Below are positions 1-51,419 of a DNA stretch of 51,419 bases, one piece after another. A model generated the notes under the pieces. That model made no database searches. It saw nothing but the letters and a program-made list of their open reading frames with translations, and was not told where the DNA came from. Within the stretch, counting starts at the first letter, position 1, and every line of letters begins with the position of its first letter. This stretch comes from Desulfomonilia bacterium. GTDB taxonomy: Bacteria; Desulfobacterota; Desulfomonilia; UBA1062. The stretch spans positions 1 through 51,419 of the forward strand of contig DATCTV010000005.1 of the NCBI GenBank assembly GCA_036567785.1, written 5' to 3'. A program made the translations under genes and the position numbers.

Positions 1-173
1 CTTATGGTGTCGGTAGGCACATCACCGTGGAACTGAAAATCCCATCCCGCTTCAACCCATACGCTGGCGCCAAGTGTCGCCTTGGCATCGCCGACATTGA
101 AGTCAACCCCTGCAAAAACCGGCGTGGCAAACAGCATTATCACCGCCGCTATAATGAATAACCCCTTCTTCAT
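1..173 (-). CDS. Exported protein, N-terminal fragment (porin-like?)
   Basis: Only the first 57 codons or so are inside the window; the gene runs off the left edge. The start is an ATG preceded by a strong AAGGAGGAG ribosome-binding site. The protein opens with two lysines, a hydrophobic stretch and a signal-peptidase I site ending in VFA, so it is exported. The mature N-terminus (GVDFNVGDAKATLG, then ASVWVEAGWDFQ) alternates polar and hydrophobic residues like the first strands of an outer-membrane barrel. A porin is my inference; the family cannot be named from so short a piece. Confidence 0.6.
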   Translation of the reverse strand, partial: MKKGLFIIAAVIMLFATPVFAGVDFNVGDAKATLGASVWVEAGWDFQFHGDVPTDTI

Positions 174-280
174 GACACTCCTCCTTGGAATAATTGTTTT
201 AAAATATAATATCGGCAAACAGATGTTATGAACTTTATGGAAATTGATTCGATTAGAATAATCTAAGATTGATGCAGTGT

Positions 281-309
281 TGCAGGCGGCGGATGTTCCA
301 CCGCCTGCA
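281..309. other. Stem-loop after the serpin gene
   Basis: A perfect 9-bp inverted repeat (TGCAGGCGG and CCGCCTGCA), with three further inner pairs, lies just past the serpin stop codon on the minus strand. It has no T-run on either side, so it is not a classical intrinsic terminator. It may stabilise the 3' end of the serpin message or separate it from the next gene. Confidence 0.45.
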
Positions 310-317
310 ATGCGCGG

Positions 318-1622
318 TTATAAAGGTTTTGAAACCCTTCCCATGAACAGAATGGAATGAGTCTTGATATCCCTGATGATGAATATAAAGGGCCTGTTTA
401 CATATATCTCGTCGGGCATGCTTTCCACGCCTGCATTAATGACGGTTACTGCTGCTGCCTTGGTGCCCCTCTCGTTAACATCGATAAAGGCCTTATGGAT
501 TATATCGTTGATCTTCAGTTGCCTGATTCCGGTTATCCCTGAGAAATCCGCAAATTCAGTGAACGGTTCAGGCATTCCCATTGAGGCAAGTATTTTTTTG
601 AGGTCAATTGAACCGCTGGAAAATTTGAATCTGGGCAGAGAAAGGGCGACTCTATCCGGATTCAGACTATCAACTATCCGGTCGATAATCCCTGTCGAAA
701 GGTTCATTTCGAATTCGGACATGCCTGATGCTTTGGGCATTATGACTAGCATGGACAGCTCCTTTCCGTCATAAGGCAGTTCGATTGCAGTGTAATCATC
801 ACCGATAAAACAAGGGAAGGTTTCCTGCTGACGCATCATGTCCACCTTGACAGGAGGTGCGCCTTCGGGAAAGAAATATCTTTTATCAGTAAGGGATTCG
901 TTGAATATCTTGTCCCAGGCTGCATTGAAATAGATCGTATTGACAAGAGCAAGTCTGATGTCTTCAAGACTGTTCCTGTCGATAACATTCTTTATCAATC
1001 CCGCTGTTTTGTCCTCAATCCACCTGTTTATGGCCAGTGCGCTCTCATCCGGTTCATTTTCAAAATCAAGTAAGCCGACACCCGTTCCGTAATAAAGCGC
1101 AAGTTTATCCAGGTACTGCTCAAGGACAGAAAATCCATTCTGCATGAAGAGCTGATTTGCGATACGGAGGCTGAATCCTTCACCATCCTGGCCTTTTGCT
1201 TCCCTGCCGCGGCTTGCAAGCGCAAGATCAAGCGAGTTGAACACAGGGTGCAGTTCATCCTGGGGTATGGGGAAATTGAAAACACTTGAGATTTCTTTCT
1301 CGGTATTGCCGACAGCGCCAGCATAGAGCATGGCCATTGCAAGGGATATGCTGTAGGGCGAAAATACGAGATTGCCCTCGGTGTCTGAAATTTTTTTATA
1401 GAGTCTAATTGCAAAATCGTTGTTTCTTTCGGAAAGCCCGGCCATTTCTTCGAGGCTTGCCAGGGGCGCAGCCCTTTCAAGGGATGATTTCTCCGACTTG
1501 AAATAATCGCTATTTTCCGCGCTGCTGTCTGAATATGTCGATTTGCTGCAGCCTGATAACCCAATAAATATTATCAGATACAGTATTGATAGAAAACTTA
1601 TCTTTAGCTTTAATCCGGACAT
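318..1622 (-). CDS. Serpin (serine protease inhibitor) lipoprotein
   Basis: A full-length serpin of 434 residues. Residues 1-25 form a lipoprotein signal with lipobox GLSGC (lipidated Cys25), followed by a 40-residue polar linker and the serpin fold. Fold marks are NLVFSPYSISLAMAMLYAGA (84-103), the breach strand around 226-236 and the C-terminal signature NRPFIFIIRD (409-418). The hinge of the reactive-centre loop reads ERGTKAAAVT (384-393), the small-residue pattern of inhibitory serpins. Counting from hinge Gly386 as P15 puts P1 at Glu400 and P1' at Ser401, an unusual acidic P1. The protein should sit on a membrane surface and trap incoming or stray proteases. It lies downstream of another lipoprotein gene on the same strand, with a stem-loop between them. 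The family is clear; the target and membrane leaflet are unknown. Confidence 0.93.
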   Translation of the reverse strand: MSGLKLKISFLSILYLIIFIGLSGCSKSTYSDSSAENSDYFKSEKSSLERAAPLASLEEMAGLSERNNDFAIRLYKKISDTEGNLVFSPYSISLAMAMLYAGAVGNTEKEISSVFNFPIPQDELHPVFNSLDLALASRGREAKGQDGEGFSLRIANQLFMQNGFSVLEQYLDKLALYYGTGVGLLDFENEPDESALAINRWIEDKTAGLIKNVIDRNSLEDIRLALVNTIYFNAAWDKIFNESLTDKRYFFPEGAPPVKVDMMRQQETFPCFIGDDYTAIELPYDGKELSMLVIMPKASGMSEFEMNLSTGIIDRIVDSLNPDRVALSLPRFKFSSGSIDLKKILASMGMPEPFTEFADFSGITGIRQLKINDIIHKAFIDVNERGTKAAAVTVINAGVESMPDEIYVNRPFIFIIRDIKTHSILFMGRVSKPL

Positions 1623-1659
1623 GGTAATCCCCCCTTATCAATTTATCTTATTTATTAAA

Positions 1660-1685
1660 ATCCCTGAGGGAAAACCCTCAGGGAT
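1660..1685 (-). terminator. Likely terminator between lipoprotein and serpin genes
   Basis: A perfect 11-bp stem (ATCCCTGAGGG and its complement) with a four-base loop follows the stop codon of the upstream lipoprotein gene on the minus strand. The sequence after it reads TTTTAATAAATAAG on that strand, a weak T-rich tail. Termination is probably partial, so the serpin could be read through from the upstream pair or have its own promoter. Confidence 0.65.
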
Positions 1686-1697
1686 ACGTGTGACGAA

Positions 1698-2522
1698 TCA
1701 ATAAGTCCTGTAGAGATTGATCGCCTTCCGGGCAATACCCCACCATTCGGGTTTTTCGGATGTTTCGTAAGGATTGTAGTAGCCCAGAAATGTGATGCCT
1801 TTGTCGTCTGCCGAGAAAAGCCAGTATTGGTTTATCGTGCAGCCGGAGGGGCAGTCTCCATCGCCTTTACGGAAAAGGTAATATCTTGTGTGATCATCAA
1901 GGTCTCCGGAGATTATACCACCATCGTAATCCGGGATATAAGGATATATGTTGGAGCAGTCGCCTATGTAGTAGTCGGGTTCGGCATATTTGACACCTGC
2001 AAGGGTTTCGTATTGCCCTGCAATGTATTTTGGATGAACCTTCCGGGCAGAGAACTCCAGAAAAGCCATACCATAGCCTATCGATGAGAGATTTGTTTTC
2101 TCAAGGCTGAACCTCTGATTGAGCCCGTCCCATTCATTATAGAGGCCTGCTGCAACGAGTTTGGCGGTGGCGTCATCGAATCCCACGATGATACTGCCGG
2201 GTGCCCAGGGCGGGAGGAATGTTATGCTGGTATCGGGTTCAGCATCTTTACCGGCTTCTTCGGTATATGAGCCGGACCTGATTGAAGTTATGTCATTTTC
2301 AAAGATTTCTGTAAGCTCACGTGGGGGATAGGTCTGGCCTGATACACACAGGGACATAAGCTCGAATTCTGATGCGGTACTGACTTCTTCGGGTTGCTGG
2401 ATATCGATCACGGGGTTTCCGGTTTCCGTGGCGCCGGCGCATCCCAGGAGCATAAATGCCGTGGACAAGGATATCAAGGCCGCCGATATTAATGACAACA
2501 CCCTTTTATTCCTGCAATCCAT
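1698..2522 (-). CDS. TETGNP lipoprotein with subtilase-prodomain-like region
   Basis: A 274-residue lipoprotein: signal 1-28 with lipobox LLGC (Cys28), followed at once by TETGNP (32-37). I recall this N-terminal motif from lipoproteins paired with TIGR02147 proteins. Residues 107-187 start with GSIIVGFDD and end with VKYAEPDYYI, the beginning and end typical of the inhibitory prodomain of S8 subtilases (fervidolysin-type). No catalytic Asp-His-Ser domain follows, so it is a free-standing prodomain-like module. The C-terminal part (211-274) has a GDCPSGC motif with two cysteines and several aromatic residues. It lies 14 bp after the TIGR02147 gene and is surely cotranscribed with it. The inhibitor role is inferred from motif resemblance; the lipoprotein call is firm. 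Confidence 0.7.
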   Translation of the reverse strand: MDCRNKRVLSLISAALISLSTAFMLLGCAGATETGNPVIDIQQPEEVSTASEFELMSLCVSGQTYPPRELTEIFENDITSIRSGSYTEEAGKDAEPDTSITFLPPWAPGSIIVGFDDATAKLVAAGLYNEWDGLNQRFSLEKTNLSSIGYGMAFLEFSARKVHPKYIAGQYETLAGVKYAEPDYYIGDCSNIYPYIPDYDGGIISGDLDDHTRYYLFRKGDGDCPSGCTINQYWLFSADDKGITFLGYYNPYETSEKPEWWGIARKAINLYRTY

Positions 2523-2536
2523 AATGCTCTCCCCCC

Positions 2537-3364
2537 CTAAATCTTTGATGTTAGCGGAAACAGCTGCAAGTTAAGCTGATACACCTGGTCGCAGTCTTTG
2601 TCCTCGCAGTACATTTTCATGATTTCCCTTCTAATGCGCGCCAGGTGCTCCTTCAATTCCTTTACCCTTTCTGAACGGATACTCATGGTTAATGACGTGA
2701 CGTCCCTTGTTTCAGGTTTGTGCCTTTCTATTGATTCTGTTGCAAGCCGGAGCATTTCTTTGTGGAAATTTGCAACGGTCAATGACTGGACCTCCGGGCC
2801 GGTTGTGATGAGACCGTCTTTCTGTCTGTAGCAGCCGTTTTCGTCCTTAGTTATCAGATCCAGTTCTTCAAGCGCCTTAAGCGCCTTTAATGCTTCCTTC
2901 GGGGTAATTTCAGGGGTGAGAGCTGATGAAATGCTCTCGGCATCCCATTTCAACTTCCCGAGTGAGACGAGTTCCCTTATGGCGGGGTAGAACCACTTCG
3001 AAAAATATTCATACTTGGCCTTATCCAGTTTACGAACCGATGAATCGCTTTTAAGAGATACGATCTTTCTGTAATAATGGTTTCTGTCCTCAAGCGTTTT
3101 CGACTGGTTCAGCCATACGAGGTTTTCGAAGTATTCCCTTTCGGTTTTCTTGAGGTCGAAACCCTTGCAGATTTTTGCCGCGCTTTCCTGTGTCAGATTC
3201 CTGCTGCCGGAAATGACGAGCTGCAGGAAGTTGGGCGAATTTATTCCGGCCCTGCGCGAAAAGCAACGATAAGAAAAATACCTGTCGGTCTTTTTCTTGT
3301 AAATGAACATGTCTTTCAGAAATGCCCTGTAGTCCATGTAATCATTTAAAACCGGTTGATTCAT
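2537..3364 (-). CDS. TIGR02147 family protein, putative regulator
   Basis: A 275-residue cytoplasmic protein with the family hallmarks: DYRAFLKDMF near the start, SYRCFSRRAGINSPNFLQLV (about 30-50) resembling a helix-turn-helix, then SGSRNLTQESAAKICKGFDL and the EREYFENLVWLNQSKT segment. The remaining two thirds are mostly helical, with a winged-helix-like stretch at about 130-190. Members are presumed transcription regulators, but I know of no characterised one. It heads the operon with the TETGNP lipoprotein and has a sigma-70-like promoter just upstream. The obvious inference is that it controls that lipoprotein and perhaps the serpin. Confidence 0.8.
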   Translation of the reverse strand: MNQPVLNDYMDYRAFLKDMFIYKKKTDRYFSYRCFSRRAGINSPNFLQLVISGSRNLTQESAAKICKGFDLKKTEREYFENLVWLNQSKTLEDRNHYYRKIVSLKSDSSVRKLDKAKYEYFSKWFYPAIRELVSLGKLKWDAESISSALTPEITPKEALKALKALEELDLITKDENGCYRQKDGLITTGPEVQSLTVANFHKEMLRLATESIERHKPETRDVTSLTMSIRSERVKELKEHLARIRREIMKMYCEDKDCDQVYQLNLQLFPLTSKI

Positions 3365-3998
3365 AAAATGCCCCTGATTGAACGCTTATCAGATTTAATA
3401 AAGGGATAATAAATGAAACATTTGCGGTATGCAAGACTTAAATTATTAAAAGTGAATACAGAAAGAAACATATAAAAAAGCTAATAATGTTATAAAAAGG
3501 CTATATAAGCTTATTTAGTGAATACATAATACAAATAAATATATGAAATAAGATAATAATAGAATACATATGAATCTTATACAATAATACCGCAGAAATA
3601 GTTTTGCAGGTGATGATTTATGGTGATTAATAACTTAACGGGAATATGGCCTTGTTTGTTAAAATTGCACTTGGAAGGTATTTTGCCTCTCTGGCAAGAG
3701 TTTGCAAGGTTCTATGCAGTGAGCCGGGTATCTCATATTTTAAGCTGTATGAGCGCCAGACTTCTTCGGTATTGAAGTAATTTAAACATGCAGGCATGAA
3801 CACGAGAACATGGCATGATCCGGGATATGAAAAATATCCGAATTCATCGAGCAGCATGAAACTGTCAGGACGTTCTGTAGTCTTTATCCCGAGGTCAGTG
3901 TTTTACAATGTGATAGAGATCCTCGCCATGCTAAACCTGCAAGAACAGACACCTATAAATACAACCATCAATGAACGGCCTTGAAAAAGGCTGAAATA
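3365..3998. other. Gene-free AT-rich stretch
   Basis: About 630 bases between the TIGR02147 gene and the CoA-transferase. The part next to the regulator is very AT-rich and holds its putative promoter. The rest has short open frames on both strands (a 76-codon one on minus, a 62-codon one on plus), but none has a ribosome-binding site, a recognisable motif or a convincing composition. I see no repeat or tRNA. It may be a decayed gene or a long regulatory region. Confidence 0.5.
3406..3434 (-). promoter_or_regulatory. Putative sigma-70 promoter for the TIGR02147 operon
   Basis: On the minus strand TTGCAT and TATTAT are separated by exactly 17 bp, 42 bp before the start codon. Both hexamers fit the consensus well, but the region is AT-rich, so a chance match is possible. 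Confidence 0.45.
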
Positions 3999-4790
3999 TC
4001 AGGCTGCCGGTAGAGTTGTGAAGACGCCTCTAGGATCGACCTCTGTTCTCAGTATGTGCAGCACTTCCGGTGTTATCATCTCTGTCAGCGGGATTTCACC
4101 CTCGGGTTTGAGCAATTCGAATCCCGTTGTCTGCTGGGCGATATCGAACGGGATGCCGGGGTGGAGAGATTTCACACGCATGCGCTTAGATTTTTCTTCG
4201 AAATCGTAAACACCCCATTGGGTGATCACTGCAATCGGGCCGTTGCCGTAAAGGCCTGCCTCCCTCCTGGAATTGCCTCCTGTGAGGTGGCCTACCGAGG
4301 TTACAAAATCGACCCTTTCCGGGAATTTGTCCGGTGTCTGAAGTCCAACGAGCACCATGTTTTCAGCCAGCGAAGCCAGGTCGTTGTTGCCGCCCGAGCC
4401 GGTCATTCTGACTTTGGGGTGATGAAAATCCTCCCCGATCAGGTGCGTATTGACGTTTCCGTACATATCCACCTGAGCGAAACCCAGAAATGCTATGTCG
4501 ATATATCCGTTTGCGCACTGGGCGAAAGAGTATGCCATTTCCATAAGCGTTGGTGATTTGCGCCATGTGAGAGGGCAGCCGACAGACCAGGGAAGGTCTC
4601 CCATAATCGGGTCCTGTCCGCCTGATTCATATACCATCGTTATATTCGGGGCGTGTGTCTTCTTGGCCAGTATTCCGGCCACCATCGGCAGCCCTGTTCC
4701 GACATACACGACCTTATGGTCTTTAATCTGTTTTGTAAGGATGTATGCAAGCATCTCCAGAGGGTTTGCGGGTGCATTAAGGTCTCTCAT
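3999..4790 (-). CDS. CoA-transferase beta subunit (glutaconate/Ipd type)
   Basis: A 263-residue family I CoA-transferase beta subunit. The sequence VYESGGQDP places a glutamate at position 55, where glutaconate CoA-transferase has its catalytic Glu54 that carries the CoA thioester. Other family marks are VGTGLPMVAGILAKKTHAPN (31-50) and GFAQVDMYGNVN. The gene follows the alpha subunit after 15 bp, so the two form one operon. Such enzymes move CoA between carboxylic acids. IpdAB of steroid degradation has the same architecture but is a ring hydrolase, so the substrate cannot be assigned from sequence. Confidence 0.88.
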   Translation of the reverse strand: MRDLNAPANPLEMLAYILTKQIKDHKVVYVGTGLPMVAGILAKKTHAPNITMVYESGGQDPIMGDLPWSVGCPLTWRKSPTLMEMAYSFAQCANGYIDIAFLGFAQVDMYGNVNTHLIGEDFHHPKVRMTGSGGNNDLASLAENMVLVGLQTPDKFPERVDFVTSVGHLTGGNSRREAGLYGNGPIAVITQWGVYDFEEKSKRMRVKSLHPGIPFDIAQQTTGFELLKPEGEIPLTEMITPEVLHILRTEVDPRGVFTTLPAA

Positions 4791-4805
4791 ATCTGTCTCC
4801 TTGTC

Positions 4806-5897
4806 CTAATAATAAAGGTCTGTATCATGTGTAAGCGTATATTCCTGATATGAAAAATCGATGTCTTCATTATCGCCTTCGGCGGCCTTTGTCTGGCGTC
4901 GCGCCTCTGCGATCCATTTCGCTCCACCTAGTTTGTTCACGAAGTCGAACTGGTCGTTGCACGAGAAGACCCATTTATCGAGAAATTCTTTCAGGTTGTC
5001 ATAGCTGAGGCATCCATAGCGCAGGAATTTTTCCCACCACTGCCTCGACCAGTAGTAGTAGCCGGGCATGTTTCCGGGAACCGCCCCGAAGGGCATCTCG
5101 ACGACTGCATCGACATAGAAGAACGGGATTATCGCGCCCTGTCTGTTGTATCTGATATCCGACTCAGGGACGATTTCTTCAGCGGTTATGATAAGCTTGC
5201 GGGCCGATGCGGCAATTGCCAGATCGTTGACCTGAGGACCATAAATGTATGCATTCCCGTATTTGTCGGCAACATGGCAGTGGATGATTGAAACGTCCGG
5301 GAAGAGCGCCGGGATAAACACCGCCGGATCATTGTCTTCTCTCATGGGGTTCTGGACTACCTTCAGGTAGGGATTGTATTTCATTATGTCGGAAGCGAGC
5401 ATCTGTTTGCTTAGTACGCCCGGCACGCCCAGCTGTGCGGCCTTGAACCCGAGTGCCACGCCCCCGTGGCTCCACTCTGAAAGTATTTTTATGCGGCCGT
5501 CCTTGAGCAGCCGGTCATAGTTTTTGTCTATTCCCCTCATCTCCGCTCCGAGGTACGAATTGTGGGAATAGCTCACGTTGCCTGTATAAATCATGTAGCT
5601 CTGGTTGGTATTCGGTGCCCCTATCATCTGGATGTTCTTTTTGCCCTGCCGCATTATCTCAAAATAGGCCTGATGAGGTGTCCTTACATAGGCGAATCCG
5701 GAGTCTGTAAGAATATCGCCATCGCTTACATACTTGGCAATGGCATCCTTCAGTGTCATGCGCTTGTCCGCCTTGTCGCGTTTCTTTGCAAGGTGTGCGG
5801 CGCGTGCGGATTCATAATCCACCAGCCTGTCCAGCACCTTTGTATCACTGATTTTCAGGTTTGTCAGCGCTTCCTGGTCATATTGATATTTTGCCAT
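4806..5897 (-). CDS. CoA-transferase alpha subunit (glutaconate/Ipd type)
   Basis: A 363-residue alpha subunit. The family begins at MTLKDAIAKYVSDGD (about 47-61) and continues through GFAYVRTPHQAYFEIMRQGK and HGGVALGFKAAQLGVPGV. The 46 residues in front are an extra charged segment compared with glutaconate CoA-transferase A (about 320 residues). The start ATG has a good GGAGGA site. It is the first gene of a two-gene operon with the beta subunit and is divergent from the sulfatase. The substrate is unknown; a role in anaerobic acid or aromatic breakdown would suit the presumed lineage. Confidence 0.88.
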   Translation of the reverse strand: MAKYQYDQEALTNLKISDTKVLDRLVDYESARAAHLAKKRDKADKRMTLKDAIAKYVSDGDILTDSGFAYVRTPHQAYFEIMRQGKKNIQMIGAPNTNQSYMIYTGNVSYSHNSYLGAEMRGIDKNYDRLLKDGRIKILSEWSHGGVALGFKAAQLGVPGVLSKQMLASDIMKYNPYLKVVQNPMREDNDPAVFIPALFPDVSIIHCHVADKYGNAYIYGPQVNDLAIAASARKLIITAEEIVPESDIRYNRQGAIIPFFYVDAVVEMPFGAVPGNMPGYYYWSRQWWEKFLRYGCLSYDNLKEFLDKWVFSCNDQFDFVNKLGGAKWIAEARRQTKAAEGDNEDIDFSYQEYTLTHDTDLYY

Positions 5898-5956
5898 AAG
5901 AAATTCCTCCGTGATAAATGTCTTGCCAGATAATGCTACTTTTCGAGCTAAAAGAC

Positions 5957-5985
5957 AAAATACTTTATATTATCATTGAGGTCAA
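5957..5985 (-). promoter_or_regulatory. Putative sigma-70 promoter for the CoA-transferase operon
   Basis: On the minus strand TTGACC and TATTTT are spaced by 17 bp, about 60 bp ahead of the alpha-subunit start. Plausible by sequence only. Confidence 0.4.
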
Positions 5986-6010
5986 TAAAATGATTAATAA
6001 AAATAGATAG

Positions 6011-6038
6011 TTGTATGCTTGTAAGTTGATAATATTAT
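6011..6038 (+). promoter_or_regulatory. Putative sigma-70 promoter for the sulfatase leader
   Basis: TTGTAT and TATTAT are separated by 16 bp on the plus strand. Transcription from here would begin near 6,045, about eight bases before the folded leader described next. Confidence 0.4.
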
Positions 6039-6052
6039 ATTCAGTCGAGAAT

Positions 6053-6154
6053 AAAAACCCGTATCGTTAACAGCTTGCTGTTGTCAATATCCGGCAATTA
6101 TCAGTTGAATATTGATGTCTTATGCTGCATTAATCCTGTATGACCACGGGTTTT
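6053..6154 (+). ncRNA. Candidate structured leader RNA (four-way junction)
   Basis: A closing helix of 9 perfect pairs joins AAAACCCGT (6,054-6,062) to ACGGGTTTT (6,146-6,154). Inside lie three hairpins almost back to back: 6,069-6,082 (AACAG/CTGTT, loop CTTG), 6,084-6,115 (TCAATAT/ATATTGA) and 6,117-6,144 (a 7-position stem with one mismatch and one G-U pair). The gaps between the second and third hairpins and the closing helix are single bases. It sits between a putative promoter and the sulfatase ribosome-binding site, as a cis-regulatory RNA would. I recognise no known riboswitch class. The DNA around it is AT-rich, so chance pairing must be excluded. Confidence 0.4.
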
Positions 6155-6199
6155 GAACCTTAAATCACTGGATAAGAGATTTTTTCAGGAGGTGGGCAT

Positions 6200-7834
6200 A
6201 TGCAGGAAAAGCCGATAAGCAGGCGCAGCTTTTTGAAATGGGGCGGCGTTTCAGCGATGGGCATAGCCGGCGCAGACATTGCGGGATGCGGCAGAAAATC
6301 TGATTACGCCCTTGATATTGATCCCTCCATCTATGACGCGCCAGAGGCGGGAATGCCTGTAGAAGGCCTCATTAAAAAAGCAGGTGATTATAAAGGAAAA
6401 CGACCCAACATCATCGTTATCCTGTGCGACGACCTGGGCTATGGAGATATCGGATGCTATGGCAGCGTTGCCATAAAGACGCCCAATCTTGACAGGATGG
6501 CCAGTGAGGGCATGAAATTCACCGATGCCTATGCCAGTAATGCATTATGTTCACCGTCCCGGGCCGGACTTCTGACCGGCAGGTATCCGCACCGTACAGG
6601 CGTAACATTCCCTGTCGACCTTCATGTGCCGTTTCTCAAATCGCTCGGCATGTCCATAGGCCGATTTTTTTTCTTTGACATGTTCGTGCATCTTGGAGCC
6701 ATTGACGGGGTAGGAGCGAAAAGCATAGTGCAGGGCCTGCCGCTTTCTGAGATTACCATTGCATCTGCGCTGAAGGTTGCAGGATATAAAACGGCGGCAA
6801 TCGGCAAATGGCATCTCGGCGACTTTACAAAGGTGCCTAAATACCATCCGTACAGACATGGTTTCGACTACTTCGCCGGCTTTGCGGGCGTCAACGACGA
6901 CCCGCCTGAGTACCCGTTCTGGCGGGGTGAAAATGAGATAGTGCACAATATAGGCCTGGCTCAGGAGCCCTATACCGGGATTCTAACTCAGGAGGCTGTG
7001 AATTTCATTGAGCGTTCAAAGCATGAACCTTTCTTCCTTTACTTTGCTCACAAGGATCCTCACCAGCCCAATGTCCCTTCTAGCCGCTTCAGGAACTCAT
7101 CCGAGGGCGGACGCTACGGGGACACTGTGCAGGAGATTGACTGGAGCGTTGGCGAGGTCCTCAAGTGCCTCGAGAGGAACAATCTGAAAGATAATTCGAT
7201 GATCATCTTCACCAGCGACAACGGGGCCTTTTTCAACGGCAGCAACGGAATGCTGCGCGGCGGCAAGGGTCAGAGCTACGAGGGCGGATTCCGCGTGCCT
7301 ATGATCGCGTACTGGCCCGGCCACATACCTTCAGGAGGCATATGCAGAGAGCCGGTCATGAACATCGATTTTTTCCCGACATTCCTTTCACTCGCCGGGT
7401 TAACCCCGCCTCAGGACAGGATCATCGACGGAAAGGACATCACAGGTTTGCTCGAAGGTAAGGCTGCAAAGTCTCCGCATGATGCCCTGTTCTTCTTCCA
7501 CCACAACGAAGTCGAAGGTGTGAGACAGGGCGACTGGAAATATTTCCGTCGAATCAACCATGCTGTTTATCCTATATATGCAGACAAGGACAACACTGTA
7601 CTTGGAACGCTGGTAAGCAGGTTCTTCAACTACACGGACAGGGATTCAGAGGGCAGGATGCAGACGGTGCCGTTTCTCGGGAGATGGCCGCTGCTTTACA
7701 ACATGAAGTCTGACCCGGGTGAGAGGTACAATGTGATTGACAAATATCCTGAAGTCGGGCGCAGGATGCTAGGCCTGATGACTAGGTGGGAGCAATCGTT
7801 CGTACAGAATCCCAGAGGCTGGATCACGAAATAG
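6200..7834 (+). CDS. Arylsulfatase family protein with Tat signal
   Basis: A 544-residue sulfatase. The N-terminus has a twin-arginine motif (SRRSFLKW, 7-14) followed by a hydrophobic stretch and IAGC (Cys30), so it is exported folded and may be lipidated. The catalytic domain opens with RPNIIVILCDDLGYGD (Asp77 and Asp78 as metal ligands) and has the sulfatase signature CSPSRAGLLTG (117-127). Cys117 is of the type oxidised to formylglycine. The later metal and substrate segments AHKDPHQP and TSDNGAF are present. The substrate is unknown. No sulfatase-maturing enzyme is encoded in the window, so it must be elsewhere. The start has an AGGAGGTGG ribosome-binding site. An unusually long upstream leader may regulate it. 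Confidence 0.93.
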   Translation: MQEKPISRRSFLKWGGVSAMGIAGADIAGCGRKSDYALDIDPSIYDAPEAGMPVEGLIKKAGDYKGKRPNIIVILCDDLGYGDIGCYGSVAIKTPNLDRMASEGMKFTDAYASNALCSPSRAGLLTGRYPHRTGVTFPVDLHVPFLKSLGMSIGRFFFFDMFVHLGAIDGVGAKSIVQGLPLSEITIASALKVAGYKTAAIGKWHLGDFTKVPKYHPYRHGFDYFAGFAGVNDDPPEYPFWRGENEIVHNIGLAQEPYTGILTQEAVNFIERSKHEPFFLYFAHKDPHQPNVPSSRFRNSSEGGRYGDTVQEIDWSVGEVLKCLERNNLKDNSMIIFTSDNGAFFNGSNGMLRGGKGQSYEGGFRVPMIAYWPGHIPSGGICREPVMNIDFFPTFLSLAGLTPPQDRIIDGKDITGLLEGKAAKSPHDALFFFHHNEVEGVRQGDWKYFRRINHAVYPIYADKDNTVLGTLVSRFFNYTDRDSEGRMQTVPFLGRWPLLYNMKSDPGERYNVIDKYPEVGRRMLGLMTRWEQSFVQNPRGWITK

Positions 7835-7965
7835 TAAAGTGCGGTATTTTCAGAAATCATTGAATTGCTTCGGCACATCAGAAGCGTGTTGTCCTCATGC
7901 ATTAAGGATAACAAGTCCTACAAATCACTTGCACGAAGGATTTACAAAAGGCTAAAATCAGAACC

Positions 7966-8742
7966 ATGAAATTCCTTCTCACTAACGACGACGGCATATA
8001 TGCGCAGGGGCTTGCCGCTATAAAGCAGGAGCTTGAAAGGATTGGCGAGGTCACTGTTATCGCACCTGTAACGGAGCAGTCCGCCGTAGGTCATGCGATA
8101 ACCATCTCGGACCCTCTCAAGGTGATACCCATTTACCGCTCCGGCGGATTCTACGGCTGGGGCATTACCGGCTCGCCTGCCGATTGTGTAAAACTGGGTG
8201 TTTCATGCATAATGAAGGTTCCGCCTGACGTCATTGTATCCGGCATAAACCGCGGCGAGAATGTAGGCATAAATGTCCTTTACTCCGGCACCGTATCCGC
8301 AGCCACCGAGGCGCTTATCCTTGGATTCAAGGGGATGGCTGTTTCAGTCGACAATTATTTTCATCCGGATTATTCGGCTGCGAGCATTTTCGGTGCAAGA
8401 CTTGCCAGAAGGCTTGCGGCGATAAACGGGCCCATGCCTTATGCCCTGAACGTGAACTGCCCTTCGGCATCTCTCGGGGATATAAAAGGGGTAAAAATCA
8501 CCAGGCAGGGCAATTCGAGGATTGTAGACAACTTTGTCGAACGGACAGACCCTCGCGGAACAAAATATTACTGGCAGGCAGGCATCACAAGAATCATGGA
8601 CGAGACGCAGGATACCGATGCCGTATGCCTCAAGAACAGGATGATATCAGTGACCCCAATCAATTTCAGGCTCGGATACAATGAAGGCATAAATTTCGAA
8701 GACAAGGACCTTGAAGGGATACTCAATGAGTCAGTCGTTTGA
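7966..8742 (+). CDS. surE: 5'/3'-nucleotidase SurE
   Basis: A 258-residue SurE, the metal-dependent phosphatase that acts on nucleoside monophosphates in stationary phase and stress. The metal-binding start LLTNDDG (Asp8, Asp9), the serine segment TEQSAVGHAI and the asparagine segment SGINRGENVGINVLYSGTV are all intact. The length is normal. The gene opens the long plus-strand run and overlaps the rnc start by 17 bp, so the two are translationally linked. The ribosome-binding site is weak. Confidence 0.95.
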   Translation: MKFLLTNDDGIYAQGLAAIKQELERIGEVTVIAPVTEQSAVGHAITISDPLKVIPIYRSGGFYGWGITGSPADCVKLGVSCIMKVPPDVIVSGINRGENVGINVLYSGTVSAATEALILGFKGMAVSVDNYFHPDYSAASIFGARLARRLAAINGPMPYALNVNCPSASLGDIKGVKITRQGNSRIVDNFVERTDPRGTKYYWQAGITRIMDETQDTDAVCLKNRMISVTPINFRLGYNEGINFEDKDLEGILNESVV

Positions 8743-9442
8743 AACAAGGCTCGGATATGTTTTTAAAGACAAGTCGCTGCTCAGTGAAGCGCTTACTCAT
8801 TCAACTTATGCAAACGAGCATAAATCCCCTGAAATCCGCGACAATCAGAGGCTGGAGTTCCTTGGTGACGCGGTCGTAAACGCCACAATAGCAAGAAAGG
8901 TATTCCTTGCATTTCCTGATGCCAATGAAGGGGGGCTTACCAAATTGAGGGCTGAGCTTATCAACGAGGCTGCACTAGTCAAGGTGGCGAAACACATCAG
9001 GCTTGGTGAAGAGCTTTATCTGGGAAAAGGGGAGGAGCATGACAGTGGCAGCAGCAAGCCGTCCATACTTGCCGATGCATACGAGGCCGTTATAGGCGCC
9101 ATATTCCTTGACGGTTCCTTTGATGAGGCAAGCTCGGTCGTTGAGGCGCATTTCAAAGATGTAATCGGGAAAATTGAGGAAATCGGCATTACCGACTACA
9201 AGAGCACCCTGCTTGAATACTGCCAGTCGAAAATGAAGAAGATCCCGGAAATGGCAGTTGAAGACGAGTCAGGTCCTGAGCATGACAAGGTGTTTACCAT
9301 AAGCGTGAGAATCGACGGACAGGTTATAGGCCGCGGTACCGGCAGAACCAAGAAACAGGCATCACAGCAGGCATGCAGAGAGGCTTTGAAATCTTTCGAT
9401 AATCCGGGGAATAATATCTCATTATCGGATGAGATATCCTGA
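8726..9442 (+). CDS. rnc: Ribonuclease III
   Basis: Double-strand-specific endoribonuclease for rRNA and mRNA processing. The nuclease domain holds the signature RLEFLGDAV (42-50 from the chosen start). The second acidic patch is at DAYEAVIGAIFLDG, and a C-terminal double-stranded-RNA-binding domain runs from DYKSTLLEYCQ to the end. I chose the ATG with AAGGGA five bases before it; a TTG five codons upstream is in frame but unlikely. The length is 238 residues, as usual. It overlaps surE. Confidence 0.96.
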   Translation: MSQSFETRLGYVFKDKSLLSEALTHSTYANEHKSPEIRDNQRLEFLGDAVVNATIARKVFLAFPDANEGGLTKLRAELINEAALVKVAKHIRLGEELYLGKGEEHDSGSSKPSILADAYEAVIGAIFLDGSFDEASSVVEAHFKDVIGKIEEIGITDYKSTLLEYCQSKMKKIPEMAVEDESGPEHDKVFTISVRIDGQVIGRGTGRTKKQASQQACREALKSFDNPGNNISLSDEIS

Positions 9443-9450
9443 CATGCCGG

Positions 9451-10503
9451 ATGCCGAAAACTGAACCTGTAGTCATTCCCGTATATGTCTCGAACCTGGG
9501 ATGTCCGTACAGGTGTGTCTTTTGTGATCAGACACAGTATTCAAAGCCGATCCCGCCTGAAGACATAAAGGATTATGCGATCAGTTTCATAAACGGCTGC
9601 AGGGAACCGCAGGAAAGACTGCGCATTCTGGCATTTTACGGCGGGTCGTTCACCGGAATAGAAGAAAGACTTTTCAATTCCTATCTTGATGCGGGCGAAA
9701 GGCTTGTAAAAGAGGGGGTTGTTCACGGTCTCAAGGCTTCGACCAGGCCTGATATGGTCAATGAAGAAATTATCCTCAAACTTAAAGATGCCGGTTTTTT
9801 CGAGCTTGAAATCGGTGCGCAGTCAATGGATGACCGTGTGCTTTCCGCTTCAAAGAGAGGTCATAAAGCAGAAGATACGAGAAAAGCGGCAGGTCTGATC
9901 AAGACTTCAGGACTTAAGCTTGGGATACAGATAATGCCGGGGTTGCCCGGAGAGGATAAAGAGAGTTTTATCAGAACTGTAAATGCGTTATGCGAAATGA
10001 AACCGGATACGGCCCGTATTTACCCCACGGTTGTTGTCAAGGGCACAAGGCTTGAATCCATGTATGAAGAAGGCATTTTCCATCCCCTTGCACTCGAAGA
10101 TGCTGTCAGGATGACCCTTTATGCGTATATCCGGCTGAAGGCCGCGGGTGCCCGGATACTGCGTACCGGTGTTCCTCTGGAAGGACTCAATGTGGCTGCA
10201 GGGCCCGCTCATCCCTCATTCGGTTTTCTTGTGAAGTCGTATGCATATAAACTGATGGTACAAAAGGCATTGGAAAGGCTTAATAAGACGATATCATCGG
10301 GAGCAGAAGCGGAAGATAGGGCGATGGTTTACGCCAACCCCCATGATCTGCAGGAACTTATAGGATACAAACGGGAGAATATGACTGGTATTGGCTTCGG
10401 TTATGCCGTCGATGATTCGCTTGCAAGAGGGCAAATTTTTATCCGCTCAGGCAAAGAAAGTGCTTGTTTCAGCTTCGATGATATACTAAATCATATCATA
10501 TGA
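9451..10503 (+). CDS. Radical SAM protein (Elp3-like)
   Basis: A 350-residue radical SAM enzyme with the cluster motif CPYRCVFC (Cys18, Cys22, Cys25), the SAM-binding glycine patch FYGGSFTGI, and EIGAQSMDD, GIQIMPGLPG and ARIYPTVV as in the Elp3/MiaB/coproporphyrinogen-oxidase group. The acetyltransferase domain of true Elp3 is missing. Genes of this kind sit beside rnc in several deltaproteobacterial genomes, as far as I recall; the reaction is unknown. The stop codon overlaps the next start by four bases (ATGA). Confidence 0.85.
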   Translation: MPKTEPVVIPVYVSNLGCPYRCVFCDQTQYSKPIPPEDIKDYAISFINGCREPQERLRILAFYGGSFTGIEERLFNSYLDAGERLVKEGVVHGLKASTRPDMVNEEIILKLKDAGFFELEIGAQSMDDRVLSASKRGHKAEDTRKAAGLIKTSGLKLGIQIMPGLPGEDKESFIRTVNALCEMKPDTARIYPTVVVKGTRLESMYEEGIFHPLALEDAVRMTLYAYIRLKAAGARILRTGVPLEGLNVAAGPAHPSFGFLVKSYAYKLMVQKALERLNKTISSGAEAEDRAMVYANPHDLQELIGYKRENMTGIGFGYAVDDSLARGQIFIRSGKESACFSFDDILNHII

Positions 10504-12926
10504 TTACAGATGCATTTGATACCCGTTCGCTGCCGGTTCTTCCGGAACTTGCTGATCATGTTTTGAGAATGGCGCTGGAAGACGATGTGTCTGTTGCAAA
10601 GCTTTCGGGAATAATCGAAAAAGACCAGTCGCTTACAGCACGCATACTCTCAATGGCCAATTCCAGCCATTACAAACGTTCGCGTACTATCTACACCGTA
10701 AGGGACGCGATAGTGATAATGGGTCTCGAACAGGTCAAAACCATTGCCCTGGGCATGTGTGTGCTTGAGATGTTTCCGGCAGTTTCGGGTTCGGTTCTTG
10801 ATTACAAGGAATTCTGGAGGCACAGCCTTTCCTGCGGACTTTTTGCCAGGGCTATCATGGAAGTCTCGGATTCAAGGCTTTCGACAAAAGCGTTTTATAC
10901 CGGGCTGCTGCATGACATAGGAAAGATGATACTTGATCAGACCGACCATGAACGCTATGCGGCGGTTCTTGAAAAGGCGGCCGAAGGAATATATTCCCTG
11001 ATCGAGATTGAAAGGGAAATGCTCGGCACCACACACTGTGATGTGGCGAGAAAGGCGCTTGAAAGCTGGAAGCTTCCTTCAATATACGTCGAGAGCATAT
11101 GGTGCCACCATGCGCCGGTAATGGTTATAGATGACGACCAGTATAAATTATCTGGTGTCGTCCATGTGGCAAACATTCTTTCACACCAGAATTATATAGG
11201 CGCATCTGGCAACAGCTTTCCATCGAGGATTACTAACCCTCTTCTGAAAAGGTTTCAGCTCAATGCCGACATGCTTGACGATATCATGCTCACAGTACCT
11301 TCAGAGGTTGAAACGATCTGCAGTGAACTGGGTCTGGGAAAGCCGAGAGAGGGGCTTTTCAGACTTGTAAACAAGGCCAGCATGAGGCTTTCGGATGTTT
11401 CGCTGTCTCTTCAGCAGAGGACATTGAAGGCTGAAAAGGCCCTCAGGCGCTCAGACATACTCATAGACCTGATAAAAGGCCTGAACCGCTCGACTAAAAT
11501 ATCCGAAGTGCTGGAAACGACAGCTGGAGTTCTGAGCAGTTCAGGATTTATAAAAGGATTCCTGGGCGGCATCAGGACATCATCCATGAACCTCGTATTC
11601 GAGATGAAGCCCGGCGAAGAACCCAGGTTTATACGCATAGGAGATGAGGAGCTGAAAGGCATCGTCATCTCCGCCGACTACCCTATCGGCATGAGCCTTG
11701 CATCAGGCGCCTTCATGTATGTAAAGCCGGTTGACGAGGAGACAGGCGATGACAACAGGCTTATATCCACACTGGTTGAGGCCATGTCCGAGGCGCTTAA
11801 ACGCATAATGAATGAAAATTCCCGTTCGGAACAGTCAGAGCACCTGAGAAACGCACTTTCCAACGTGTCGGCCGAGAGGCAGAAGGCTCTGGACATGCTG
11901 AGTCTTAACAGGGAGCTTCTGGATTCATCCCCGTTCGGACTTTGCCTTCTTGATGATGCGGGCGCCGTAAGCGCGGAAAACGAGATATCGACTGAGATAA
12001 GAAAGGCGCTCGGAATAAGCGGACCCTCGATCCTTGAAATGCTGGACAGGGAGACAACAAGGGAGGTGCGCGACGCATTGGTTTCAAGGCAGGAGTCAGA
12101 CAGCGTAATCCGTTCCGGGAACAAATCGATAAGGATAATAACGCGTCCGTTAAGCGTTAACTCCCTGTCGCTTCTCCTCATGTGGGACATTACGAAAGAG
12201 CTCGAGCAGCAGAGAAGGCTGGCGGCGTATGCCAAGATGAGCACGATAGGCAATCTGGCTGCATCCATGGCTCACAACATGAAAAGCCCGCTGGGAGCGA
12301 TTCAGGGATTTGCCAACATAATTAAGGAAGACGTAAGGTCGCAAAGTGTGAAAATCCTGCGCGACGGCAAGGAAGACCAGGATTTCATGGCCATTATCGA
12401 GAGCATAATTTCTGCAACGGAGAGTGTTCTTAAAATCATAAACCAGCTTCTGGGGCTCACCAGAAAATGGGAAGGCTCTGCGCAGAAAACCGATATGAAG
12501 GCGTTTGCGGCTGAAACTATCGAGATGGTCAAACCTCTCGCGGATGCATCCAAGGTAAAGCTCAGCACGGATGTAAGCGCCAGACATGGCCAGATACGAA
12601 CCAATGCAGTCCAGCAGGTGGTTGCAAACAGCATTATAAATGCCGTTACCGCCTCATCCCCCGGACAGGAGGTCGTTCTGGGGATAGCTAAAGAAGGTGG
12701 CCGGTTAGTGTTCAAGATAATCGATAAGGGTATAGGCATTGAAGAAGAGCAGATATCGAAGATATTCGAACCTCTCTACTCGGCCTGGCCGAGCAGGACA
12801 GGCATGGGCCTGGGGCTGTCGCTGGCCAGGGATATCATAGAGACGATGGGCGGGGATATTTCGGTAAAGTCATCTCCAGGTGCAGGCTCGACCTTTACCA
12901 TAAGTATTCCGGAAGAAATCTCGTAG
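10500..12926 (+). CDS. HDOD-domain histidine kinase
   Basis: An 808-residue soluble signalling protein. Residues 1-280 form an HDOD domain that keeps a true HD pair (His138, Asp139 in LLHDIGKM). A GAF-like region lies at about 310-450, a weak PAS-like segment at about 460-560, then a histidine-kinase core. The phosphoacceptor segment is ASMAHNMKSPLGAI with His592; the residue after it is Asn, not the usual Glu or Asp. The ATPase domain shows the N box (VANSIINAV), DKGIGI and GMGLGLS. There is no membrane segment, so it senses something in the cytoplasm. It is coupled by overlap to the radical SAM gene and lies 6 bp before another kinase. Confidence 0.88.
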   Translation: MITDAFDTRSLPVLPELADHVLRMALEDDVSVAKLSGIIEKDQSLTARILSMANSSHYKRSRTIYTVRDAIVIMGLEQVKTIALGMCVLEMFPAVSGSVLDYKEFWRHSLSCGLFARAIMEVSDSRLSTKAFYTGLLHDIGKMILDQTDHERYAAVLEKAAEGIYSLIEIEREMLGTTHCDVARKALESWKLPSIYVESIWCHHAPVMVIDDDQYKLSGVVHVANILSHQNYIGASGNSFPSRITNPLLKRFQLNADMLDDIMLTVPSEVETICSELGLGKPREGLFRLVNKASMRLSDVSLSLQQRTLKAEKALRRSDILIDLIKGLNRSTKISEVLETTAGVLSSSGFIKGFLGGIRTSSMNLVFEMKPGEEPRFIRIGDEELKGIVISADYPIGMSLASGAFMYVKPVDEETGDDNRLISTLVEAMSEALKRIMNENSRSEQSEHLRNALSNVSAERQKALDMLSLNRELLDSSPFGLCLLDDAGAVSAENEISTEIRKALGISGPSILEMLDRETTREVRDALVSRQESDSVIRSGNKSIRIITRPLSVNSLSLLLMWDITKELEQQRRLAAYAKMSTIGNLAASMAHNMKSPLGAIQGFANIIKEDVRSQSVKILRDGKEDQDFMAIIESIISATESVLKIINQLLGLTRKWEGSAQKTDMKAFAAETIEMVKPLADASKVKLSTDVSARHGQIRTNAVQQVVANSIINAVTASSPGQEVVLGIAKEGGRLVFKIIDKGIGIEEEQISKIFEPLYSAWPSRTGMGLGLSLARDIIETMGGDISVKSSPGAGSTFTISIPEEIS

Positions 12927-12932
12927 ATCATC

Positions 12933-15629
12933 ATGTCAAATAAGATCCTTATCGTAGAAGACGATTCTGTTTTCAGGAACTACCTCTTTATGGTGCTTAA
13001 GGGTGAGTATGACGTCACGGTTGCCGCAAATCCGATCCAGGCGCTTGATTTTCTGTCCCGCGAAATATTCGACCTTATCATAACCGACCTCAGAATGCCT
13101 GAAATGGACGGGCGTGAATTCGTGGAAAAGGTCCACTCGGAGATATTTCCCGGTCTTCCCGTGATTGTGGTAACTGCATTCGAAGACGACTGGCCTGAAG
13201 AGGAAGGCATATTGAGCCATACTTTCACGTTTCTTAGAAAAGGCGGATTTCTCCCGAGCGAACTCAAGTCTCTTGTAGAAAAGGCCATTGGCAAGCCTTT
13301 GGCGACCGAATCAGCACCGGCGGGTCTGACCGAGATACATTTCAGGGACGTTCTGGATAATCTCCCCGACGCGGTTATCGTAACTGACAAGAAATTAAAG
13401 CCGCTTTATGCGAACAGACGCTTCGGAACGTTCACCGGCCTAGTCATAAAGGACATGTCAGGCTCATTCCTCAATATTCTCAGCAGTGAAGCGAAACAGA
13501 CGCTCTCGGAGGCTTTGAACAAATTAGCGGAAAACTGGCAGGCGGACCTGGTCCTTGAAATAAAATGCATCGACAGCAGTATGGTGAAGTATAATTTTAC
13601 ACTGAGATACATGAAAACCCAGGATGAGGATTTGCTGATATTTGCAGGCAATCCGGCTGCAGAGACTGTTGATGCTGAAATCAGAGATACCCATGAAAGG
13701 CTCCAGGGAATAATTAATGAGCTAGAAGAAGCCAGGGCGGAAAGCAAAGCCCTCAAGGCCGATTTCGACAGGATAGCCGCGGATTCCAGGGGAATTATAC
13801 TATGGCTTGACGGTTCATTCGGCTGTATTTATATCAATCCTGATGCGGAGCGCATCCTTGGATATAAGCCTGATGAGCTCAAAGGCTCCGGGATACCCTG
13901 GAAAAGAATAATCCATCCGGATGATGTTCACATTATTTCTGACATACTTACAGCAACCGGGCAGGGGATAGGAAAACTTAACGGGGAGGCAAAGGCGTAC
14001 AGCAGAACAGGCCTTCTCGTATATCTGGCGTGGAATGCTTCGATGAGCTACAGGCCTGACGGGTCCCTTGCAGGAGTCGATTTAGTTGCCGAGGATATAA
14101 CCCAGAGGGTCATTGCGAAGAATGAACTGCTAAAAGCCGGCAAACGGCTTGAAGAAGCCCGCGAATCAATGCAGAACGCACCCGATGAAAGATGCAGGCT
14201 TATTGTCGAGGGTTCAAACAATGTAATATTCACTCTCGATGAGGATTCGAGGTTTCTTTATGTTAACAGGAAAGGCCTTACTGCACTTGGAGCCGTCGAA
14301 GATGACATAATATCCAGGCCTTTTCAGGAATTCATATCCGATCCCATATCAGTGACGCGCTTCGAGGCTGCAATAATCAAACTCAGTGAAGGCCAGGATC
14401 CGGGTCTTGTGAACATATCTGTAGACACAAGCCACGGCAGGAGTGTCTGGGGCATAAACATGTGGGCAATGGGATCTTCACAGACAAAGATTGAGTATGC
14501 GGGAATTGCCAGGGATATGACGAGCGAGGTATCGAATTATAAAAAACTCAAACTTCTGGCAAACATCGAGCAGTACAGTGCGGATGCAATAATAGGCTAT
14601 GACCTTGAAAGGCGCATCATATCATGGAATCGCGGCGCATCGATGATGTTCGGTTGGTCCGAGGAAGAAATACTCGGAAACTATTCATTTACGACAATTG
14701 TCCCGGAGGAAAGGAAAAGGGAATCCGATGATCTCTTGAAAGAGGTCCTTGAAAAAGGATATGTCAGGGATCTTGAGACTATACGGAAGACAAAAACCGG
14801 CGAATTGCTTAACGTAACCCTTTCGATGACAACGTTGAGGGATGAGGTGGGCAAGGCATTCGGTTTTTCCGTTATCATGAAGGACATCACCAGGCAGAAG
14901 AAGATGGAGGCTGCACTGATCCAGTCTGAAAGGCTTGCCGCCATGGGTAAGCTTTCCGCCAGCATCGCGCATGAGATCAACAATCCTCTTTACGGCATAA
15001 AGAGCTGTCTTAAGCACGTCCTTAATGCTGATGAAACAAAAAAGATCGATTCGCAGTTTGTCAGGCTTGCGATCAAGGAAACAGACAGGATTGCCGAACT
15101 CATAAGGAATATGAAGACTTTTTACCAGCCTACCGATGAAGAGGTCTTCACGACGGACATAAACGAAATAATAAGGGAGATATTGACATTCAACAGGAAA
15201 TATCTTGAGGAAAACAAGGTCAGGCTTGAGCTTGATCTTGCTGAATGCCCATATATCCTTGCAGTACCGGAGCAGATCAAGCAGGTTTTTATAAATCTCA
15301 TGACCAATGCGGCCGAGGCAATGCCCGGGGGCGGAATTCTGAGAGTTTCAACCATGCCGGGAATTGACGCAAAGTCGGTAATCATAAGATTCGAGGACAA
15401 CGGAGTAGGAATTGCAAAGGAGGATATCCCGAAGCTTTTCGATATGTTCTATTCAAAAAAGCCTCATGTGAAGGGAGTCGGTCTCGGTCTTTCGATAAGC
15501 TACGGTATTATCAAGAGACACGGGGGAACGATCGATGTAGAGAGCGATTCTTCAAAGGGTACAAGTTTTAAAATCGTCCTGCCGGTTAAACCCGGATGGG
15601 AAAGGCAGCTGAAGCTTGATCTCAAATAA
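12933..15629 (+). CDS. Receiver-PAS(x4)-histidine kinase hybrid
   Basis: An 898-residue cytoplasmic hybrid kinase. An N-terminal receiver domain (1-120) has the acidic pair Asp10/Asp11, phosphoacceptor Asp52 (IITDLRMPEMDG), Thr81 and Lys103. Four PAS domains follow at about 129-240, 275-395, 420-530 and 545-660. The kinase core has His680 in SIAHEINNPLYGI, then DNGVGIAKED and GVGLGLSISYG. With the receiver in front, it probably takes phosphate from another kinase, the obvious candidate being the HDOD kinase just upstream, before controlling its own core. The partner and output are not encoded nearby. Confidence 0.9.
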   Translation: MSNKILIVEDDSVFRNYLFMVLKGEYDVTVAANPIQALDFLSREIFDLIITDLRMPEMDGREFVEKVHSEIFPGLPVIVVTAFEDDWPEEEGILSHTFTFLRKGGFLPSELKSLVEKAIGKPLATESAPAGLTEIHFRDVLDNLPDAVIVTDKKLKPLYANRRFGTFTGLVIKDMSGSFLNILSSEAKQTLSEALNKLAENWQADLVLEIKCIDSSMVKYNFTLRYMKTQDEDLLIFAGNPAAETVDAEIRDTHERLQGIINELEEARAESKALKADFDRIAADSRGIILWLDGSFGCIYINPDAERILGYKPDELKGSGIPWKRIIHPDDVHIISDILTATGQGIGKLNGEAKAYSRTGLLVYLAWNASMSYRPDGSLAGVDLVAEDITQRVIAKNELLKAGKRLEEARESMQNAPDERCRLIVEGSNNVIFTLDEDSRFLYVNRKGLTALGAVEDDIISRPFQEFISDPISVTRFEAAIIKLSEGQDPGLVNISVDTSHGRSVWGINMWAMGSSQTKIEYAGIARDMTSEVSNYKKLKLLANIEQYSADAIIGYDLERRIISWNRGASMMFGWSEEEILGNYSFTTIVPEERKRESDDLLKEVLEKGYVRDLETIRKTKTGELLNVTLSMTTLRDEVGKAFGFSVIMKDITRQKKMEAALIQSERLAAMGKLSASIAHEINNPLYGIKSCLKHVLNADETKKIDSQFVRLAIKETDRIAELIRNMKTFYQPTDEEVFTTDINEIIREILTFNRKYLEENKVRLELDLAECPYILAVPEQIKQVFINLMTNAAEAMPGGGILRVSTMPGIDAKSVIIRFEDNGVGIAKEDIPKLFDMFYSKKPHVKGVGLGLSISYGIIKRHGGTIDVESDSSKGTSFKIVLPVKPGWERQLKLDLK

Positions 15630-15639
15630 CGGTGGCGAA

Positions 15640-16512
15640 GTGTTCAGGTCGGGCTTTGTCGCCATAATAGGCAGGCCCAATGTCGGAAAGTCAACTTTCC
15701 TGAACAGGATCCTCGAAGAAAAGATATCCATAATAACGCCCAAACCTCAGACTACCCGGGACAGGATACTGGGTATCTATACAAGAGATGACCGCCAGAT
15801 GATCTTTCTCGATACGCCCGGCATCCATATGTCGGATAAGGAGCTTAACAGGTGCATGATCGACAAGGCCCTCTCCGCGCTTTTCGATGCCGATCTGGCA
15901 CTGGTAATGGCCGAACCCTCCGATACGGCGGAGTCTCTCGCGCCTGTTTTCGAGCATATAAAGGACTTTCGGAAGAAGGCCCTTTTCGCACTTAACAAAT
16001 CCGACCTTCTGAGCGAGGAAATGGCGGAAAAAAAAATTGAATGGCTCAGTTCAGGCTGTGATTTTTTCCATAGGCAGGCGATATCATGTATTACCGGCGC
16101 CGGAATGGATGCTCTGATGGGTGAGATATTTGAAGCCCTTCCCGAAGGGCCGCCGTTCTTCCCGGATGATATTCTGACCGATTCAACAGAGCGGTTCCTG
16201 TGCGCCGAACTGGTCAGGGAGAAGGTGTTTCTGCTGACGCAGAAGGAGATACCGTATTCAACCGCGGTCGAGATAGAACAGTTCAAGGAAGGCGATATTA
16301 TAAGGATATCAGCCGTGATTCATGTGGAACGTCCTTCACAGAAGGCTATCGTGATCGGCAGAGGCGGATCAATGCTTAAAAGAATAGGGACCGAGGCGAG
16401 GATCGATATGGAGCGCCTTCTGGGACAGAAGGTTTTCCTCGAACTGTTTGTAAGAGTTACCGAAGACTGGACGAAAAATCCGCGTGAGCTGAAAAGGCTC
16501 GGGTATAAATAA
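15640..16512 (+). CDS. era: GTPase Era
   Basis: Ribosome-assembly GTPase that binds 16S rRNA. The G motifs are GRPNVGKST (11-19), the Era signature KPQTTRDRI, DTPG and NKSD, followed by a KH domain (VIGRGGSMLKRIG). I chose GTG at 15,640 with GGTGG five bases ahead, giving the usual MFRSGFVAIIGRPN start and 290 residues. A TTG at 15,616 is in frame and would overlap the kinase gene. It is followed with a one-base overlap by der. Confidence 0.95.
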   Translation: MFRSGFVAIIGRPNVGKSTFLNRILEEKISIITPKPQTTRDRILGIYTRDDRQMIFLDTPGIHMSDKELNRCMIDKALSALFDADLALVMAEPSDTAESLAPVFEHIKDFRKKALFALNKSDLLSEEMAEKKIEWLSSGCDFFHRQAISCITGAGMDALMGEIFEALPEGPPFFPDDILTDSTERFLCAELVREKVFLLTQKEIPYSTAVEIEQFKEGDIIRISAVIHVERPSQKAIVIGRGGSMLKRIGTEARIDMERLLGQKVFLELFVRVTEDWTKNPRELKRLGYK

Positions 16513-17825
16513 TGCTGATAGCGATCGTAGGACGGCCCAATGTAGGCAAATCGACACTCTTCAACCAGCTTTTGCGCGATAACCGAGCGATTGTAGGGCC
16601 CGAACGCGGGATCACGCGGGACCGTATATACGGCAGATGGCATATCGACGAGGACCACACCGTCGATATCGTCGATACCGGCGGATACGATTCGGTTGCC
16701 GAGGGCTCAATAGGCATATCGATGCGCGAACAGACCCTTGTCGCAATAAAAGACGCTGACCTGATATTGTGCATTCTTGATGCCAGGGACGGGGTCACGC
16801 GGGATGACTACGAGCTTATCGAGATACTGAGAAACTCCAGATGCGAAGTGATCTATGCAGCTAACAAGGTGGATGATCCCAATGCAGACACTGGCATCGC
16901 ACAGCTTTACGAGCTTGGACTTGACGGATTCATAGGCATATCGGCAAAGAACAGAAGGCTTGACGGACTCATCGATGAAATAAAAGCCAGACTTGACAAG
17001 TCCGAGACGCTTCTTCCCGATGAAAGGGACCATATCCGAGTAAGCATTCTGGGAAGGCCAAATGTAGGCAAGTCGGCGCTCCTGAACCGGATCACCGGCA
17101 GCGAGCGGTCAATTGTTTCGCCTGTTGCGGGAACCACAAGGGACTATATCGATACCTCGTTTGAAAAGGGCGGCAGGAAATATCTCTTTATAGATACGGC
17201 CGGGATCAGGCGTAAATCCAGGATCGATACCAAGCTTGAAAAAGTGAGCGTCATGCGTTCCATACACAATGTAGAGCGCTCTCATGTATGTCTGTGCCTG
17301 ATGGATGCAACTGAACCGGTAACGGACCAGGACAGGCATCTGATGGGCATCGTGCAGGATCATGCCAGGGCCTGTGCCATTGTCATAAACAAGGCGGATC
17401 TTATTGATGAGGCAGGCAGAAAAACCGTGCGCAACAGGATTGATCTTTTTATGCGTTTTGCCGCCGATACGCCGGTAATCCTTCTTTCTGCGTTGACCGG
17501 GAAAAATGTGCCCGGACTTTTTCCATTGATAAATAATCTCTTCGATAAGACATCAAAAGAGATTCCAACTCCCCAATTGAACAGGTATCTTATTTCCATC
17601 GTCGAGAAGCATCAGCCGCCCGTATCAAAGAACCGCAGGATAAAGTTCTATTACATAACGCAGACTGGCACTATCCCGCCCAGGTTCAGGATCGTTACGA
17701 ACAGGCCCGAGGATATTCCTGAAGCATATTCACGCTACCTTGTTAAGGCCCTGAAAACGGAATGCGGCCTTGACGGCATCCCAGTGAAAATTAAATATGC
17801 CTCACGCAGGAAAGAGGCTGAATAA
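16512..17825 (+). CDS. der: GTPase Der (EngA)
   Basis: A 437-residue double GTPase required for 50S ribosome assembly. Two complete G domains are visible: GRPNVGKST with DTGG and NKVD, then GRPNVGKSA with DTAG and NKAD. The C-terminal KH-like domain ends in the usual PVKIKYASR. Its ATG shares one base with the era stop codon (TAATG), so the two are translationally coupled. Confidence 0.96.
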   Translation: MLIAIVGRPNVGKSTLFNQLLRDNRAIVGPERGITRDRIYGRWHIDEDHTVDIVDTGGYDSVAEGSIGISMREQTLVAIKDADLILCILDARDGVTRDDYELIEILRNSRCEVIYAANKVDDPNADTGIAQLYELGLDGFIGISAKNRRLDGLIDEIKARLDKSETLLPDERDHIRVSILGRPNVGKSALLNRITGSERSIVSPVAGTTRDYIDTSFEKGGRKYLFIDTAGIRRKSRIDTKLEKVSVMRSIHNVERSHVCLCLMDATEPVTDQDRHLMGIVQDHARACAIVINKADLIDEAGRKTVRNRIDLFMRFAADTPVILLSALTGKNVPGLFPLINNLFDKTSKEIPTPQLNRYLISIVEKHQPPVSKNRRIKFYYITQTGTIPPRFRIVTNRPEDIPEAYSRYLVKALKTECGLDGIPVKIKYASRRKEAE

Positions 17826-17889
17826 CATGTTGCGGGTGTTTCTCAAGAATTGATAAGTTTACAAGAAATTCAAGGAAAAAGGAGGGCAA

Positions 17890-19812
17890 ATGATAAAAGC
17901 GCTATATATCGGCCGTGTGCTGCTTAACGCATTGATCCTTATTTTTTCCTTCCAGATGTTCCGCGTATTCATGCTGACGGTTATCTGGAACCTCAGCTAT
18001 TACCTCCCGGGACCGTACAGCCTGGCGCTCTTTGCCCTGGCAGTCTTCGCCTGTGTCATGCTACTGCCGTTTATTGTGAGATTAGCCGGAACGAGGGGCA
18101 TTATCGCCGTATCGGGATTCGGTATAGTAATTATGAGAATGGCCATGCAGTTCGCCAGCGAGCCGGTATATCTTCTGATCCTTTCAACAGCCGGGATTGT
18201 CATGTTCATGTGGTTTTTCACCGCATGGATACGTTCGGGTCTTGATTTTGACAGGCAATATCCGCCGGTCATGGCAACGGCTTTTCCCATAGCGATACTT
18301 ATGGATGTATGCAGCCGCTCACTGCTCATGTCATATGACCTTGTCTGGAGGAAAAACACATGGGCCCTTATGACAATAGCAGGCGCATCACTTTTAATCC
18401 TGATCCTGCTCTGGCTTACAGCTGTTCGCGGTAAAAACTTCGGTGAAGAAGGTGAACCGGGTTTTCTGCGCTCCCTCCTGGTAACCGGAATAGGCCCCTG
18501 GCTTTATCTGGGCATGACCATTTACCAGAACCCGGCGGCTGCTGTCGGGCATGCAGGGATATCAGACATGCAAATGAATATAATCATATGCATTATAACC
18601 GCATTAGGCGCATTTTCCGGGACTTTTATCGCGCTTAGGCCGCAGAAATTAAGGTTTGCCATCGCATTCCCACTGTCTCTCATACTCATCCTTTCAACCT
18701 GGGGGATAGTCGAGTCAAAAGGTTCGGTGATTTACCTGATTTATGCTGGAGCGCTGGCAATGTGGATGCTGCCGGGGTTTATCCTTGCCGCCGGTCCGGA
18801 AAAAAAGCACGGTATATATGGAACCTCACTGGGAATGTTCCTTGGCTTTATCATCATGCTTGTCCTCATTTTCCTTCATTCAAACTCCGGAATATTCAGC
18901 ATGACGATTGCCGCCTCGGTAATTATCTCAATCGTTGCTATAGCGGCTTCGCTTCTTCAGATCGAGACAGTAAGCTGGAAAAACGTCAAGGCCGGCCTTT
19001 CCATAGCTGGAATCTCCTGTATAGTAGCAATCGGTGCCCTTGACCTGATGATGCTCAAATCGAGTTCTCCCTCGACTTACTGGGTCTTCCCCGGCAACAA
19101 TATACGGGTATTGACATACAACATTCATCAGGGGCTTGACGCCGATGGCGTTATGAATCTTGAAGGAATCATCGGTGAAATTAAGAAGCTGAACCCGGAT
19201 ATAGTCTGCCTGCAGGAGGTAAACAGGGCCCAGGTATCAAACGGGCTTGTTGACTGTCTGATGCCGGTAAGCCATGCCTTGGGAATGCCCTATGTCTTCG
19301 GCGCAAACAGTGACGACGGCCAGTACGGGAATGCAATCCTTACAAGGTATCCTGTAAGGGACTGGGACAATCTGAAGTTTTTCAACAACTCGACTGAAAC
19401 AAGAGGAACTCTGCATGCCGTCATAAAGACAAGGCAGCCGAACGATATGGGCAGTGACCTGAATGTCTTTGTAACCCATCTTGATCATATCGCGGGACCT
19501 TCTAATGTGCGTGAAAAGCAGGCACGCGAGGTGATCGAATTCTTCTCGAAAAGGCCAAGGACAATCATTGCAGGCGATCTGAATGCTGAGCCGGACACAG
19601 CCGAGATGAAGCCTTTTTATGCAGAAGAGTTGAAGGATGCCCTGGAGCCCTTCGGGAAAAAATATGTGAAAACGTTCTGGGAGGGTTATGGCGAACGGGC
19701 AATGAAGCTTGATTATATATTCATATCGAAAGACCTTGTTGCTGTCGATGCCATAATTGACGATTCAAGGGCATCGGACCATAAGCCTGTGGCTATCGAT
19801 ATCAGGAGGTGA
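17890..19812 (+). CDS. Membrane protein fused to an EEP-family hydrolase
   Basis: A 640-residue protein in two halves. Residues 1-375 contain about ten or eleven hydrophobic helices. Residues 390-640 form an endonuclease/exonuclease/phosphatase domain with TYNIHQG, CLQEVN, a central NAILTRYPV, GDLNAEPD and the final SDHKPVAID, so the metal and catalytic residues are complete. Such domains cleave phosphodiesters in nucleic acids, inositol phosphates or sphingolipids; membrane anchoring suggests a lipid or extracellular substrate, but this is inference. The ribosome-binding site is GGAGGG. The next gene begins 6 bp later. Confidence 0.85.
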   Translation: MIKALYIGRVLLNALILIFSFQMFRVFMLTVIWNLSYYLPGPYSLALFALAVFACVMLLPFIVRLAGTRGIIAVSGFGIVIMRMAMQFASEPVYLLILSTAGIVMFMWFFTAWIRSGLDFDRQYPPVMATAFPIAILMDVCSRSLLMSYDLVWRKNTWALMTIAGASLLILILLWLTAVRGKNFGEEGEPGFLRSLLVTGIGPWLYLGMTIYQNPAAAVGHAGISDMQMNIIICIITALGAFSGTFIALRPQKLRFAIAFPLSLILILSTWGIVESKGSVIYLIYAGALAMWMLPGFILAAGPEKKHGIYGTSLGMFLGFIIMLVLIFLHSNSGIFSMTIAASVIISIVAIAASLLQIETVSWKNVKAGLSIAGISCIVAIGALDLMMLKSSSPSTYWVFPGNNIRVLTYNIHQGLDADGVMNLEGIIGEIKKLNPDIVCLQEVNRAQVSNGLVDCLMPVSHALGMPYVFGANSDDGQYGNAILTRYPVRDWDNLKFFNNSTETRGTLHAVIKTRQPNDMGSDLNVFVTHLDHIAGPSNVREKQAREVIEFFSKRPRTIIAGDLNAEPDTAEMKPFYAEELKDALEPFGKKYVKTFWEGYGERAMKLDYIFISKDLVAVDAIIDDSRASDHKPVAIDIRR

Positions 19813-19818
19813 CGGATA

Positions 19819-20502
19819 ATGCCGGGGAAAAAGGCCGCATTCTTCGATTTCGACAAGACTCTTCTGGACTGCGAATCATCAAAGCTGCTGATCGACTGTA
19901 TGAAAAAGAACAGGAGGCATTTTTTCTCCGAGAAGAGGGTTTCCGCTGTTTATATCATGAAACTCATTTTTTTTAACGAGCTTTACAAGCGGCATATCTA
20001 TTCGGACGAGAAGATGGCCCTCCTGCTGATAAGCTTTTTCAAGGGCAGGAGGTTGTCCACTTACGAGGAGATAGCCCCGGGGTTTTACCGTGATTATATA
20101 AAGCCGCACCTCTCGCCAAATATTATGGAGAGGGTTCAATGGCACAGGAATGAGGGAGACCTTCTGGTGCTCATTTCAGCCGGGCTCAGATATATACTGG
20201 ACATAGTGAAAACAGAACTCGGATTTGACCGGCTTTTATGCACCGACCTTGAAACGGGACCCGACGGCATCCTTACAGGAAGGGCTTCAGGGATGCTGTG
20301 CATAAATGAAAACAAGAAAATTCTATGCGAAAAGCTTGCAAGAGAAGAGGGCATAGATCTCAAAGCGTCAAGCGCCTATGGAAACCACCAGTCTGACATT
20401 CCGATGCTCAATACCGTTGGTCATGCATTTGTCGTGGAGCCTACCGGGCCACTGCTCAAGGTTGCGCGTGAAAAAGGCTGGCCTGTGCTGAACTTCAGAT
20501 AA
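19819..20502 (+). CDS. HAD-IB family phosphatase (SerB-like)
   Basis: A 227-residue HAD hydrolase of subfamily IB. Motif I is FFDFDKTLLD (Asp nucleophile and acid/base Asp), motif II is around LVLISAGL, and motif IV is GNHQSDIPML. The length and the phrase FVVEPTGPLLKVAREKGWPV match the subfamily found as stand-alone enzymes or fused to acyltransferases. Phosphoserine or a lipid headgroup phosphate are possible substrates. It sits between the EEP membrane protein and an outer-membrane barrel and overlaps the latter by one base, which hints at envelope lipid metabolism. Confidence 0.88.
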   Translation: MPGKKAAFFDFDKTLLDCESSKLLIDCMKKNRRHFFSEKRVSAVYIMKLIFFNELYKRHIYSDEKMALLLISFFKGRRLSTYEEIAPGFYRDYIKPHLSPNIMERVQWHRNEGDLLVLISAGLRYILDIVKTELGFDRLLCTDLETGPDGILTGRASGMLCINENKKILCEKLAREEGIDLKASSAYGNHQSDIPMLNTVGHAFVVEPTGPLLKVAREKGWPVLNFR

Positions 20503-21692
20503 TGAATATGATCCGGTTCAAGAACTCTCTATATCTGGGGGTGTTATGGTGCGTTATGAATCTGGTTATGACATCCGTGCTCTGGGCCGCAGGCCCGTAC
20601 GAGCCGGAACCGGATAAAACCAGATCCCCTTCAAAGATATATTCGGCCGAAGACGGCTGGTTCGACATCAGCGGTTTCATCGATGAGGCCTATGGTTTTG
20701 CACCTGTCCTGATGCCTATCACTGAGCCTGCTGTCGGTTACGGGGCCGCAGGTGCCCTTGCTTTCATCGACAAGCCAAAAGAGGGCGACTCAGAGGCCGG
20801 TTTCGGCAGGCCAAATATCTCTGTCCTGGGCGGGCTGGGCACTGAGAACGGAACATGGGGCGCATTCGGCGGCGACATAAGGCAATGGCTTGACGATAGT
20901 CTCCAGACTCAGCTCATGCTGGTCTATGCTTCTGTAAATCTTGATTTCTATGGCATCGGGAAAAACGGCATTCTGCAGGCTCATCCGCTCAAATACAATC
21001 TAAAACCTGCAGGCGGAATGCTTAACGCAAGGTATAGACTGGGCAGTTCCCGTGTATGGGCAGGTGTAAGCTATACATTTGCAGAAACGCTTGTGTCATT
21101 CGACGACCCTCCCGATACCCCGTTCCTGCCCGATTTTGAGCGACATTCCCGTATAGGTGGGCTGACGCCATCACTCACTTTCGATTCGAGAGACAATATC
21201 TTCACACCGTTATCCGGAACATACATAGAGGGAACTGCCGGTCTTTACAGCCATGCCCTGGGCGGTGACAGTGAGTTTCAGCTGCTGAGCCTGGACGCCA
21301 TTCAGTATGTGCCTCTTTACCGGACACTGACACTGGGTGTGCGGGGCGGTGCGACATTCAGTTTCAACGATGTGCCTTTTTATATGAAGCCTTATGTCGA
21401 ACTGCGAGGCGCGGCGGCCATGAGATACCAGGGCGATGAAGCCGCGGAAATAGAGGCTGAGCTCAGATGGCAGCTGTGGAAAAGGTTCAGCCTTGTAGGT
21501 TTTGCCGGTACCGGTTCCGCATGGAACGACTTCGGTAAATTCAGCAAGAGCGACAATATCGTGACCGGAGGTGCGGGATTGCGCTATGAACTGGCCCGTA
21601 AATACGGGCTTCATATGGGCATTGACCTGGCATTCGGGCCGGATGATCCGGTCATCTACGTACAGTTCGGCAGCGCATGGCTGCGTCCTTGA
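20502..21692 (+). CDS. BamA/TamA-like outer-membrane beta-barrel protein
   Basis: A 396-residue exported protein with an N-terminal signal (hydrophobic 10-29, ending SVLWAAG). The rest is built of alternating amphipathic strands. GLTPSLTFDSRDNIFTPLSG is the typical surface-antigen motif of the Omp85 C-terminal barrel, and the protein ends in an outer-membrane-type segment. No POTRA domains are present, so it is a barrel-only member. Function is unknown. It ends the long plus-strand run, translationally coupled to the HAD gene, and faces a convergent gene 42 bp away with no obvious terminator. Confidence 0.8.
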   Translation: MNMIRFKNSLYLGVLWCVMNLVMTSVLWAAGPYEPEPDKTRSPSKIYSAEDGWFDISGFIDEAYGFAPVLMPITEPAVGYGAAGALAFIDKPKEGDSEAGFGRPNISVLGGLGTENGTWGAFGGDIRQWLDDSLQTQLMLVYASVNLDFYGIGKNGILQAHPLKYNLKPAGGMLNARYRLGSSRVWAGVSYTFAETLVSFDDPPDTPFLPDFERHSRIGGLTPSLTFDSRDNIFTPLSGTYIEGTAGLYSHALGGDSEFQLLSLDAIQYVPLYRTLTLGVRGGATFSFNDVPFYMKPYVELRGAAAMRYQGDEAAEIEAELRWQLWKRFSLVGFAGTGSAWNDFGKFSKSDNIVTGGAGLRYELARKYGLHMGIDLAFGPDDPVIYVQFGSAWLRP

Positions 21693-21734
21693 AGCTATTC
21701 CGCCTCGGAATCAAATGGTGTTCCGGTTAAAGAA

Positions 21735-23168
21735 CTACATCGGAACTGACTTCAGGTTCTTTTTTGTTTCGAGGTAAGCTCTGTATTTCTTGATCAGCGT
21801 TTTGACTGCTGACGCAATGAGACTCCTTGTGAAGCGGTTCTGCACCAGAATGCTATGATATAGCATGGCAAACAGCTTTATCCGTATCCGGTCGCTCCGG
21901 TTTGCTTCAGGAAGAGGTTTCTCTATGTCAACGGGTCTGGGAAAAAATCGCTTTGAAGAAAAGGGCCATTTGAGAAGGAGATTTGTGGTGACGGCCAGGA
22001 TATCCCATGCCCGTTCATCGTGCCTGTGAACCGGTGTTTCTCCGGCCGCCATCTGAACAAGTTCGATGGGAAGATATATGTCGAGTCTGCTGTTTGTGAG
22101 CACTTTGATTAGCGAGAGGAATGCGCAGCAGCCCGGACACGGAACGACAAGGATATCCGCGCCTGTCGCCTCTGCCTCCTGCAGCCTGAGATAAAGGCTG
22201 TGCAGAAGGTTGAGAAGTGTATGCAGAGGATTTCCGGAATCAGGCCCGAAAAGTGTCGGGACGGTTCCGGCCCAGCCGCAGCACAGGGCATTTTCTCTTG
22301 TATGCCTCATTTCCACGATTGTTGCGCCCGTGTGCTCGAGTATTTCACGGGTGACATCAGGAAGTTTTCCATCCACATATCTGCCGCAGCAGTTGTCGTG
22401 GACTGTGACCGTCCTCTTCAATCTGTTTTTTACCTGTATCTTCCCGCTCTTCAGTCTCTCAAGAATCCAGTTGTCAAGAAGTTCGACTTCAAAATTGAAA
22501 TTTATGCCGAATTTCCTGGGAAGGACATCGGTGAACATCGAGGCTTCGACTACCATGAAACAGTACATCTTCTCGATGCCCATGCCCTCGAACTTTTCTT
22601 TGGCAAGCCTGCCCAGGCGCTCTGCCTCCTCGAAAAAACCGATCCTGTAGGCGTCTTCGCCTATTCCGAACATGCAGTCACTGCCGGCGATTGCTGGCTT
22701 GAGTTCGTCCAGGAGTGAAGTCCGGGCGATATACGGCAGGAGATTATTATAAAAGCCTGTAAGGAGTATCTCCTTTCTCGGGTTCTTAAGGTTTTTCTCC
22801 CATGAACGCACAAGCGACAGCTCGTCATCCTTCATCAGCACCCTGGTGGATGTCCACATGTTCTCGGGCTCGTTGGGGAAAATAAACCTTGCCATGTGTG
22901 GGAGGCCGCATGCCCTGCCTGTTTTGTTATGGTGCTCCAGAATAAGCCCGTAGGGATCGGCATTCTGAGGGCAGACAAATGCGCAGGCGTTGCATGTGAC
23001 GCAATGCTGAAGAACCAGGGACGAATCTGTATCACCATCAATAAGTTTGCTTATTTCCTTTTTAGCCTCGCTCTCGGAAAGTTCGAGCACAGGACAATGC
23101 TCAAGGCATATCCCGCAGCGGTCGCACAAATCTTCACGAAAAAAACGGAAACCGGATTTTGCACTCAT
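21735..23168 (-). CDS. Iron-sulfur oxidoreductase with CCG domain
   Basis: A 477-residue protein. The N-terminus holds two 4Fe-4S motifs (CDRCGICLEHCP and CVTCNACAFVCP). The middle and C-terminal part resembles heterodisulfide reductase HdrD/GlpC: a CCG-type motif at DNCCGRYVDGK with NALCCGWAG, and a further VPCPGCCAFLS. Such proteins pass electrons between a flavin dehydrogenase and quinone or disulfide. It stands alone here with no flavoprotein beside it, so its partner is unknown. The C-terminal 100 residues are basic and helical with no recognised domain. The ribosome-binding site is GGAGGA. Confidence 0.85.
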   Translation of the reverse strand: MSAKSGFRFFREDLCDRCGICLEHCPVLELSESEAKKEISKLIDGDTDSSLVLQHCVTCNACAFVCPQNADPYGLILEHHNKTGRACGLPHMARFIFPNEPENMWTSTRVLMKDDELSLVRSWEKNLKNPRKEILLTGFYNNLLPYIARTSLLDELKPAIAGSDCMFGIGEDAYRIGFFEEAERLGRLAKEKFEGMGIEKMYCFMVVEASMFTDVLPRKFGINFNFEVELLDNWILERLKSGKIQVKNRLKRTVTVHDNCCGRYVDGKLPDVTREILEHTGATIVEMRHTRENALCCGWAGTVPTLFGPDSGNPLHTLLNLLHSLYLRLQEAEATGADILVVPCPGCCAFLSLIKVLTNSRLDIYLPIELVQMAAGETPVHRHDERAWDILAVTTNLLLKWPFSSKRFFPRPVDIEKPLPEANRSDRIRIKLFAMLYHSILVQNRFTRSLIASAVKTLIKKYRAYLETKKNLKSVPM

Positions 23169-23267
23169 TCAATATGTCCTCCAATTGTCATAATTGTCAG
23201 AAGCCGTCTTAAACATGGTTCATCACAGGCAAGCTTATTTTTATCAAGCGTTCTGAAACAACTGACC

Positions 23268-23295
23268 TTGTCAATTCATCATATCAGGGTATATT
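23268..23295 (+). promoter_or_regulatory. Putative sigma-70 promoter for the repeat lipoprotein
   Basis: TTGTCA and TATATT are separated by 16 bp, about 160 bp before the lipoprotein start codon, in an AT-rich stretch. The long untranslated leader it implies shows no clear fold. Confidence 0.35.
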
Positions 23296-23454
23296 TTTCT
23301 ATCATTATCATAAGAAACATGGAAAATATATTCCAAGTACATAGATTAAAGAGCCTTATATCAATAAGTTATATAAGGAACGACTATTGCATATAATTTC
23401 ATGAGAACTGAATCAATATTTCTGTCCGGTTTATTTAAGAGGAGGAAATAAATT

Positions 23455-24858
23455 ATGAGAAAAAGAGTCATAATATATACGATAATATTAATAACCGGCA
23501 TTTTCATATCATGTGGAGGCGGCGGCGGAGGCGGCGGTTCTGATGCAGGAGGAGAATCCGGCAGGAAATATACTTTAACTGCAAGTGTTGTAGGCGGGAA
23601 CGGTTCTGTCACCCCGGCATCCGGGACATATGACGAGGGCGCGGTTGTTTCCCTTAACGCATCACCTGCTGCCGGTTATCAGGTGAAGGCCTGGAGCGGC
23701 ACTGATGACGATACATCAAAAAACAATACAAATACCGTAACCATGAACGCCAATCGTACGGTGACTGTGGAATTCCAGTCTGTAAATGCAGGAAATATTT
23801 CCAGGGAGCAGGCTCAGGATGTCCTTTATGCAGCCTATGCGGGCATCGGGTACAACACTGTTAAGAGCGATACAGATGATGACGAGGCCCTTTACAATAT
23901 AATGTTCGACAGTCTGAATTCTTTAATGGGAAATTTCGTTAACGAGATTTTTTTAAAGCAGCTTACGATACCAATAATACTGAATATGGTTATTAACGAG
24001 GTGACCTTTAAGTATACACCTGCACCAGCCGGGATTTCCTCAGCGGAAATGACTGTAAAGATAGGCAATGTCGATGTTGCTGAAGTAATGGTTACAGGTA
24101 AATTCGCATTTGATTTTAATTCAAAAATGAAGGTGAAATTCAATTCTGACGGATATGCTTATGATGGTGTTGTTTACAAGGGAAGCGCAACTGATTTTGA
24201 AGCGGAAATGTCAGGTTCTCTTAAAGGGGAGGGGATGAATACATCAGGCAGGAAGATCACTCCAAATTTTGATACAGTGAATATTTCAGCACACAATACG
24301 CTTTCAGCCGGATATTCCGGATATAGTGTGAATTATGGTGAATGGAACATTTCCTATGCCTTGAAAGATGATACTTATAACCTTTATATTGCACCTATAA
24401 TAGGAGAGGCTTTGAAGCCCGGGGATTATATAGATATAAGGAATTATAAATTGGACGGGAACTTCGATATCAATAAGAATGGTATGCATTCCTATTATAT
24501 GAATGTTCAGTATGGACAGCTGGATCTTGACTTTAATTACGGAGGTGGAAAGTTTATTGCGCTCACAGGTGATGTGAGTGTTCCGAGCCTGGGTGGTCAG
24601 AAGGTCTCAGTTAATTCGGCAGGGACCGAAATGCTGACCGGGAATATCCTGAATCTGATTTCCAATATAATTTTGGGTCAGGTGAACATCAATGATTTTA
24701 TCAGGCGTAATGATAATGGTGCCTGGATCAGTGGCAAGCTGAAAATTAAGCCTGTTAACAGCGAGATTACAGCAACCTTCAATAATGACGGATCGGTTCA
24801 GTTCCCGGATGGTCCCGCTGTTGCAAACTGGCAGGATGCACTGGATCCTGTCAAGTAG
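23455..24858 (+). CDS. Glycine-rich lipoprotein with a bacterial repeat domain
   Basis: A 467-residue lipoprotein. The signal ends in IFISC (Cys22), followed by a run of eight glycines that acts as a flexible linker. Residues 40-104 form one divergent InlB-type B repeat (YTLTASVVGGNGSVTPASGT, then AGYQVKAWSGTDDD and NRTVTVEF), a small beta-grasp module common in secreted proteins. The remaining 350 residues alternate polar and hydrophobic positions and look all-beta; I do not recognise the family. Cell-surface binding is a guess. The ribosome-binding site GAGGAGG is strong. It converges on the methyltransferase gene with 53 bp between. Confidence 0.75.
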   Translation: MRKRVIIYTIILITGIFISCGGGGGGGGSDAGGESGRKYTLTASVVGGNGSVTPASGTYDEGAVVSLNASPAAGYQVKAWSGTDDDTSKNNTNTVTMNANRTVTVEFQSVNAGNISREQAQDVLYAAYAGIGYNTVKSDTDDDEALYNIMFDSLNSLMGNFVNEIFLKQLTIPIILNMVINEVTFKYTPAPAGISSAEMTVKIGNVDVAEVMVTGKFAFDFNSKMKVKFNSDGYAYDGVVYKGSATDFEAEMSGSLKGEGMNTSGRKITPNFDTVNISAHNTLSAGYSGYSVNYGEWNISYALKDDTYNLYIAPIIGEALKPGDYIDIRNYKLDGNFDINKNGMHSYYMNVQYGQLDLDFNYGGGKFIALTGDVSVPSLGGQKVSVNSAGTEMLTGNILNLISNIILGQVNINDFIRRNDNGAWISGKLKIKPVNSEITATFNNDGSVQFPDGPAVANWQDALDPVK

Positions 24859-24911
24859 ACTGAACATCCGAGCCATGATACTTTTTCTTGAATCAGAATA
24901 AGATTTTCAGG

Positions 24912-25580
24912 CTACTGCTTTATCCAGAGTGCGGCTGCAAAGGCGCCCGAATCGAGTCCGGCTGCGTATCCTTTTTTTTCGATCTCTACTGCTTTATCAG
25001 GCTCAGCATTATCGGAAAAGTGTATGGCTGTTCCTGTAATGCACTTGAAAGGAAGAAGCCCTGCGAGTTCATCGGGCGAGCGGAAAATCGCATGCATGAA
25101 TATGCCGCCTTCTTTCTCTGCGTCTTTCTTTCTTTTTTCAGCCCACGGGCTAAGGCTGTTGAGCGTTGCTGCAACAATGGCCCCTCCAGGTTTTGTAACC
25201 CTTTCAAGTTCGCTTAAGGCAAGGGCTGCGTCTTTGATGAATTCGATTGCAGTAATCGTCACCGTCTTGTCGAAGGTGCAGTCTTTAAAAGGCAGTTTCA
25301 GCATATCCGCGCAGACACATTTGAATGAGTTTCCGGTTTTGCGCAAGGCCTTTTTCAGCATCGGTCTTGATATGTCAAGACCAGTGATTGATGCTCCTTT
25401 GTTGATTATGTCAGATGTGAATATCCCGGTCCCGCAGCCGGCATCGAGAATATGCTCGCCTCTTTGAGGTTTGAGCATCTTGAGGATAAGGTCTAACTCG
25501 AACTCTTTGATCAGTTTTCCCAGAGGTGTTGAAAACCAGTTTTCGTAATCATCGGGCCAATTGTCGAAGAGTTCGGGCAT
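24912..25580 (-). CDS. Class I SAM-dependent methyltransferase
   Basis: A 222-residue methyltransferase with the SAM-binding loop LDAGCGTGIFT, the acidic residue at GLDIS, and the post-II and post-III segments MLKLPFKDCTFDKTVT and LERVTKPGGAIV of UbiE/Methyltransf_11 proteins. The substrate is unknown. It is the last gene of the isoprenoid operon, 15 bp after the IspH fusion, so a prenylated small molecule or quinone is a reasonable guess. It is not close enough in sequence for me to call it UbiE/MenG. Confidence 0.85.
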   Translation of the reverse strand: MPELFDNWPDDYENWFSTPLGKLIKEFELDLILKMLKPQRGEHILDAGCGTGIFTSDIINKGASITGLDISRPMLKKALRKTGNSFKCVCADMLKLPFKDCTFDKTVTITAIEFIKDAALALSELERVTKPGGAIVAATLNSLSPWAEKRKKDAEKEGGIFMHAIFRSPDELAGLLPFKCITGTAIHFSDNAEPDKAVEIEKKGYAAGLDSGAFAAALWIKQ

Positions 25581-25595
25581 ATCTTATTTGCCGGG

Positions 25596-27224
25596 CTACA
25601 TCATGGTCACGCGCCACAGAAGGCCCATGGCGGGAATTATGAACCACAGCGATTTGACATAGACCAGATAAAGCCTGCTGTCGAAGATTATATGATCGTT
25701 GTAGATGTCTATTCCTTTGGCCAGGAAGAAGAGCGAGGGCAGAAGCCCGTATGCAAGAGCTGGCGTGAGTTTCAGCGGAAATCCCAGGAACAGGATCAGG
25801 GCAAGGCCCATGATAGTATATTCCATGACCATTATGCCGCGGGTTTCGCTGATGTATCTGGCAAGGCTGAGACGCCCCATGATGGCGTCCCGTTCCATGT
25901 TCTTGAGTCCTACGAGAATATCGGACCCCAGATACTGAACAGATGCAAATATCGTCAGAAGAAGAATGCCCGGTTTTGCAGGTGCAGCCATCATGCTTAA
26001 CGGGACGATTATGGAGACCAGAAGAAAGAGCACCAGACCGTAGATGCTCCTCATGTAATCCTTGATCCTTATGGTGCTGAGGATGGGTCTTAAGAGGGAA
26101 ACGCCCGCTGCAAGTATTCCGGCGGCGAAACCGGAGCCTATTATGGATACCGATATGGCCAGGCCCGTGCATATGCTCCACCTTATGAACATGTTGAAAT
26201 CCCACTTGAAGTCAAGGGTGGCGAATGCGAGGAAGAAAACGGTCAGGAAAATATCCCATTTATAATTAAGGTCACAGAACACCAGGGCGGCCATTGCTAT
26301 GCCCACGGCGCCCAGAGAGGTTGCAAAAGGTGTTTTGGCAATCAGGTTGAGCGTCTTGTTTTTTATGCCGGAGGACTTGTCGATCGTTCGGAGGTTCTCA
26401 ATGCATTCCTCTATTACCCATTGAGGGGTTGAAGCACCTGCAATGATAGCCACGTTGTGCATATCGTGCGTATCCAGGTTCTTGAGCATTTCAGAGCTTT
26501 CCACTCTTATAACGTGGCGGTTCTGCTTCTGAGCGAGTTCCGCAAGCCTTTTCGTGTTTGCGGAATTTCTGCCGCCTATGACGATAAACGTATCGTGGTC
26601 TTTTGAAAGGTCTTCGACCTCCTTCTGCCTGTCCACTGTCGAACGGCAGATGGTATCGTTTATGTCGAGGACCTCGGCCCGGTCCTTGAGGACTTTAAGT
26701 ATCTCTTTGTAAAGGGCGACATCGAATGTTGTCTGGGCAACGACAGCCAGCCGTTTCACAGCAGGGACGGCCTTCGCGTCCTCCAGGCTCTGTACGGGTA
26801 TGCCTTTCCCGCCGGCAACTCCCAGATGGGCCTCCATCTCTGGGTGATCCCTGTCGCCGACGATTACTATGGCATCGGCGTTTTTTGCAGCCTTTTTGAT
26901 GATTGCATGTACCTTGAGCACCATGGGGCAGGTGGCGTCGATTACCCGCACACCGCGCTCTTTCAGGACGCCTTTTTTTTCAGGAGAGATGCCGTGAGCA
27001 CGGATAATCGCTATATCACCGGATTTGAGCTTCGGGTCGAGTATGTCATTGACGATGCCTATGCCCCTTCTGGAGATGGCGTCAATGACCTGAGGATTAT
27101 GAATTATCGGGCCAACAGTAAATATTCTAGCTCCCGGATTTTTCTGCCTGATCTTGAAGGTTACATCAATAGCCCTTCTTACACCGAAGCAGAACCCGGC
27201 ATGCCTGGCAATTGTAATTTTCAT
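25596..27224 (-). CDS. ispH: IspH fused to a UbiA-like membrane domain
   Basis: A 542-residue fusion. Residues 1-285 are 4-hydroxy-3-methylbut-2-enyl diphosphate reductase, the last step of the MEP pathway. All three cluster cysteines (Cys12, Cys99, Cys193), His42, His77, His127, Glu129, the Thr165/166 pair and SANT are present. Ordinary IspH ends there at about 280-310 residues. Residues 295-542 add about eight membrane helices. In these, SDILVGLKNMERDAIMGR (434-451) resembles the second aspartate motif of UbiA prenyltransferases (Asp435, Asp446), while the usual first NDxxDxxxD motif is absent. IspH makes IPP and DMAPP; a membrane prenyltransferase-like tail would tie it to prenyl use. The IspH part is certain, the UbiA relation moderate. 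Confidence 0.9.
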   Translation of the reverse strand: MKITIARHAGFCFGVRRAIDVTFKIRQKNPGARIFTVGPIIHNPQVIDAISRRGIGIVNDILDPKLKSGDIAIIRAHGISPEKKGVLKERGVRVIDATCPMVLKVHAIIKKAAKNADAIVIVGDRDHPEMEAHLGVAGGKGIPVQSLEDAKAVPAVKRLAVVAQTTFDVALYKEILKVLKDRAEVLDINDTICRSTVDRQKEVEDLSKDHDTFIVIGGRNSANTKRLAELAQKQNRHVIRVESSEMLKNLDTHDMHNVAIIAGASTPQWVIEECIENLRTIDKSSGIKNKTLNLIAKTPFATSLGAVGIAMAALVFCDLNYKWDIFLTVFFLAFATLDFKWDFNMFIRWSICTGLAISVSIIGSGFAAGILAAGVSLLRPILSTIRIKDYMRSIYGLVLFLLVSIIVPLSMMAAPAKPGILLLTIFASVQYLGSDILVGLKNMERDAIMGRLSLARYISETRGIMVMEYTIMGLALILFLGFPLKLTPALAYGLLPSLFFLAKGIDIYNDHIIFDSRLYLVYVKSLWFIIPAMGLLWRVTMM

Positions 27225-27227
27225 CCA

Positions 27228-27956
27228 TCATTTCCCAAAAGTGCAGTAAATTAAATATTCCTGGTTGCCCTTTGCACCTTTAACAGGAGAAGGGATCACA
27301 CCAAGGGGTATAAGATTGATTGAATAAAGAAATTCTTTAATATTTTCAACAACAGAAATTATCGTGCCTTCATCTTTTACGATACCTTTTTTTGTCATGC
27401 CTTTCCCCGCCTCGAACTGCGGTTTTATGAGCGCTACAATCTCTGACGGCTTTTTGAGGATATCAAGGATTGGCGGAATTACGAGTTTCAGAGAAATGAA
27501 AGAGACGTCAAAGACCGCAACATCACACGGTTCTGGAATTACGGCCTGATCGATTGTCCTTGCATTGATCTCTTCCAGGCAGATGACTCGCGGGTCGTTT
27601 CTTAGCCTGTAATGAAGCTGTGAATGGCCGACATCCACAGCATAGACCCTGGCTGCGCCCCTTTGGAGCATCAGGTCTGTAAATCCCCCTGTTGATGCAC
27701 CGACATCCACGGCCACCTTGCCTTTGAAGTCGATTGAAAATGCATCCGCGGCCGCCTCAAGCTTATACCCGGCCCGGCTTACATAGGGGCAGCCCTTTTT
27801 TATAGTTATTGCCGCATCTGAATTTACGGGAGTGCCTGCCTTGGTAATTACTTTCCCGTCAACAAGGACCTGTCCGGCCATGACAAGCGCAAGCGCCCTG
27901 GCCCTCGATTCCGCAAGGCCGCGTTCTGCAAGGATTTTATCAAGCCTTTCCTTCAT
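27228..27956 (-). CDS. tlyA: TlyA family rRNA 2'-O-methyltransferase
   Basis: A 242-residue protein: an S4 RNA-binding domain (1-60, beginning RLDKILAERGLAESRARA) and an FtsJ-like methyltransferase with VDVGASTGGFTDLMLQRGA as SAM site and AVDVGHSQLHYRL. TlyA methylates ribosomal cytidines in other bacteria; it is commonly found in dxs-ispA operons, as here. It overlaps the end of dxs by 17 bp and is 3 bp from ispH. Confidence 0.92.
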   Translation of the reverse strand: MKERLDKILAERGLAESRARALALVMAGQVLVDGKVITKAGTPVNSDAAITIKKGCPYVSRAGYKLEAAADAFSIDFKGKVAVDVGASTGGFTDLMLQRGAARVYAVDVGHSQLHYRLRNDPRVICLEEINARTIDQAVIPEPCDVAVFDVSFISLKLVIPPILDILKKPSEIVALIKPQFEAGKGMTKKGIVKDEGTIISVVENIKEFLYSINLIPLGVIPSPVKGAKGNQEYLIYCTFGK

Positions 27957-29805
27957 CCCTTAAGATATCGGTTATTGCAGAACTGATTCCATTGGCATCC
28001 ATGCCCAGACAGGCTCTGATGTCGGGAGTTTTCCCGTGTTCTACAAATCTGTCAGGGATACCTATGAGCCTGTATTTGAGGGGAAAGCCTATTCCCGAAA
28101 GGCATTCAAGGACAGCGGAACCTGCGCCGCCTGTAATTGTCCCGTCTTCTATGACGATAAATTTTCCGCTGCATTTAATGACCGTGTCCCTTACAAGATC
28201 TTCATCAAGAGGCTTGACGCTTCTTAAATCCACAACACAGGCGTCAAGGGATTCCACCGCTTTAAGGGCTTCGTAAATGAGCGGCCCTGTGCAGAAGACC
28301 GCCACTTCCTTTCCGTCTTTAATGATTTCAGCCCGGCCTGGGACAAAGCCTTTGAATTCAATCGGGTCGGATATCGAGGTGTCTCTTGGGTAGCGTATCG
28401 CCACAGGTCCGTTCATATTAAATGCATATGTAAGCATTTCTTTCAGTATGATCTGGTCCCTTGGCACTAGGATTACGATATTGGGTATGTCTCTCATGAA
28501 TGCCATGTCATAGGCGCCGTTGTGTGTCGGTCCGTCCTGGCCTACTATACCGGCCCTGTCTATTGCGAATATGACGGGAAGATTCTGCAGGGCTACGTCA
28601 TGGATGATCTCATCATAGGCCCTCTGGAAGAATGTCGAATATATGGCCACAACCGGCCTGAGCCCGTACATTGCCATTCCGGCCGCCATGGTCACCGCAT
28701 GGCCCTCGGCTATGCCCACATCGAAAAAACGTTCCGGGAACTCCGAGGCAAACGCGTCGAGGCCTGTTCCTTTTTTCATTGCGGCGGTTATTGCAACTAT
28801 CCGGTCATCCTCTTTCGCAAGTTCGACAAGAGTTTCGCCGAAAACATCCGAATACGATGGGAACTGGGCTTTCGCTTTCGATTCGCCGTTAAGTTTATGG
28901 AATTTTCCTATGCCGTGAAAGTCTTCGGGATTAAGGTATGCAGGTCCGTAGCCATAGCCTTTTTTGGTTATTACATGCATGAAGACTGGGCCATCGATAT
29001 TGGAGATATTGTCAAAGGCCTCTACCAGGTGAGCCATGTTGTGGCCGTCGATCGGGCCGATATACCTGAAGCCGATCTGTTCAAAGAGCGTTCCGCCGGA
29101 AGACACGACACCCTTGAGATTGCCCTCTATATGCTTGCCCATTTTATACAGGCGTTTACCGATAAAAGGCATGCCGAACATTGTTGTCTTGATCCTTTCC
29201 TTGACGCTGCGGACCTTTCTGGAGGTCATAAGCCTGCTTAGATAATCTGCCAGGGCGCCCACCCTCGTTGATATGAACATTTCGTTATCGTTCAGGATGA
29301 CAAGCATATTAAGCTGCTGCATGCCAACGAAGTTGAGTCCCTCAAAGGTGAGGCCGTTTGACAGCGATCCGTCTCCGATAACAGCTATTACTCGATTTTT
29401 GATTCCCTGTTTCTTGAATGCCTCGCTTATGCCGCTTGCAGCTGAAATGGCGTTTCCCGCATGGCCTGAGATGAATGAGTCATAACCGCTCTCCGAGGGG
29501 TTGATGAACGGGCTCAGCCCGCCGGTTTGCCTTAACTCTGAAAATTTATCCTTTCTTCCTGTTATTATCTTGTGGGCATAGCTCTGATGGCCTACATCCC
29601 AGACAATCCTGTCCTGAGGCGTATTGAACACGTAATGAAGCGCCAGTATGAGATCGACTGCGCCGAGGCTTGATGCAAGGTGACCTCCCGTCTCGCTGAC
29701 ATTATTTATGATGAACTCCCGCACTTCCTTTGCAAGCAGTTCGAGTTCGGCTGTTGACAGGCCTTTCAGATCGTTCGGATTTGCAATTTTATCAAGCAGA
29801 CCCAT
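27940..29805 (-). CDS. dxs: 1-deoxy-D-xylulose-5-phosphate synthase
   Basis: A 621-residue Dxs, the thiamine-diphosphate enzyme that condenses pyruvate with glyceraldehyde 3-phosphate and opens the MEP pathway. Visible marks are VWDVGHQSYAHKIITGR, the ThDP motif GDGSLSNGLTFEGLN ending in NDN, the transketolase glutamate region FDVGIAEGHAVTMAAGMA, and DGPTHNG. Length and domain order are normal. It lies 3 bp after ispA and overlaps tlyA, inside a tightly packed isoprenoid operon. Confidence 0.97.
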   Translation of the reverse strand: MGLLDKIANPNDLKGLSTAELELLAKEVREFIINNVSETGGHLASSLGAVDLILALHYVFNTPQDRIVWDVGHQSYAHKIITGRKDKFSELRQTGGLSPFINPSESGYDSFISGHAGNAISAASGISEAFKKQGIKNRVIAVIGDGSLSNGLTFEGLNFVGMQQLNMLVILNDNEMFISTRVGALADYLSRLMTSRKVRSVKERIKTTMFGMPFIGKRLYKMGKHIEGNLKGVVSSGGTLFEQIGFRYIGPIDGHNMAHLVEAFDNISNIDGPVFMHVITKKGYGYGPAYLNPEDFHGIGKFHKLNGESKAKAQFPSYSDVFGETLVELAKEDDRIVAITAAMKKGTGLDAFASEFPERFFDVGIAEGHAVTMAAGMAMYGLRPVVAIYSTFFQRAYDEIIHDVALQNLPVIFAIDRAGIVGQDGPTHNGAYDMAFMRDIPNIVILVPRDQIILKEMLTYAFNMNGPVAIRYPRDTSISDPIEFKGFVPGRAEIIKDGKEVAVFCTGPLIYEALKAVESLDACVVDLRSVKPLDEDLVRDTVIKCSGKFIVIEDGTITGGAGSAVLECLSGIGFPLKYRLIGIPDRFVEHGKTPDIRACLGMDANGISSAITDILRDEGKA

Positions 29806-29808
29806 TTT

Positions 29809-30678
29809 CTAGTTCACCCTTTTAAGCATATCAAATGCGATGTTTTCCAGATGGATTGCCTTTAATCTTTTGATGGCGTCAAGTGCAGTTTCCGTTTGCT
29901 CCCGGGCCCATTCCCTGGCGCCGTCGATTCCAAGCGCCTTGACGATCGTGGCCTTCTCCTGAAGGATGTCTTTGCCCGTTGTCTTCCCCATGCTGGCGGA
30001 ATCAGAAATTATATCAAGTATATCGTCAATGGCCTGAAAAGCCAGCCCCAGGTGTCTCCCGTATGTCTTCATTGCATCAAGGGTATCATCGTTAGCCGAG
30101 GCTATTCTTGCTCCGGTATAGGTGGAGAGTTCAAAGAGCCGCGAGGTCTTTCTCAGATAAATTCCGGTTATTCCGTTCAAATCGATTGTCTTTTTCTCAG
30201 CCATTATGTCGTCATATTCGCCTTTTATGAGACCGTCCAGTCCGCATGAATCTGCTATCGCGCGGATTATATCAGATATTGTACAGGCATCAAGATTCGA
30301 TCCGGCAACGATCGATAACGCCTCGAATATCAATGCGTCGCCGGCCAGTATGGCGGTTGCCTCACCGAATGTCTTATGGCAGGTGGGTCTTCCCCTCCTG
30401 AGGTCATCGTTGTCGATTGCAGGCAGGTCGTCATGAATAAGGCTGAAGGTATGTATCATTTCAATTGCAAGACATGCCGGCAGCGTATCGGCGGGATTTC
30501 CGCCGCATGCTTCTGCCGATAGCATGACGATTACGGGCCTGAGCCTCTTGCCGCCGGCGGAAAGGCTGTATGTGCATGCGATGCTGAGACCATCCGAGTT
30601 GTCTGCACTTTTTATATAGGAATTGAGGTAATCCTCAAACAGGACCTTATAAGATTCAATCTTGCCAGATGTATCCAA
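29809..30678 (-). CDS. ispA: Polyprenyl diphosphate synthase (FPP/GGPP type)
   Basis: A short-chain trans-prenyltransferase of 289 residues. The first aspartate-rich motif is HDDLPAIDNDDLRRGRPTCH and the second is AIDDILD. The residues before the first motif (AIEMIHTFSLI) have Thr and Phe at the chain-length positions, in keeping with a C15-C20 product, which I infer only. I chose a TTG start because GGGAGG lies six bases before it; a GTG ten codons upstream is the longer alternative. xseB, often found just before ispA, is missing. Confidence 0.93.
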   Translation of the reverse strand: MDTSGKIESYKVLFEDYLNSYIKSADNSDGLSIACTYSLSAGGKRLRPVIVMLSAEACGGNPADTLPACLAIEMIHTFSLIHDDLPAIDNDDLRRGRPTCHKTFGEATAILAGDALIFEALSIVAGSNLDACTISDIIRAIADSCGLDGLIKGEYDDIMAEKKTIDLNGITGIYLRKTSRLFELSTYTGARIASANDDTLDAMKTYGRHLGLAFQAIDDILDIISDSASMGKTTGKDILQEKATIVKALGIDGAREWAREQTETALDAIKRLKAIHLENIAFDMLKRVN

Positions 30679-30723
30679 ATGATACCTCCCGGGAAACTGC
30701 CATATCACGCAAAATGGCTTTCT

Positions 30724-31701
30724 TCAAGGATTGCCTTGTACGGGACTGTCTTCAATTATCCCGGATTCGCTGTCGTTCCCGGCAGAGGAAAGCTCCTTTA
30801 ATAACCCCATTATCGTTTTTACATAATAGTCGTGGTGATTATAATTCCAGACGGCATTTTTACGGCTGGTCTCATCCACATTCCAGCCTGCTTTGTTAAG
30901 ATAGTTTGCGATGCTTGCTATTGCATCCTCCATCTCGAAAGGATCCCTGATGCCGTCCGAATTGCCGTCTTTAAAATAATTGACCACGCTTGAGGGGATG
31001 AACTGGGCGGGTCCTATTGCGCCTGCATATGATCCCTTGAATTCAAGAGGGTCCATGTCGATTTCATCTGAGAGCGTCATGATTTCCTTAATCTCCCTTA
31101 ATGCCCACTCGCCTTTTGTTATTGCTGTCATTCTCGTCCGGTCAGTGTCGATTCCGGGGTAGCGCTCCCTGTTTCTCTGAATGAATTCTTCAAGAAAATC
31201 GGGATCGATGCATGCCGCAAGATTCAGGTAGGCATTAAAGACATGATATCTCTCATAGTCTCTGCCCAGCTTGGATTCTATAATAAGTATGGCTGTTATC
31301 GCCTCGGCCGGGACATGGTATTCAGCCTCGATAAGTGTGAACGTGTCTCTTCTGTCCTTGATAAACTGCCTGCCAAGGTCGATATATTTCTGATCAACAT
31401 TGCCCGGCAGCTTTTTTTTGTCCCCGGTCTTGGCAGGCTGTGCAGGTATGGGCTGCGGGTTTGCTGCCGCGTTGTTCCTGGGTTTATCCCCTGGACTTGG
31501 TTCGTAAAGGTTCTGGATAAGAATGGAGTTATTGTACGCAATCCTTGGATCGACAAGAATTTGTTCGGACATGGATGGTTCAATGCCTTTTTCAAGGAGC
31601 AGAAGTCTCAGAAAATTCCTGTCAAGAAAGTCCCCGGCATGAATTGTGACCGAGGTCAGCATTACCATGACAGCTGCAAATGCAATCATCCGGCAGTTCA
31701 T
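30724..31701 (-). CDS. Lytic murein transglycosylase, MltB-like
   Basis: A 325-residue exported peptidoglycan lyase. It has a signal peptide (1-21, ending TIHA), a 70-residue proline- and lysine-rich linker, then the SLT/MltB fold. The catalytic Glu is in ILIIESKLGRDYERY, followed by FNAYLNLA, FKGSYAGAIGPAQFIPSS and DPFEMEDAIASIANYL. The start codon has GGAG six bases before it. Longer frames upstream run into the divergent accC region without a ribosome-binding site. It is 45 bp from ispA, so it probably heads the isoprenoid operon, linking wall remodelling with supply of the lipid carrier precursor. Confidence 0.9.
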   Translation of the reverse strand: MNCRMIAFAAVMVMLTSVTIHAGDFLDRNFLRLLLLEKGIEPSMSEQILVDPRIAYNNSILIQNLYEPSPGDKPRNNAAANPQPIPAQPAKTGDKKKLPGNVDQKYIDLGRQFIKDRRDTFTLIEAEYHVPAEAITAILIIESKLGRDYERYHVFNAYLNLAACIDPDFLEEFIQRNRERYPGIDTDRTRMTAITKGEWALREIKEIMTLSDEIDMDPLEFKGSYAGAIGPAQFIPSSVVNYFKDGNSDGIRDPFEMEDAIASIANYLNKAGWNVDETSRKNAVWNYNHHDYYVKTIMGLLKELSSAGNDSESGIIEDSPVQGNP

Positions 31702-31810
31702 TTTCAACTCCATAAAATAATAATATACCGTGTTCATCGTTTCCACAAGCGCTGACAAGCGGCTTCTATTGTCTTGACTTGAGGCTTGGGGAATGGATAA
31801 AGGGACTGTA

Positions 31811-33145
31811 ATGAAACGCATATTGATCGCCAACAGAGGGGAAGTCGCCCTCAGGATAATCAGAACGGCCAGAGAACTTGGTCTTGAGACCATAGTCGTT
31901 TTCTCTGAGGCGGACAGGAACATGGACTATCTTAACCTTGCAGACGAACGCGTCCAGATAGGCCCTGCATATCCTGCAAAAAGCTATCTGAACATGGATG
32001 CCGTTATTGCCGCGGCAATAACCTGGAAAGCAAATGCAATACATCCGGGATATGGATTCTTGTCCGAAAATCCGATTTTTGCAGCCAAATGCGAAGAGAA
32101 TGGAATAGCATTCATCGGTCCGTCAAGTACCGTCTTAAGGACTATCGGAAACAAATCAAGGACAAAGGAAGTGGCTTTTTCCCTCGGTATACCGACTATT
32201 CCGGGCTCAGGCGGGTTTGCCACAACGGTTGAACAGGCAATTTTCATGGCAAAGGAAACGGGTTATCCCGTAATTTTAAAGTCCCTTTACGGCGGCGGCG
32301 GCAGGGGCATGAAGGTGGCTAACGATGAAGAGCAGCTTATACAGCATTTCGACAATGTCAGCAGCGAGGCCAATGCCGCGTTTGGAAGAAGCGAGATCTA
32401 TATCGAGCGGTACATAGACTGCCCGAGACACCTCGAGGTGCAGGTTGCATCCGATTCCCATGGAAACATACGCATACTTGGAGACAGGGAGTGTTCAATA
32501 CAGAGAAGGCATCAGAAGATTATCGAGGAAGGTCCTATTCCGTTTATAGATGAATCTGCAAGAAAGGACCTGTGGTTGTGGGCAAGAAAAATCATGGGTG
32601 CGCTTGAATTCGAGGGACTGGGCACTGTGGAGTTTCTGATGGACAAGGAAGGCAATTCCTATTTCCTTGAGATAAACGGAAGACTTCAGGTTGAACATCC
32701 GGTAACGGAGATGCTTACAGGGCTGGACATAGTGAGAGAACAGATACTTATTTCCGTAGGATCGGAAATCAGCGAGGATATGCCTGTACAGACGGGCCAT
32801 GCCATTGAATGCAGGCTTAATTCTGAGAATCCGGCCATGAATTTCATTCCTACGACAGGTACGATAAACAGGCTCAGACTTCCGGGCGGGCCCGGCGTAA
32901 GGGTGGATACACATATTTACAGGGGCTGTGAGATAAGCCCTTATTATGATTCTCTTCTGGCCAAGCTTGTCGCCCATAATTCGAGCAGGAAGGGTGCGCT
33001 TACAAAAATGCTGAGGATGCTGGAAGAGACCTATGTGGAGGGTGTGGAAACCAACAAGGACCTTCTGATAAAACTTGTAGCCAATGAAAAATTCCAGGAA
33101 ACAGGCGGCGATACTTCACTGGTAAAGGAAGTGCTGTCACGTTAG
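31811..33145 (+). CDS. accC: Biotin carboxylase
   Basis: A 444-residue biotin carboxylase: start MKRILIANRGEVALRIIRTA, ATP-grasp glycine loop YGGGGRGMK, RRHQKIIEE, and active-site FLEINGRLQVEHPVTE. It carboxylates biotin on a carrier protein using ATP and bicarbonate. No carrier (accB) or carboxyltransferase gene is next to it, so it could serve acetyl-CoA carboxylase or another biotin enzyme encoded elsewhere. I chose the ATG with AAAGGGA five bases before; an ATG six codons upstream is an alternative. Confidence 0.93.
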   Translation: MKRILIANRGEVALRIIRTARELGLETIVVFSEADRNMDYLNLADERVQIGPAYPAKSYLNMDAVIAAAITWKANAIHPGYGFLSENPIFAAKCEENGIAFIGPSSTVLRTIGNKSRTKEVAFSLGIPTIPGSGGFATTVEQAIFMAKETGYPVILKSLYGGGGRGMKVANDEEQLIQHFDNVSSEANAAFGRSEIYIERYIDCPRHLEVQVASDSHGNIRILGDRECSIQRRHQKIIEEGPIPFIDESARKDLWLWARKIMGALEFEGLGTVEFLMDKEGNSYFLEINGRLQVEHPVTEMLTGLDIVREQILISVGSEISEDMPVQTGHAIECRLNSENPAMNFIPTTGTINRLRLPGGPGVRVDTHIYRGCEISPYYDSLLAKLVAHNSSRKGALTKMLRMLEETYVEGVETNKDLLIKLVANEKFQETGGDTSLVKEVLSR

Positions 33146-33157
33146 GGCCGGTAATTC

Positions 33158-34321
33158 ATGCATCCTGAAAGAATCCTTACTACGGTATGCAGCATCACTT
33201 TTGTTGTCATGCTGGGCATAGGCATAGTCATACCGCTTTTGCCTTCATATGCCCAGAACATGGGAGCGAGCGCGACTGAAATAGGGCTCATATTCTCGAG
33301 CTTTGCACTTGCGAGGGCCATATCGAATCCATTTGCCGGAGCTATAGCCGACAGGATGAACATGAAACCGCTCATGCTCACAGGCATACTCGCTTACACA
33401 CTGCTCTCGTTCACCTATGTTATTGCGAGCAGACCATTTCATCTGGTCCTGATAAGGACATTTCACGGTATGGCGTCGGCATTCGTCATCCCACTTGCAT
33501 TCACTTATGCGGCGAATATTTCCCGTGAAGGCGAAGAAGGTCTCTTTATGGGAACGATAAACATGGGATTGTTTTTCGGTATGGGGGCTGGCCCTCTGAT
33601 AGGCGGTCTCATTAAGGACAGGTTTGGCCTCAACGCTGCATTCTATTCACTCTCAGGGCTATCGGGTCTGGCTATGATTGTGGCTATATTCATGCTTCCT
33701 TCGATGCGGCGGGTCTATTCAAGGGAAAAACCGGCTGTTCTTAAAAGTATTCTGAAAGACCCGGTAATGCTGGGGCTGCTTCTATTCAGGGTCATAAACG
33801 CGCTGGGAAGCGGGAGTCTCATGGTCTTTGTTCCGCTCCTCGCCAGAAATTATGGTATGTCTTCCACAATGATAGGCATGCTAATATCGGCTAATATCTT
33901 TCTTACAGGCATCCTGCAGAGGCCGATAGGCAGGATTTCGAAAAAGGAGAACAGCCTCTTCATGATCGTGGCAGGATCGGTCATAAGTGCAGTGACCCTG
34001 GCCTGTCTGCCGTTCGGCAAGGGGATTGTCGAATACTTTATCCTGAGCTGTGTGATGGGATTCGGAAGCGCCGTCTCGATACCGGCATCATCGATTCTCA
34101 TGGTTGAGCATGGGAAGCAGGTCGGCATGTCGACAACCATGGGCATTTTTGACACAGCAATGAGCACAGGGATGATCCTCGGACCGCTTTTCTCCGGAGT
34201 GATCATGGACTTCATGGGGATCGCCTGGGTGTTCTATGCAGGCGGCATTATCTGTCTGGCAGGTACGGCGGTTTTCTGGGGGCTTGCTAGGAGAGGAAGC
34301 GTGCAAGCTCATCCCTGCTGA
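33158..34321 (+). CDS. Major facilitator superfamily transporter
   Basis: A 387-residue, 12-helix MFS protein. The loop after helix 2 reads NPFAGAIADRMNMKPLML, the typical GxxADRxxxK signature, and IRTFHGMASAFVIPLAF fits helix 4. The family looks like small-molecule or drug exporters, but the substrate is not deducible. It starts 12 bp after accC. Its 3' end overlaps the end of the convergent HypE-like gene by 35 bp, so no terminator separates them. Confidence 0.88.
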   Translation: MHPERILTTVCSITFVVMLGIGIVIPLLPSYAQNMGASATEIGLIFSSFALARAISNPFAGAIADRMNMKPLMLTGILAYTLLSFTYVIASRPFHLVLIRTFHGMASAFVIPLAFTYAANISREGEEGLFMGTINMGLFFGMGAGPLIGGLIKDRFGLNAAFYSLSGLSGLAMIVAIFMLPSMRRVYSREKPAVLKSILKDPVMLGLLLFRVINALGSGSLMVFVPLLARNYGMSSTMIGMLISANIFLTGILQRPIGRISKKENSLFMIVAGSVISAVTLACLPFGKGIVEYFILSCVMGFGSAVSIPASSILMVEHGKQVGMSTTMGIFDTAMSTGMILGPLFSGVIMDFMGIAWVFYAGGIICLAGTAVFWGLARRGSVQAHPC

Positions 34322-35282
34322 ATTCCGGCAGAGGTTCTTTCCCGCCTCTTCTGATGATGGTCAGACCCGATACTGTTACACGTCCTATCATGGCCCCGCT
34401 GATCCCTTCAGAGTTCCATGCATCAAGTATCGTCTGTGCCTTTTCAGGGGGGCAGCAAGCGAGAAGGGAACCTGAAGATATTGCTCCGAGAGGATCAATT
34501 CCCAGCCTTTCAAACATGTCACCTGCAATATCAAGGACAGGGATACTGTTCAAATCAACTTCAACCCCTGAACCTGATGCCCTTGCGAGTTCCATCAGGC
34601 CTGTCGCCACGCCGCCTTCTGTCGGGTCATGCAGGGCGGAGGCGCCGAGCTTTGCTGCAATGCGGGCTTCCTTCATAATACTTATGCCCGGGTCATGAAT
34701 CAGGTTTCTGGCCCTGTTCAGCGTTTTTTCATCGAGCCCGAGCTTGTCAGGCATCTGCCGTGCTAAAATCGAAACAGCTTCAATCGGGATTGCCTTTGAA
34801 AGAAGTATTGCATCACCGGGATTAGCCCGGGATGCACCCAATGGTTCTCCATCAAGAGTACCGACCATGAATCCTACGGCAAGAGGCCTGTTGATGCCGA
34901 ATGTTATCTCGGTGTGTCCGCCGAGCAGGGTAATATCAGAAGATTTGCATGCTGTTTTCAGCTCTTCAAAGAGTTTTTCAACTTCCGGCTCCGTTATGCC
35001 TTCTGGGAGAAGAATTGTGGCAAGCAGATATCCGGGTATTCCTCCCATGCAGGCTATATCATTTGAATTTACAGTGATCAGGTAAGAGAAGATATCCTCG
35101 CTCAGGAACGTTATGGGGTCGGTCTTGAAAATAAGTCTGGTTCCACCGAAATCTACAACCGCAGCATCTTCGCCGATTCCCGGACCAACGATTACGTCAT
35201 TACCATATCGAGGCAGCGATTTAATAAGCCTTTCAAGAAGCTGGGCAGGCAATTTTCCGGTAGGCAGCCCCTGTCCTTTCAT
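34287..35282 (-). CDS. AIR-synthase-like protein (HypE/ThiL relative)
   Basis: A 331-residue ATP-binding protein of the PurM/HypE/SelD/ThiL group: GPGIGEDAAVV at the start, NSNDIACMGGIP, LLGGHTEITFG (HypE-like), HDPTEGGVATGLMEL and a C-terminal PEKAQTIL. Genuine HypE ends in a PRIC-type cysteine needed to carry the cyanide group; this protein ends in ARFLS without it, so it is not a working HypE. Its start overlaps the folE2 stop by four bases, placing it in the queD-folE2 operon and hinting at a nucleotide or pterin substrate. Confidence 0.82.
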   Translation of the reverse strand: MKGQGLPTGKLPAQLLERLIKSLPRYGNDVIVGPGIGEDAAVVDFGGTRLIFKTDPITFLSEDIFSYLITVNSNDIACMGGIPGYLLATILLPEGITEPEVEKLFEELKTACKSSDITLLGGHTEITFGINRPLAVGFMVGTLDGEPLGASRANPGDAILLSKAIPIEAVSILARQMPDKLGLDEKTLNRARNLIHDPGISIMKEARIAAKLGASALHDPTEGGVATGLMELARASGSGVEVDLNSIPVLDIAGDMFERLGIDPLGAISSGSLLACCPPEKAQTILDAWNSEGISGAMIGRVTVSGLTIIRRGGKEPLPEFSRDELARFLS

Positions 35283-36049
35283 CCCGATTTGCCTTCTATA
35301 TAAGCATAAGCATTGTGGTTATGTATGCTTTCCATGTTTTCGGCCTCAACTGAAAACCAGTCGAATTCAGGCCGTTTTGAGAGCTCGGCGGCGGCCTGTC
35401 TGACGACATCTTCCACAAACATGGGGTTGTCATATGCATATTCGGTAAGGTATTTTTCATCGGGTCTTTTTAATACTGAATAAACAGGGCTCGACCCGCA
35501 ATTTTCGATGAGTTCAATCAGATCTTCCAGCCAGAAGAACCTGTTGTACTTTACGACGGCACAGATTATGCCTCGCTGGGAGTGAGCGCTGTTCACGCTG
35601 ATCTCTTTTGAACAGGGGCAAAGCGTTTGAACCGGGACCTTGACGCCTACGCGGAAATCTTTTGCTTCACCCACGGAACCGATGAGGGAACATTTGTATC
35701 CCATCAGTCCCTGAACTTTACTGACAGGTGCCTCCTTCTCGATGAAATAGGGAAACTCGATTTCCATGTGTGCACTCTCGGCCTCCAGGGCGGACCTGAT
35801 CTCGAGGAGGATATGCTCAAACCTGTTGATGTGTATCTCCTCGTGATATTCATTGAGCACTTCGATAAACCTGCTCATATGAGTACCCTTGAATTCGACA
35901 GGCAGGTCCACATATAGATTTATCGAAGCCACTGTATGCTGGCTTCCCCTTTTTTTGTCTTTCACTACAATAGGATACCTGATGTCCTTGACGCCGACCT
36001 TATGGATGTATAGAGGGTTTTCCGGTTTCTGCCTCTGAACGTCTTTCAT
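35279..36049 (-). CDS. folE2: GTP cyclohydrolase FolE2 (type IB)
   Basis: A 256-residue FolE2, which turns GTP into dihydroneopterin triphosphate, first step for both folate and queuosine. The family segments VGVKDIRYPI, VPVQTLCPCSKEIS (metal-site cysteine) and MESIHNHNAYAYIEG (Glu/His) are present. FolE2 can use several metals and often replaces zinc-dependent FolE. Overlap of four bases with queD upstream makes the pathway link direct. Confidence 0.94.
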   Translation of the reverse strand: MKDVQRQKPENPLYIHKVGVKDIRYPIVVKDKKRGSQHTVASINLYVDLPVEFKGTHMSRFIEVLNEYHEEIHINRFEHILLEIRSALEAESAHMEIEFPYFIEKEAPVSKVQGLMGYKCSLIGSVGEAKDFRVGVKVPVQTLCPCSKEISVNSAHSQRGIICAVVKYNRFFWLEDLIELIENCGSSPVYSVLKRPDEKYLTEYAYDNPMFVEDVVRQAAAELSKRPEFDWFSVEAENMESIHNHNAYAYIEGKSG

Positions 36050-36420
36050 GATTGTCCTTCACTGTAACTGGCCGAGCAGTTGTCATTCTCCCAAACTTCT
36101 ACTTCAAAGAGCTTTGCCGGTTCTTTTATCATGGGGCCAAGCTTAAGGAATATATATCTGGCAATATTTTCAGCCGAGGGATTCTCTGCCGTGAATTCAG
36201 GAAGATCATTCAATAGCCTGTGGTCGAGCGGATTAAGACAATTCTTGAGCGCCAGTTTGACATCGCGGAAATCCGCAACGATACCTATTTCATTCAAGTC
36301 ATTTGAAAGGATGGTCACTTCGATCCTGTAATTATGGCCGTGAAGCCTTTCACAGTCCCCCTGGTAACCCCTTAACATATGGGCAGAACTGAAACTGTCC
36401 CTTAGCTTTATTTTGAACAT
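36046..36420 (-). CDS. queD: 6-carboxytetrahydropterin synthase QueD
   Basis: A 124-residue QueD-like enzyme, second step from GTP toward queuosine. The zinc histidines (SSAHML and RLHGHNY), the catalytic Cys23 in GDCERLHGHN, the ADFRDVK segment and the acidic WENDNCSA are visible. I start it at MFKIKLRDSF, the family start; a GTG 13 codons upstream is also open. The queC, queE and queF genes are not in the window. Confidence 0.9.
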   Translation of the reverse strand: MFKIKLRDSFSSAHMLRGYQGDCERLHGHNYRIEVTILSNDLNEIGIVADFRDVKLALKNCLNPLDHRLLNDLPEFTAENPSAENIARYIFLKLGPMIKEPAKLFEVEVWENDNCSASYSEGQS

Positions 36421-36592
36421 GATTTTCTCATAATATAAGCATGTTCTTTGTGCAATCACTATAAAATGACGATGGCGTGTTGCAGGAATTGGCCTGCAGG
36501 AATATTTTATCTGGAATCAACAACCTTGAACGCAGTGTATTTTTGGTATAACTCCATATTTAAATCGAATTGAAAGGGGCTCTGTCAGGCTG

Positions 36593-37537
36593 ATGCCGTC
36601 AATTGAATTTCCGGATACACATTTGTTAAGGCAACTGGCAGGGGATAGTTGCGCCCATTTGAAAATTATCGAAGACAACACAGGCGCAAAATGCTCCATG
36701 AAGGGCACTGCGATTGAGTTTTCAGGTGAGAAGCATGAGGTGGACCTTGTCAGGCATGTACTCAATGACCTTTACAAAATCCTGCAGGAAGGACTGCCCC
36801 TCTATCCGTCGGATATTTTCTATGCGGTAAGAATGCTTTCGAAAAACCGGAATCTCAATCTCAAGGATGTTTTCATGGATTCCATATACATCTCGTCGTC
36901 AAAGAAGGTCATAATACCGAAAAGTCTTCAGCAGAAAATTTATATCGATTCAATCAGGGAAAATGATATCGTATTCGGAATAGGTCCTGCCGGAACCGGC
37001 AAGACATACCTTGCAATGGCTATGGCGATTACATTTCTGCTTAAAAAAAAGGTCGAGCGGATAGTTCTGACAAGGCCTGCAGTGGAAGCTGGAGAAAGGC
37101 TGGGTTTTCTGCCAGGCGATCTTGAACAGAAGGTGAACCCGTATCTGAGGCCTCTGTATGATGCGCTTTACGACATGCTTGATCATGATTATGTGTTAAA
37201 GCTGCTTGCCCGCGATTCAATTGAAGTCGCCCCGCTTGCGTTCATGAGAGGACGCACCCTTAATGATGCATTCATAATACTGGATGAGGCTCAGAATACC
37301 ACATCGGAACAGATGAAGATGTTTCTGACCAGGCTGGGATTCAATTCAAAGGCGGTAATTACGGGTGATATCACGCAGACAGATCTTCCTTTGACGACCA
37401 GATCCGGGCTTGTCGAAGCTTCTGGCATATTGAAAAACATAAAGGATATCGGTTTTATTTATTTTACCGAGGATGATGTGGTAAGGCATAAACTGGTTTC
37501 AAAAATCATCAGAGCTTATGAGAGGGCCAATACATGA
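36593..37537 (+). CDS. phoH: PhoH-like ATPase
   Basis: A 314-residue PhoH/YbeZ protein: N-terminal KH-like part (1-100), then a P-loop ATPase with GIGPAGTGKTYLAMA, the RPAVEAGERLGFLPGD loop and Walker B FIILDEAQNTT, and the arginine-finger region TGDITQTDLP. It is associated with RNA metabolism and the ribosome together with YbeY, its next gene (four-base overlap). The HD-family gene often found between or after them (pgpH) is missing. Confidence 0.95.
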   Translation: MPSIEFPDTHLLRQLAGDSCAHLKIIEDNTGAKCSMKGTAIEFSGEKHEVDLVRHVLNDLYKILQEGLPLYPSDIFYAVRMLSKNRNLNLKDVFMDSIYISSSKKVIIPKSLQQKIYIDSIRENDIVFGIGPAGTGKTYLAMAMAITFLLKKKVERIVLTRPAVEAGERLGFLPGDLEQKVNPYLRPLYDALYDMLDHDYVLKLLARDSIEVAPLAFMRGRTLNDAFIILDEAQNTTSEQMKMFLTRLGFNSKAVITGDITQTDLPLTTRSGLVEASGILKNIKDIGFIYFTEDDVVRHKLVSKIIRAYERANT

Positions 37538-37980
37538 ATATAATTGATGTACAGGACATCCAGGATAATCTGGCAATCGATCCGGCTATTGTTGAAAAAA
37601 ATGCTGACAGGATATTAAAGATGCTGGGCAAAAAAAACTGTGAGCTGTCTCTGGTCTTGTGTGATGACCGTTATATAAGAAGGCTCAATAAGCAATATCT
37701 GGGAAAGGACAAGCCGACTAATGTAATCTCCTTCCCCCAGCAGGAAGGCGAGGGCATAGAAGGGAATCACCTTGGAGACATAGTGATTTCAGCCCAGAGG
37801 GCTTCTTCCGAGGCTGGCAAATCGGGTATTACATTCGAGGAAAGGCTTCTCCAGCTTATCGTTCACGGCATATGCCATCTATGCGGATATGATCATGAAG
37901 ATGTGAGCTTAGATAAGGCTCAACAGATGGAAAAAAAGGAGCTGGAACTGCTTGAAAAACTTGCAGAAAAGCCTGTTTAG
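37534..37980 (+). CDS. ybeY: Endoribonuclease YbeY
   Basis: A 148-residue single-zinc endoribonuclease involved in 16S rRNA 3'-end maturation and ribosome quality control. The zinc motif HGICHLCGYDHED (H-x3-H-x5-H) is intact, with the family segment KPTNVISFP before it. It overlaps phoH by four bases. A tRNA cluster begins 67 bp downstream. Confidence 0.95.
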   Translation: MNIIDVQDIQDNLAIDPAIVEKNADRILKMLGKKNCELSLVLCDDRYIRRLNKQYLGKDKPTNVISFPQQEGEGIEGNHLGDIVISAQRASSEAGKSGITFEERLLQLIVHGICHLCGYDHEDVSLDKAQQMEKKELELLEKLAEKPV

Positions 37981-38009
37981 AAGGTGCTTGAACATATTGG
38001 AAAAAAGGC

Positions 38010-38038
38010 TTGCCATGCCTACCTCGCTTTGCTATAGG
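38010..38038 (+). promoter_or_regulatory. Promoter of the tRNA cluster
   Basis: TTGCCA and TATAGG with 17 bp between, ending ten bases before the first tRNA. The same -10 (TATAGG) is found ahead of the tRNA-Leu gene on the other strand. Confidence 0.55.
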
Positions 38039-38047
38039 GCAGATTCA

Positions 38048-38125
<78 letters not shown>

Positions 38126-38136
38126 GAGAAGGGTTT

Positions 38137-38210
<74 letters not shown>

Positions 38211-38234
38211 TTAATGAGCGGTTATACGGATTGT

Positions 38235-38311
38235 GGTGAGTGTAGCTCAGTTGGTAGAGCACAGGATTGTGGCTCCTGTGGCCGTGGGTTCGAGCCCCAT
38301 CACTCACCCCA
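38235..38311 (+). tRNA. tRNA-His (GUG)
   Basis: Acceptor GTGAGTG pairs with CACTCAC; anticodon GTG. G38235 provides the extra G(-1) opposite discriminator C, the identity mark of tRNA-His. CCA is encoded. Confidence 0.96.
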
Positions 38312-38325
38312 GAGTGATAAAGTGG

Positions 38326-38402
38326 GCGCCCGTAGCTCAGTCGGATAGAGCGTCGGACTTCGAATCCGCAGGTCGGGCGTTCGAGTCGCCCCGGGCGTAC
38401 CA
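38326..38402 (+). tRNA. tRNA-Arg (UCG)
   Basis: Acceptor GCGCCCG pairs with CGGGCGT (first pair G-U); anticodon loop CTTCGAA gives TCG; CCA encoded. Confidence 0.95.
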
Positions 38403-38416
38403 GGAAACAAGGTTTC

Positions 38417-38491
38417 GGGTCATTAGCTCAATGGTAGAGCAGCGGACTCTTAATCCGGAGGTTGAAGGTTCGAGTCCTTCATGACCCACCA
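38417..38491 (+). tRNA. tRNA-Lys (CUU)
   Basis: Acceptor GGGTCAT pairs with ATGACCC; anticodon loop CTCTTAA gives CTT; CCA encoded. Last gene of the array, directly followed by a terminator. Confidence 0.95.
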
Positions 38492-38502
38492 ATTATAACA
38501 AT

Positions 38503-38538
38503 GGGTTACAATCGACGAGATTGTAACCCTTTTTCTTT
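38503..38538 (+). terminator. Intrinsic terminator of the tRNA array
   Basis: Perfect 11-bp stem (GGGTTACAATC and GATTGTAACCC) with a five-base loop, followed by TTTTTCTTT. Confidence 0.92.
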
Positions 38539-38547
38539 ATCCTGAGC

Positions 38548-38685
38548 TCATCTCCATAATCTCTGCATATTTTCAAAATGGATGTCATCTTCGTTTGCCA
38601 CCATGTCATGGCGTATCTTCTTTATGTCGTTGCTGATTGCCAGATTGTCACAGGAAGAAATAGGAAAGGGGAGCCATTTTGTCAT
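38548..38685 (-). pseudogene. Short ORF or gene remnant
   Basis: A 45-codon minus-strand frame starting MTKWLPFPISS and ending NMQRLWR, with protein-like composition but no ribosome-binding site. The frame is open 12 codons further upstream without another start. It overlaps nothing else. I recognise no family; it may be the tail of a lost gene, or chance. It lies in the gap between the tRNA terminator and the sigma-54 promoter. Confidence 0.25.
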
Positions 38686-38756
38686 TGTGGCAGCCGCCAC
38701 CAGGTATGCAAATTGAATTAACTAATAATAACAACAAGATACACTCACTTTCAAAT

Positions 38757-38773
38757 TTGGCACAGTCGTTGCT
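38757..38773 (+). promoter_or_regulatory. Sigma-54 (RpoN) promoter
   Basis: TTGGCAC-N5-TTGCT matches the -24/-12 consensus completely, with GG and GC ten bases apart. It is 40 bp before the first start codon of the micro-operon, so transcription would start near 38,784. Sigma-54 promoters need an ATP-driven activator. Confidence 0.8.
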
Positions 38774-38812
38774 GCACTATATTCAGTAAAACAAAAAGAA
38801 AGGAGAAGCGAG

Positions 38813-38989
38813 ATGGTCACATTGTGGATAGTAATCGGATGCTTATTTGTAACAGGAATCGGAGTCAGGTTCACATACAAGGTTCTTGGTCTCAAGCCGG
38901 CTGAAGCTGCTGCAGTATATGCGCTTATTATCATGCTGGTTGCAGTAAACACGGCCCCGGTAAGAGAAATGATCGCGCTTCTTTTCTAA
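38813..38989 (+). CDS. Tiny membrane protein, 58 residues
   Basis: Starts with ATG after AAAGGAGAAG. Two hydrophobic segments (about 3-22 and 32-52) flank a basic turn, VRFTYKVLGLKP. I do not recognise a family. Its N-terminal half resembles the third gene of the operon (VRFTYK here, VRFAFK there). First gene behind a sigma-54 promoter. Confidence 0.75.
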   Translation: MVTLWIVIGCLFVTGIGVRFTYKVLGLKPAEAAAVYALIIMLVAVNTAPVREMIALLF

Positions 38990-39009
38990 GGATAAAAAAA
39001 GAGGGTGTC

Positions 39010-39249
39010 ATGAAAAACACTAAAATGGAAAAGATCCCGAGGGAACTGATGCAGAAGATAACGAGGATAAGCGCACACGGTCTGGTGCTTGTAATAGTTA
39101 CCTTCCTGGGGCTTTATCTTGGGATGTACATTGATAAGGTAACAGGACTGGCACCCAACTTCACTTTCCTTTTTCTTGTTGCCGGTATTATCCTGGGCTT
39201 CAAAGGCTTCATTCAGGAGACAATTACGGAAAGGAGGGCAAAAAGATGA
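39010..39249 (+). CDS. AtpZ/AtpI-like membrane protein
   Basis: A 79-residue protein with two membrane helices. Between them YLGMYIDKVTG and, at the second helix, PNFTFLFLVAGIILGFKGF match AtpZ/AtpI, the small protein that assists c-ring assembly or magnesium uptake of F-type ATP synthases. No other ATP synthase genes are near. It lies 20 bp after the 58-residue gene and overlaps the next start by four bases. Confidence 0.8.
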   Translation: MKNTKMEKIPRELMQKITRISAHGLVLVIVTFLGLYLGMYIDKVTGLAPNFTFLFLVAGIILGFKGFIQETITERRAKR

Positions 39250-39350
39250 TATTCACAGCAATAGGAATAGCTGCTTTTCTGGCTGTCACAGTAAGGTTTG
39301 CTTTCAAGGCCCACACCATGAAAGACAGCGTCCAGCATCATAAAGCATAG
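39246..39350 (+). CDS. Tiny membrane protein, 34 residues
   Basis: Overlaps the AtpZ-like gene (ATGA) with the ribosome-binding site GGAGGG inside that gene, 9 bp ahead. One hydrophobic helix, MIFTAIGIAAFLAVTVRFAF, then a short basic tail with two histidines. Related in its first half to the 58-residue gene. No family recognised. Confidence 0.7.
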   Translation: MIFTAIGIAAFLAVTVRFAFKAHTMKDSVQHHKA

Positions 39351-39392
39351 CTGCCTTAATCTGATCGCCGGTTTCAAAGATGATTCTGGTTG

Positions 39393-40394
39393 CTATTTCT
39401 GCTTAAGCTTGTCAATATCCTGTGTCTTCAGCCATTCCATTGTAATCTTAAATCCTTCTCTAAATGATGTTTTCGGCTTCCATCCCAGTTCATCTTCAGC
39501 CTTATGCGTTGAAAATTTTAACCTGGATCCAAGATTTTTTACGGAATAGGTGGTTAAAAGCGGCCTTTTTGATCTCTTCAGAAATTTATAGCTGGCTTCC
39601 ATTGCCATTGCTGCAGCGTATGCCACAGGATATGACAGTCTTTTTTCAACCAGTTCAACATTCATAGCCGAGGCTATCCCCCTGCAGAAGTCTTCAAGTG
39701 TTGTTAATTCTCCGTCATGAACGAGGTATCCCTGGCCTATCGATTTGTCGTTGGTCGATATCAGCATCAAAAGATCAACCAGATTGCCGATATAGGTAGG
39801 CCAGCAGATTGTTCCATATTGCCAGAATACCATGTCTTTCTTTATTATGGCGTCTGCAAGCAATGGGACAAATGTCGTATCCCTCGGTCCGTAAACCCAC
39901 AAAGGATATACGGTGGAAACAGCAAGCCCCTTTTCCCTGTGATATCTCCAGGCTACTTCTTCTGCCATAATCTTCGTATCGGGATAAGGTTCATTCCATT
40001 TTTCCAGTGGCAGGCTCTCGTTGATAACGGTATCTTCTCTGCGGCCAAAAACATCATTGGTGCTGGTCCAGATAAATCGTTTGATTCCTGCAGCCACTGA
40101 TGCCCGGCATATATTCTCCATGCCCTCGACATTTACCTTGTAAAACAGTTCATAAGGAGCCCAATCGCTCACTACACCTGCGGAATGGAATACCAGTTCC
40201 ATTCCTTCACAGGCTTTAATAACAGAATCATAGTCGGATATATCTCCGTATGCTATTTCCACCCGTCCCTTAAGCTTATCAATTCCAACTGATGTACGGC
40301 GGGCAAGTATTCTTACGGAATCCCCTCTTTCGATGCACGCATCAAGAATATGACTTCCAATAAAACCTGTAGCTCCCGTAATAAGTGTTTTCAT
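39393..40394 (-). CDS. NAD-dependent epimerase/dehydratase (extended SDR)
   Basis: A 333-residue extended short-chain dehydrogenase. The Rossmann start is LITGATGFIGSHI, the active site has the serine/threonine stretch WTSTNDVFG and the YPDTK motif (Tyr-x3-Lys). The C-terminal half resembles 3-beta-hydroxysteroid dehydrogenase and dihydroflavonol-reductase relatives (GYLVHDGELTTLEDFCRGIA). Substrate unknown. It overlaps the nitroreductase stop by four bases, so the two are one operon. Confidence 0.88.
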   Translation of the reverse strand: MKTLITGATGFIGSHILDACIERGDSVRILARRTSVGIDKLKGRVEIAYGDISDYDSVIKACEGMELVFHSAGVVSDWAPYELFYKVNVEGMENICRASVAAGIKRFIWTSTNDVFGRREDTVINESLPLEKWNEPYPDTKIMAEEVAWRYHREKGLAVSTVYPLWVYGPRDTTFVPLLADAIIKKDMVFWQYGTICWPTYIGNLVDLLMLISTNDKSIGQGYLVHDGELTTLEDFCRGIASAMNVELVEKRLSYPVAYAAAMAMEASYKFLKRSKRPLLTTYSVKNLGSRLKFSTHKAEDELGWKPKTSFREGFKITMEWLKTQDIDKLKQK

Positions 40395-41275
40395 AGCGAC
40401 AAATACCTCGTTTCTTTTTTGATTCTTTTTATCGTTCTTGAATACTTCTCATCAGGCCATCCCAGCGCTATAACCGCCTGGACAGTTTCTTCCTTGCATA
40501 TGTGCAATAACTTTTTTATTTTTCCGTCATGTCTCATGGCTTCCACGGCAAATCCTATGTAGCATGTTCCAAGTCCCATCGCATGGGCGGTAAGCATTAT
40601 GTTTTGTGCGGCAATGGCGGCGTCTTCTACCGGAGTTGTGGCGTCTTTTCCTGTAGTGATTATTATCAGTGCCTGAGCTCCATGGAAAAATATGTCCCGC
40701 CCGGTTTTCTTTCTTTCATCAAGTCGTGTTCTGATGAATTCAAAATAATCACGGTGATAATCAGCCAGATCTTTTACGGCAAATCTCAAGGGTGCTATCC
40801 GGGAAAGGAGGTTGAGCTGTCTGTAAAATCCTGAAACAAAACCGCATAACTTGTCAACGTCATCTCCTGTAAGTACACTGTACTGGTTGGACTGTGCATT
40901 TGAACCGGTAGGACCGGTTTGAGCCGCTGAAATCAGATCTTCAATGATCTCTCGTGATATGGGACTTTTTTTATAGTTCCTGCATGCCCTTCTGCTTGCC
41001 ATGAGCTTTAAAAGGGCGGACGTGTCAAATGTTCCCGGTTTGAGCCATGTATCGTCAACTTTTAATGTCTTGTAATCAACCGGCGAAAGGCAGGTGACTT
41101 TTATTGCCCCGAAAGGGCAGGCTGCCTGGCAATGCCCGCAATGAGATGATTCTTGGCCTGTAATACTCGCTTTTCCGTCAATCACCGTGATGGAGTTGTA
41201 TTCGCAGACATTTACACACATTCCGCAGCCATTGCATTTTTCTTTATCTATAACCGTGTATATCTTAGTGTCCAT
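40391..41275 (-). CDS. Ferredoxin-nitroreductase fusion
   Basis: A 294-residue protein. The first 60 residues carry two cysteine clusters: CNGCGMCVNVC (complete: 14, 17, 20, 24) and HCGHCQAACP, where only Cys46, Cys49 and Cys53 exist and Ser43 takes the place of the first ligand. The rest is an FMN nitroreductase domain (SRRACRNYKKSPI, AAQTGPTGSNAQSNQ). Proteins of this type reduce small organic substrates with ferredoxin electrons in anaerobes. The missing ligand means the second cluster may be 3Fe-4S or Ser-bound. Confidence 0.88.
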   Translation of the reverse strand: MDTKIYTVIDKEKCNGCGMCVNVCEYNSITVIDGKASITGQESSHCGHCQAACPFGAIKVTCLSPVDYKTLKVDDTWLKPGTFDTSALLKLMASRRACRNYKKSPISREIIEDLISAAQTGPTGSNAQSNQYSVLTGDDVDKLCGFVSGFYRQLNLLSRIAPLRFAVKDLADYHRDYFEFIRTRLDERKKTGRDIFFHGAQALIIITTGKDATTPVEDAAIAAQNIMLTAHAMGLGTCYIGFAVEAMRHDGKIKKLLHICKEETVQAVIALGWPDEKYSRTIKRIKKETRYLSL

Positions 41276-41458
41276 TTGGCCTTCCTATGAATAATGCATC
41301 AATTTATTTCAGGTAATCTAATCCTTTAGGATGAAATCAGGTTGTTGTCAAACCCATCCTTTTTATCAAATTTTAGGGTTAGCGTTTCTGAAATGTGTCT
41401 TTCAATATACACATTTATAACTGATTACATATTGTGTGTAAAAAGTATTGCCTCATGT

Positions 41459-41487
41459 TTGACAACAATCGTAATTTTGTGTATGAA
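41459..41487 (+). promoter_or_regulatory. Sigma-70 promoter for the small RNA
   Basis: Perfect TTGACA, 17-bp spacer, TATGAA. The -35 lies inside the right arm of the 12-bp inverted repeat, so a DNA-binding protein at that repeat could block it. Confidence 0.6.
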
Positions 41488-41493
41488 GATAAT

Positions 41494-41577
41494 AAGCTAT
41501 AGCGCTACCTAAAAAGTGCTATAGACCTCCTTTTTTAAGCCCACTACTATCTAAGATCGAGTGGGCTGATTTTTTTA
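41494..41577 (+). ncRNA. Candidate trans-acting small RNA
   Basis: From the expected start near 41,494, the transcript would fold into a first hairpin with a 10-bp stem including one G-U pair (CTATAGCGCT, 41,497-41,506, with AGTGCTATAG, 41,515-41,524; loop ACCTAAAA). A single-stranded ACCTCCTTTTTTA follows, then a terminator hairpin (AGCCCAC/GTGGGCT). CCUCC complements the ribosome-binding-site core, the usual seed of target-blocking small RNAs. No ORF lies in it. I recognise no Rfam family. Confidence 0.6.
41538..41577 (+). terminator. Intrinsic terminator of the small RNA
   Basis: Stem AGCCCAC/GTGGGCT (7 bp) with a 16-base loop, then GATTTTTTTA on the plus strand. No plus-strand protein gene lies upstream to explain it. 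Confidence 0.75.
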
Positions 41578-41675
41578 TGTGAATAAAATCGGTAGTGTCG
41601 TGAATATGGGCATTCCTGAAACAGGAACTTACATCCTTATACTGCAACGGACTCTTAATGAGGGTTACAGCTATG

Positions 41676-42911
41676 TCAGCAGCCGAATTTTTCCTTTACT
41701 TTCTTGAATGCCCCGTCAGCTATGTTCAACGCGTCATTAATATCTTTTTCAGTATGTGCAGCGCTCAAGAACATATTGTGATGCCACAAAATCATAAGAC
41801 CATTTTTATTGCATTCTCTTACAAAATACTGGCTGCGTTTAAAATTCTTTTCGTTTGTAAAAATAATATATGGCATTGATACATGACCGGTCACTGCAAA
41901 CTGCAGTCCGTATGTCGCAGCAAGGCTTTCCATTCCATCCTTGAATTGTTGACCTCTGAGGGTGCAGATGCCAGCCGCATCTATCTTTTTCATTTTGTTA
42001 ATGCAGGCTATTGCCGCCGCCATTTCCGGACTGTTGAAAAAAAATGATCCTGTCATGAATGATTTTGAAGCAGATACCTTGAGGTGTTTCTTGCCTACGA
42101 CCATCGATATGGGATAGCCGTTGGCTATCGCCTTTCCAAAGGTCTGAATATCCGGCTCCACGCCAAAATAATGTGCGGCGCCTTTGATATCGAGCCTCCA
42201 ACCGCTTCGCACATCATCGGCAATAAGTATAATTCCATTTTCATCGCAGAGTTTGCGAAGGCCTGGCCAGTAGTCACTGCCGGGCAGCAAATTGGCTTCA
42301 AACGTTGGTGTATGGGTCGGAGTCATCATAATTGCCGCTATTTCGCCTTTGTGCTGCTCAACTACTCTGCGGGTGTCTTCAAGGTTGCCCCATTCGGTCA
42401 TCAATATTTCGCTTCGGTCTGTAGGAGTATTTCCGTAATGATTTGTACCCGCCCATGTCTGTGCGCCGTGGTAAACACCATTTCCGAGGAGTATCTTGTT
42501 CCGCCTTGTGTGTCCGCGTGCGATATTAATAGCCCAGCTTGTGGTATCGGCACCGTTCTTGGTAAAATAAACCCAGTCGGCGGCATTGATTGTTTCGCAA
42601 ACCAGTTCGGCCAGCTCGACCATCTTTGTAGATGGAGGGAAGGTGCTCGTGCCTTTTTTTGCCTGTTTTGCAAAGGCGGCATCAACATCGGGATCTGCAT
42701 AACCAAGGATCATGGGACCGTAGGCGCTTACAAAATCAAGATACTCATTGCCGTCTACATCCCTGATTCTCACTCCTTTGGCGCTGTCGGTATAACAAGG
42801 GAAATCTCCAGGGGATGTCAATGCCGGACTGAAATGACCGTATATGCCCTGAGGGATTCGTTCTGCAGCACGTTTGAACCATTCTATCGATTTATCATGA
42901 CTGTATGACAT
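41676..42911 (-). CDS. Class III aminotransferase (GSA-aminomutase-like)
   Basis: A 411-residue PLP enzyme of the glutamate-1-semialdehyde aminomutase branch. The cofactor lysine is Lys260 in TFGKAIANGYPIS; the ring-contacting acid pair IADDVRSGWR replaces the usual DEVxTGFR; NGADTTSWAINIARGHTRR is the phosphate-loop region. True HemL keeps a longer GGVNSPVR-like start and is different in the active site, so I do not call it hemL. Substrate unknown. It lies 9 bp after the SCP2-like gene. Confidence 0.87.
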   Translation of the reverse strand: MSYSHDKSIEWFKRAAERIPQGIYGHFSPALTSPGDFPCYTDSAKGVRIRDVDGNEYLDFVSAYGPMILGYADPDVDAAFAKQAKKGTSTFPPSTKMVELAELVCETINAADWVYFTKNGADTTSWAINIARGHTRRNKILLGNGVYHGAQTWAGTNHYGNTPTDRSEILMTEWGNLEDTRRVVEQHKGEIAAIMMTPTHTPTFEANLLPGSDYWPGLRKLCDENGIILIADDVRSGWRLDIKGAAHYFGVEPDIQTFGKAIANGYPISMVVGKKHLKVSASKSFMTGSFFFNSPEMAAAIACINKMKKIDAAGICTLRGQQFKDGMESLAATYGLQFAVTGHVSMPYIIFTNEKNFKRSQYFVRECNKNGLMILWHHNMFLSAAHTEKDINDALNIADGAFKKVKEKFGC

Positions 42912-42920
42912 AACTGCCTC

Positions 42921-43679
42921 CTACTGAAGATATAAACCGACTTTATCAAGGTACGAATTTACAACATCACCCATGTGGAGATTACCGGAAAGCACCATGT
43001 CGCCAAGGGTGATTGATACCATCAGATCAACCTTATCGTCAGCTACCTGAAGGAAAAAGTCCTCATCGATAAATTCCATGAGAAGATCAAAATCATCTGC
43101 ATTACCGTTTCTTCCCACAACATCATTGCTGCCCGAGAAAAGAATGTTGACTGCATCTCCGTTTTTGATTCTGAGTTCTGCAATACCGTTTAATGTTGAT
43201 GCCGTTGCCCTGGATTCAGGTTCATTGTTGCATATGGCTGCTATTGTTTTGGCAATGGTGTTAAGCAACAGTTTAGCCTTAAGCTTTTTGGGAGGATTCG
43301 GACCCTTAAGGATTGTATCAAGACGGTCTCCGAGTTTCATGAACGTCAAAAGCCCGGAAACTTTTGGAAGACTCCAGGGCATTATAATGGGGATCGGAAT
43401 TCCAAAGCCTTTTTTCGAAAGCATGTTTGTCATCAATCTTGCGATTGGGAAAAACATGATGATATCTGGATTTCCAACCTTGCCTGACACAACTTTGATC
43501 TGGGAATTTCTGATTGTTATCGTCGCTTTCGGGCCTCCAATTCCTGCTACAAACATTATCGAAACATTTTTTCCCGCAATCAATGCCGCTGATTCAGGAT
43601 CTTCCTGTGCCAATATTTCGAAATTCGTAAAAACGGCATCCAGAAAAACATGTGACAGCACTTTCTCATGGCATGACAT
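42921..43679 (-). CDS. Hypothetical protein, SCP2-like
   Basis: A 252-residue soluble protein. It has two similar halves (about 25-110 and 150-250), each alternating beta strands and helices; both contain a strand-turn of the type VSIMFVAGIGGPKATITIRN / NILFSGSNDVVGRNG, and LVSITLGDMVLSGNLHMGD near the end recalls SCP2 sterol-carrier domains that bind acyl-CoA or lipids. The relation is weak. First gene of an operon with the aminotransferase, so it may bind that enzyme's substrate. Confidence 0.5.
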   Translation of the reverse strand: MSCHEKVLSHVFLDAVFTNFEILAQEDPESAALIAGKNVSIMFVAGIGGPKATITIRNSQIKVVSGKVGNPDIIMFFPIARLMTNMLSKKGFGIPIPIIMPWSLPKVSGLLTFMKLGDRLDTILKGPNPPKKLKAKLLLNTIAKTIAAICNNEPESRATASTLNGIAELRIKNGDAVNILFSGSNDVVGRNGNADDFDLLMEFIDEDFFLQVADDKVDLMVSITLGDMVLSGNLHMGDVVNSYLDKVGLYLQ

Positions 43680-44071
43680 ATTTGAGCCCCTCCTATCAAA
43701 TGAACTCTAGAGATATTAACATGTATCCAATCAAGAATGAACTTTTTTGTTTCAAACATACTTCTGGCTGCATAATGCCTATATCGGAAAAACTATTTTA
43801 CAGAACTTTGGGGACTTGACTAGCTTCTAAGCCGGATATAATATTGAACTCAATAAATATTATATTTTAATTGGAGGTCTGTAGCACATTTAATTGTCGG
43901 GTTTAGCTGACTTTTTTACCGTCCGAATCTTCAGTAACCTTTTAAAATAATTATTCCCGGGGCATAAAAACCCAATGCTTTATGAACCCTTCGGTTAAGA
44001 GCTTTTTCAGTATCAGCATATCGATATGAGAAACCGTAGGCCATGAATAAATGTCGACAATAAAAATAAAC

Positions 44072-44088
44072 TTGGCTCAACGATTGCC
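44072..44088 (+). promoter_or_regulatory. Sigma-54-like promoter
   Basis: TTGGCTC-N5-TTGCC with GG and GC ten bases apart, one mismatch in each box from the best consensus. The palindrome CATATCGATATG lies about 50 bp upstream, a usual activator position. Start expected near 44,099, ten bases before the leader hairpin. Confidence 0.6.
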
Positions 44089-44108
44089 GATAAAACATCA
44101 AAAAAAAT

Positions 44109-44128
44109 GCAGATCGCTGGCGATCTGC
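44109..44128 (+). other. Leader hairpin
   Basis: GCAGATCG-CTGG-CGATCTGC, 8 perfect pairs with a four-base loop, at the very 5' end of the transcript from the sigma-54-like promoter. Such ends stabilise messages. Read on the minus strand it is followed by eight Ts and would be a good terminator, so a minus-strand role is the alternative. Confidence 0.6.
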
Positions 44129-44153
44129 AACATATGAGGAGGTTCTACGGGGA

Positions 44154-44243
44154 ATGAATCTTGAGAACCTTAATTTGAATATTATCTCATCCTATGAAAT
44201 AAGCAATACTAAATTTCAAAATATTCAAAAGATAAGAAGGTAA
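44154..44243 (+). CDS. Possible 29-residue leader peptide
   Basis: MNLENLNLNIISSYEISNTK then nine more residues, rich in Asn and Ile. AGGAGG lies 11 bases before the start, a little far. The bases around it (GAGGAGGTTC) repeat those before the outer-membrane gene downstream. No homologue recognised. Confidence 0.3.
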   Translation: MNLENLNLNIISSYEISNTKFQNIQKIRR

Positions 44244-44436
44244 TATCCTCTGGAATGGCTTTAATCCTGAACACTGATCAGAAATAAATATTTTTAATTG
44301 TATAATACATCTTTACCATGTGCTGTGATTTGTACTGCGTGGGGTTGATTCCATGAAATAATACATAGGAGAATTACTGATATGGATTGGATTGGTTTTC
44401 TGGTGTAAATAATTGGAAATTTTGAGGAGGTTCATA

Positions 44437-45303
44437 ATGGTCAAAAGATGGGCAATCATTGCATTTCCAATATTTTTCATTTTTGCCTTTACCAGTAATT
44501 TGAGGGCAGCGGATGAAAACGCGCAGAAAACACCGCAGCCTGCTGCCGAGGACAAGGCGACTGAAATGTCGAAAAAAGTTGAGGACCCTCTTTCGGGGCT
44601 CATTCTCATGCCGCTTGAGTACAGCTATACGGGAAGCGTGGGGCCTATTGATAAATCGGCCCAGCAGCTCATCATAGAACCCACTTTCCCGATCGACATT
44701 ACTGATAAATGGAAGATTCTGACGCACACACTCATACCGATTGTAAGCCTTCCTCAATTAGGAGACGACAGGCCGAGTTCGGGTTTGAGCAACATCATGT
44801 TTTCCGCACTGCTCGCGAAGAAGAGTGAAAGCAAGCTCACATGGGGCATCGGCGGAGGGGTAATGTTCCCTACGGCCTCCAATACCGACCCTGTTTCATG
44901 GACAAATACGCCTACCGGTTACGACTGCTGGGCCCTGGGGCCTTCCGTAGTGGGTGTATTCAAGAGCGGCAACTGGGTTACAGGCGCTCTTGTCAACCAG
45001 ATGTGGAGGATCAGCGGAGAATCAAATCTCAACATGATGCAGATCCAGGCGTTTGCATTCTATAATCTGGGGCAGGGATATTCCATAAGCAGCATGCCTT
45101 TGATCAGTGTTGACTGGACAAAGAAATCTTCACAGAGCACGCTGATTCCACTGGGCCTTATGGTAGGAAAGCTTTTTATGATAGGAGGCGTTTTCCCGCT
45201 TGGCCTTTCGCTGGGCACTTACTACAATATCGTCAAGCCCGATGACGCGCCTCAGAGTACTATACGCGGAGAACTCTTCTTTGTACTGCCTGAGGTATGG
45301 TGA
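44437..45303 (+). CDS. Outer-membrane beta-barrel protein
   Basis: A 288-residue exported protein. Signal peptide 1-24 (KRW start, hydrophobic core, ending SNLRAA), then a 40-residue charged linker, then about ten amphipathic strands (SKLTWGIGGGVMFP, WVTGALVNQMWRI, QIQAFAFYNLG, MIGGVFPLGLSLGTYY) ending in FFVLPEVW. It resembles MetA-pathway phenol-degradation or neuromedin-type barrels but the family is not certain. The GAGGAGG site fixes the start; an ATG eight codons earlier lacks one. Preceded by a sigma-54-like promoter. Confidence 0.78.
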   Translation: MVKRWAIIAFPIFFIFAFTSNLRAADENAQKTPQPAAEDKATEMSKKVEDPLSGLILMPLEYSYTGSVGPIDKSAQQLIIEPTFPIDITDKWKILTHTLIPIVSLPQLGDDRPSSGLSNIMFSALLAKKSESKLTWGIGGGVMFPTASNTDPVSWTNTPTGYDCWALGPSVVGVFKSGNWVTGALVNQMWRISGESNLNMMQIQAFAFYNLGQGYSISSMPLISVDWTKKSSQSTLIPLGLMVGKLFMIGGVFPLGLSLGTYYNIVKPDDAPQSTIRGELFFVLPEVW

Positions 45304-45305
45304 GC

Positions 45306-46817
45306 TTATAGCTGTGATTCAGGGGCGAAGATCGAGATGACCCCGGCTGAAAAACGCCGCCACAGGCTGGTCATGGGTGAATGGGTGTATGTGACCTCTT
45401 TGCCGTTTTCCTCCGTTTTCCAGATAAGCCGTGATTTGTCTGACAATTCCAGCTTGAATGTATATTGCGGCAACATCGATACTTCAAACATTTTTGCCGC
45501 CTGTTCTGCAATTTCAGGACTCTGAACGAAGATGCCTATCTCGGTGTTAAGCTCTCTCGACCTTGCATCAAGGTTCCTGGAGCCGATAAAGGCTTCTTTC
45601 CTGTCAAATACATAAAATTTTGCGTGCAGGCTTACCCTGTACGAGCCCATGATTTCGCTTCTGGATTCTTTGCCTTTTTCTTCTGGATCGGCCCTCATTT
45701 CATAGAGCTCGACACCCTTCTGAAGAAGTGTCTTCCTGTATCTGGCATAACCTGAATATACTGATATAACGTCTGTGGAGGCCAGAGAATTCGTAGTTAT
45801 TCTGACTTTTATGCCTGTGCTGTGCAACATTCCGATAATGTCGATGACGGTTTTATCGGGGACGAAATAAGGGGAAACTAGAATCAGCTCCGATTTTGTG
45901 TCTCTTATAAGAGGCAGAAGTCTCGTCATTAGGTTCGAGTCTGAGTCCATATCACCTTTGCCAGCAATCTTTTCCGGCAGGTCATATATGACATTACCTT
46001 TTGCCCAGCTGTAGGTGAACCTGCCGCTGACAATTCTGTTCAGAAAGTCCGATTGCTTGAGTCGAATGGCGTATTCGGAATTCATTGCAGTTCTGTTTGT
46101 TTCTTTTAAAGACTCGAGAGATTCTTCCAATTCTTCTGCTCCCGGCCTGTTTGACGACAAGTATTCGTACGGTATGGCCCATTCGCAATTCCAGTATATA
46201 TCGAAGCTTTTGGAAATATCCTTTACAACAGGGCCCGCCGCAATCAAATCCATATCCGCAAAATTCGAGTCTTTCGAGGCCCCGAAATATTCGTCGGCAA
46301 GGTTCCTGCCTCCTACGATTCCGATGATGTTATCAGCGACAAAAGCCTTGTTATGCATGCGGTGGTTCAGCTGGCGGAGGCTGCCCTTCGGATTGAAGAG
46401 CCGCAATTCTATATTCGGGTGGGAATCAAGCATCCACATCTGCGATTCGGAAAGCCCCGTTCCCACATAATCGAAAAGGAGTCTCACCCTGACCCCGCGG
46501 TCTGCGGCCGAAATAAGTTTCTCAATGAGGAAGCCGACCGACAGGTCATTGCTGACGATGTAGTACTGCAGATCAAGAGTCTTATCGGCTCCATCGATGA
46601 GAAGGGCTCTGGCGATGAATGCATCCATGTCCGACGGCAGCATGTAGAAGCCCGAGTCACCCGGATGTTTAATCGAATCCCTTCCTACGGCTTTAACTAA
46701 TTTCGTGTCTTCACTGGGCTCTATGGCATATGAAGGAACCCTGTGTATGTCTTTGGACAGCGTTGCGCATGAACTAAAGAGAATCGACAGGAATACAAAG
46801 CTTAAACACTTAAGCAT
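45306..46817 (-). CDS. Phospholipase D-family lipoprotein (cardiolipin synthase-like)
   Basis: About 503 residues. The chosen start gives a short signal ending FSSC (Cys17) with a lipobox-like site; longer frames upstream exist without a ribosome-binding site. Two complete HKD motifs are visible: HNKAFVAD followed by GGRNLADEY, and HAKFYVFDRKEAFIGSRNLD. The pattern is that of cardiolipin synthase/ClsC-type periplasmic enzymes that move phosphatidyl groups. The lipid substrate is not proven. Its stop is 2 bp from the convergent outer-membrane gene. Confidence 0.85.
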   Translation of the reverse strand: MLKCLSFVFLSILFSSCATLSKDIHRVPSYAIEPSEDTKLVKAVGRDSIKHPGDSGFYMLPSDMDAFIARALLIDGADKTLDLQYYIVSNDLSVGFLIEKLISAADRGVRVRLLFDYVGTGLSESQMWMLDSHPNIELRLFNPKGSLRQLNHRMHNKAFVADNIIGIVGGRNLADEYFGASKDSNFADMDLIAAGPVVKDISKSFDIYWNCEWAIPYEYLSSNRPGAEELEESLESLKETNRTAMNSEYAIRLKQSDFLNRIVSGRFTYSWAKGNVIYDLPEKIAGKGDMDSDSNLMTRLLPLIRDTKSELILVSPYFVPDKTVIDIIGMLHSTGIKVRITTNSLASTDVISVYSGYARYRKTLLQKGVELYEMRADPEEKGKESRSEIMGSYRVSLHAKFYVFDRKEAFIGSRNLDARSRELNTEIGIFVQSPEIAEQAAKMFEVSMLPQYTFKLELSDKSRLIWKTEENGKEVTYTHSPMTSLWRRFSAGVISIFAPESQL

Positions 46818-46943
46818 GATGCAAATATTACAATAATGGAGAATCCACTTCAAGGGTGGCTTCTGAATGTATGAGGAGTCTTTTGTATGTACAGTCAAGT
46901 AAAGATTTTCCTTATTCATGATAATATCGGTTCTGACGAGCAT

Positions 46944-48416
46944 TTACTGCCTGCTCCTGTAAAACCTGGAAACAGAGGCAACCGCGCGCAGCGCATTTCC
47001 GACATCGTCATAAACCGGCATGCCAGCCTCGGTGAACAGCCGGCGGGTCTCTCTGAGCATTTCCTCTATCCCGATGTCTTCCTCTTCCTGCCTGATGTTA
47101 GGAAGGATTAGCACAACCGGCTTTCCGCCTATCTCAATTGCTTCACGGCATGCCCTTACCAGATCCCTGTAGGGTGTAATTTCCTTTATGCTTTTTGCAC
47201 CCATTGTTACCTGCAGAGATTTGTAGTGGTACAGGAGCTGAATGACAATATGGATGTCAACATTTTCGTCTTTTGATGCCTGAATAAGTATCTCCCTTAT
47301 GCTCTGAGGAGACACAAAGGGATTTGCTATGTCGATAGGATTTGCCGCACTTGATCCCGGCTTGGGCAGGACATCGAAAATTGCCGCCTGCAGATCCTTT
47401 CTAAGATGAGGTACGGCAAGCCCGAATGATTCTGCGGCGTCAGCCGCCGCTATGCCCAGTGCACCGCCGCCTCCGGTTATGGAACATCCCCGGTAATCCC
47501 TGCATGGCAATAGAGAAAAGGCCAGGGCCGCATCATTCATCTCCTCGAAATTCTGAACCTGAATTGCATTACATTGTCTTAATGCTGCTTCCCATATGGC
47601 CTTACGTCCTCCGAGTGACGCGGTATGGCTGGCCGCAGCCCTGCCTCCCGAATCCGAGAGGCCACCCTTGATTACTATGACAGGCTTTTCCCTGGTCGCT
47701 TCCTTCAGGGCGGAAAGAAACTCTCGTCCGTCGTTTACCCCCTCGACATACATGCAGATGACTTTCGTTTCGGGATCACGGCTGAGATATCGGAGCATCT
47801 CCGTTTCCCTGAGGTCGCAGCCGTTCCCGAAACTTATGACCTTGGAAAAGCGTATCCCCCTCCACATTCCAGTGAAACCGAAATCCACCGAAAGCCCGCC
47901 GCTTTGAGATAGAAGCGCCACATTTCCCGGTTCACGTGAAAGGTCCGGTCCCGGCAGCATCGTGAGCCCTGATTTAGGACAGTATATTCCGAAGCAGTTT
48001 GGGCCCAGCACCCTGATGCCCCGTTTGGAAATGACTTCAAGTTCCTCTTCAAGTGCTATTCCTTCCGGAGTGCCGATTTCCCTGAAACCAGAGGAAAGGA
48101 TTTCTGCGCCCACAGCGCCCTTCTTCCGGCAGGCTTCCAGGGTGGAAGGGACTTTGCTGGCCGGGACTGCTATGATTGCAAAATCGATTTTACCGGGAAT
48201 AGCTTCGACTGAAGGGTAGATGGTCATCCCATCGATTGAGCCACCGCGGTTGTTCACGGGATACAGAATGCCATCATAACCTATTGCAAGGTGCGAGAGA
48301 AGAATGCCTCGGCCGAAGCCGAACCCTTCTGCTGAAACACCCACTATCGCAACACTTTCAGGCATGAACATCCGGTCCAGGTTTGAATAAGATTCCATTG
48401 TTTTCTGCTCGGTCAT
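46944..48416 (-). CDS. Acyl-CoA synthetase (NDP-forming), alpha subunit
   Basis: A 490-residue protein with a CoA-binding Rossmann domain (VAIVGVSAEGFGFGRG, PVNNRGGSIDGM), then two succinyl-CoA-ligase-like domains. His264 in AASHTASLGG corresponds to the phosphorylated histidine of NDP-forming acetyl-CoA synthetases; SQSGGLSVDFG is the ligase signature. Only the alpha part is present; the ATP-grasp beta subunit is not next to it. It allows acyl-CoA energy to be saved as ATP, or the reverse, in anaerobic acid metabolism. Confidence 0.87.
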   Translation of the reverse strand: MTEQKTMESYSNLDRMFMPESVAIVGVSAEGFGFGRGILLSHLAIGYDGILYPVNNRGGSIDGMTIYPSVEAIPGKIDFAIIAVPASKVPSTLEACRKKGAVGAEILSSGFREIGTPEGIALEEELEVISKRGIRVLGPNCFGIYCPKSGLTMLPGPDLSREPGNVALLSQSGGLSVDFGFTGMWRGIRFSKVISFGNGCDLRETEMLRYLSRDPETKVICMYVEGVNDGREFLSALKEATREKPVIVIKGGLSDSGGRAAASHTASLGGRKAIWEAALRQCNAIQVQNFEEMNDAALAFSLLPCRDYRGCSITGGGGALGIAAADAAESFGLAVPHLRKDLQAAIFDVLPKPGSSAANPIDIANPFVSPQSIREILIQASKDENVDIHIVIQLLYHYKSLQVTMGAKSIKEITPYRDLVRACREAIEIGGKPVVLILPNIRQEEEDIGIEEMLRETRRLFTEAGMPVYDDVGNALRAVASVSRFYRSRQ

Positions 48417-48621
48417 AAGAAATTTTCTTTGTGCCTCCTTCAGATTGGGCCTTTAAATAAATCAACTCTAAAATCCGGCCGGAAATTAGGCAAGTGATTT
48501 AATTTATTTTATAATCCTCTTCATTTTTGCGGGAAATATCAGTTCACGGCATAGGGAAAACGATTATGTTTAATTATCTTACAGGAAATTATTATTGATT
48601 GATGAAACAGGAAAAATTTGA

Positions 48622-48708
48622 TGGTGCCGGGACAGGGACTTGAACCCTGATGGGCGTTCGCCCACTAGACCCTGAACCTAGCGCGTCTGCCAGTTCCGCC
48701 ACCCCGGC
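48622..48708 (-). tRNA. tRNA-Leu (CAG)
   Basis: Class II tRNA with long variable arm. Acceptor GCCGGGG pairs with TCCCGGC (last pair G-U), anticodon loop TTCAGGG gives CAG, TΨC GGTTCAAGTC, CCA encoded. Confidence 0.96.
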
Positions 48709-48737
48709 ACATGCCCTTGCAATGCAAAAGCTTTTCA

Positions 48738-48766
48738 CCTATACTTTTGAACCTTGAAAAAGTCAA
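48738..48766 (-). promoter_or_regulatory. Promoter of tRNA-Leu
   Basis: TTGACT and TATAGG on the minus strand with exactly 17 bp between, placing the start about 23 bases before the tRNA. It lies just before the ribF start on the other strand. Confidence 0.65.
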
Positions 48767-48777
48767 GGATAGAGGAC

Positions 48778-49722
48778 ATGGAAATTTTCTGGGGAAATGA
48801 CAAAATCGATGCTGCAAAAATACAGAATCCTGTTGTGACTATCGGTAACTTCGATGGTTGTCACATCGGGCATCAGGAGATATTCAAAAGGGTGAAAAAA
48901 CATGCCGCAGCCCTGCATGGTTCTTCGGTTGTCTACACATTCAATCCCCATCCTGCCTCGGTTATTAATAATAGTGAACCCAATACCATATACACGCTTA
49001 ATGAAAAGATTGAGGCTATAAGTTCATTGGGAATGGATTTCATGGTGGTTGTCCCGTTTACAAGAGAGTTTGCAGATACACACCCGGAGCGGTTCGTAAA
49101 TGATATACTCGTGAACGGGATAAGGGCGAAAGGTGTTGTCGTGGGCTATGATTTTGTTTTTGGCCGCAGGGCGATGGGCGATATTCCTTTTTTAAAGAAG
49201 AAGGGAGAAGAACTTGGGTTTTTTGTCGAAAGCATGCCTGCCGTAATCAGGGACGGGGTAATCGTATCAAGCACCCTTATAAGGACAATGATCAAATCGG
49301 GAGATGTCTGCGGAGCTGCCAGGTTATTATCAGGACCGTACAGACTTCCCGGCACCGTGGTTCACGGTATGGCACGGGGAAGGCTGCTAGGTTTTCCTAC
49401 GGCAAATATAAGACCTGATAAATCTTTGATTCCTGCTTACGGGGTTTATGCAACAAATATATATCTTGACGGCAAATGTTATACTGGGGCGACTAACATA
49501 GGAGACAATCCGACATTCGGCGATGAAGGAACTTCGATTGAGGCCTTTCTTTTCGATTTTGAGGGCGACCTCTACAACAGGCATATATCGATAGAATTCA
49601 TCGACCGGTTGAGAAAAGAAATCAAATTCGACAGCAAGGATAAGCTGATCAGACAAATCGATAAAGACTGCAGGAATGCTAGCGAAATTTTGAACCGCTT
49701 CAATTCCGGACATCGCAAATAA
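48778..49722 (+). CDS. ribF: Bifunctional riboflavin kinase / FAD synthetase
   Basis: A 314-residue RibF that phosphorylates riboflavin to FMN and adenylates it to FAD. N-terminal nucleotidyltransferase: TIGNFDGCHIGHQ and STLIRTMI. C-terminal kinase: RLLGFPTANI, PAYGVYATNI, NPTFGDEGTSIEAFLFDF. I chose the ATG with AAGGA upstream; a TTG eight codons earlier is in frame. RibF is followed at 23 bp by a phosphoesterase gene. Confidence 0.95.
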   Translation: MEIFWGNDKIDAAKIQNPVVTIGNFDGCHIGHQEIFKRVKKHAAALHGSSVVYTFNPHPASVINNSEPNTIYTLNEKIEAISSLGMDFMVVVPFTREFADTHPERFVNDILVNGIRAKGVVVGYDFVFGRRAMGDIPFLKKKGEELGFFVESMPAVIRDGVIVSSTLIRTMIKSGDVCGAARLLSGPYRLPGTVVHGMARGRLLGFPTANIRPDKSLIPAYGVYATNIYLDGKCYTGATNIGDNPTFGDEGTSIEAFLFDFEGDLYNRHISIEFIDRLRKEIKFDSKDKLIRQIDKDCRNASEILNRFNSGHRK

Positions 49723-49745
49723 GTGGATATTAAAAAACAAAAATA

Positions 49746-50441
49746 ATGAAAGTCTTTGCCATATCAGACCTTCACCTCGGATTCGGTTCGAATAAGCCGA
49801 TGGATATATTCGGCCGGCACTGGGATGCCCATCCTGAGCGCATTAGAAAAGAATGGACCGGCATGATTTCTGATGAAGACCTGGTTCTTGTAGCAGGAGA
49901 TATATCATGGGCAATGAAACCGATAGACGCCAAGGCCGACCTGGCATTTCTGGGAGAACTTCCAGGGAAAAAAATCATAATAAAGGGAAACCATGACTTC
50001 TGGTGGCAGGGGCTCAAAAAAGTCAGAGAAATCGCACCTGCTACGGTTATGCCTCTGCATAACAGTTCATATGAAACTCAAGGTATCGGCATAGCAGGTT
50101 CTAGGTTGTGGATTGACCCCTCTCTGAACCTGGAAAAGACTACGGACGATGACGAAAAGCTGTTCGAAAGGGAACTGGGCAGGCTGAAAAACTCAATTGA
50201 AACAATTACAGGAAATCCTGAAAAAATTATCATTATGACACATTTCCCGCCTATTTCACCTGACGGCAAGGCAGGAAAGGCGGTCGAAATGCTGAAGGAA
50301 TTCAATATACATACATGGGTTTTCGGCCATATGCATATAGACGGCAATGACTACTCGGGATTCAATACGACAATTGCTAACACCAGATTTGTTTTTACCT
50401 CGGCCGACTGCATAGACTTCAGGCCTGTCAGGATTCTTTAA
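49746..50441 (+). CDS. Calcineurin-like metallophosphoesterase
   Basis: A 231-residue phosphoesterase with all five metal motifs: SDLHLG, GDISW, GNHDFWW, HFPP and GHMHID. Found as a stand-alone conserved protein of unknown substrate in many bacteria. Same strand as ribF, likely cotranscribed. Confidence 0.9.
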   Translation: MKVFAISDLHLGFGSNKPMDIFGRHWDAHPERIRKEWTGMISDEDLVLVAGDISWAMKPIDAKADLAFLGELPGKKIIIKGNHDFWWQGLKKVREIAPATVMPLHNSSYETQGIGIAGSRLWIDPSLNLEKTTDDDEKLFERELGRLKNSIETITGNPEKIIIMTHFPPISPDGKAGKAVEMLKEFNIHTWVFGHMHIDGNDYSGFNTTIANTRFVFTSADCIDFRPVRIL

Positions 50442-50479
50442 ACATAGAGCCTCAATCTGAGTTACCTGCAAGATAAGAC

Positions 50480-50513
50480 TTGAGCTGTCTGAGATTGTAT
50501 GTTTATCATACAA
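50480..50513 (+). promoter_or_regulatory. Promoter overlapped by a palindromic operator
   Basis: TTGAGC (50,480) and TATCAT (50,504) with 18 bp between form a promoter. A perfect inverted repeat, TTGTATG-TTTAT-CATACAA (50,495-50,513), covers the -10. Its outer TTGTA/TACAA shape fits GntR/FadR-type operators, so the downstream regulator probably represses itself. Confidence 0.6.
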
Positions 50514-50543
50514 CTAAACAATAAATTATGAATGAGGTGGGTA

Positions 50544-51284
50544 ATGGAGACAAAGCCGTTTGGTATTTCCCGCATAGAAAAATCTCCCGATATTCCAAAC
50601 CTTGTTTCAAAACAGATTATTGACCTGATTTCGGAAGGGAAGCTGAAGCCTGGTGACAAACTGCCAAGCGAACATGAGATGACGCAGATGTTCGGAATCA
50701 GCAGGATATCACTGAGGGAAGCCATGAAGCTTCTTGAGGCAAGAGGCTATATTGAATCGCTGGATAGAAGGGGAAAATTTGTCAAGTCTGTTGCCGATAC
50801 CATGATGTCGACTCTTGAAGAGCTGATATCTATCGACCACGCAAAAATATGGGAACTTCTTTATGTCAGGAGATTTATTGAAGCCGAAGCGGCATATCTT
50901 GCCGCCAAGAATGCTACACCTGAACAGATCGCAGAAATGAAGAGTCTTTCCGAACGTGCTGAAAAAGCAGGCCTCGATACCCTGCTTGTAACAAAGGAGG
51001 GGGGTCTTATTTATACAAGATTTTTCGACCTTCTGGCCGAATCGACAAAAAATACCGTATTCATGCATATAAGACAGACGATTGCCGGCATACTCAAGGG
51101 GGCATTCCCGTACAGCAGAAAAAAGCTTACAAACGTGGGCGGAAGCTCGCGCAAAATTTTTTTACAGCTCGGCAAGATCTGGCATGCAATCGAAAAAAGG
51201 GATCCTGAGGCCGCAAGGCTCGCTACTATCGAGCATATTGACTATATTGAAAAAACCCTGAGGCTTGCACTGAGTCAAAAGTAG
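50544..51284 (+). CDS. FadR-subfamily GntR transcriptional regulator
   Basis: A 246-residue regulator. The winged helix-turn-helix (about 16-76) contains LKPGDKLPSEHEMTQMFGIS, RISLREAMKLLEARGYIES and the wing RRGKFV; the helical ligand-binding C-terminal domain (FCD) has the alternating His/Asp/Arg pattern less clearly. The ligand is unknown; relatives sense organic acids or fatty acyl-CoA. The ATG with GAGGTGG is chosen over one four codons earlier. The probable operator lies over its promoter. Confidence 0.9.
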   Translation: METKPFGISRIEKSPDIPNLVSKQIIDLISEGKLKPGDKLPSEHEMTQMFGISRISLREAMKLLEARGYIESLDRRGKFVKSVADTMMSTLEELISIDHAKIWELLYVRRFIEAEAAYLAAKNATPEQIAEMKSLSERAEKAGLDTLLVTKEGGLIYTRFFDLLAESTKNTVFMHIRQTIAGILKGAFPYSRKKLTNVGGSSRKIFLQLGKIWHAIEKRDPEAARLATIEHIDYIEKTLRLALSQK

Positions 51285-51365
51285 GGAGGCCATAAAGCAG
51301 AAGATAAAAACCGGAAGCCGTTATGGAATAAATAGTCGTCCCTGAAGAACCCATTTTTGAATCAG

Positions 51366-51401
51366 ACAGGCGCCCATATGAGGCGCCTGTTTTGGTTTTT
51401 T
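51366..51401 (+). terminator. Intrinsic terminator after the FadR-type gene
   Basis: Perfect 9-bp stem (ACAGGCGCC/GGCGCCTGT), loop CATATGA, then TTTGGTTTTTTG. Confidence 0.85.
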
Positions 51402-51419
51402 GAGAAAAAAACGAGCCAT

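Follow-up and report, generated by a model that had tools for sequence, protein, structure and literature searches.

Several described systems bear on the locus presented here. The surface-export signal of Bacteroidota lipoproteins and the Lol +2 rule are N-terminal address signals of lipoproteins, and the LPXTG/sortase and PEP-CTERM/exosortase systems are tag-and-partner systems. Xre-type regulators of the PrgX kind are acted on by lipoprotein-derived peptides, and miropin of Tannerella forsythia is a lipidated bacterial serpin. The regulator family concerned here is known as the NCBI model TIGR02147, which is of type 'paralog' and is given no function. In the open literature that was searched (most subscription journals and all preprints lay outside the search), nothing names TIGR02147, PF14394 or the tag described below, DUF4423 appears in one incidental table entry for Bdellovibrio, and no tagged partner lipoprotein of TIGR02147 is described.

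We analyzed a stretch of 51,419 nucleotides from a Desulfomonilia bacterium (assembly GCA_036567785.1, contig DATCTV010000005.1), referred to as the window, in which a TIGR02147 gene is followed by genes for a lipoprotein and a lipidated serpin. A sequence-only reading had proposed that the serpin and a subtilase-prodomain-like region of the lipoprotein together form a surface protease-inhibitor defense switched by the TIGR02147 protein. We now put forward, as the best explanation of the locus as a whole, that the window probably contains a single example of a widespread module of two genes, one for a regulator and one for a tagged lipoprotein.

The locus and its regulator

The three open reading frames lie on the minus strand in the order TIGR02147, lipoprotein and serpin (Table 1), with coordinates that agree with the earlier reading in the ORF listing, and the lipoprotein gene starts 14 bp past the stop codon of the regulator gene. 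Both of the downstream proteins have a signal peptide and a lipobox, read from the sequence as MLLGC-AGATETGNP in the lipoprotein and GLSGC-SKS in the serpin, as that reading had also held. It had recorded neither the GATETGNP tag nor the hairpin that separates the lipoprotein gene from the serpin gene.

Table 1. Positions in the window of the genes and features discussed in the text
Feature	Positions	Strand	Basis
TIGR02147/DUF4423 predicted transcription factor	2537–3364	−	profile match, structure model
Tagged lipoprotein, 274 aa	1698–2522	−	ORF and lipobox in sequence
Lipoprotein signal peptide, residues 1–27	2442–2522	−	sequence
Lipidated Cys28 of the lipoprotein	2439–2441	−	invariant in 53 aligned downstream proteins
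GATETGNP tag, residues 30–37, shortly after lipidated Cys28	2412–2435	−	sequence, motif counts
Tentative subtilase-prodomain-like stretch, residues 105–187 (PGSIIVGF ... VKYAEPDYYI)	1962–2210	−	ends match in order; below Pfam cut-off
C-terminal stretch, residues 190–274, with GDCPSGCxxxxYWxF motif common to a Gemmatirosa lipoprotein	1698–1955	−	
Terminator-like hairpin between lipoprotein and serpin	1656–1685	−	RNA fold
Lipidated serpin, 434 aa; judged a neighbor, outside the recurring module	318–1622	−	Pfam Serpin
Serpin reactive-center loop, residues 386–411	390–467	−	alignment; P1 by serpin numbering convention

The regulator is a clear member of TIGR02147 (Fsuc_second), as had been claimed, scoring 279 bits where the cut-off is 50 over positions 6–271 of 272, and it also matches Pfam DUF4423 (PF14394). 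A structure model built from 79 TIGR02147 sequences (pLDDT 85) places an Xre-like helix-turn-helix at residues ~10–95 and a winged helix at ~106–186, followed by long C-terminal helices. Searches with this model using Foldseek and VIA return Xre-type and ArsR/MarR-type regulators, with weak Foldseek E-values (none below 0.001) and middling Z values, and a sequence search of the PDB with the regulator profile gives sub-significant matches, among them C.BclI, a protein of the Xre type, aligned in the register expected. The model strongly suggests that TIGR02147 proteins are DNA-binding transcription factors; since the scores are middling and the two folds involved are small and common, this reading is supported rather than proven.

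A recurring pair of regulator and tagged lipoprotein

To place the locus in context, 80 further TIGR02147 loci were collected from 84,980 species genomes, which were scanned with patterns drawn from five aligned proteins; as that alignment is centered on the window, distant TIGR02147 branches are under-sampled. According to the sequence records, the loci come from Desulfobacterales, Fibrobacteres, Chitinivibrionales, Bdellovibrionales, Myxococcales and a Nitrospira. The adjacency of TIGR02147 and lipoprotein genes pointed out by the sequence-only reading is real and recurs widely among them, the lipoprotein gene lying downstream of the regulator gene with a gap that is usually no more than about 80 bp. 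The lipoproteins have in common a short tag, with a consensus of about GTETGNP or G(T/S)(E/D/G)xGNP, that is located a few residues past the lipidated cysteine, and the sequence in the window (C28-AGATETGNP) fits it except that Ala replaces the Gly that precedes Thr. Of 79 loci, 56 have the core of the tag, [TSV]xxGNP, within 360 bp downstream in the same orientation, where the same flanks lead one to expect 0.3 (one frame) to 1.0 (three frames), and most of the loci that lack the core have near variants such as GSSETTN, GTEVSNP, STGVGNP and GTEVQDP.

Little else is conserved. When 53 of the downstream proteins were aligned, Cys28 was invariant and Met1, G31 and N36 were nearly so, with no other conserved position and a mean column identity of 8%. 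The Pfam content of the bodies is correspondingly mixed (beta-propeller in eight, CarboxypepD_reg in five, others in one or two each). Indeed, regulators that are 50–58% identical to that of the window precede beta-propeller bodies, which shows that the bodies have been exchanged. TIGR02147 is rare in the phylum of the window, being above the cut-off in 5 of 395 genomes. Within the same family, all three TIGR02147 genes precede a tagged lipoprotein, and the other two partners are quite different from that of the window, being beta-propeller-type lipoproteins that start CxGGTEVGNP. Two further intact copies in the phylum precede CGGTETGNP and CAGGSDVGNP lipoproteins. The plasmid search found no TIGR02147.

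In Fibrobacterota, a single genome can have 55 or more TIGR02147 genes, 55 being the most that the search scored. Eight genomes (those of L043, L044, L056, L060, L061, L064, L070 and L108) show this extreme paralogue expansion, from 33 to at least 55 genes each, and the partner bodies in the expanded genomes are often CarboxypepD_reg-like. We read 40 paralogue loci by eye, nearly all from Fibrobacterota and their relatives, and in 38 of them an ORF that starts between −23 and +80 bp encodes a Cys and a beginning like that of a signal peptide, in most cases with a tag that has drifted (to SETTNG and others). The arrangement also varies: one TIGR02147 gene (L039) lacks a downstream lipoprotein, three loci (L075, L087 and L096) have a large untagged lipoprotein after TIGR02147 and then a third gene for a short lipoprotein in which the Cys is followed by TDVGNP, and elsewhere TIGR02147 copies lie in tandem.

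In the genomes searched, the tag is found almost exclusively behind TIGR02147. A degenerate DNA pattern for it was run over 29 TIGR02147-bearing genomes regardless of where TIGR02147 lies, and 30 matches were read, of which 21 are in frame shortly past a lipobox; 20 of these 21 are directly behind a TIGR02147 gene and the remaining one is truncated where its contig stops. The other nine are short frames, linkers or unrelated sequences, and none is a lipoprotein. Likewise, no strict match to the tag lies elsewhere in the flanks of the 80 loci. Given this confinement to TIGR02147 neighbors, a role as a general lipoprotein signal is rejected for the genomes searched. The third codon positions at the tag residues vary and synonymous codons are freely used, showing that selection acts on the peptide and ruling out a DNA operator inside the gene. 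It is true that the stretch past a lipidated Cys is generally rich in Gly, Ser and Asn, and that some members have only a loose version of the tag, so one might regard it as a mere flexible Gly/Asn linker in lipoproteins that follow TIGR02147 genes by chance. The count of 56 cores where about one is expected, together with the confinement of the tag both in the flanks of the 80 loci and in the 29 genomes, makes this reading scarcely credible.

Some other occurrences of the motif were noted. Two proteins contain the tag in tandem copies, GGSEVGNP twice in L052:6831–7892 and GGTEIGNP, GGTELGNP and GGVEIGNP in L054:6857–8122. Within the family of the window, other matches to the motif, such as L018, do not mark the start of a lipoprotein. 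The window's own genome (L019, G000:C43 at ~48513) encodes an FG-GAP-like repeat protein with GATEIGNP ~17 residues from the C-terminus followed by SSICFIMTAGL.

The lipoprotein body and the neighboring serpin

The body of the lipoprotein in the window has no family match apart from a sub-threshold contact with the Pfam Fervidolysin_NPro-like model (PF22148), which reaches residues 167–183 only (E 0.13, 13.1 bits against a gathering score of 21). With a profile that we built from PF22148 domains collected in the same phylum, the lipoprotein aligns at residues 106–121 (the start) and 170–186 (the end), in the right order and at approximately the right spacing, and its score was equaled by none of 3000 shuffles. 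Like prodomains of fervidolysin-type subtilases, the body thus starts PGSIIVGF and ends VKYAEPDYYI; it differs from them in scoring under the family cut-off, in a middle that remains unaligned, and in having no peptidase downstream. The earlier claim of a prodomain therefore stands for its two conserved ends in order and falls short in the score and the middle, and the accompanying claim that no peptidase domain follows proved correct. Comparison of the lipoprotein with the prodomain profile by hhalign gave a probability of 38 over 18 columns, and a single-sequence structure model (pLDDT 37) was too poor for a fold search. A Gemmatirosa lipoprotein that also lacks a peptidase has in common with it an AGVxxAEP region and a downstream GDCPxGCxxxxYWxF motif at 26.5% identity, and adding this relative to the alignment brought no clear gain. 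The likeness to subtilase prodomains is therefore plausible and not established, and protease inhibition by the lipoprotein would be a further step beyond it.

Relatives of the body are scarce. None was found by a separate pattern scan of 84,980 species genomes, a method limited to close relatives, nor at the 80 other TIGR02147 loci, and in 395 genomes of the phylum there was no convincing one, the matches having E-values of 0.01–0.05 and several having internal stops. A match in the same family (L003) was rejected as a chance one, its frame being antisense to a tRNA-synthetase-like ORF. The Gemmatirosa protein is plasmid-encoded (L251:1946–2848) and has a layout like that of the lipoprotein in the window, and the two may perhaps represent an unrecognized two-part family. 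In the phylum of the window, two genomes (G065 and G155) contain short ORFs, L224 and L247, that are little more than a subtilase-prodomain-like domain and lie beside another ORF in which this domain is also present, from which we judge that stand-alone prodomain-like proteins exist there.

The serpin itself is complete, as had been claimed: Pfam Serpin (PF00079, MEROPS I4) matches over positions 2–370 of 370 with 357.7 bits against a cut-off of 27 (E 1e-106). Its hinge, GTKAAAVT, conforms to the inhibitory pattern of small residues at P12–P9 and Thr at P8, with the one departure of Val at P9. By alignment and the serpin numbering convention, P1 would be Glu400 and P1' Ser401. The protein is probably a serpin of the usual inhibitory kind, and its predicted P1 Glu suggests a Glu-specific protease as its target. 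The hairpin in front of it has a perfect 11-bp stem, a UUUU loop and a U-rich tail, and folds at −21.4 kcal/mol (z −4.2) with none of 200 shuffles as stable; a simple terminator scan did not include it among its predictions, so the label of terminator is based on the fold. We therefore best read the serpin as a separate neighboring gene behind a terminator-like hairpin rather than as part of the module.

These results bear directly on the proposed two-inhibitor defense. The two lipidated proteins encoded on one strand, the full-length serpin with a hinge of the inhibitory type, and the presence in the lipoprotein of both conserved prodomain ends in order would all suit it. However, the 80 TIGR02147 loci collected from other genomes are all free of serpins, the prodomain match is under the cut-off in a body that does not recur, and the hairpin parts the two genes. 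Among 24 genomes of the same family, serpins are found in six, including that of the window, and TIGR02147 in three; the serpins of the other five lie apart from TIGR02147, and in G014, the only one besides the window's genome with both, they are on different contigs. The sequence-only reading had named the lack of a recurring neighborhood in related genomes as grounds for refutation, and for the pair of inhibitors this is what we observe. We consider this defense very improbable, and the pairing of two apparent protease inhibitors in the window to be mostly a chance neighborhood. In two genomes of the family (G020 and G021; L008–L011) the serpin matches are split over two frames, and these may be broken genes.

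Proposed role of the tag and relation to known systems

The pairing of regulator and lipoprotein, the tag, its near-exclusivity in the searched genomes, its selection as a peptide and the exchange of lipoprotein bodies are all observed, and from them we put forward a hypothetical mechanism for the module. The spacing of the genes, which ranges from 4-bp overlaps to 80-bp gaps, suggests that the TIGR02147 protein controls its own short operon, and each lipoprotein would then be switched by its own local regulator. We favor the proposal that the tag, which lies exposed next to the lipid, would act in the envelope as a signal for addressing, export or processing that serves this single class of lipoproteins alone. 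In the window, the body carried by this module is an orphan; it may resemble a prodomain and might bind a protease. The serpin, beyond the hairpin, is a separate gene.

The main rival is feedback on the regulator, in which TIGR02147 reads the tag by binding an unexported or released tag peptide in the cytoplasm that reports the export state or abundance of the lipoprotein. It is a serious rival because, unlike a general sorting signal, the tag is borne in the genomes searched only by lipoproteins whose genes neighbor that of the regulator, and it gains from the selection on the peptide and from the Xre-like helix-turn-helix, PrgX itself being found very weakly in the fold search. On the other hand, that PrgX match, with a probability of 0.12–0.16, does not amount to a peptide-binding fold, a tag behind the lipidation site should leave the cytoplasm, and the little variation of the tag across dozens of paralogues per genome would erase the specificity of each pair. 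We regard such sensing as possible but unlikely. Slightly more doubtful is its wider form, in which the tag would be the cognate partner of a cytoplasmic TIGR02147 protein that monitors lipoprotein synthesis or export, as part of a cassette with swappable bodies present in more than 50 copies in Fibrobacterota.

The tag predicts a lipoprotein signal of a new sort, whether for addressing, processing or sensing. A large and unstudied regulator family, TIGR02147/DUF4423, which ranges over Fibrobacterota (as many as 55 or more per genome), Bdellovibrionota, Myxococcota and Desulfobacterota, gains a defined partner and a one-line finding rule. As far as the open literature goes, this rule of a regulator with a GTETGNP-type lipoprotein, valid in several phyla, is so far undescribed. 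That regulator and tag stay together while the displayed protein changes bears on the annotation of surface proteins in predatory and cellulose-degrading bacteria.

Compared with the known systems, the serpin resembles lipidated bacterial serpins such as miropin in being a full-length serpin behind a lipobox and is set apart by its predicted P1 Glu; it is not tied to the regulator module. The tag resembles the Bacteroidota surface-export signal and the Lol +2 rule in being a short conserved sequence just past the lipidated Cys, but those apply to many lipoproteins per genome whereas the tag is limited to genes behind one transcription factor. Finally, like LPXTG/sortase and PEP-CTERM/exosortase, the module combines a short tag on unrelated bodies with a dedicated partner gene, except that the tag here lies at the N-terminus and its partner gene is for a predicted transcription factor instead of a processing enzyme.
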